A stretch of DNA of 35,908 nucleotides from Rhizobacter sp. (GTDB lineage Bacteria > Pseudomonadota > Gammaproteobacteria > Burkholderiales > Burkholderiaceae_C), in assembly GCA_021732645.1 (NCBI GenBank), contig JAKFUQ010000034.1:1-35908 (forward strand). The letters are read 5' to 3'. Below the pieces are notes generated by a model. That model did no database searches and was not told the DNA's origin. It saw nothing but the letters and a program-made list of their open reading frames with translations. A program made the translations under genes and the position numbers. Below are positions 1 through 35,908 of the stretch, one piece after another. Every line of letters starts with the position of its first letter. The stretch's first letter is position 1.

Positions 1-947
1 ACGGTGCCGGTGAGCTGCTCCATCGAGGAGGCGGCTTGCTGCAAGTTGGAGGCGGTCTGCTCGGTGCGCTGGCTCAAGTCCTGGTTGCCGATGGCAATCT
101 CGGCACTGGCCGTGCTGATGGACTCGGCGCCCTTGCGCAACTGGTCGATCTTCGACACCAGCGAGGTCTGCGCCTTGCTGAGCGAGGCCATCAACTGTGC
201 GATCTCGTCGTCACCGCCGCTGGTGGGCACGGGCACCGACAGGTCGCCCTCGCCGATGCGATGGGCCGCGGCGGTTGCCTCGGTCAGGCCCTTGGCGATG
301 CCGTGCGATGTGCGCCAGGCGGCCACCAAACCCAATGCCAAGGCGGCACCGAACAAACAGGCGACCACCAGCGTGAAGCTGCTGGTGATGTCTTTCACGC
401 CCGTCGCCAGTGTGGCATTCATCGCCTCTTCCAGGTCGATCAGCACATTGATGCTGGCCAGCCATTGCGAGAAAGCCGGGCTGGCTTGCGTCAACAACAC
501 GTCGATCGCCTCGGCCTGCTTGTCGGCGAGTCGCAGCTCGACCACCTTGGCGATGAGCGGCATCGTGCGTTGCTCGGCGAGCTTGATCTGCGTCAGCGCG
601 GATTTCTCGGCATCGCTGATCTCGGCGCTGTTCGCGTACAGCTCATCCAGGGGACCGGCGGACTTGGCGTAGTTATCGGTCAGGCGTTTGATGTCGTCGA
701 GATGAGGCTGCACGTCGGTCTTGTTGGCCACCAGCGTCACATCGCGCAGGCTGATCGCCCGGTCGTGCACGCTGCCGCGGAAGTTGATGGCGTAGCGCTG
801 CTTGACGCTGTTGACATCGTTGCTTTGACTCAAGCCGTCCGCCACCGCGCCAACGCGGTTGACCGCAACCAGCGCCTGCGCCCCCATGAGCACCAGGACG
901 ACGCCGAACACCAAGCCCAGGCGTTTGCCGATGGATAAATTTTTCAT
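1..947 (-). CDS. methyl-accepting chemotaxis protein, N-terminal part (truncated by window edge)
   Basis: Reverse-strand translation from CAT at 945-947 gives MKNLSIGKRLGLVFGVVLVLMGAQALVAVN...; a 4HB-like periplasmic region, a second TM segment (TLVVACLFGAALALGLVAAW), a HAMP-like region and SQRTEQTASNLQQAASSMEQLTGT at the window edge. Open through position 1, so absent from the ORF track. Confidence 0.9.
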   Translation of the reverse strand, partial: MKNLSIGKRLGLVFGVVLVLMGAQALVAVNRVGAVADGLSQSNDVNSVKQRYAINFRGSVHDRAISLRDVTLVANKTDVQPHLDDIKRLTDNYAKSAGPLDELYANSAEISDAEKSALTQIKLAEQRTMPLIAKVVELRLADKQAEAIDVLLTQASPAFSQWLASINVLIDLEEAMNATLATGVKDITSSFTLVVACLFGAALALGLVAAWRTSHGIAKGLTEATAAAHRIGEGDLSVPVPTSGGDDEIAQLMASLSKAQTSLVSKIDQLRKGAESISTASAEIAIGNQDLSQRTEQTASNLQQAASSMEQLTGT

Positions 948-1014
948 GATGCTGATCTCCGAAGAAGGATCGAATGCGGTGGAATGAACAAACGGTGTGG
1001 CGGAGCTCAGCGAC

Positions 1015-3162
1015 TCAGTGCCGAGAGCGGCGCACCAGGCTGCCGACATCGAGGATCAGCGCCACGCGGCCGTCGCCCATGATGGTGGCGCCCGACACGT
1101 CGTCGACCTTGCGGTAATTGGCTTCGAGGTTCTTCACCACGACCTGCTGCTGGCCGAGGAGCTCGTCGACCAGCATCGCGACCCGGCCACCTTCGGCCTC
1201 GACGACGACCATGATGCGGGTCGTTTTTTCCTCGCGCGCAGGCGGTACGTTGAACAGGCGTTCGAGGTCGATCACCGGCATGTAGTCGCCGCGCACTTCG
1301 ACCACGCGACCGGTGCCGCCCACCGTCTTGATGGTGTGTTCGTGGACCTGGAAGGACTCGATCACCGACGACAGCGGCAGGATGTAGACCTCGTCGCCGA
1401 TGCCCACGCTCATGCCGTCCATGATCGCCAGCGTCAGCGGCAGGCGCACCGAGACGCGCATGCCGTAGCCCTCGGCCGACTCGATGTCCACCGTGCCGCC
1501 CAGCGAGGTGATGTTCTTCTTCACCACGTCCATGCCGACACCGCGGCCGGACACGTCGGTGACCACATCGGCAGTGGAGAAGCCGGGCGCGAAAATCAGG
1601 TTCCAGACCTCGCTGTCGGTCATCGAATCGGGCGCGTCGATGCCGCGCTCGCGGGCCTTCTTGATGAGCTTGTCGCGCGACAGGCCGCGGCCGTCGTCGC
1701 GCACCTCGATCACGATGGATCCACCCTGGTGCGATGCCGCGAGGGTGATCGTGCCGGTTTCCGGCTTGCCCTTGGCGACGCGGTCGGCCGGCATTTCGAT
1801 GCCGTGGTCGCAGCTGTTGCGCACCAGGTGCGTCAGCGGGTCGGTGATCTTTTCCACCAGGCCCTTGTCGAGTTCAGTGGCTTCGCCCTGCGTCACGAAG
1901 TCGACCTTCTTGCCGAGCTTGGCCGCCAGATCGCGCAACATCCGCGGGAAGCGGCTGAACACCATCGACATCGGAATCATCCGGATCGACATCACCGACT
2001 CTTGCAGGTCGCGGGTGTTGCGGTCCAGGTCGGCCAAGCCTGAGGCCAGCTGCTGGTAAAGCGCGGTGTCGATCTGCTTGCTGTTTTGCGCCAGCATCGC
2101 CTGCGTGATGACGAGTTCGCCGACCAGGTTGATGAGTTGATCGACCTTTTCGACCGATACCCGCAGCGTGGCCGATTCCAGTGCCGCGGCCGGGGCCTTG
2201 TCGGCCTTGACGGCGCTGCGTGCCGGGGTGGGAGTGGCAGGGGTGCCGCCTTCGCTGGGCGCGGCGGCGCTGGCGCCTGCTGCTGAGCCCGGTGCGCCCG
2301 GCGCATCGTCGAAGAAGCCAAAGCCGTCGTCGGCCGGTTTGGCCTCGGCACTCGGTGCGCCCGGCGCACCGGCGTGAAAGCCGAACCCCTCGGTCAGCGG
2401 CAGCAAGGCCACCTGCTCGCGCGACACGTGAAAGGTGAACAGGTCCAGCAGGTCGTCGTCGGTGCTGGTGGTGATGACCTTGAAGCGGCGGTAACCGTCG
2501 CTCGAGGTGCCACCGTCCAGCGGTGAGATCGTGCCCAGGTCGACAATTTCCTTGAACAGGTCGACCAGGTTGTCGGCGTCCTTCAAGTCGCTGAGCGGGC
2601 CGACCCGCAGCTCGAGGGCGCGCGCGGCTTTCGCTGCTCCAGCGGCCGTGACCGCGGGCGCGTCGGCTGGCGCCTGCGCCAACACCGAAGGCGCAGTGGA
2701 GGCAGGCGTGGCGGGGGCCGGCGCTGCGGGTACCGCCATCGCCTGCCCGGCGACCAGCGCGCGGATCTTCACCAGCAGCTCGCTGGTGTCCACCGGGTCG
2801 CCACCGGCGCCCTGGTGACGGGCCAGCTGCGAACGCAGTGCGTCGCCCGATTGCAGCAGCACGTCGACCATCGGTGCGGTGGGCTCCAGCTCATGGCGGC
2901 GCAGCCGGTCGAGCAGGGTTTCCATCTGGTGCGTCAGCTCGGCCACGTCGGCAAAGCCAAACGTTGCCGCGCCGCCCTTGACCGAGTGCGCGCAGCGGAA
3001 GATCGAGTTCAGCTCTTCATCGTCGGCGGCTTCGATGTCGATGGCCAGCAGTTGCTGCTCCATGCGGTCGAGGTTCTCGCCGGCCTCCTCGAAAAACACC
3101 TGGTAGAACTGGCTCAGGTCGATGCCGGCACCGCCTGATTGGTCTGTGTTCATGTCACTCAT
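1015..3162 (-). CDS. cheA: chemotaxis histidine kinase CheA
   Basis: 715 aa; Hpt motif (FRCAHSVKGGAATFGF), HATPase motifs (LVRNSCDHGIE, DDGRGLSRDKL, GRGVGMDVVKKNI), C-terminal CheW-like domain. Confidence 0.97.
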   Translation of the reverse strand: MSDMNTDQSGGAGIDLSQFYQVFFEEAGENLDRMEQQLLAIDIEAADDEELNSIFRCAHSVKGGAATFGFADVAELTHQMETLLDRLRRHELEPTAPMVDVLLQSGDALRSQLARHQGAGGDPVDTSELLVKIRALVAGQAMAVPAAPAPATPASTAPSVLAQAPADAPAVTAAGAAKAARALELRVGPLSDLKDADNLVDLFKEIVDLGTISPLDGGTSSDGYRRFKVITTSTDDDLLDLFTFHVSREQVALLPLTEGFGFHAGAPGAPSAEAKPADDGFGFFDDAPGAPGSAAGASAAAPSEGGTPATPTPARSAVKADKAPAAALESATLRVSVEKVDQLINLVGELVITQAMLAQNSKQIDTALYQQLASGLADLDRNTRDLQESVMSIRMIPMSMVFSRFPRMLRDLAAKLGKKVDFVTQGEATELDKGLVEKITDPLTHLVRNSCDHGIEMPADRVAKGKPETGTITLAASHQGGSIVIEVRDDGRGLSRDKLIKKARERGIDAPDSMTDSEVWNLIFAPGFSTADVVTDVSGRGVGMDVVKKNITSLGGTVDIESAEGYGMRVSVRLPLTLAIMDGMSVGIGDEVYILPLSSVIESFQVHEHTIKTVGGTGRVVEVRGDYMPVIDLERLFNVPPAREEKTTRIMVVVEAEGGRVAMLVDELLGQQQVVVKNLEANYRKVDDVSGATIMGDGRVALILDVGSLVRRSRH

Positions 3163-3216
3163 CGCCCACCTCGCGTCGTGCTGTGCCTGTGTGATGCTGC
3201 GTGCCGCTTACCGGCG

Positions 3217-3579
3217 TCAGCGAATCACTTTCTTGATGACTTCGAGCAGCTTGGCCGGGTCGAAGGGCTTGACCATCCATCCCGTCGCACCGGCGCTGCG
3301 GCCGGCTTGTTTCATCTGGTCGCTCGACTCGGTGGTCAGGATCAGGATCGGCGTGGACTTGAACTTCGGGTGGTTGCGCAGGTTCTTGGTCAGGTTGATG
3401 CCGTCCATGCGCGGCATGTTCTGATCCGTCAACACCAGATCGAAGTCGCTTTGCGCCGACTTCTCCAGCGCGTCCTGACCGTCCACGGCTTCAACCACGC
3501 GGTAGCCAGCGCTCTTCAGCGTGAAGGTGACCATCTGGCGCATCGAGGCCGAGTCGTCCACGGCAAGTATTGAATGCAT
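3217..3579 (-). CDS. CheY-like single-domain response regulator
   Basis: MHSILAVDDSASMRQMVTFTLKSAGYRVVEAVDGQDAL...LTDQNMPRMDG...KPFDPAKLLEVIKKVIR; start placed at MHSILAV inside ORF 3217..3627. Confidence 0.92.
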   Translation of the reverse strand: MHSILAVDDSASMRQMVTFTLKSAGYRVVEAVDGQDALEKSAQSDFDLVLTDQNMPRMDGINLTKNLRNHPKFKSTPILILTTESSDQMKQAGRSAGATGWMVKPFDPAKLLEVIKKVIR

Positions 3580-3631
3580 GACTGTCTCCGAGGGAACGTG
3601 GGGTGAGTGGGTGGCAAAAGGCGGCAAGCGG

Positions 3632-4108
3632 TCAGAAAAGATCGACCGAGCCGGCGTCCATTTCCGATTGCGTCACCGGGTTTGGGCGCAGCGGCGGCGC
3701 CGGTGGCGCACTGGGTTCGTCGTCGTCGTCGCCGAAGGCTTCGCGCGCCAGCGTGTCGACGCAACCGCGCAGCCGGTGGTTGGTGTGCACGATCAACTGC
3801 GACGCCATGTCCTGAAACTGCAGCGCCGTGACGGCTGCGCCGAGCTGCTGCATGAGTTCGTGGTAGGCCGCCGAGTCGCGCTTGTCGTCGCCGTCGGAGG
3901 AGTGGGCATCCATCAAGGCGTGGATCTGTTCGGTGGCGTTGTAGAAGCGTTGCAGCAGGGTGGTGCTGGCGTCGGCCAGCAGCGTGTGCAGGCGATCGAG
4001 GTCGTTGCTGGCCATCAGCAGATGGTCTTGCAGCTCGGCGGCCACGAACAGCGTCGCGTCGGCCTGCGGGCTGCTGGGCTGCTCGACATGCGTGCCGACG
4101 TGATCCAT
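3632..4108 (-). CDS. short CheZ-like protein (putative CheY-P phosphatase)
   Basis: Start at MDHVGTHVEQ; helical protein with LQFQDMASQL (D-x3-Q spacing as in the CheZ active-site helix) and a C-terminal acidic/hydrophobic tail QSEMDAGSVDLF; adjacent to cheY-cheA. Confidence 0.65.
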   Translation of the reverse strand: MDHVGTHVEQPSSPQADATLFVAAELQDHLLMASNDLDRLHTLLADASTTLLQRFYNATEQIHALMDAHSSDGDDKRDSAAYHELMQQLGAAVTALQFQDMASQLIVHTNHRLRGCVDTLAREAFGDDDDEPSAPPAPPLRPNPVTQSEMDAGSVDLF

Positions 4109-4219
4109 CGTGGTGGGCTCCGGGGGGTGACAGGGCGGTCGATGCCGAACGGCGTTCCGCCCGGCTGCGACAGTCCTGAGAATCTGCATTTTTTTCGGCC
4201 GTCGTCGCGAATACCTGAG

Positions 4220-4255
4220 CGGTATCGGCGCGGTGAAGGGCGGTCTACACCCGGC
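4220..4255 (-). promoter_or_regulatory. shared intergenic motif, copy A (possible flagellar-class promoter)
   Basis: Minus strand GCCGGGTGTAGACCGCCCTTCACCGCGCCGATACCG aligns with 15936-15971 minus strand GCGGGGTGCAAGCCGCCCTTTACCG--GCGATAGCGGC; contains GCCGATAC, like a FliA -10. Confidence 0.45.
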
Positions 4256-4313
4256 TTTTCATGGCATGGCGCAGCGAGCCGGTGGCTGTCAGCGCTGGCG
4301 GCATACTTGCGCC

Positions 4314-5450
4314 ATGACGCCCCGAGTCGCCGATCAGCCGCTGCGCCTGCTGCACCTGGAGGACTCGGAGGTCGATCACATCATGACGTTGGCCCATCTG
4401 CAGGCAGGCGGGTTGGTTGTTGAGTCGCGCCGTGTCGATCAGGAGGCGCAGTTTCTGCTGGCCCTCGACGAGCACTGGGACGTGATCGTGTCGGACTACA
4501 ACCTGCCGGGGTTCTCCGGGCTGGTGGCGCTCGACTTGTTGATGGCGCGTGGCAGCGATGTGCCGTTCGTCCTGGTGTCGGGCGAGATCGGCGAGGACAC
4601 CGCTGTCGAGGCCATGCGCAACGGAGCCAGCGACTACCTGCTGAAGAACAACCTGTCGCGCCTGGTGCCGGCGCTGCTGCATGCCATCGACGCCAGCGAA
4701 AGCCGGCGTGCACGGCAGCATGCCGACCAGCAGTTGGGGGAGTCGCAGCGCAGGCTGCACGAATTGGCGCAGCACCTGCAAACCAGCATCGAAATGGAGC
4801 GCACCGCGATCGCCCGCGAGATCCACGACGATGTCGGTGGCTCGCTCACCGCGCTGAAATTCGACCTCGCGTGGATGGCGCGGCATACGGAATCCGCCGA
4901 AGTGCAAGCCCGCGTGCAGGGGGCGCTGGACACTGTTACCGCGGCCATCGAAGCCAGCCAGCGCATCATGCACAACCTGCGCCCGGCCATCCTTGAACAA
5001 GGGCTGCTGGCGGCGTTGCAGTGGATGGCGGCCAACTTCGAGCGGCGCACCGGCACGGTGTGCACGCTGCGTGCGCCGTCGCACGCCGCGCCGCTGGGCC
5101 CCGGTGTGCCGCTGGTGGCCTACCGCACGGCACAGGAAGCACTGACCAACGTCGCCAAGCATGCGCAGGCGAGCCGGGTGTCGATCGACCTGTCGATGGC
5201 AGGCGGTGTGTTGTCGCTCGAAATCAGTGACAACGGCTGCGGGCTCACCAGCGACGATCTGGCGAAGGCGCGCTCGTTTGGCATTCGTGGCTTGCACGAG
5301 CGTGCGCGCACGGTGGGCGGTTGGGTCGATCTGAGCAGCAGCCCGGCTGGCACCACGCTGATCCTGTCGGTGCCACTCGAACACACCGCCCCGAGCGCAA
5401 GCGCGTCGGCGCCAGGCCCAGACGACCCGAGCGGCTGGGGCGCGCTGTGA
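4314..5450 (+). CDS. REC-domain histidine kinase (HisKA_3/HATPase, NarX/UhpB-like) without an obvious sensor domain
   Basis: MTPRVADQPLRLLHLEDSEVDH... receiver domain, then AIAREIHDDVGGSLTALKFDLAWM (HisKA_3 H-box) and AQEALTNVAKHAQASRV / EISDNGCGL / SFGIRGLHERARTVGG (HATPase). Confidence 0.88.
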   Translation: MTPRVADQPLRLLHLEDSEVDHIMTLAHLQAGGLVVESRRVDQEAQFLLALDEHWDVIVSDYNLPGFSGLVALDLLMARGSDVPFVLVSGEIGEDTAVEAMRNGASDYLLKNNLSRLVPALLHAIDASESRRARQHADQQLGESQRRLHELAQHLQTSIEMERTAIAREIHDDVGGSLTALKFDLAWMARHTESAEVQARVQGALDTVTAAIEASQRIMHNLRPAILEQGLLAALQWMAANFERRTGTVCTLRAPSHAAPLGPGVPLVAYRTAQEALTNVAKHAQASRVSIDLSMAGGVLSLEISDNGCGLTSDDLAKARSFGIRGLHERARTVGGWVDLSSSPAGTTLILSVPLEHTAPSASASAPGPDDPSGWGAL

Positions 5451-5465
5451 ACCTATGATGCACCC

Positions 5466-6101
5466 ATGATCCATGTGATGCTTTGCGATGACCACGCGTT
5501 GATCCGGCGTGGCATACGCGACACCTTGTCGGATGCGCCCGACATCCAGGTGGTCGGCGAAGCCGGCGACTACGGCGAGCTGCGCAGCCTGCTGCGCACG
5601 GCCACCTGCGATGTGCTGGTGCTCGACATCAACCTGCCTGGGCGCAGCGGCCTGGACGTGCTGCATGCGCTCAAGGAAGAGGGCTCCACCTTGCGCGTGC
5701 TGGTGGTGTCGATGTACCCCGAAGACCAGTACGCGATCCGCGCCTTGCGCGCCGGCGCGTTCGGCTACGTCAACAAGGGCGGCGACCCGGCGCTGATCGT
5801 GGCCGCGGTACGCACCGTGGCGCAGGGCCGCAAGTACGTCACCCCCGAGATCGCGCAGATGCTGGTGGAAAGCCTGACCACGCCCACCACCGAGGCAGCG
5901 CATCAGAAGCTGTCGGATCGCGAACTGCAAACGCTGGTGATGATCGCGTCGGGCAAGCGCTTGTCCGACATCGCCGAAGAGCTGATGCTGAGCCCGAAGA
6001 CGGTCAGCGTGTACCGGGCGCGGGTGCTCGAAAAGCTGGCGTTGACCAACAACTCCGAGATGACGGTTTATGCGATCCGCAATGGACTCGTGGGTGAGTA
6101 G
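5466..6101 (+). CDS. NarL/FixJ-family response regulator
   Basis: MIHVMLCDDHALIRRGIRDTLSDAPDIQVVGEAGDYGEL... REC plus LuxR-type HTH (LSDRELQTLVMIASGKRLSDIAEELMLSPKTVSVYRARVLEKLAL). Confidence 0.94.
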   Translation: MIHVMLCDDHALIRRGIRDTLSDAPDIQVVGEAGDYGELRSLLRTATCDVLVLDINLPGRSGLDVLHALKEEGSTLRVLVVSMYPEDQYAIRALRAGAFGYVNKGGDPALIVAAVRTVAQGRKYVTPEIAQMLVESLTTPTTEAAHQKLSDRELQTLVMIASGKRLSDIAEELMLSPKTVSVYRARVLEKLALTNNSEMTVYAIRNGLVGE

Positions 6102-6513
6102 GCACTGCTGATCTCTCTGGTGAGACCGCGCCGGGTATTCGCCCCGGCGGGCGAGTTACTTTTTTCTGCGGGCCCAGAAAAAAGTAACCAAAAAAGAGGG
6201 CCCGAACACCAGCCATTTGAGTGGCCCGCTTCGGCTACAGGCGAACGGCAAAGGCTCTGGCACGAGAAGCCAAACCGAGGACCCGAAGGGTCGAGGCGCA
6301 GCGACAGCGCATGTTTGAACCTGAGCGAGGAAACCGGTGCGGTAGCTCGCTGGGTGTTCTCGAGCCAGAGCCTGTGAAGTAGGCGGCTGGCCGAAGCGAG
6401 CTGATCAAATGGGCTGGTGTTGAGGCCCTTTGCTTTGGTGACTTTCATTTGGGTCTGCAAATGAAAGTTACTCGGCAGCCGGGCCGAAACCCGGCGCAGT
6501 GCCTGCAAGGCAA
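6100..6513. repeat. foldback dispersed repeat, copy 1 (core 6128-6497)
   Basis: Core begins GCGCCGGGT and ends ACCCGGCGC; inverted ~110-bp arms; nested hairpins GTTACTTTTTTCTG/CAGAAAAAAGTAAC and ACTTTCATTTG/CAAATGAAAGT; outer inverted repeat AGGCACTGC (6100-6108) / GCAGTGCCT (6496-6504). Highly similar to 20497-20866. Confidence 0.9.
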
Positions 6514-6521
6514 TCAACCTG

Positions 6522-7178
6522 TCAAAACCCCAGACTGGCCAGCAAGTCGTCGACTTCGCCCTGGTTGGCCACCACGTCGGTGCGAACTGTGGCGTCCACC
6601 ACCGGCCCCTGCAGCAGATGCTGCTCTACCTTTTGCACCTGCTCGGGCGGCGCCGCCTGCACCAGCAGTTTGACCAGGCTGTCTTCGAGGTCGCCCGCCA
6701 GCGTCACCACCTTGGCGACCACCTGGCCGGTGAGGTCGTGGAAGTCCTGCGCCATCATGATGTCGGTCAGGTGGGCGTCGATGCGCGCGGTGGTGGCTTC
6801 GACGTCGGTGACGAAGTTCAGCACCGCCCCCGAGGCCACGGCCTTCACCGGGTCGGCGACCAGGGCCGCCGCAATGCGGCGGGTCTGCTCGATGATGTGG
6901 GCGTGGTCGGCCTTGGCGCAGTCGACCGAATTGAGCACCTTGTTCGCGGCGGCGCCGGTTTTTTCGGCGATGTAGTTGAGTCGGCTGCGCGCGTCGGGCA
7001 AGCCTTCGGCGGCGGCCTGCAGCTTGGGGATCACGCCGAGATGGCTCAGCGTGTCGTGCAGCTGGCGGGTGATGGCGCCGAGTTGCTGGAAGACCTCGGC
7101 CGATGCGGCGGGCGCGGCAGGGGCTTGCGACATGGCCTGTGGATGCAGGTCGGCGGCGGCGAGTTCGTTCATGTTCAT
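6522..7178 (-). CDS. cheZ: chemotaxis protein phosphatase CheZ
   Basis: MNMNELAAADLHPQ...; active-site helix IMMAQDFHDLTGQVVAKV and C-terminal CheY-binding peptide GEVDDLLASLGF. Confidence 0.95.
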   Translation of the reverse strand: MNMNELAAADLHPQAMSQAPAAPAASAEVFQQLGAITRQLHDTLSHLGVIPKLQAAAEGLPDARSRLNYIAEKTGAAANKVLNSVDCAKADHAHIIEQTRRIAAALVADPVKAVASGAVLNFVTDVEATTARIDAHLTDIMMAQDFHDLTGQVVAKVVTLAGDLEDSLVKLLVQAAPPEQVQKVEQHLLQGPVVDATVRTDVVANQGEVDDLLASLGF

Positions 7179-7191
7179 GGTGGCTGTCCGT

Positions 7192-7590
7192 TCACGCCGT
7201 GGCGGCCAGTTTCTGCATGATCTTTTGCACCTTCTCTTCCAGCGTCGCCTTGGTGAAAGGCTTGACGATGTAGCCGGCGGCGCCATCTTGCGCTGCACGC
7301 ACGATGTCTTCCTTGCGCGCCTCGGCGGTCACCATCAGCACCGGCAAGTGCTTGAGGTTGTCGTCTTTCTTGATGGCAGCCAGCAGATCGAAGCCGTTCA
7401 TGTTGGGCATGTTGATGTCGCTGACCACGAAGTCGAACTTCTGGTTTTTCAGCATGCCGAGCGCCACCGCGCCGTCTTCTGCCTCTTCGGCGTTGTTGTA
7501 GCCAATCTCCTTGAGCAGGCCGCGCACGATGCGGCGCATGGTGGAGAAGTCGTCCACGATCAGGAATTTCATGTCGGTCGGCATGCTCAT
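7192..7590 (-). CDS. cheY: chemotaxis response regulator CheY
   Basis: [38 protein letters not shown]...[16 protein letters not shown]...[42 protein letters not shown]; start near MSMPTDMKF. Confidence 0.96.
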
Positions 7591-7624
7591 GGCGGTCCTC
7601 GCAAAGGTCAGGCTGGATGGATGG

Positions 7625-8581
7625 CTATCGGGCGACGGGCGCCGAAATTGAGGGCAGGTCCACCGTCGCCTGCGGCGGCTCCTGCTCGGCAACCGGGTCT
7701 TCCGATGCCGCAATGGTGTTGAAGAACCGGTCCTCGGCATCGCGGTTCATCACGATGATGCTGATGCGGCGGTTGGTGGGGCTGGCGGGGTCGGTGTCCT
7801 CGAGGGGGCGGCTCGATGCCAGGCCCTGTACGCGCAGCACGCGGGCGTCGGGCAGGCCGCCGGCCAGCAGCTCGCGGCGTGAGGAGTTGGCCCGGTCGGA
7901 CGACAGCTCCCAGTTGCTGTAGCCGCGCTCGCCACTGCCGAAGGGTTGCGCGTCGGTGTGGCCTTCGAGCGTGAGCCGGTTGGGCACCTCGGCCAGCACC
8001 TCACCGATGATCTGCAGCAGTTCGCGCATATAGGGTTTGACGATCGAGCTGCCGCTGTCGAACATCGGGCGGTTGTCGGCGTCGACGATCTGAATGCGCA
8101 GCCCTTCGGGCGTCATGTCGAGGCGGATCTGCGACTGCATCAAGGCCAGCCTGGGGTTGGCAGCCAACACGTCCTGCACCTTCTGCTTGAGCTCTTCCAG
8201 CCGGGCCTTTTCGGCGGCCCGCTGCTCGGCCTTGAGGGCCAGCAGGTTGATGGTGTTGCGCTTGGCTTCGATGTCGCCCTTCTTGACCTGGCCATGGGTG
8301 CGCGACAAGTCCTCGCCGCCGCCCTTGATGACATGCGAGGAATCGCCGGCGCCGGAGCCGCCGCCCAGCGACACCTTCAGCGGCGAGGCGAAGAAGTCGG
8401 AGATGCCTTTCTTGTCGCCCTCGGTGGTCGAGCCCAGCAGCCACATCAGCAGGAAGAAGGCCATCATCGCCGTCACGAAGTCGGCGTAGGCGATCTTCCA
8501 GGCGCCCCCGTGCGCACCGTGGCCGCTTTTCTTGATCCGCTTGATGATGATCGGCTGCAGCTTCTTGGAGTCACCAGCCAT
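7625..8581 (-). CDS. motB: flagellar stator protein MotB
   Basis: [37 protein letters not shown] plug region and OmpA-like domain ([13 protein letters not shown]...[16 protein letters not shown]). Confidence 0.97.
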
Positions 8582-8610
8582 ATGGAGCCCCCACGTCGCC
8601 GGGTACGGAT

Positions 8611-8672
8611 CCTGCCCCCCGAGGGGGCGCGCGGTCCGCTTGGGACGGCCCGGCGCTGGCCCGCCTTCCGCT
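8611..8672. repeat. GC-rich palindromic spacer between motA and motB
   Basis: Perfect hairpin GCCCCC-CGA-GGGGGC (8614-8628) followed by GTCC/GGAC and GGCC/GGCC pairings (...GCGGTCCGCTTGGGACGGCCCGGCGCTGGCCC). Confidence 0.5.
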
Positions 8673-8707
8673 AAGCGACAACGCTGAAATCAGTCCACCG
8701 AGCCGCA

Positions 8708-9568
8708 TCATTTTTTGCCTTTGACGTGGCTTTCGAGTTCAGCGAAGGTCGGCCGGTCGGTCGAGAACAGCACCTTGCGACCGAACTCCACCGCCACTTG
8801 CGGCGCATAGCCCTGCATGCTGGCGAGCAGCGTGGTCTTGATGCACTGCAGCTCCTTCGAGCCGTCTTCGACCTTCTGCTCCAGCAGCCCGCCCAGCGGC
8901 TCGACGAAGCCGTAGGCCAGCAAGATGCCGAGGAAGGTACCGACCAGCGCCGAGGCGATCATGCCGCCGAGGATGGCCGGTGCCTGGCCGACCGAGCCCA
9001 TGGTGTTGACCACCCCCAGCACCGCCGCCACGATGCCGAAGGCGGGCAGGCCGCCGGCCAGCCGCGCGATCGCGGCCACGGCGGCGTGCTCTTCGTTGTG
9101 GTGGGTCTCGATCTCGCTGTCCATCAGGCTTTCGATCTCATGGGCATTCAGGTTGCCCGAGACCATCATGCGCAGGTAGTCGGTGATGAACTCGACCACG
9201 TGGTGGTCGCCGCCGATCACCGGGTACTTCTTGAAGACGGGTGAGTTGTGCGGGTCTTCGACATCCTGCTCGATCGACATCAGGCCTTCCTTGCGCGCCT
9301 TCTGCAAGATGTCGTAGAGCAGCGCCATCATTTCCATGTAGCGCGCCTTGCTGTACTTGCTGCCCTTGAAGCAGGCGCCCAGGCCCTTCATGCTGGCCTT
9401 GATGACCTTCATTTGATTGGTCGCCAGAAAGGCGCCCAGGGCTGAACCCAGGATGGTGATCAATTCAAACGGCAACGCCTTCAGGATCACCTGGATGTTG
9501 CCACCGTGAACGATGTACACGCCAAAGATGCAGGCCATGGCCAGGCCCCAACCGATGAGTACGAACAT
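8708..9568 (-). CDS. motA: flagellar stator protein MotA
   Basis: MFVLIGWGLAMACIFGVYIVHGGNIQVILKALPFELITILGSALGAFLATN...; four-TM MotA architecture; start at CAT 9566-9568. Confidence 0.97.
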   Translation of the reverse strand: MFVLIGWGLAMACIFGVYIVHGGNIQVILKALPFELITILGSALGAFLATNQMKVIKASMKGLGACFKGSKYSKARYMEMMALLYDILQKARKEGLMSIEQDVEDPHNSPVFKKYPVIGGDHHVVEFITDYLRMMVSGNLNAHEIESLMDSEIETHHNEEHAAVAAIARLAGGLPAFGIVAAVLGVVNTMGSVGQAPAILGGMIASALVGTFLGILLAYGFVEPLGGLLEQKVEDGSKELQCIKTTLLASMQGYAPQVAVEFGRKVLFSTDRPTFAELESHVKGKK

Positions 9569-9625
9569 GCTGAGACTGTTTCCGAATTGATTGCCTGGCA
9601 CGGCAGGCTCGACGTGCTACCGCTT

Positions 9626-9652
9626 ATATCGACCCGATCGAATGCGCCTTGA
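9626..9652 (-). promoter_or_regulatory. candidate FliA (sigma-28) promoter for motAB
   Basis: Minus strand TCAA-N15-GTCGATAT, 58 bp upstream of motA; same form as the fliD site. Confidence 0.65.
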
Positions 9653-9740
9653 GTGTCGGCCGCCGGGGCTTCGGGGGAAGCCCGCATCAGCGGGGCCATC
9701 GAGGGTCATTAAGGGCAAAAAGCGGGGCCAGTGGGGCAGG

Positions 9741-9767
9741 CAAAAAAACGGACCCCGTGGGGTCCGT
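9741..9767 (-). terminator. rho-independent terminator downstream of flhDC
   Basis: Minus strand ACGGACCCCACGGGGTCCGTTTTTTTG: GC hairpin followed by T7. Confidence 0.85.
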
Positions 9768-9884
9768 TGGAACGCACGCAGAGTGCGAGGAGGAGACTAC
9801 ACGCAAGAAATCAACGCAGCAGTGACGGTGATATCGACGTGGCGGTACGCGACTTGAGCGCGGCACCGACCGAGGGGGTGACAT

Positions 9885-10421
9885 TCAATGCAGCTGGATG
9901 CCGCCTGCAGCCTTGCCTTTGCCTGCACGCGCGGGCGGGTTGCACAGGCCGCAGATGTAGTGACGTGAAATTTCGTGGGGGTGCGTCACGAAGTGTCCAC
10001 CGCACTTCGAGCACTTGGTCATGGTCAGCATGCCGTTGTCGATGAACTTGACCAGCCGCCAGGCGCGTGTCACCGACAGCAGCGATTCAAGGCCTTGCGC
10101 CTGCGCTTGTTCCTGGTACAGCTGGTAGGCCTTGATGACGGTGTCGATCTCGTCCATCTCGGCGACCTTGTTCAGGTACTCGTGGATGTTCAGAAACAGC
10201 GATGAATGGATGTTCGGCTGCCAGGTCATGAACCAGTCGGTCGAGAAAGGCAGTTGCCCTTTGCTGGGTGACTTGCCCGCGACTTCCTTGTACAGGCGCA
10301 GCAAGCGCTCGTAGCTGAGGTCGGTCTCGCTCTCCAGCACCTGCAGGCGGGCGCCCAGGTGGATGAGCGTCACGGCGCGTTCGATTTGCCGTGCTTCGGT
10401 GAGGATGCTTTTGCTGCGCAT
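9885..10421 (-). CDS. flhC: flagellar master regulator subunit FlhC
   Basis: MRSKSILTEARQIERAVTLIHLGARLQVLESETDLSYERLLRLYKEV...; zinc-site cysteines CSKCGGHFVTHPHEISRHYICGLC. Confidence 0.97.
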   Translation of the reverse strand: MRSKSILTEARQIERAVTLIHLGARLQVLESETDLSYERLLRLYKEVAGKSPSKGQLPFSTDWFMTWQPNIHSSLFLNIHEYLNKVAEMDEIDTVIKAYQLYQEQAQAQGLESLLSVTRAWRLVKFIDNGMLTMTKCSKCGGHFVTHPHEISRHYICGLCNPPARAGKGKAAGGIQLH

Positions 10422-10436
10422 GGTGTGTCCTTGTGA

Positions 10437-10760
10437 TCAGGCGGCTTCTTGATGGCGGCCGGCCATCAGGATGCTGGCGTGCAGGCGGCTGGTCATGTCG
10501 TTGGCGGCGCCCTTGCCGTGGTTGGTCAGCAGGCCCCAGACCATGTCGTCGTCCATGCGGAAGCGGCACAGCAGCGTGTTACCCGAGGCGATCTTCATCA
10601 TCTGCGAGGGGGTCATCAGGTTGAGCAGCGCAGCGTTGTCTTCGCTGATGCCCAGGCGGTACAGCGCCTGTTCACGGTCGCTGCGGATCAGGCTTTGCGC
10701 CAGCATCAGGTACGACAGGTTGGCTTCGCGGATTTCGGTCAGGATCTGGTCGGCGTTCAT
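10437..10760 (-). CDS. flhD: flagellar master regulator subunit FlhD
   Basis: MNADQILTEIREANLSYLMLAQSLIRSDREQALYRLGISEDNAALLNLMTPSQMMKIASGNTLLCRFRMDDDMVW... Confidence 0.96.
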   Translation of the reverse strand: MNADQILTEIREANLSYLMLAQSLIRSDREQALYRLGISEDNAALLNLMTPSQMMKIASGNTLLCRFRMDDDMVWGLLTNHGKGAANDMTSRLHASILMAGRHQEAA

Positions 10761-10866
10761 GGCAATGTCCTTGTGTCGGGGCTACGGTGGCGAGGTGTCG
10801 GGCGGGTCTGAATGTCGCGCTGCCGGTGTCAAGATCGCCGCAACGTGAAACAGATTGTGAAGATCG

Positions 10867-10892
10867 GAGATGGGCCCTGACATCAGGCCATC
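10867..10892. repeat. interrupted palindrome in the flhD upstream region
   Basis: AGATGGGCCCTGACATCAGGCCATCT: AGATGG/CCATCT and CCTGA/TCAGG with a two-nucleotide bulge. Confidence 0.6.
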
Positions 10893-11004
10893 TCTGTGGC
10901 TTGAGTCCTTCTTTTGCCATCTGGCGTGTCAGGCAAATTCCTACAGCCAGGCCGTGATCCATGGCGCGCCGCAGGGACGCCGCCTGCCGAGGTGCCGGGA
11001 AGTC

Positions 11005-12135
11005 TCAGGCGGCTTGAAGACCGGCGCAGGCGCTGCGCACGGCCTCGACCACCGTACCCACGTCAGCGGGTGCGAGCGTGGGCCCCATCGGCAGGCTCAG
11101 TACCTGCTGCGCCCAGGCATCGGCCCGCGGCAGTTCCAGCGCCGACAGGGAGGTGTCGGCATAAGCGCCTTGGCGATGCACCGGCACCGGGTAGTGCACC
11201 AGGGTTGCAATGCCTCGATCGGCGAGCGCCCGGGCCAGCGCGTCGCGCGCGTGATGGCGCACCACGAACAGGTGCCAGGCCGAGTGGCGGGTGGCGTCGT
11301 CGGCCAGGGGCAAGGTGAGTCCGCCCATGCCGGCCAGCCCTTCAAGGTAGGCCTTGGCGACATCGCGGCGGTGCGCGTTGTCGGCATCCAGACATCGCAG
11401 CCGCTCGCGCAGGAAAGCCGCCTGCAGTTCGTCGAGGCGCGAGTTGACGCCGGCCAGCTCGTGCTGGTACTTCACGCGGGAGCCGTAATTGCCGAGCCGC
11501 CGCACGCGATCGGCGAGCGCCGCGTCGTGGGTCGTCACCGCCCCGCCGTCACCCAGCGCGCCGAGGTTCTTGCCGGGATAGAAGCTGAAAGCGGCCGCGT
11601 CGCCCAGGCTGCCGCACCGCTGCGCACCCAGGCGTGCCCCGTGCGCCTGGGCTGCGTCTTCGAGCAGCTTGAGGCCGTGCCGTCGGGCGATTGCCGACAG
11701 CTCGTGCATCGGTGCCGGGCGGCCGTACAAGTGCACTGCGACGATCGCACGGGTGCGCGAAGTGATCGCGGCTTCGACCCGGTTCGCATCGATGTTGCCG
11801 CTGGTCGCATCGGGCTCAACGGGCACCGGCCGGGCGCCGACGTGGCTGACGGCGAGCCAGGTCGCGATGAAGGTGTGCGAGGGCACGATCACCTCGTCGC
11901 CCGCCCCGATGCCCCAGGCGCGCAGCACCAGCTGCAGCGCGTCGAAGCCGTTGCCCACGCCTACTGCATGCGCGGTGCCGCAGTAGGCCGCGAACTCGTG
12001 CTCGAAGGCGGTGGTTTCCTCGCCCAGCAGCGCCTGTCCGCTGTCCAGCACACGCGCCATGGCGGCCAGGGCCGCGGCGCGGTGGCGCAAGTTGATGCCC
12101 CTCAGGTCGAGGAACGGCACCGACACCGGGTTCAT
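11005..12135 (-). CDS. DegT/DnrJ/EryC1/StrS aminotransferase, FdtB-like
   Basis: [14 protein letters not shown]...[27 protein letters not shown]...[17 protein letters not shown]...[13 protein letters not shown]...[20 protein letters not shown]...[18 protein letters not shown]. Confidence 0.93.
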
Positions 12136-12590
12136 CAGGCGACGCTTTCGGCGCAGGCCGACTCCCGAACCGCCTTGCGGCGGTGGCCATGCACCTGCAT
12201 CATGAAGTCGCTGTAGTCGCGCAGGTAGTCGGCCTCGTCGTAGCGCTCGGAGGCGAGCACCATGCAGACGCTGCCGGACGAAAAATTGTCCAGCTCGCGC
12301 CAGGTCATCGGTGGCAGGTACAGGCCCAGGTACGAGCGGTTCAGATGGATGCGCTTTTTCTCGAAACCGTCGTCGAGCACGATGTCGAAGCTGCCCGACA
12401 TCGCGATGACGAACTGGTGCAGGCCCAGGTGTGCGTGGCCGCCGCGCTCGGAGCCGCCGGGCACGTCGTAGAGGTAGTAGACACGCTTGATGTCGAACGG
12501 GATTTGCTGCCCGCCTTCAACAAAGGTCAGGTTGCCACGCGGGTCCTGGATGCGGGGCATGTCGATGATGCGGCAGTCGGCGATGGCCAT
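12135..12590 (-). CDS. FdtA/WxcM-like sugar 3,4-ketoisomerase
   Basis: Start [115 protein letters not shown]; stop overlaps the fdtB-like start. Confidence 0.93.
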
Positions 12591-12609
12591 GGGGGCTCTC
12601 CCTTCGGTG

Positions 12610-14139
12610 TCAGTGGGCGCAGGCGGTGGTGCGTGTGTCGATGCTGGTGGCGCTGTCGGCAGGCGGCAGGTCGTTAGCTGCACCGCGGGCCAGCAGCAGG
12701 CCCTGGATGACCTGGTCCGACAGCGAGGTCGCGAACGGCCCCGCGCTGTTGGCAAACAACTCGACGCCTGGCCAGCGCGCCAGCAACTGCGTGCGCTGGT
12801 CGGCCTGTGCGGCGAGGCCGTCGGCGGTTGGCAGGGGCAGTGCACCGGGCATGCGCAGCAGCTTGGCGAAGTCGGGCGTCTGGCCGTCGTCGATCACACC
12901 GAGGGCGGCCAGGTCGTTCATCACGGCGCGCACGAGCGCAGCGTCGTCGGCCAAGGTGCCGTGGTGCGCTGCGAAGCGCTCGGGATTCGCCTCGATGACC
13001 AGGCGCACGCTGTCGCCGTCGTTCTCACCGGCGCAGACGCTGGCGTTGTTGATCCGATAGGCGCCGCTCGCGCTGTCGGCGATGTGCAGCACGCTGAACG
13101 ATTGCCGCAGCGCCGCGCGCGGCAGTCGCAGGAACGCCAGCAGCAGCGGAAGCCGCTGTTCAGGCGGTGGCGCGGCGCCGATGCCGCAGGCCAGCAACCC
13201 CTGGTGTGGCGTCTGGCCCCAGCCCAGACGGGCGGCGTGTGTGCGCCCCCCGCGTTCGAGCTGCAGCATGAAACCGTGCGCGCTGCGCTCGACGGTCAGC
13301 ACCTTCTCCTGATGCACCGTCACCAACGGCGATGTGTTCATCTGCGCAGCCAGCAGCGCGCACAGGTCGGCCACGCTGCCGTGTTGCGGGTAGCTGAACA
13401 CCGTGGGCGGCAGCGCCTGCGGCCGGCCCTCCAGCCAGGACAGCAGCGTTTCGGCCCAGTATAAGGGCAGCCACGGAATGCGGTGGTACAGCGCGGCCAG
13501 ATGCCCGGCATCGCGGCCGAGCACCTGGCGTGCGAACGGCGCGAACACCGCGTTGTGCAGCACCTCACCGTGGTTCAGGCGTGACACGGTGTCGCAGTCC
13601 AGCAGGGCGCTGTCACCCGGCGCGCGTCGACCATCGGCCAGCCACGCGTTCTTGCGGCTGGCGTGCCAGGGCGAGTGACGAGCGACCTCCACGTGATGAC
13701 GGAGCTCGGCGAGTGCCGCCGGCGCACAGGCCAGTTCAGGCAACGCGGCCAGGCCATTGGCCAGCAGCAGGTCGGGCAACAGGCGCCCACCGATCCACAT
13801 CTGCGGCGGCTCGATGGCGCGCGTGGCCTGCTGAGCCTGAACATAGTCACGCACCACGTCGCAGAAGCGGCCGATGTCGTTGCGCTGCAGCGGGTCGTAG
13901 CTGGCGAGCGCCGGCGGCGTCGCGGGTTGGCGGAACGAGGTGAATTCGTACATCACCATGCCCGCATCCCAGCGATGGCCATCGGCCTGCACACCGCCGA
14001 AATAGCCGCCCCAGGGGCCGCCCGGGTTGACGACCACCGTCGGCAGCCCGTGCCGTGCGCGCTCGGTGGCGGCGACCAGCACGGCCAGCGAGTTGCCGAT
14101 CAGCGCCAGCGGGGTGTCCGGATGATCGGCGTGTGCCAT
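12610..14139 (-). CDS. putative FAD/NAD(P)-binding oxidoreductase, divergent
   Basis: 509 aa from MAHADHPDTPLALIGNSLAVLVAATERARHGLPTVVVNPGGPWGGYFGG (Rossmann-like N terminus, degenerate GxGxxG) and HRWDAGMVMYEFTSF; start overlaps the stop of the upstream gene. Confidence 0.6.
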   Translation of the reverse strand: MAHADHPDTPLALIGNSLAVLVAATERARHGLPTVVVNPGGPWGGYFGGVQADGHRWDAGMVMYEFTSFRQPATPPALASYDPLQRNDIGRFCDVVRDYVQAQQATRAIEPPQMWIGGRLLPDLLLANGLAALPELACAPAALAELRHHVEVARHSPWHASRKNAWLADGRRAPGDSALLDCDTVSRLNHGEVLHNAVFAPFARQVLGRDAGHLAALYHRIPWLPLYWAETLLSWLEGRPQALPPTVFSYPQHGSVADLCALLAAQMNTSPLVTVHQEKVLTVERSAHGFMLQLERGGRTHAARLGWGQTPHQGLLACGIGAAPPPEQRLPLLLAFLRLPRAALRQSFSVLHIADSASGAYRINNASVCAGENDGDSVRLVIEANPERFAAHHGTLADDAALVRAVMNDLAALGVIDDGQTPDFAKLLRMPGALPLPTADGLAAQADQRTQLLARWPGVELFANSAGPFATSLSDQVIQGLLLARGAANDLPPADSATSIDTRTTACAH

Positions 14140-14900
14140 CAGACCTCCCGGGCTGACGCGGCGCGCCGCAGATGGACGAAGATTTCCGAGCCCATGTCGG
14201 GCAGGTGTCGTGCCAGGCCGTACAGCCCATCGAGCATGCGCTCGTCGAGCAGGCCGTTGTCCTGCAGCTGCGCCATCTGCCGGTGGGTGAACGGCTTGAC
14301 GAAATAGCTTCCGTGTTCGAGCACCTCGAAGCCGCTTTCGGTGGCGACAGCGCTCAGGCTGGTGATGTCGAAGGTGCGCGGCTGCTGCAGGCGCAACTGG
14401 TTGTACGACAGCTGGTGCAGGTCGTCGATCAAGCCCATTTCCAACGCCAGCAACCGGTGCAGCGAGCGCGCATTCGGCACGTTGACATGCACCTGCGTCG
14501 TGGGGCTGCACAGCGGCTGCACGGCCACCAGCAGGCGTGCCGCGTCAGGCACTTCATGCAGCAGGCCGCTGAGCAATATGCAGTCGAAGGACTCACCGGC
14601 CAGCTGCGCCGCGGCGTCTTCCATGAAGGCCTCGACGACGCGGATGCGTGGATCGTGGCCTGCCTGTGCGCGCGCCTTCTCTGCGAAGACCGGGCCGGGT
14701 TCGACCACGCAGAAGCGCTCGAAAGCGGGGCAGTCGGCGAACAACGCGGCGTTGCCACAGCCGACTTCGAGCACCCGCGCTGGTTTCCAGCGGGCCAGCA
14801 GATCGAGCAGCATGCGCCGGCGCATCCGCGCTTGCACCGGCTCGAAATCGCTCGCCGCGTAAGCGCGCTGGTAGGCCTCGATGTCGCGCATGGCGCCCAT
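14139..14900 (-). CDS. class I SAM-dependent methyltransferase
   Basis: Start MGAMRDIEAYQRAYA; ARVLEVGCGNAALFADCPAFERFCVVEPGPVFAEKA motif I; FDCILLSGLLHEVPDA. Confidence 0.85.
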   Translation of the reverse strand: MGAMRDIEAYQRAYAASDFEPVQARMRRRMLLDLLARWKPARVLEVGCGNAALFADCPAFERFCVVEPGPVFAEKARAQAGHDPRIRVVEAFMEDAAAQLAGESFDCILLSGLLHEVPDAARLLVAVQPLCSPTTQVHVNVPNARSLHRLLALEMGLIDDLHQLSYNQLRLQQPRTFDITSLSAVATESGFEVLEHGSYFVKPFTHRQMAQLQDNGLLDERMLDGLYGLARHLPDMGSEIFVHLRRAASAREV

Positions 14901-14901
14901 G

Positions 14902-15909
14902 TCAGAGCTCCAGCGCCAGCGTTTGCAGCACCGTGCTGCGGCCACCGAACATTTCTTTCTGCGCCACCAGCCCGGCGTTGAGTTCACGGCCCATGTCGGT
15001 CGTCGACACACCGAAGCTGAGCCAGCGGCAGCCGTCAGCAGCGTCGTCGATCAGGTGGGCAATCACCGCGTCCAGCGCGCCGACCTCGCGACCGGCGGCC
15101 GAACTGGCCAGGTACTGGGTGTGCAGCACGCCGTCGTAGCGGTAGACCACGGCGCCGGCCAGCAGGGCTTCCCCCGCATAGGCACCGAAGCATCGAATCT
15201 GCGAAAAGCGCAGCGCCAGCAGCGTGATCTCGGCGAGTGTGTGCGTCGGTGCGGTGCCATGGCGTTCACCCAGCACCTCGCCGAGCAGCGCCCAGTAGGC
15301 AGCCAGGTCGTCGCTGGCCCGCACCTCGATGCCCGCACGACGGGCCTTCGCCAGCGCATGGCGGCGGCCTTTGGCCAATGCGGGGCGGCGGGCCAGGTCG
15401 ATGGTGGTCGACAGGTCGACACGCATGGTGCGCGCGCCGAGGCGGTGCAACGCGTACAGATCGTCTTCGGCCGGCTGGCGGTGAAAGAGGTGCGGCACCG
15501 GCTTGTAGATCAATCGGCTCGCATCGCGGTCGCGCAGGGCGTCGGTCAGCAGTTCGAACAGGTCCAGCGTCTCCTGCGCGCCGGTACTGGCGTGCAGCAC
15601 CAGCCCGCCGAAACTCAGGCCGCCGTGCGACACGATGTCATCGCCCAGCCGATGCGCCGGCAGCAGCGCGCGCAGCTCGGCGCCACGCCACAGCATCAAA
15701 GAGGCGTCTGCAAAGCGGTCGGCGTGGTAATCGAGGTAGCCGCGCTCGAACAGGAACACGCCATTGCGCGCGTTGCGCACGAAGGCGTTCCACGCCTGCG
15801 CGTGCTCAGGGCGGTAGTCGCAGGCTCGCCAGTGCGGCGCAGGCACGACGTGATGCACCGGGCGCGTGGCACGCACGGCCATATCGGGCGATGTTTCGGC
15901 GCTGAACAT
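14902..15909 (-). CDS. GNAT/FemAB-like acyltransferase family protein
   Basis: 335 aa; RPEHAQAWNAFVRNARNGVFLFERGYLDYHADRFADASLMLWRGAELRALLPAHRLGDDIVSHGGLSFGGLVL...; resembles GNAT/FemAB proteins found with sugar-modification genes. Confidence 0.65.
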   Translation of the reverse strand: MFSAETSPDMAVRATRPVHHVVPAPHWRACDYRPEHAQAWNAFVRNARNGVFLFERGYLDYHADRFADASLMLWRGAELRALLPAHRLGDDIVSHGGLSFGGLVLHASTGAQETLDLFELLTDALRDRDASRLIYKPVPHLFHRQPAEDDLYALHRLGARTMRVDLSTTIDLARRPALAKGRRHALAKARRAGIEVRASDDLAAYWALLGEVLGERHGTAPTHTLAEITLLALRFSQIRCFGAYAGEALLAGAVVYRYDGVLHTQYLASSAAGREVGALDAVIAHLIDDAADGCRWLSFGVSTTDMGRELNAGLVAQKEMFGGRSTVLQTLALEL

Positions 15910-15935
15910 GGTGACCAGTCTGTCGCAATCGCTGC

Positions 15936-15971
15936 GCCGCTATCGCCGGTAAAGGGCGGCTTGCACCCCGC
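15936..15971 (-). promoter_or_regulatory. shared intergenic motif, copy B
   Basis: Minus strand GCGGGGTGCAAGCCGCCCTTTACCGGCGATAGCGGC, aligning with 4220-4255; lies 27 bp upstream of the acyltransferase-like gene. Confidence 0.45.
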
Positions 15972-15975
15972 AACT

Positions 15976-18723
15976 TCAGGTGCCGAGCAAGCCCTTGAGC
16001 ACCTTGCGGAATCGGGTGCGAGAAAACTCCGCCTCGTAGAAGGCACGGGCGTGTCGACTCAGCGCGGCATGGCGGTCACCCACCTGGGTCAGCAGCGCCG
16101 CCAGTTGCTCCGGGCCGGACCAGCCCAGGGTGGGGTCGGCGTACGACGAGTAGTCGGCCAGCAGCGAGCCCGGCGCAAAGCCGTTGAAGCACAGCACCGG
16201 GTAAGCGCAACCCTGCGCCTCGATCGCGGCCCGCCCGCCCGAGACCGGCGCTGAGCCGATGTAGACGGCCGCATCGATCGCCTTCAGCGTGTCCCAGACC
16301 GACGGCACCAGACCCAGTGGCACGAAGCGTGACTCATCGAGGCCGCGTGCGGTCAGGTGCGTTCGGATCTCGCCCACCCAGGCCTCGTCGAGCGGGCCGA
16401 TGTGGAAGAAGCGTCCGTGCACCGTTGCGAGTGCAGCGGCCACGATGTCCTGCAGCGCCACGGCACCGTGGCGCGAGAACTTTGCCGGGTGGCCTGAGGT
16501 CACAACAGAGTAGTCCAGCCCCTGAACCAGTTCAAAACGTTTGGCGCCCTGGTCGGCGATGTACAGCGGCAGCCGTTGCGCTGGTGTGCCCAGGTGTTCG
16601 GAGCACAGGGTTTGCAGGTTGCCGATCAGGTCGATATGCTGCACCGCGGGCAGCGTGCAGCCCAGGCTCGGGTTGTGGTCGCCGTGGTGGACGAACAGGC
16701 GGCGTCGGCCCGGCTGTGCCAGCGTGCCGATGAAGGGGATCGGGTCCTGGTGGTGGCCGAAGTACAGCGTGCTGCGCGGCACCAGGTGCAGGTCGAGCGT
16801 GCGCAGCATGCGGCACTTCTCCCACAGCGGCACGTCGGGCAGCACGATCACCTGCGTGTGGGCAAAGCGCTGCTTCACCTGCTCCAGCAGCGCCGGGTGG
16901 CGGTGGTAGTTGCGAAACAGGTCGGTCAGCACCAGCACCGGCTGTTTCATCTCCCGCGACACCTCTTCCAGCACGCGGCTGTGGCCGCCCAGGTCGTACA
17001 GCTCGGTGGCGATCAGCAGCGGCACACCGGGCAGGCCCTTGCGCGGATGCCCCGGCTCGGCGCCCAGCGCCTGCGCCAGGCGCAGCACCTGTCGATCGAA
17101 CTCGGGGGTGTAGAGCGCGCGGTGCTTGATGCCCTCTTGCGTGTAGCTCAGGTGCACGTTGCGGTAGATCGCCTCGGTGGCGTCGCTGTAGCGACCAGCG
17201 TCGATCAGCGCATCGACCTCGCGGGTGGCTGGCTGCAGCACGAGGTCCAGGCCCTGGCTGGTCGCTGAGGCGCTTTCGGTGGGTGTCGCCGCGGTGGCCG
17301 ACGATGGCAGCGCGCGCGGTTGAGAGGGCGGTGCGGGCTCGCTTGCCGGCGTGGCCTGCGCTGTGCGACCGTGCCGCGCCAGGAAGGCCTCGTTGATCGT
17401 TCCACACAGTGTCGGGATCGGCCCGAAGCTGGCGTGCTTGTGCGCAAGCAGCGCAGCCGAATCGAAGAAGCCCTCCGGCAGCTGGTAGTCGGTGACCGAG
17501 TTGTGGAACAGCGGCAGCCGCACGATGTGCGGGAACACCTGGTGCTGGCAGATGGCGGTCAGGCACAAATCGGTGCCCCACAGGTGCCAACCCAGGGCCG
17601 GGTCGATCCGGTGGATCGAGTCGCGCGAGATCACGATCGCCAATTCGTCGATCGACACCGCCTTGTCCGACGCCGGGTGATCGGCCGCATGCAGCCGGTC
17701 GATCACGAAGCCAGCCGCTTCAAATGAATGAGTGGCCGCATTGACGCCCATGCCGACAAAGCCGATCAGCGTGCGCTGCCGCTCGGCTGCCGGCACGCTG
17801 GCCAGCAGCGCGTTCAAGCGCTGGCCGAAGCCGCTGGGAAAGTACACGTCCTGATGGCACAGCAGCACCCAGTCGGCCTCGCAACTGGGCAGGGCTTTTT
17901 GAAGTGCTTCGGCCGCATCGTGGGCATGGTGGCAGGAGACGATGCGCGCATCGACCTCGCGCAGTCCCGGCGACTGTTCGATGTTGAGCCGCAGCTGCCG
18001 CTCGCGGGTGGTGGGCACCACCACGGTGAAATTCGCCACCGCGGCTGACTTCGGTGCGGCAGCGAACGGGCGCTTGGCGCAGATCACGAACTGATCGATC
18101 GTCAGCATGCGCTGTGCCGTGCCACGCGGGATGTCCAGCAAATCAGCGATCGACAGGGCCGCTGCGGCAATGCCTGCGCTGCTCGGTTCGGCATCGCGAC
18201 TAGCGGCCAGCGTCGGCATCCAGCCGGCATCCATCAGCAGCTTGTAGACCGAGGCCGGTGAATGCGTGCGGGCATCATCGGCCCCGGCGATCACGGGCTC
18301 GCTGAGGTCGGCCTCGATCACCCGTTCGATGGTGGAAAGCGAGGCGCTGTTCTCCAACTGCACCACCAGGCTGGCGTCGGTGCTGGCCAGGCTGCCCAGG
18401 CTGGTCAGCCACGCGCAGGCGTCGTCACGGCTGCCCAGCCCCTGGCCGAGCACGATCAGATCGCAAGGTGAACCTGTGCGCGACAGCGAGCTGCGGTCAT
18501 TGGCGTGATGCCACTGTGCCTCGGGATGCCGCTGCCGGTAGGCGCTGGCCAGCTCGGCACTGCAACCGATGGCCAGCACACGCCGGGCGCCGGGCAGGGC
18601 ATCGAGCAGCAGTGGGTCGAACGCGCGCTGGGGCTGCAGCTCACGCGGTGCCGCATGGCCGCCATGGATGATGACTTCGACCGTGGGTCGAGCAGCTTTG
18701 GGGCGGACTGCGGTCGTGAGCAT
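15976..18723 (-). CDS. multidomain glycosyltransferase (methyltransferase-like N terminus, GT-A-like middle, GT-B-like C terminus)
   Basis: 915 aa; RRVLAIGCSAELASAYRQRHPEAQW (degenerate SAM motif), FTVVVPTTRERQLRLNIEQ...CEADWVLLCHQDVYFPSGFG (GT-A-like), PLLIATELYDLGGHSRVLEEV...GLVPSVWDTLKAIDAAVYIGSAPVSGGRAAIEAQGCAYPVLCFN (GT-B-like). Confidence 0.75.
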   Translation of the reverse strand: MLTTAVRPKAARPTVEVIIHGGHAAPRELQPQRAFDPLLLDALPGARRVLAIGCSAELASAYRQRHPEAQWHHANDRSSLSRTGSPCDLIVLGQGLGSRDDACAWLTSLGSLASTDASLVVQLENSASLSTIERVIEADLSEPVIAGADDARTHSPASVYKLLMDAGWMPTLAASRDAEPSSAGIAAAALSIADLLDIPRGTAQRMLTIDQFVICAKRPFAAAPKSAAVANFTVVVPTTRERQLRLNIEQSPGLREVDARIVSCHHAHDAAEALQKALPSCEADWVLLCHQDVYFPSGFGQRLNALLASVPAAERQRTLIGFVGMGVNAATHSFEAAGFVIDRLHAADHPASDKAVSIDELAIVISRDSIHRIDPALGWHLWGTDLCLTAICQHQVFPHIVRLPLFHNSVTDYQLPEGFFDSAALLAHKHASFGPIPTLCGTINEAFLARHGRTAQATPASEPAPPSQPRALPSSATAATPTESASATSQGLDLVLQPATREVDALIDAGRYSDATEAIYRNVHLSYTQEGIKHRALYTPEFDRQVLRLAQALGAEPGHPRKGLPGVPLLIATELYDLGGHSRVLEEVSREMKQPVLVLTDLFRNYHRHPALLEQVKQRFAHTQVIVLPDVPLWEKCRMLRTLDLHLVPRSTLYFGHHQDPIPFIGTLAQPGRRRLFVHHGDHNPSLGCTLPAVQHIDLIGNLQTLCSEHLGTPAQRLPLYIADQGAKRFELVQGLDYSVVTSGHPAKFSRHGAVALQDIVAAALATVHGRFFHIGPLDEAWVGEIRTHLTARGLDESRFVPLGLVPSVWDTLKAIDAAVYIGSAPVSGGRAAIEAQGCAYPVLCFNGFAPGSLLADYSSYADPTLGWSGPEQLAALLTQVGDRHAALSRHARAFYEAEFSRTRFRKVLKGLLGT

Positions 18724-18768
18724 CGGGATACTTCCGGAAGTGGTGATGACGCCCTGGGTTCAGCGTGC

Positions 18769-20373
18769 CTAGGCCGCCAAGGCGTGGCCGTGGTCGGCGG
18801 GGGCCGTAGGCCGCGAGGTCGGCGGCAGTGCGGCGTCTTGCGATGGGCAGTCATCCTGTGCGGCGATCGCGATCTCGTCGTCGTGCGGGATCGCGTCCTC
18901 GGGCAACCGCAGGTCGGCCTGCATCGTGCGGGCGATGGTGCGTTCACGCGCCGTGGTCTCGACCTTCTGCAGCACCACGCGCATGAACGACGCGTTCTCT
19001 TTCGCGCAGGGTTGCAGCTTCAGGTCGAGGTAGCTGGAGCCGATCATGTTGAAGCGGTGCTCGAACCAGCCCAGGTACCAGAACCAGTCGCTGTAGTAGA
19101 TCCAGGAGTTTTCGTTCATCGCCCGCACATGCGTCGGGTCCTGCCAGGCGGTTGCGGCATGCTCATAAGGCACCTCGATCTCGAAGCGGCCACCGTCCTT
19201 CAGCAGCGCAAGTGCGTTGCTCATCATCAGCGTCAGGTTCGGCACGTGCTCGAGCACGTTGTTGGCGTACAGCACGTCGATCGACGCGGCGGTCAGTTCG
19301 ATCTGGCCACCGTAGCGGCTGTCCATCGCGAGCGGCAGCGACAGCGGTGCGCCCAGGTCGAGCACGGCATCCGGTTCGGCGCGGTCCTGCACGTCGAGGT
19401 TCAGCCAACCCGGGCGGTAGTCCTTGCCCGAACCGAGGTTGATCTGGGTCGGCCGCCAGGCGCCACCGTTGCCGCTGCCCAGCCGGTTGATGCCGTGGCC
19501 CTGCATGAAGCCGACGCCAAACAGCAGCAACTCGGCATAGTGATCGACGGGGTCGTGCGCGCGGAAAGCTGCCAGCCGTTGATGGGCTTCATCAATGTAG
19601 GCCGGCGTGGCGAAGTGCTGGGTGAAGAAGGTCTCCAGCGCATCGCCGGCCGGGTCGATCCAGAACACCGCGTTGTCGAAGGCGGCAGGGGCCTGCGCAC
19701 CTGGGCGCCGTTCAGAGATCACCGGTGTGCCCATGGACAAGCACTGGAACACGCGTGCCTGCTCGAAGCGCGCACTGTCGTAGAAGCTGCAGTTCAGCAC
19801 CGCTTTCGATTGCCTGATGTAGGCATCGCGCTCTGCGCCATACAGCGGGTGGTCGAACATCGCCACCGACACGCCGGTGGCTTCGATGCGGTCGATGAAG
19901 GCGCGCCGGCGTGCATTCATGCTGCCGAAGAACAGCAGGTCGATCGGCCGGTCGGCCAGCGGCACGGTGTCGGTTGATTCAAGGTAGGGCGCGTGCAGGA
20001 AGGGCAGCAGCGGCACGTCGGCCGGGTCGTCTGCGTAGGCCGCGACGTTCGATGCGTCGTAGTCGGCCACGGCCGAACTGCGCAGCAGCTTCATGTAAGC
20101 CTCGCTGACCGCCGCGCCGCCATCGCCCAGTTGTTCCAGGTTGACGAAGATGCAGGCATGACGTCGGCGCCAGTCTTCCGGAAAGCCGAGGTGCGCACCG
20201 AACACGATGTTCAGCGAGTCTTCCCGCAGCCGGTTCTTCGCCAGCGTGACCGTGGCGCCCAGCCGTCGCAGCTGGTAGCGCACATAGCGCGCCTGGTCGA
20301 GCAGTCCGAGTGAGTGCACATAGCCTGCGGGCTGCATCAGCGTGATGTGGATCGGGGGCAGGGGGGTCGTCAT
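18769..20373 (-). CDS. CgeB-like glycosyltransferase fused to a C-terminal methyltransferase-like domain
   Basis: 534 aa; N-terminal PIDLLFFGSMNARRRAFIDRIEATGVSVAMFDHPLYGAERDAYIRQSKAVLNCSFYDSARFEQARVFQCLSMGTPVIS; C-terminal INLGSGKDYRPGWLNLDVQ...IDVLYANNVLEHVPNLTLMMSNALALLKDGGRFEIEVPYE. Confidence 0.8.
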   Translation of the reverse strand: MTTPLPPIHITLMQPAGYVHSLGLLDQARYVRYQLRRLGATVTLAKNRLREDSLNIVFGAHLGFPEDWRRRHACIFVNLEQLGDGGAAVSEAYMKLLRSSAVADYDASNVAAYADDPADVPLLPFLHAPYLESTDTVPLADRPIDLLFFGSMNARRRAFIDRIEATGVSVAMFDHPLYGAERDAYIRQSKAVLNCSFYDSARFEQARVFQCLSMGTPVISERRPGAQAPAAFDNAVFWIDPAGDALETFFTQHFATPAYIDEAHQRLAAFRAHDPVDHYAELLLFGVGFMQGHGINRLGSGNGGAWRPTQINLGSGKDYRPGWLNLDVQDRAEPDAVLDLGAPLSLPLAMDSRYGGQIELTAASIDVLYANNVLEHVPNLTLMMSNALALLKDGGRFEIEVPYEHAATAWQDPTHVRAMNENSWIYYSDWFWYLGWFEHRFNMIGSSYLDLKLQPCAKENASFMRVVLQKVETTARERTIARTMQADLRLPEDAIPHDDEIAIAAQDDCPSQDAALPPTSRPTAPADHGHALAA

Positions 20374-20480
20374 GGGGCGGTCTCACTGCCGGCGTGATGC
20401 CGGGTGGATCGATCCTAGGCAGCCGGCTTGTTGCTGGTGCTTGGATCAAGCCGTCGAAACGGCTGCTATTCGTGTTGGGT

Positions 20481-20878
20481 TTGCCTTGCTGGCACTGCGC
20501 CGGGTATTCGCCCCGGCAGGCGAGTCACTTTTTTCTGCTGGCCCAGAAAAAAGTAACCAAAGAAGAGGGCCTCGAACACCAGCCATTTGGTGACCACGCT
20601 TCGGACAAAGGTGAACGTCAAAGGCTCTGGCACAAGAACCCAAACCGAGGACCCGAAGGGTCGAGGCGCAGCGATCCCGCATGTTTGAACCTGAGCGAGG
20701 AAACCGAGGCGGTAGCTCGCTGAGTGTTCTCGAGCCAAAGCCTGTGAAGTAGGCGGCTAGCCGGAGCGAGCCACTCAAATGGCTGGTGTTCAGGCCCTTT
20801 GCTTTGGTGACTTTCATTTGGGTCTGCAAATGAAAGTTACTCGGCAGCCGGGCCGAGACCCGGCGCGCTGCAACGCAA
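20481..20878. repeat. foldback dispersed repeat, copy 2 (core 20497-20866)
   Basis: Same orientation and 370-bp core length as copy 1; exact shared runs include a 65-nt block (20792-20856 = 6423-6487) and a 35-nt block CCAAACCGAGGACCCGAAGGGTCGAGGCGCAGCGA. Left outer end TTGCCTTGCTGGCACTGC (20481-20498) is the inverted counterpart of the copy 1 right outer end (6496-6513, 17/18 match). Confidence 0.9.
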
Positions 20879-20925
20879 GTGCAAAAGCCCTTCGCAGAAG
20901 CGAGCCCCGGCGCGCTGCCGGCAGG

Positions 20926-22839
20926 TCAGCCAGCCGCTGGCAAGGCTTCCGGCTCCAACCCGGCCCGTGACCGCTCCACCATCCGCCGGTACAGCGACTC
21001 CAGGTCGCCAGCGAAGCGAGTGCCGTCGAACAACGGAAACGCCTGGCGCCCCTGCGCAAGGTGATCGCGCATCGCCTGCAGCCGCTCGGGCTGCTGCAGC
21101 AGCGCGATCACGCCTGCTTCGTAGGCAGCTGCATCGGCAAACACCAGCTTGTCGAGCCCGACCGCGGTCAGCAGGCTGGCTGCGACGCGGGAGGCGAAGG
21201 TCTCGCCGATCACCGTGGCCAGCGGCACGCCCATCCACAGTGCATCGCTGGCGGTGGTGTGGGCGTTGCACGGCCAGTTGTCGAGCATCAGGTCGGCCAG
21301 CGGCAGGCGGGCGAGGTGGTCGCTGACGCTGGCCTTGGGCGCAAAGATCAAGCGGTCGGGGTCGATGCCGTGGCGCGTGGCTGCGCGGCGCAGGTTCGCG
21401 CTGGCTTGCGCGTTGTCGTACAGCATCCACAGCACGGCCTGCGGCACCGCCTGCAGGATGTGCATCCAGGCGCCGAAGGTCTCGGGGGTGAGCTTGAAGC
21501 TCTGGTTGAAGCAGCCCAGCACCAGCGCGTGTTTCGGCAGGCCCCATTGCAGCCGATCCGAGGGCGCGGGCCGCGCGCGCTGGCTGTCGTTGGGCTGGTA
21601 GCAGTGCGGCATCTGCGCGATGCACTCGGTGTAGTGCGCGGCGTGCGACAGGGGCGTGGTCACCGGGTCGCCGATGAAGTAATCGATGCAGTGCAACCCA
21701 CTGGTGCCCGGGAAGCCCAGCCAGCTCACCTGCACCGGCGCCGCACGGTAGGCCATCACCGCGAGGCAGCTGTCCTGGGTGTGGCCCTTCAGATCGACCA
21801 GCACGTCGATGCCATCGGCCTGGATGCGCTGCGCCATCGCGCGTAGACCCAGCGCACGCAGGTCCACGACATGTTCGCAGGCGGCCCGCACCCGGTGCTG
21901 CATGGCGGTGTGATCGTCGTGGCCGTGGGAGTACAGCGTGACCTCGAAATCCCGCGCATTGCGCTGCTCCAGCGCCTCCACCAGCAACTGCGCCGTCGCG
22001 TGGTTGTGAAAGTCGCACGACAGGTAGCCGATGCGCAAGCGTGCCCCGCGCTCGCGCTGCCGCGTCGGTGCCGGCAAGGCCTGCACCGCACCGATCTGAA
22101 ATGCAGCGGCCTGCTGTGCCGCCACCTTGAACAGTGCGGCCGGGTGCGGCATGGCCAGCAGCGCAAACAGGGCGCCTTCGCCGGGCTCGGGCGCATCGGG
22201 CGTCAACCGCTGCATCAGGTCGATGGCGCCCGCACACTGCACATCGAAGTCTTGCCAGTCGCAGGCGTATTGCCGCATGTGGATCGCCATCAGCCGCGCT
22301 GCCAGGCGCTCGGGCGCCAGGGCGGCGGCGGTGGTGAAGCTCTCGGCCGCCTCGGCATACAGCTTCATGTCTTTCAGAACGAGCCCCACGCGCATGTGCA
22401 CGCTGGGGTCGGTCATCTCCACCGACAGCGCCTTCAGGAACACCTCCAGCGCCTCGTGCAGCCGACGCAGCTTCCACAGCGCGGTGCCGTGGTTGATCAA
22501 GAAGCTGAGCGTGGTAGCGGCTTCGGCCGTGCCGTCGTACTGGGCAAACACCTCGGCCGCTTCAGCCCAGCGGTGTTGTTCCATCAGGGCGATGGTCAAC
22601 ACCTGGACGGTGCGGAAGTTGTCGGGTTCTTGCGCCAGGGCCTGCCGTGCGGCGCTCACCGCGTTGGGCAGCGAGCCCGCATGCACGTTGGCGATGGCCA
22701 GCGATTGCCAGTCGCGTGCCGAGAAGCGGGCATCGCTCGCCAGCGCCTGCAGGCCCTGTGCAGCGCCAGGCCAGTTCTGACGGGTCACATGCGCATACGC
22801 GTTGCGCTTGGCCGTGAGGTAGGCGTTGTCGGTGTGCAT
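20926..22839 (-). CDS. TPR-containing SPINDLY/OGT-like glycosyltransferase (GT41-like)
   Basis: 637 aa; N-terminal TPR-like helices; LRIGYLSCDFHNHATAQLLVEALEQ, APVQVSWLGFPGTSGLHCIDYFIGDP, LVLGCFNQSFKLTPETFGAWMHILQAVPQAVLWML, LPLADLMLDNWPCNAHTTASDALWMGVPLATVIGETFASRVAASLL. Confidence 0.93.
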   Translation of the reverse strand: MHTDNAYLTAKRNAYAHVTRQNWPGAAQGLQALASDARFSARDWQSLAIANVHAGSLPNAVSAARQALAQEPDNFRTVQVLTIALMEQHRWAEAAEVFAQYDGTAEAATTLSFLINHGTALWKLRRLHEALEVFLKALSVEMTDPSVHMRVGLVLKDMKLYAEAAESFTTAAALAPERLAARLMAIHMRQYACDWQDFDVQCAGAIDLMQRLTPDAPEPGEGALFALLAMPHPAALFKVAAQQAAAFQIGAVQALPAPTRQRERGARLRIGYLSCDFHNHATAQLLVEALEQRNARDFEVTLYSHGHDDHTAMQHRVRAACEHVVDLRALGLRAMAQRIQADGIDVLVDLKGHTQDSCLAVMAYRAAPVQVSWLGFPGTSGLHCIDYFIGDPVTTPLSHAAHYTECIAQMPHCYQPNDSQRARPAPSDRLQWGLPKHALVLGCFNQSFKLTPETFGAWMHILQAVPQAVLWMLYDNAQASANLRRAATRHGIDPDRLIFAPKASVSDHLARLPLADLMLDNWPCNAHTTASDALWMGVPLATVIGETFASRVAASLLTAVGLDKLVFADAAAYEAGVIALLQQPERLQAMRDHLAQGRQAFPLFDGTRFAGDLESLYRRMVERSRAGLEPEALPAAG

Positions 22840-22931
22840 GGAGCGGCAGAGTGAGTGGATGACGACCGGAACTTGAATCTTGCAAGCGACGTACTTCCGC
22901 GATACGTGGAAAAGGTCGCAGACGAGATGCC

Positions 22932-22958
22932 TTATCGGGTTGACACGGGCCGGGTTTT
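22932..22958 (-). promoter_or_regulatory. candidate FliA-like promoter for the GT41-like gene
   Basis: Minus strand AAAA-N15-CCCGATAA, 93 bp upstream of the 22839 start. Confidence 0.4.
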
Positions 22959-22968
22959 CCGAATGTCC

Positions 22969-22995
22969 TCAAGTCGTCTGGCGATCTGACGAAAC
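22969..22995 (+). promoter_or_regulatory. candidate FliA-like promoter for the first flagellin gene (weak -10)
   Basis: TCAA (within CTCAAG)-N15-GACGAAAC; -35 matches the fliD, fliS and motA sites; -10 is only a partial match. Confidence 0.3.
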
Positions 22996-23150
22996 AGCCA
23001 CCAGCGAGGTGTGAGTCCCAAGCCTCGTGGTCCGGAACAGCCGAGCGCAGGTCCCCACAACCAATCAAACGGGGGTTTGCGCGATGACTGCCGCCGGGCG
23101 CAGCCGGTCCAGGGAGCCCCGGAAAGTGCCTGGTCACACAGCCCAAGCAC

Positions 23151-23224
23151 AGCCAGCCCGAAGACTGGCTCGATGGAGGTGGGGCAACCCGCCTCTGTCG
23201 AGGCAAAGCCGGCGTCCACGCCGG
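23151..23224 (+). other. structured 5' leader of the first flagellin gene (three consecutive hairpins)
   Basis: AGCCAG/CTGGCT (23151-23170), GAGGTGGG-GCAA-CCCGCCTC (23176-23195, GNRA-type loop), CCGGCG-TCCA-CGCCGG (23209-23224), just before TAAGGAG and ATG 23253. Confidence 0.5.
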
Positions 23225-23252
23225 GAGTTCATCAACCTAAGGAGCTTTTCTC

Positions 23253-24446
23253 ATGGCATTGACCATCAACACCAACGTATCCTCGCTGACGGCACAGCGC
23301 AACTTGAGCACTTCGCAAAGTTCGCTGTCCACGTCTTTGCAACGTCTGTCGTCTGGCTTGCGCGTCAACAGCGCCAAGGACGACGCCGCCGGCCTCGCGA
23401 TCGCTGAACGTCTGAGCTCGCAAGTTCGCGGCCTGAACGTCGCGGCCCGCAACGCCAACGACGGCATTTCGCTGGCGCAAACCGCTGAAGGCGCGCTGGG
23501 CAAAGTGACCGAGTCGCTGCAACGCATTCGCGAACTGGCAGTTCAGTCGGCCAACGCGACCAACAGCGCAGACGACCGCAAGGCGCTGCAAAACGAAGTC
23601 TCGCAACTGCGTGACGAAATCGACCGCGTCGCCAAGAACACCACTTTCAACGGCACCAAGCTGCTTGACGGCTCGCTGACCGGCGCCACCTTCCAGATCG
23701 GCTCCGGCGCCGGCGAAAACATCACCGTCTCGTCGGTGACGAACGCCAGCGCCAGCAACCTGTCGAGCGTGACCTTCGGTTCCGGTGACGTGGCTGACAT
23801 CAGCACCGGCTCGGTCACGACGCTGGCCGCCATCACGGCCGGCACGCTGGCGATCACCGTTGACGGCACCGAATACGACCTGTCGGCCGTGGCCGCCGCC
23901 GACTCCGCCGAGCAGCGTCTGGGCCAAGTGGCTGAGGCGATCAACCGCCGCACCTCGGACACCGGCGTCACTGCCTACCTGTCCAAGGAGGCCGACGGCG
24001 AATACGCTTTGGCTTTCCGCTCCAGCAAGCTCGACTCGTCTGACGCCGCCGCGGCAGTCTCCATCGGTGGCTTCACCGTGGCGACCACCGGCATTGCCGA
24101 TGGCAGCCTGACGGTGGCCGCTGACAGCGTCACTGGTGTTGAGGATCTGTCGGTGGAAACGGTTGAAGACGCGTGGTTGGCCATCAAGCAGATCGACGAT
24201 GCGCTCGACCAGGTCAACAGCGCACGTGCCACCTTGGGTGCGGTGCAAAGCCGCTTCGAGGCGGCTGTTTCCAACATCGCCACGCAAGTCGAGAACACGG
24301 CCGCCGCACGGGGCCGGATCGTCGATGCGGACTTCGCATCGGAAACGGCGAACCTGTCGCGTGCTCAGGTTCTGCAACAGGCGGGTACGGCCATCGTGGC
24401 CCAGGCCAACCAGTTGCCGCAGCAGGTGCTGCAGCTGTTGCGATAA
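23253..24446 (+). CDS. fliC: flagellin (first of tandem pair)
   Basis: [54 protein letters not shown]...; C-terminal [36 protein letters not shown]. Confidence 0.98.
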
Positions 24447-24487
24447 GCGACACCGGTGTGCGCCGCGCGCTGCGCGGCGTCATCTTC

Positions 24488-24515
24488 AAAGTGCCCGGCC
24501 CTGCCGGGCACTTTT
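24488..24515 (+). terminator. rho-independent terminator after the first flagellin
   Basis: AAAGTGCCCGGC-CCT-GCCGGGCACTTTT. Confidence 0.9.
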
Positions 24516-24673
24516 CGTTTCTGCGTCAAATTAGGCAGGGCTTCGGGCACCTTATCGGGCTAATGGCGTGGCGCAGTGCTGTTGAGAATCCAACCCACAC
24601 ACAGCGGTCTTGGTGATCGCGACGGTGCCGACGGTGGGTTGGTGCCGATTTCTGTAGACGTTGGAGACCGACC

Positions 24674-25873
24674 ATGCCACAGACGATCAACACAAACATC
24701 AACTCGCTCACCGCGCAACGCAACTTGACCGCGTCGCAAAGCTCGCTGGCCACATCGATCCAGCGGCTGTCTTCGGGCTTGCGCGTGAACAGCGCCAAGG
24801 ACGATGCGGCCGGCCTCGCGATTGCCGAACGACTGAACACCCAGATTCGCGGCCTCAATGTGGCCGCTCGCAACGCCAACGATGGCATCTCATTGGCCCA
24901 GGTGGCTGAAGGTGCGCTCGGCAAGGTGGGCGACTCGCTGCAACGCATTCGTGAGCTGGCGGTGCAATCGGCCAACGCGACCAACAGTGCCAGCGACCGC
25001 GCTGCACTGCAGGCCGAAGTGGCGCAGCTGACCGATGAAGTCAACCGCGTCGCCAAGCAGACCTCGTTCAACGGCACCAAGCTGCTCGACGGCAGCTTCA
25101 CCGCCGCCAGCTTCCAGATCGGCGCCAACTCCGGCGAGGCGATCACCATCGCCGCACTCACCAACGTGAGCACCGATGGCCTGTCGAACGTGACCTATGG
25201 CACCGGCGATGTCACCGACATCAGCAGTGGCGGGATCACCACGCTGACCGCCATCGCCAGTGGCACGCTGGCGATCTCGGTCGCAGGGACCGAGTACCCA
25301 TTGGCCGGTGTCGCCGCCGCCCGCAGCTCGGAAGAGCGGCTGGGCCAGGTGGCCGAAGCCATCAATCGGCGCACCTCCGACACCGGAGTGACCGCCTACC
25401 TGTCCAAGCAAGCCGATGGTGAGTACACGCTGGCGTTCCGGTCGAGCACGGTCGATGCGGTGACGGCCACGGCAGCGGCCGTGACCTTCGGCGGCTTCAG
25501 CGTGGCGACCACCGGCATCGGCGACACGAGCGCCAACATCGCCTCGACCAATGTCTCCGGGTTCAGCGCCCTGTCGGTGGCCAGCACCGAAGACGCGTGG
25601 CTTGCCATCAAGCAGATCGACGACGCACTTGACCAGGTCAACAGCGCACGTGCCACCTTGGGTGCGGTGCAAAGCCGCTTCGAGACGGCGGTGTCGAACA
25701 TCGCCATTCAATCGGAAAACACTGCTGCCGCGCGTGGCCGCATCGTCGATGCCGACTTCGCGGTCGAAACGGCGAACCTCTCGCGTGCGCAGATCCTGCA
25801 ACAAGCGGGCACCGCGCTGGTGGCGCAGGCCAATCAGCTGCCGCAGCAGGTGCTGCAGCTGCTGCAGCGTTGA
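24674..25873 (+). CDS. fliC: flagellin (second of tandem pair)
   Basis: [54 protein letters not shown]...; C-terminal [38 protein letters not shown]. Confidence 0.98.
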   Translation: MPQTINTNINSLTAQRNLTASQSSLATSIQRLSSGLRVNSAKDDAAGLAIAERLNTQIRGLNVAARNANDGISLAQVAEGALGKVGDSLQRIRELAVQSANATNSASDRAALQAEVAQLTDEVNRVAKQTSFNGTKLLDGSFTAASFQIGANSGEAITIAALTNVSTDGLSNVTYGTGDVTDISSGGITTLTAIASGTLAISVAGTEYPLAGVAAARSSEERLGQVAEAINRRTSDTGVTAYLSKQADGEYTLAFRSSTVDAVTATAAAVTFGGFSVATTGIGDTSANIASTNVSGFSALSVASTEDAWLAIKQIDDALDQVNSARATLGAVQSRFETAVSNIAIQSENTAAARGRIVDADFAVETANLSRAQILQQAGTALVAQANQLPQQVLQLLQR

Positions 25874-25902
25874 TCCGGCGAACTGAAATCGGTCATCGAC
25901 AC

Positions 25903-25947
25903 ACGACCCACGCGGTCCGAGCGGGCTGGGTGGGTCGTGGTCATTTT
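25903..25947 (+). terminator. candidate terminator after the second flagellin
   Basis: ACGACCCAC ... GTGGGTCGT inverted repeat followed by GGTCATTTT. Confidence 0.6.
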
Positions 25948-25951
25948 GGAC

Positions 25952-25978
25952 TCAAGTTGCGCCACCTGCCGTCGATAC
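25952..25978 (+). promoter_or_regulatory. candidate FliA (sigma-28) promoter for fliD
   Basis: TCAA-N15-GTCGATAC, 26 bp upstream of the fliD start. Confidence 0.65.
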
Positions 25979-26004
25979 GACACGAACACTGAAGGAGCGT
26001 TCTG

Positions 26005-27459
26005 ATGGCGACCATTTCGTCCCCCGGCCTGGGCAGCGGACTCGACGTCGACTCGATCGTCGGCCAGCTGGTGGCGATCGAGCGGCGCCCGATCGAGTTG
26101 TTGACGCAACAAAAGACCACGCTGCAGGCCAAGCTGTCGTCCTTCGGCTTGCTCAAGAGCTACACCACCAACGTGCAGGACGCGGTGTCGCGCCTCGCCG
26201 ATCCGACGCTGTGGCAACGGACCACGGCAGTGTCGAGCGACACGGCCAGGCTGACGGCCAGCTCGACGGCGGTGGCCGTACCCGGCAACTACAGCATCCA
26301 GGTGTCGCAGCTCGCCCAAGCCCATTCGCTGGCGTCGGGTGTCTACGCCAGCAGCAGCGCGTCGGTCGGCACCGGCACGCTCACCATCGACCTCGGCAGC
26401 TACGACAGCGGGTCGAACTTTGTGCCGCGTACGCCACCGGCCTCGGTCAGCATTGCCATTGGCGTTGGCGAAGACTCGCTGGAGTCGGTGCGCGCCAAGA
26501 TCAATGCTGCCAATGCCGGGGTGACCGCCACGATCGTCAAAGACGCTTCCGGCGCACGCCTGGCGATCCAGTCCACGGCCACCGGCGCCAGCAGCGCCAT
26601 CCGCATTGCGGTCGCTGCCGACACGCCGTTGCCGGTGGGCCCCAGCGATCCGCCGTCGCTGGCCAGCCTGGCCTACGACCCTGGCGTGCCGGCCACCAGC
26701 CAACTGACCCAGACCCTCGAACCCAAGAATGCGCTGGCAACGATCAACGGCCTGAGTGTGGCGTCGACGACCAACACCTTCACCGACGCCATCGAAGGCG
26801 TGACGCTGAATGTCGCCCAGGTCACCACCAGCGCCGTCCAGGTTCGCGTGGGGGCCGACAGCGACGCCTTCAAGAAGGCGGTCACCGACTTTGTCCGGTC
26901 GTACAACGAGATCAGCAACTACCTGTCGGCGCAGACCAGATTCGATCCCGACACCAAGGTGGCCGGCGCGCTGCAAGGCGACCGGGCAACCTTGTCGCTG
27001 CAATCGCAGTTGCGCACCGCTGTTGCGCAGCCCAGCGACGCCTCCGCCACCTACCGCACGCTGTCCGACCTGGGCATCGAGCTGCAAAGAAATGGCACGC
27101 TGACCGTCAACGACAGCAAGCTGACCGCTGCACTGGGCAACCTCACTGAGGTCGGCAAAGCATTCAGCAACCCGGCCACCGCGGGTGCTGGCGCCACCGG
27201 GATTGCGGTGCGGCTCAAGGCACTGACGACGGCGGCCAACAACAGCGACGGCGTGGTCACCACCCGTGCCGAGGCATTGCGCGCATCGATCAAGCGCAGC
27301 GACACCAGCGTCGAGCGCTATGAGTTGCGGGTGGCGGCCACGCGGGCGCGTCTGTTGGCGCAGTACGGCGCGCTCGACACCCGGATCAGCACGCTGAACA
27401 ACTTGAACACGTTTGTCACGCAGCAGTTCTTCAACACCTCGAACAGCAACAACAACTGA
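26005..27459 (+). CDS. fliD: flagellar filament capping protein FliD
   Basis: MATISSPGLGSGLDVDSIVGQLVAIERRPIELLTQQKTTLQAKLSSFGLLKS...; C-terminal LDTRISTLNNLNTFVTQQF. Confidence 0.97.
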   Translation: MATISSPGLGSGLDVDSIVGQLVAIERRPIELLTQQKTTLQAKLSSFGLLKSYTTNVQDAVSRLADPTLWQRTTAVSSDTARLTASSTAVAVPGNYSIQVSQLAQAHSLASGVYASSSASVGTGTLTIDLGSYDSGSNFVPRTPPASVSIAIGVGEDSLESVRAKINAANAGVTATIVKDASGARLAIQSTATGASSAIRIAVAADTPLPVGPSDPPSLASLAYDPGVPATSQLTQTLEPKNALATINGLSVASTTNTFTDAIEGVTLNVAQVTTSAVQVRVGADSDAFKKAVTDFVRSYNEISNYLSAQTRFDPDTKVAGALQGDRATLSLQSQLRTAVAQPSDASATYRTLSDLGIELQRNGTLTVNDSKLTAALGNLTEVGKAFSNPATAGAGATGIAVRLKALTTAANNSDGVVTTRAEALRASIKRSDTSVERYELRVAATRARLLAQYGALDTRISTLNNLNTFVTQQFFNTSNSNNN

Positions 27460-27472
27460 GCGTCTCGCGCAC

Positions 27473-27500
27473 TCAAGTGCCCGCGCTGCGGTGCCGATAA
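27473..27500 (+). promoter_or_regulatory. candidate FliA promoter for fliS
   Basis: TCAA-N16-GCCGATAA, 32 bp upstream of the fliS start. Confidence 0.55.
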
Positions 27501-27532
27501 ACAAGCACCCAGACTTCTCGAGGATGCCCGCG

Positions 27533-27985
27533 ATGTACGCCGCAGCCAACCCCTTTCGCAATGCCAGCTTCAGCGGGCAGTCGAATGCCTATCGCGAGGT
27601 CGGAGTCACCTCCGCAGTCGACGGGGCGAACCCGCATCGGTTGATCCAGATGCTCTACGACGGGCTGCTCGAATCGATCGCCCAGGCCCGCGGGGCCATG
27701 CGCGCGAACAACGTCGAGCTGAAATGTCACAGCCTCAGCCGCGCGGTGCGCATCGTCGAGGAAGGCCTGCACGGCGGGCTGGACCTGGCGTCGGGTGGTG
27801 AGCTGGCAGCCAACCTGAGCGTGCTCTATGGCTATGTGTCGCGGCGACTCACGCTGGCCAATCTGCGCAACGACGAGGCCATGCTGCAGGAGTGCGCCGA
27901 CCTGGTCGAGCCGCTGCGCGATGCCTGGTCGCAAATTGCCGCACAGGCCACGGCATCAACACCGAAACGGGTTGTCAACGGATGA
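27533..27985 (+). CDS. fliS: flagellin export chaperone FliS
   Basis: MYAAANPFRNASFSGQSNAYREVGVTSAVDGANPHRLIQMLYDGLLESIAQARGAM... Confidence 0.96.
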   Translation: MYAAANPFRNASFSGQSNAYREVGVTSAVDGANPHRLIQMLYDGLLESIAQARGAMRANNVELKCHSLSRAVRIVEEGLHGGLDLASGGELAANLSVLYGYVSRRLTLANLRNDEAMLQECADLVEPLRDAWSQIAAQATASTPKRVVNG

Positions 27986-28320
27986 AACTGCAGCCGCAAA
28001 CCACCCCCACCGGAACGGACATGAGCACCACCTTGCTCCAGTACTACGAGGCCATAGAACGCGCCAGCCAGGACATGCTCGAGGCCGCACGCAATGGCAA
28101 CTGGGACGCCGTGGTCAAGCTCGAAGGCGCTTGCGCCTTGCTGATCACACAGCTCAAGCACGCCGCCGCGAATCAGAGGCTGGCCAGTGAAGAGTTGCAA
28201 TTGAAGTCGCGCATCATGCAGCGCATCCTGGTCAACGACGCCGAGGTGCGGGTGCTGGCCGAGCCCTGGCTGGAAGGCCTGGATCACCTGCTGGGGACGA
28301 CCCCGGCCACGCTGCACTGA
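27982..28320 (+). CDS. fliT: FliT-like flagellar chaperone
   Basis: Starts in an ATGA overlap with fliS; MSTTLLQYYEAIERASQDMLEAARNGNWDAVVKLEGACALLITQLK; position after fliS. Confidence 0.8.
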   Translation: MKLQPQTTPTGTDMSTTLLQYYEAIERASQDMLEAARNGNWDAVVKLEGACALLITQLKHAAANQRLASEELQLKSRIMQRILVNDAEVRVLAEPWLEGLDHLLGTTPATLH

Positions 28321-28336
28321 GCAGCGTCACCTGGCC

Positions 28337-29095
28337 ATGGACACGCTGCCGATGCCGCTGGACGCCGTGGCTGCTGCGCATGGCGGCCTCGACGACTTCC
28401 ACATCACCGCGCCGGTGGAACTGGCGGCCATGCTCAAGCAACTGCTCGATGCCAATGTGGTGCTGAACCTGAACGCACCCAACGGCACGGCGGTGGCCGT
28501 CACGCTGTGGACGGTGGATGCGGCGCGGGACATGATCAGCTTCAGTGCCGATCCCCAGTCGCCGCAACTCCAGGCGCTGATTGAATGCAACGAAGCGGTG
28601 GCCGTGGGCTACCTCGACAGCGTCAAGTTGCAGTTCGACCTGCAGGGGTTGCTGCTGGTGCACAACGGTCGCACCAGCGCGATCAGCTGCAGCTACCCCC
28701 GCGACATGTTCCGCTTTCAGCGCCGCAACGGCTACCGCGTCCGGCCGCTGCTGCGGCATGCACCGATGGCGCAGCTGCGCCACCCCATGTTGCGCGACAT
28801 GCCGCTGTCGCTGCGCGTGCTCGATGTGAGCATCGGCGGCTGTGCGCTGTTTCTGCCCGACGATGTGCCGATGATCGAGCCCGGCGTGCTGCTCAACGGC
28901 GTGGCGCTTGAACTCGATGCCGACACCCGCATCAGCACGCCCTTGCGACTGCAACACGTCACCTCGCTGCAGCACGATGCGGGCGGCGTGCGGCTGGGCT
29001 GCGAGATGGTCAATGTCGGTGCCGACAGCCTGCGTGCGCTGCAGCGCTACATCGACCAGACACAGAAGCGTCGGCGCCAGATCGCGCTCGACTGA
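28337..29095 (+). CDS. ycgR: flagellar brake protein YcgR (PilZN-PilZ)
   Basis: c-di-GMP-binding PilZ motifs FRFQRRNGYRVRP and DVSIGGCAL preceded by a YcgR-type N-terminal domain. Confidence 0.93.
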   Translation: MDTLPMPLDAVAAAHGGLDDFHITAPVELAAMLKQLLDANVVLNLNAPNGTAVAVTLWTVDAARDMISFSADPQSPQLQALIECNEAVAVGYLDSVKLQFDLQGLLLVHNGRTSAISCSYPRDMFRFQRRNGYRVRPLLRHAPMAQLRHPMLRDMPLSLRVLDVSIGGCALFLPDDVPMIEPGVLLNGVALELDADTRISTPLRLQHVTSLQHDAGGVRLGCEMVNVGADSLRALQRYIDQTQKRRRQIALD

Positions 29096-29204
29096 GCACT
29101 GCACCACGCGTTGTTACAACGTGGCGGCGGGCTGCCGTCAAGTCCACAGCGCAGTCGCCGACATCCTGGATACGGGCAGCGTGCCCCGAATGCCGGAGTG
29201 AACC

Positions 29205-29456
29205 ATGAACCTTAGCAAAGTGACTGCCATCAGCGCGGGCGCTCCGACGATCGCTGCGGTTCGGCCTGCCGACGCTGCCAGCGATTCGTCCCAGCAGTCG
29301 TCGCAGCGCGAGCAACAGCAGTCCGAGCCCGACACGGGAGCGCGCCGCTTTCCCTGGTTGAGCTGGGAAACCAGGCAGCTTGAAGCAGCATCGAAGCAGC
29401 CCTCACCGTATGGCCGCGTGCCGCTGCTCGGGGAAACGCTGGACCAGAAGGTGTGA
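29205..29456 (+). CDS. small hypothetical protein (83 aa)
   Basis: ATG with GGAG spaced upstream; MNLSKVTAISAGAPTIAAVRPADAASDSSQQSSQREQQQSEPDTGARRFPWLSWETRQLEAASKQPSPYGRVPLLGETLDQKV; no strong competing frame. Confidence 0.45.
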   Translation: MNLSKVTAISAGAPTIAAVRPADAASDSSQQSSQREQQQSEPDTGARRFPWLSWETRQLEAASKQPSPYGRVPLLGETLDQKV

Positions 29457-29480
29457 CCAGGCGGGGCGTGAGCCCGCGCC

Positions 29481-29804
29481 TTACACCTGCATGTTCATGA
29501 TGTCGCTGTACGCCTGAACCAGCTTGTTGCGCACCTGGATCGTCGCCTGGAAGCCGATCTGAGCCTTCTGCATCGCGACCATGGTCTCTTCGATGCTGAC
29601 GTTGGGGTTGTCGAGCTGCACCTCGCGCTGCAGCCGACCCGCCTGGGCTTGGGTGTTGCTGACCGCGCCCAGCGCCTGGGTCAACGCCGCCTGAAAACCA
29701 CCGCCCTCTGCCGCGGCCGCCTTACCCAGCGGTTGCCCTTGAAGGTTCAGGCCGGCGCGCGCCACCGCCTGTGAAAAGTCGAACGGCTTGAGCGTGACAT
29801 TCAT
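29481..29804 (-). CDS. fliE: flagellar hook-basal body protein FliE
   Basis: C-terminal SIEETMVAMQKAQIGFQATIQVRNKLVQAYSDIMNMQV. Confidence 0.95.
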   Translation of the reverse strand: MNVTLKPFDFSQAVARAGLNLQGQPLGKAAAAEGGGFQAALTQALGAVSNTQAQAGRLQREVQLDNPNVSIEETMVAMQKAQIGFQATIQVRNKLVQAYSDIMNMQV

Positions 29805-30019
29805 CCTGCACCCCTGAAATCCACCGGCAGCGGCGCTGGTGAGCCGCGCGCCGATGGCCGGTTTTGATGGTTGTCATCGTAGCCAGGCGGACGGCCAGCG
29901 ATGGGGCGAACTGACCGGGGTTTGGTTCGCTTCTCGATCCTTGGTGCGCCCGTTGGAGTTCGAATAATGGCTTCCATCGGCCGGCGCTTTCGGCTTTGCA
30001 ATCTCACTGAACGAGAACG

Positions 30020-31705
30020 ATGGACAACGCTGTCACCTTGAAGTCCCCCGGTGCCTTGAACGCCGATTCCAGTGTGGTTTCCCGCCTCGCCGCCCTGCCG
30101 CCGAAAAGCAAGTTCAACCTGGGTCTGGGTGCCGTGGTGCTGGTCGGTGTCGCGCTGGCCATGCTCTCGTGGAGCAGCCAGGGCGACTACAAGGTGCTGT
30201 ACGCCAACCTGTCGGACAAGGACGGTGGCGCGATCATCGCGCAGCTGTCGCAGATGAATGTGCCGTACCGCCATTCCGAAGGGGGTGCCGCGATCCTGGT
30301 GCCTGCCGCGCAGGTGCACGATGCCCGCTTGAAGCTGGCGTCGGCCGGCTTGCCCAAGGCGTCGGTCGGCGGCTTCGAGATGATGGACGGCGCCCGCTTC
30401 GGGCAGACCCAGTTTCAGGAACGGCTCACCTTCCAGCGCGGTCTGGAAGGCGAGTTGAGTCGATCGATCAGCTCACTGGCGGCGGTCGCAAGCGCACGCG
30501 TGCACCTCGCACTGCCGAACCAGAACGGCTTCTTTCGCGAGCAGCAAAAGCCCAGCGCGTCGGTGGTGCTGGCGCTGCACGCCGGGCGCACGCTTGATCG
30601 TGGCCAGGTCGCAGGCATCGTGCACCTGGTGTCGAGCAGCGTGCCCGAAATGAATCCGAAAGCCGTCAGCGTGCTCGACCAGACCGGGGCGTTGATTTCC
30701 TCGCCCCCCGACACCAGCGGGCAGGCCGGCCTGGACGCGCAGCAACTGCAGTACGTGGCACAGATCGAGCAGGGTTACAGCAAGCGCATCGCCGAAATAC
30801 TGGAGCCGGTGGTGGGCCGCGAGAACCTGCGCGCCAACGTCACCGCCGACATCGACTTTGCGCAGATCGAATCGACCGAAGAGGAATTCAAACCCAACCA
30901 GGGTGCCAGCGCCACGGCGACGGTGCGCAGCCAGCAGACCACCGAACAATCCGGAAGCAGTGCGGCCACACCCGCAGGCATCCCCGGTGCCGCCAGCAAC
31001 CAGCCGCCGCTGCCCGCCGCCGCCCCGATCACCGGTGCAGCCAGCCCACTGCAAACCGCGCAGGGCGGTGGTGTGACGGGCAACAGCCGCCGCGAAGCGA
31101 CCACGAACTTCGAGGTCGACAAAACGGTGCGTGTCACCCGCAACGCCACGGGCACGATCAAGCGACTGAATGCGGCCGTGGTGGTGAACAACCGCAGCGT
31201 CACCGATGCGAAAGGCAAGGTCACGCAGGTGCCGCTGTCGTCTGACGAACTCGAAAAAATGACCGCGCTGGTGCAAGAAAGCATAGGCTTCAACAAGGAA
31301 CGCGGCGACTCGGTGCGGGTGGTCAACGCGCCGTTCAAGGTCGACCCGCTCAGCGTGGTCGAAACACCGCTGTGGAAGCAGCCGGAAACCGTGGACATGC
31401 TGCGCACGGTGGCCGCTCCGCTCGGGCTGTCGCTGCTCGCGCTGCTGGTCTACTTCGGGATGATCAAACCCGGGCTGAAGGTGGCGTTGGCGACCCCGGC
31501 TGCCGGGCGCGGTGGCTCGCTCAATGCGCGCGTCGACGATGTCGACGCCTTGCCGGGCCTGCCTGGGCTGCCCAGCCCCCAGGTGCGGGCCCTGGAGGCG
31601 CCGCGCGACACCGTGAACCTCGATGCGGCCCGCGCGCTGGCCAAGGAAAACCCGGCGGCAGTCGCCCACATCGTGCGCGGCTGGGTCAGTGGGCAGCCCG
31701 CCTGA
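30020..31705 (+). CDS. fliF: flagellar M-ring protein FliF
   Basis: 561 aa; YKVLYANLSDKDGGAIIAQLSQMNVPYR, ARVHLALPNQNGFFREQQKPSASVVLALHAGRTLD, NFEVDKTVRVTRNATGTIKRLNAAVVVNN. Confidence 0.97.
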   Translation: MDNAVTLKSPGALNADSSVVSRLAALPPKSKFNLGLGAVVLVGVALAMLSWSSQGDYKVLYANLSDKDGGAIIAQLSQMNVPYRHSEGGAAILVPAAQVHDARLKLASAGLPKASVGGFEMMDGARFGQTQFQERLTFQRGLEGELSRSISSLAAVASARVHLALPNQNGFFREQQKPSASVVLALHAGRTLDRGQVAGIVHLVSSSVPEMNPKAVSVLDQTGALISSPPDTSGQAGLDAQQLQYVAQIEQGYSKRIAEILEPVVGRENLRANVTADIDFAQIESTEEEFKPNQGASATATVRSQQTTEQSGSSAATPAGIPGAASNQPPLPAAAPITGAASPLQTAQGGGVTGNSRREATTNFEVDKTVRVTRNATGTIKRLNAAVVVNNRSVTDAKGKVTQVPLSSDELEKMTALVQESIGFNKERGDSVRVVNAPFKVDPLSVVETPLWKQPETVDMLRTVAAPLGLSLLALLVYFGMIKPGLKVALATPAAGRGGSLNARVDDVDALPGLPGLPSPQVRALEAPRDTVNLDAARALAKENPAAVAHIVRGWVSGQPA

Positions 31706-31753
31706 TGGCCACTCACCGCCACCCCACGCCCGCTTTCCCCGGATGACCCGACG

Positions 31754-32761
31754 ATGAGTGCCGATACCGCCGACGAAGGGCTGGAGAACGCCGCCATCTT
31801 GTTGATGTCGCTGGGCGAGGAAGAGGCGTCGCAGGTCTTCAAGCACCTGACCCCGAAAGAAGTGCAGGCGCTGGGCGAGACCATCGCCAAGATGAAGGCC
31901 GTCACGCGCGACCGCGTCGATGGCGTGCTGTCGAAATTCTCGGCCATGGCCGGCGAGCAGAGCATGCTGGTGGCCGACAACGACGAGTACGTGAAGGGCG
32001 TGCTGCGCCGTGCGCTGGGCGATGACAAGGCCAATTTGCTGATCGACCGCATCCTGCAAGGCAGCGATGTGTCCGGGATCGAAAGCCTGAAGTGGATGGA
32101 TCCGCAGTCGGTGTCCGAGCTGCTGCGCAACGAGCACCCGCAGATCGTTGCGGCGATCCTGGTGCACCTGGACTACGACCAGGCGTCTTCGGTGCTGAGA
32201 CTTTTCACCGAGCGGCAGCGCAACGAGGTGCTGGTTCGCATTGCGACGCTCGATGGCATCCAGCCGTCGGCGCTGAAGGACCTCAACGAGGTGATGGGCA
32301 AGGTGCTGGCCGGCGGCGACAAGATGCGCAAAGCGTCGCTGGGCGGCGTGAAGCCGGCCGCCGAGATCATCAACATGATGGGTGGCAGTGTGGAGACGGC
32401 GGTGCTCGACTACATCCGCGAAGCCGACAACGAGCTGGCGCAGAAGATCATGGACAACATGTTCACCTTCGACGACCTGGAGAAGCTCGACGACAAGGCG
32501 ATCCAGACGCTGATGAAGGAAGTGCAAAGCGAGTCGCTGGTCATCGCGCTCAAGGGCGCGACACCGGAGATGCGCGAAAAAATCTTCCGCAACATGTCCA
32601 CGCGCGCCGCCGAGACGCTGCGCGAAGACCTCGATACACGCGGCCCGGTGCGGGTCAGCGAGGTCGAGAGCGAGCAGAAAGAATTGCTCAAGATCGTGCG
32701 CCGTCTGGCCGACGAGGGCCAGATCCAGTTGACCAGCGGCGGCGACGATGACTTCCTCTAA
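31754..32761 (+). CDS. fliG: flagellar motor switch protein FliG
   Basis: 335 aa; ENAAILLMSLGEEEASQVFKHLTPKEVQALG..., NEHPQIVAAILVHLDYDQASSVLRLF, MFTFDDLEKLDDKAIQTLMKEV. Confidence 0.98.
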   Translation: MSADTADEGLENAAILLMSLGEEEASQVFKHLTPKEVQALGETIAKMKAVTRDRVDGVLSKFSAMAGEQSMLVADNDEYVKGVLRRALGDDKANLLIDRILQGSDVSGIESLKWMDPQSVSELLRNEHPQIVAAILVHLDYDQASSVLRLFTERQRNEVLVRIATLDGIQPSALKDLNEVMGKVLAGGDKMRKASLGGVKPAAEIINMMGGSVETAVLDYIREADNELAQKIMDNMFTFDDLEKLDDKAIQTLMKEVQSESLVIALKGATPEMREKIFRNMSTRAAETLREDLDTRGPVRVSEVESEQKELLKIVRRLADEGQIQLTSGGDDDFL

Positions 32762-33506
32762 ATTCAAGAACGTGCCGCCGCCCGAGGGGAGTGGCAAGGC
32801 CTCGGTCTACGCCCGTTTCATCCCGCGCGAAGAGCTCAGCGCCTTCGAGGCGTGGAACCCCAGCGCGCTGTCGGGCGGTGATGCCCATGACAGCGCCGGC
32901 CTGCCCACCGCGGAACCCGAAGCGCCCCCGCTGTCGGTGGCCGAGCAACTGGCCGCGCAGTTGCGCGCCGCACGGCAAAGCGGCTACCAGGATGGCTACC
33001 GCGACGGGCTGTCGGCGCTCGACGGCTTCAAGCAGGGCTACGCCGCACAGATCACCTCCCAGCTCGGCCGCTTGATGGCATCGCACGGCGCACAGCTCGA
33101 TGGCTTGCAGCAACAGTTGGCGCAGGCGATCGCGGTGTGCGCCAACGCGATTGCGCGCCAGGTGGTGCGCAGCGAACTGGTGGCGCACCCGGCGCTGGTG
33201 GCCGCCGTGGCGCAGGAAGCCGTCGAGGCGTTGCTGCTCAGTGCGCGTCACATCACCCTGCGCGTGCATCCCGATGACGCGCCGCTGGTCGCGCAAGGCG
33301 CCGCTGAGGTGATGAAAGCACGTGGTGCACGGTTGATCCCCGACGCCAGCATCGCGCGCGGCGGCTGCCGCGTCGACAGCGACATCGCCAGCGTCGACGG
33401 CACGGTGGCCGCGCGGTGGCGCCGCGCCTCGGCCGCGCTGGGTTCGGGCACCGAGTGGACCGATGCCGACCCCAGTGATGCCGACCCCGGCGAGGCCACG
33501 CCATGA
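32748..33506 (+). CDS. fliH: flagellar assembly protein FliH
   Basis: 252 aa; overlaps the fliG end by 14 bp; [24 protein letters not shown]...[29 protein letters not shown]...[24 protein letters not shown]. Confidence 0.93.
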
Positions 33507-34972
33507 TCAACACCCCGCAGGAGACCGACGCCTTGCAACGCGCCGCCGACAGTGCGCAGCAGGCTCAGGCGAGTGTCGATGGCCAGCCTGACGATTGGAC
33601 GCGCTACCTCGACACCTTGCAGATGTTTGCGGCCGACCCGGTGGCGCTGGAGACCCAGGGCATGCTGGTGCGCGTGGCCGGCCTGGTGCTCGAAGCCGCC
33701 GGCATCCGCGAGCCGGTCGGTTCGGTGTGCGAGGTGCGCATGGCGGGCCAGCCGCCCGTGTTTGCCGAGGTGGTCGGCTTTTCCGGCGACCGCACCTACC
33801 TGATGCCCACGGGCGATGTGCACGGGCTGGCCAGCGGCGCCCGGGTGGTGCCGAAAAGCTCGCCGATGGTGCCGCTGCTGCTGGGTGCGCCGCGCCACCC
33901 GTGGCGGCGCAGTCTGGACCGCACCTTGCACCTGCCGGTCGGTGATGGACTGCTCGGCCGCGTGGTCGATTCGCACGGCCACCCGATGGACCGAAAGGGG
34001 CCGCTGGCCGATGTGCACAACGCGCCGCTGGTGCGCCGCGCCATCAATGCGATGGATCGCGACCCAGTGCGCCGCCCGCTCGACACCGGCGTGCGCTCGA
34101 TCAACGCGATGCTCACCGTCGGCCGTGGCCAGCGCCTGGGCCTGTTTGCGGGCACCGGTGTGGGCAAGTCGGTGCTGATGGGCATGATGGCCCGCTACAC
34201 CGAGGCCGATGTGATCGTCGTGGGCCTCATCGGCGAGCGCGGTCGCGAGGTCAAGGAGTTCATCGAGGACATCCTCGGGCCCGAAGGCCTCGCCCGCTCG
34301 GTGGTGGTGGCCGCACCGGCCGACGCACCGCCGCTCACCCGCATGCAGGGCGCCAGCTACGCGACCGCGATTGCCGAACACTTCCGCGACCGCGGCCAGC
34401 ATGTGCTGCTGCTGATGGATTCGTTGACTCGCTACGCCATGGCGCAGCGCGAGATCGCCCTGGCCATCGGCGAGCCGCCGGCCACCAAGGGCTATCCGCC
34501 CAGTTGTTTTGCCAAACTGCCTCAACTGGTTGAACGCAGCGGAAACGGCATGGCTGGCAGCGGCTCGATCACGGCGATCTACACCGTGCTGACCGAAGGC
34601 GACGACCCGCAGGACCCGATCGCCGATGCGGTGCGCGGCATCCTCGATGGGCACATCGTGCTGTCGCGTGAACTGGCCGAGGCCGGGCATTACCCGGCGA
34701 TCGACATCGAACGCTCGATCTCGCGCGTGATGACGAATGTGGCACCGACCTCGCAGGTCGAATCGGCGCGGCGGTTTCGCCAGCTGCACTCCAAGCACCA
34801 GAAGGCGCGCGACCTGATCCAGCTCGGCGCCTATGCGCCCGGCCACGACGCCGAACTCGACAGCGCCGTGCGCCTGCATGCGCCCATGACCCAGTTCCTG
34901 CAGCAAGACATGCATCAACCCGCCAGCCTCGACAGCAGTGTCGAGTGGCTGCGCGCGGTGGTATCGGCCTGA
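33503..34972 (+). CDS. fliI: flagellum-specific ATPase FliI
   Basis: 489 aa; Walker [74 protein letters not shown]. Confidence 0.98.
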
Positions 34973-35003
34973 GCGGCACAGACCTCGACGCAAGGAGTTG
35001 ACG

Positions 35004-35468
35004 ATGAACCCCCTGGAACCCCTGATGACCCTGCTTGGCCAGGTCGAGCACGAGCGCGATGAGCTGGCCCTCGGCTGCCAACGTGCCGCGCAGGCGCAAC
35101 AGTCCACTGCCACACGGGCCGAGCAACTGCTGACCTACCGCCGCGAGTACGAGCAGCGCTGGGCGCACCAGTTCCGCACCGATGGCCGCATGGAGCTGGT
35201 CAACTGCTACCGCGGCTTCATGGAGCGCCTGACCCAGGCGGTCGACCAGCAGCGTGCCATGGCCGAACAGGCGCAGACCGAACTCGACAGCGCACGGCTC
35301 GCGCTGCGCGAGGGCGAGATGCGTGTGGCCTCGGTGCGCAAGCTCATCGAGCGCCGTGTCGCCGAAGTGCACACCGCCGTGCGGCGGCGCGAGCAGAAGG
35401 CGAGTGATGAGTTCGCGTCGCGCGCCACCTGGAATCGGGCCGCCAGCGGTCTGACAGGTGTCGCATGA
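35004..35468 (+). CDS. fliJ: flagellar export protein FliJ
   Basis: Coiled-coil MNPLEPLMTLLGQVEHERDELALGCQRAAQAQQSTATRAEQLLTYRREYEQRW...; position after fliI. Confidence 0.92.
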   Translation: MNPLEPLMTLLGQVEHERDELALGCQRAAQAQQSTATRAEQLLTYRREYEQRWAHQFRTDGRMELVNCYRGFMERLTQAVDQQRAMAEQAQTELDSARLALREGEMRVASVRKLIERRVAEVHTAVRRREQKASDEFASRATWNRAASGLTGVA

Positions 35469-35908
35469 GCGCGCTGAACCTGCTGGTGCCGCCATCGTCT
35501 GTCGTCAGCGCGGCCTCGGCGACCAGAGCGGCCCCGGCCCCCGAGACCAGGGATGACAAGAACCCGGCCACGTTTTCGCGGCTGCTGGCACGCAGCCGTG
35601 CGGCGGCCGAGACGGCGCCACAGCCCCCTGCGCCGTCGGCCCGCCAGGCCGCCGCTGCAACGCCGAATGCGACACCGAATGCGTCCGCCCATTCAGCCAC
35701 GAAGCCGAACCCAGCCGCGCGCGCCGAGCGGCGCGGCCACGATGACGCCGATGACCGCGCTGGCGATGCGCCCGACGCTGCCTCGCCCCGCTCCGCTGCC
35801 AACGATGCACCGCAGCGCAGTGCCGAGGGGGATGCCCGCGCTGAGCCCAGCGACGCTGCTGGTTCGACACCAGACGACCTGCACGCGGGGGCGACCCTGC
35901 CCAGCCCC
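35465..35908 (+). CDS. fliK: flagellar hook-length control protein FliK, N-terminal part (truncated by window edge)
   Basis: ATGA overlap with fliJ; MSALNLLVPPSSVVSAASATRAAPAPETRDDKNPATFSRLLARSRAAAETAPQPP...; Ala/Pro-rich N terminus and synteny typical of FliK. Confidence 0.8.
   Translation, partial: MSALNLLVPPSSVVSAASATRAAPAPETRDDKNPATFSRLLARSRAAAETAPQPPAPSARQAAAATPNATPNASAHSATKPNPAARAERRGHDDADDRAGDAPDAASPRSAANDAPQRSAEGDARAEPSDAAGSTPDDLHAGATLPSP

Follow-up and report, generated by a model that had tools for sequence, protein, structure and literature searches.

What does a long palindrome do where two genes run toward each other? In the window (the whole stretch of 35,908 nucleotides of Rhizobacter sp. 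DNA that was analyzed), a fold-back sequence lies between a LuxR-type response regulator gene and a convergent cheZ. An earlier reading of the same letters, made without database searches (the sequence-only reading), had offered three guesses for it: a MITE-like element, a bidirectional terminator or RNA stabilizer, or a structured RNA. The structured RNA proved to be the best of these, as sequence comparison supports a pseudoknot with a triple helix. What the earlier reading had missed is the unit itself, which, judging from the comparisons below, is a module of ~54 nt at each end of the element, with a predicted triple-helix pseudoknot on the outward strand and conservation beyond the Burkholderiales. 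We give a probability of roughly 0.5 to the combined reading that the element consists of paired outward RNA modules, each with a pseudoknot–triplex, and that these would provide convergent messages with defined, protected 3′ ends.

A Dispersed Fold-Back Element

The genes and elements discussed here are as follows:
5466–6101, + strand: response regulator with receiver and LuxR-type HTH domains (Pfam)
6107–6513, no strand: whole fold-back element, copy 1 (alignment of genome copies, symmetry profile)
6207–6419, no strand: interior of copy 1, being the rest of the arms and an asymmetric center (sequence comparison of copies)
6522–7298, − strand: cheZ (Pfam)
20480–20880, no strand: element copy 2, between two co-directional genes (sequence comparison)

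The outer limits of copy 1 (~6107–6513) are approximate and were set by alignment of copies within the genome and by a symmetry profile, in which the left/right symmetry of the elements faded ~55–60 nt outside the GAGTNACTTT anchor. The extent proposed previously, a core at 6128–6497 within 6100–6513, is slightly corrected by the profile to these limits. The inverted arms with their own hairpins, and the second copy, are present as the sequence-only reading described them, and its view of the element as apparently non-coding DNA between convergent genes is supported. It had also placed the outermost repeat sequence inside the stop codon of the regulator gene. That stop (6099–6101) does sit at the border of the element. 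The protein ends GLVGE*, a few residues short of the GLVGGE(x)G* of its relatives, which suggests that this border provides the stop codon and costs the protein those residues. For both strands, the predicted folding energy of 6102–6507 was far below that of shuffled sequences (z = −12.9 and −15.4).

The host genome, 2.78 Mb spread over 307 contigs, has ~10 copies of the element, in both orientations and 81–92% identical across most of their length, and 19 end modules were counted in it with a covariance model that we built of the module. These copies bear out the claim of a dispersed repeat and exclude a single-copy sequence; a segmental duplication that included flanking genes is likewise excluded, since the neighbors of the two window copies differ. 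The asymmetric center occurs in either orientation, depending on the copy, and is flipped at one orthologous site.

End Modules with a Predicted Triple-Helix Pseudoknot

On the evidence of sequence, the conserved unit is the end module in its outward reading, and the long palindrome is not the conserved part. We infer from the alignments that the module forms an H-type pseudoknot with a major-groove triple helix of ~8 layers, and hold this to be very probable. Its hairpin stem, S2, would have 13 bp; in a second helix of 5 bp, S1, the hairpin loop would pair with a tail on the 5′ side of the hairpin; and a strand of pyrimidines, L1, would occupy the major groove of S2 as a triple helix of ~8 U.A-U and C+.G-C layers. 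A GC-rich hairpin follows 3′ of each module. In the window, the modules and hairpins with their predicted parts are:
6130–6148, − strand: GC-rich hairpin 3′ of the left module of copy 1, outward strand (sequence, RNA fold)
6153–6206, − strand (RNA read outward): left module of copy 1, covariance-model match 72.3 bits; S1 GGCCC/GGGCC, extendable to 7 bp (5/5 paired); L1 third strand UCUUUUUU (triplets 8/8); S2 GUUACUUUUUUCU/AGAAAAAAGUAAC (13/13)
6420–6473, + strand (RNA read outward): right module of copy 1, covariance-model match 73.3 bits; S1 GGCCC/GGGUC (5/5); L1 third strand UUUGCUUU (triplets 8/8, including one G.U-A triplet); S2 GUGACUUUCAUUU/AAAUGAAAGUUAC (13/13)
6478–6495, + strand: GC-rich hairpin 3′ of the right module of copy 1, outward strand (sequence, RNA fold)
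20522–20575, − strand: left module of copy 2, model match 74.9 bits
20789–20842, + strand: right module of copy 2, model match 71.6 bits

All four modules of the two window copies have S1 at 5/5 and S2 at 13/13, with the triplets at 8/8 in all but one module (7/8).

Support for each part comes from variation among modules. Of 96 distinct hairpin loops, 76 had a complement of at least 4 nt just beside the hairpin; in 1000 permutations the number averaged 23 and never exceeded 35. Mutual information among 60 distinct modules of one length class gave signals at the stem, at the loop–tail helix and along a parallel L1–S2 diagonal, while the antiparallel diagonal was absent; an antiparallel pairing of L1 with the stem, as in an attenuator-like switch, is thereby ruled out. 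On the outward strand, L1 is pyrimidine-rich and runs parallel to the purine strand of S2, an orientation that matches the geometry of U.A-U and C+.G-C Hoogsteen triplets. In S1, 96.9% of cells were paired, with changes on both sides in four of the five pairs; in S2, 99.5% were paired. Slid versions dropped to 40–58%. Compensatory changes were seen in both helices.

The third strand follows what appears to be a code. An A-U pair was opposite U in 187 of 198 cells and a G-C pair opposite C in 94 of 102, while the rarer pairs were C-G, opposite C or U in 23/25, and U-A, opposite G in 3/5. With U scored as the match to A-U, C to both G-C and C-G, and G to U-A, the overall fit was 297/330 cells (permuted mean 214, maximum 232), and on 43 distinct stems it was 170/188 (permuted maximum 132). 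For interruptions in pyrimidine-motif triplexes, the best third-strand bases known are G facing T-A and C or T facing C-G. Neither S1 pairs nor triplets enter the covariance model. In an independent set of 32 modules outside model building, S1 pairing held in 155/160 cells (permuted maximum 131), and 154/160 variable triplets conformed (permuted mean 106, maximum 129). The permutations used here are of a kind that leaves shared ancestry in place. With many distinct stems and two phyla in agreement, ancestry by itself is an unlikely cause.

Comparison of the two arms of single elements also bears on what is conserved. Among 27 elements whose arms differed at four or more of 48 module positions, both modules were intact in 23 and one module in four; only 4 of 54 chimeras of left and right modules were intact. 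That the arms diverge while each module stays intact indicates that the palindrome is a by-product of two inverted modules, and rules it out as the selected feature. A plain RNA fold, which is blind to pseudoknots and triplets, yielded only S2 and the GC hairpin. By the same type of modeling, a transcript of the whole element could form one long hairpin instead, in competition with the pseudoknot. In elements of the genus, the two modules of one element usually differ in stem type (e.g., TTTTTTCT and TTTCATTT), as if identical arms were avoided.

Strand-Specific G.U Pairs

Standard pairs made up 98.8% of cells on the outward strand. One S2 pair was especially informative, as among 45 modules it was G.U in 23, U.G in 17 and Watson–Crick in 5, so that all 45 were standard when read outward, whereas at the same position on the inward strand 40 of 45 were non-standard. 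That G.U and U.G occur at this pair solely on the outward strand speaks for RNA or, failing that, for a single strand of the same sense, and it rules out a purine-motif triplex formed by the inward strand.

Neighboring Genes and Orthologous Sites

Gene context was counted only for elements flanked by called genes at both ends. Neighbors of these 60 elements were convergent in 24 cases, tandem in 34 and divergent in 2, against a background of 55, 169 and 57, respectively. The convergent excess (Fisher p = 0.001) and the divergent deficit (p = 0.0006) are indicative values, as gene calls came from a simple rule based on codon position and orthologous loci were in part counted more than once. Since tandem sites outnumber convergent ones, the element is not dedicated to convergent gene pairs, even though copy 1 sits between one. 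Elsewhere in the window, at 23252–25873, a tandem pair of flagellin genes (397 and 399 aa; 79–84% identical over long stretches) is followed by fliD.

Presence of the element is polymorphic, and empty sites do exist in relatives. The copy-1 interval is empty (~40–45 bp) in seven relatives, and in three others it holds a gene-sized region of ~840 bp that, by eye, looks like an EAL-domain gene. Copy 2 is common to two relatives and is missing from others. At a further site (C6; orthologous loci L003 and L154–L170), several species have the full element, and there are a shortened form of 267 bp, a 126-bp collapsed hairpin in one species and a bare GC hairpin in another; in one species the interior, which is asymmetric, has the reverse orientation. 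Comparison of these variants suggests that the long palindrome is prone to rapid collapse and inversion. As the element is missing or has been lost at some orthologous sites with its neighbors visibly undamaged, any role that it has is dispensable.

A Possible Role at Transcript 3′ Ends

The element can be described as a dispersed intergenic repeat in which two copies of one putative RNA module point outward in opposite directions. We propose that it is transcribed from both sides. The response-regulator message would run into the element and meet the right module in sense, and the cheZ message would meet the left module in sense, so that either convergent message would carry a knot near its 3′ end, at the far end of the element. 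There, the triple helix and GC hairpin could form a road-block to 3′-to-5′ exonucleases or to read-through polymerase, and this would give both messages a defined, protected end. A 3′-end barrier or stabilizer for the transcripts that leave it is the most likely function of the element, as judged from its sequence and placement; taken on its own, a 3′-end role for the module is a tentative assignment to which we give somewhat less than even odds.

Mobility has to be weighed against this. The modules might be the inverted ends of a MITE, a parasite moved by a transposase that is encoded elsewhere, with the RNA-like structure incidental or used in transposition as single-stranded DNA. We regard this as unlikely. 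In its favor, the copies are dispersed (6–42 matches per genus genome), terminal inverted repeats are present in that the outward modules form inverted pairs, and orthologous sites are found both occupied and empty. However, no direct repeat at a fixed distance, as left by target-site duplication, flanked 81 elements, none of 15 genus genomes had a Y1/RAYT (Y1_Tnp) transposase above the Pfam cut-off, and, among the loci read, none was a full-length element that enclosed a transposase between matching ends. The MITE-like element of the sequence-only reading is not supported, given the first two results. Strand-specific G.U pairs and covarying triplets would, moreover, be unneeded in double-stranded ends. 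Sites like the attC of integrons were dropped, as their core motif was absent when elements were read by eye.

Some module pairs enclose other genes. In an order-level relative (G187), two inverted module arms of 216 bp, 93.5% identical, flank an ORF of ~340 aa that matches the Mrr restriction endonuclease domain PF04471 (L054, 72–1584), a cargo gene within a fold-back pair. In Pseudomonas tumuqii, outward modules lie 3.6 kb apart (L276, 3019–6720), and the ORFs between them resemble PD-Lambda-2 and cll defense proteins and a RES-domain protein. Elements may, from the latter locus, accept or carry accessory cassettes.

A bidirectional transcription terminator between convergent genes would account for the placement 3′ of genes and the near absence from divergent intervals, and there is one terminator-like hairpin with a T-rich tail, on the + strand at 6137–6156. 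That hairpin reads into the element, though, and neither of the outward GC hairpins of the window copy is followed by a U-tract, which counts against a simple intrinsic terminator. Termination would also leave the conservation of triplets and pseudoknot unexplained, and 34 of the 60 sites are tandem. We consider this explanation quite unlikely.

Smaller still is the chance of an outward small RNA or 3′-UTR RNA that titrates CsrA/RsmA, in which the triple helix would be the stable 3′ part. This idea derives from Pseudomonas copies, which carry the Rfam motif TwoAYGGAY inside the element, on the outward strand and 5′ of the module, a motif proposed to bind CsrA (PMC4333381). The window copy, in contrast, had no TwoAYGGAY match at E up to 5, so the motif could be a lineage-specific addition only, and many copies per genome on both strands do not favor such a role. 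That the structure works as DNA, as a cruciform or H-DNA-like triplex in, e.g., replication or chromosome packing, is highly improbable: a module is present at both ends of the element, and DNA palindromes and mirror repeats are able to adopt cruciform and triplex forms, but the G.U/U.G preference and the outward-only standard pairing point to RNA or single-stranded DNA, and a 1-nt link across ~5 stem levels would fit A-form RNA geometry.

Relation to Known RNAs and Repeats

H-type pseudoknots with a major-groove triple helix have comparison systems in telomerase RNA and SAM-II riboswitches. The module differs from them in being multi-copy, intergenic, 3′ of genes and in pairs of opposite orientation, and in its ~8 sequence-covarying layers. 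REP, BIME and REPIN sequences are also intergenic and multi-copy, with hairpins in inverted pairs that are mostly 3′ of genes. Our module is larger than these and appears pseudoknotted, and the genus has no RAYT above the cut-off.

The window had no match above the gathering score in Rfam release 15, and no Rfam family covers the module; only TwoAYGGAY (RF01731) was found in related elements, outside the module. In Pseudomonas elements it is found immediately interior to the module, with the same outward orientation and often in both halves. TwoAYGGAY has been described as a probable RNA of gamma-Proteobacteria, Clostridiales and gut samples (PMC2864571), with its function unassigned and CsrA binding proposed (PMC4333381). 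It shares with the module the outward strand of the same Pseudomonas elements, and its taxa form part of the module's range, but it covers interior sequence and is without a match in the window element.

Literature searches covering the motif and dispersed repeats of Burkholderiales brought up only BRE and the Pseudomonas fluorescens families. BRE is a short intergenic chromosomal repeat of Bordetella, Polaromonas, Acidovorax and Delftia, one locus of which was shown to be transcribed (Hot et al. 2011, PMC3110155). It resembles the element as a short chromosomal intergenic repeat of beta-proteobacteria; by its description, it differs in having units of ~90 bp, tandem when there are several per locus, with 69% GC and not in inverted pairs. 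The P. fluorescens R-family, in the portions of its description consulted, comprises dispersed intergenic repeats with hairpins and a tail–repeat–tail bias (Silby et al. 2009, PMC2718517). Dispersed, intergenic and hairpin-bearing like our element, it is described in those portions with no mention of a triple-helix pseudoknot. Part of the element family may already be catalogued among such repeats.

Distribution across Bacteria

All 15 genomes of the genus carry the element, and the sequence-only reading's impression of similar sequences in other Burkholderiales is confirmed by matches beyond the genus. There, matches are reduced to 60–100 nt at each end, in inverted pairs 340–650 bp apart. 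With one genome per species, a 21-base hairpin pattern matched at least 117 stretches, where about 2–3 would be expected by chance as estimated from base counts. Of 398 genomes of the phylum, at least 62 had matches to the covariance model, a minimum given that few candidates per genome were scored with it. Among the matches listed, the named hosts include Acidovorax, Rhizobacter, Variovorax, Xanthomonas, Lysobacter, Dyella, Rhodanobacter, Pseudomonas, Acinetobacter, Methylophilus, Methylobacter, Thiobacillus and several Clostridia, so that named matches with a module span Burkholderiales, Xanthomonadales, Pseudomonas, Acinetobacter, Methylophilus and Clostridia. A MAG named Bordetella (L232) carries the module, and by module sequence the closest of the named loci listed are Burkholderiaceae and Rubrivivax MAGs. 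The genus-type element had zero matches in collections of plasmid, phage and E. coli genomes.

This range raises the possibility, on which we would not yet rely, that the modules form an unnamed RNA class of Beta- and Gammaproteobacteria and Clostridia: a triple-helix knot of ~8 layers with an evolving triplet code that caps transcripts, is spread by a mobile fold-back element and is a bacterial counterpart of the triple-helix 3′-end protectors of viral and nuclear RNAs. If this is true, RNA triple helices in bacteria would belong to a common intergenic repeat instead of being rare curiosities, and natural variation would read out the triplet code across many species, including G.U-A and C or U opposite C-G. 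Repeats that have so far been counted, not explained, would gain a structure and a testable role, and TwoAYGGAY in Pseudomonas would be part of a dispersed element, not a stand-alone regulatory RNA.

Arrangement of the modules is largely uniform, as ~31 module pairs at the named loci (read from the table) face outward, versus one inward pair and one same-orientation array. An array of this type was observed in Xanthomonas maliensis (L250, 6382–7151), where three modules in the same orientation lie ~310–400 bp apart with no inverted pair.
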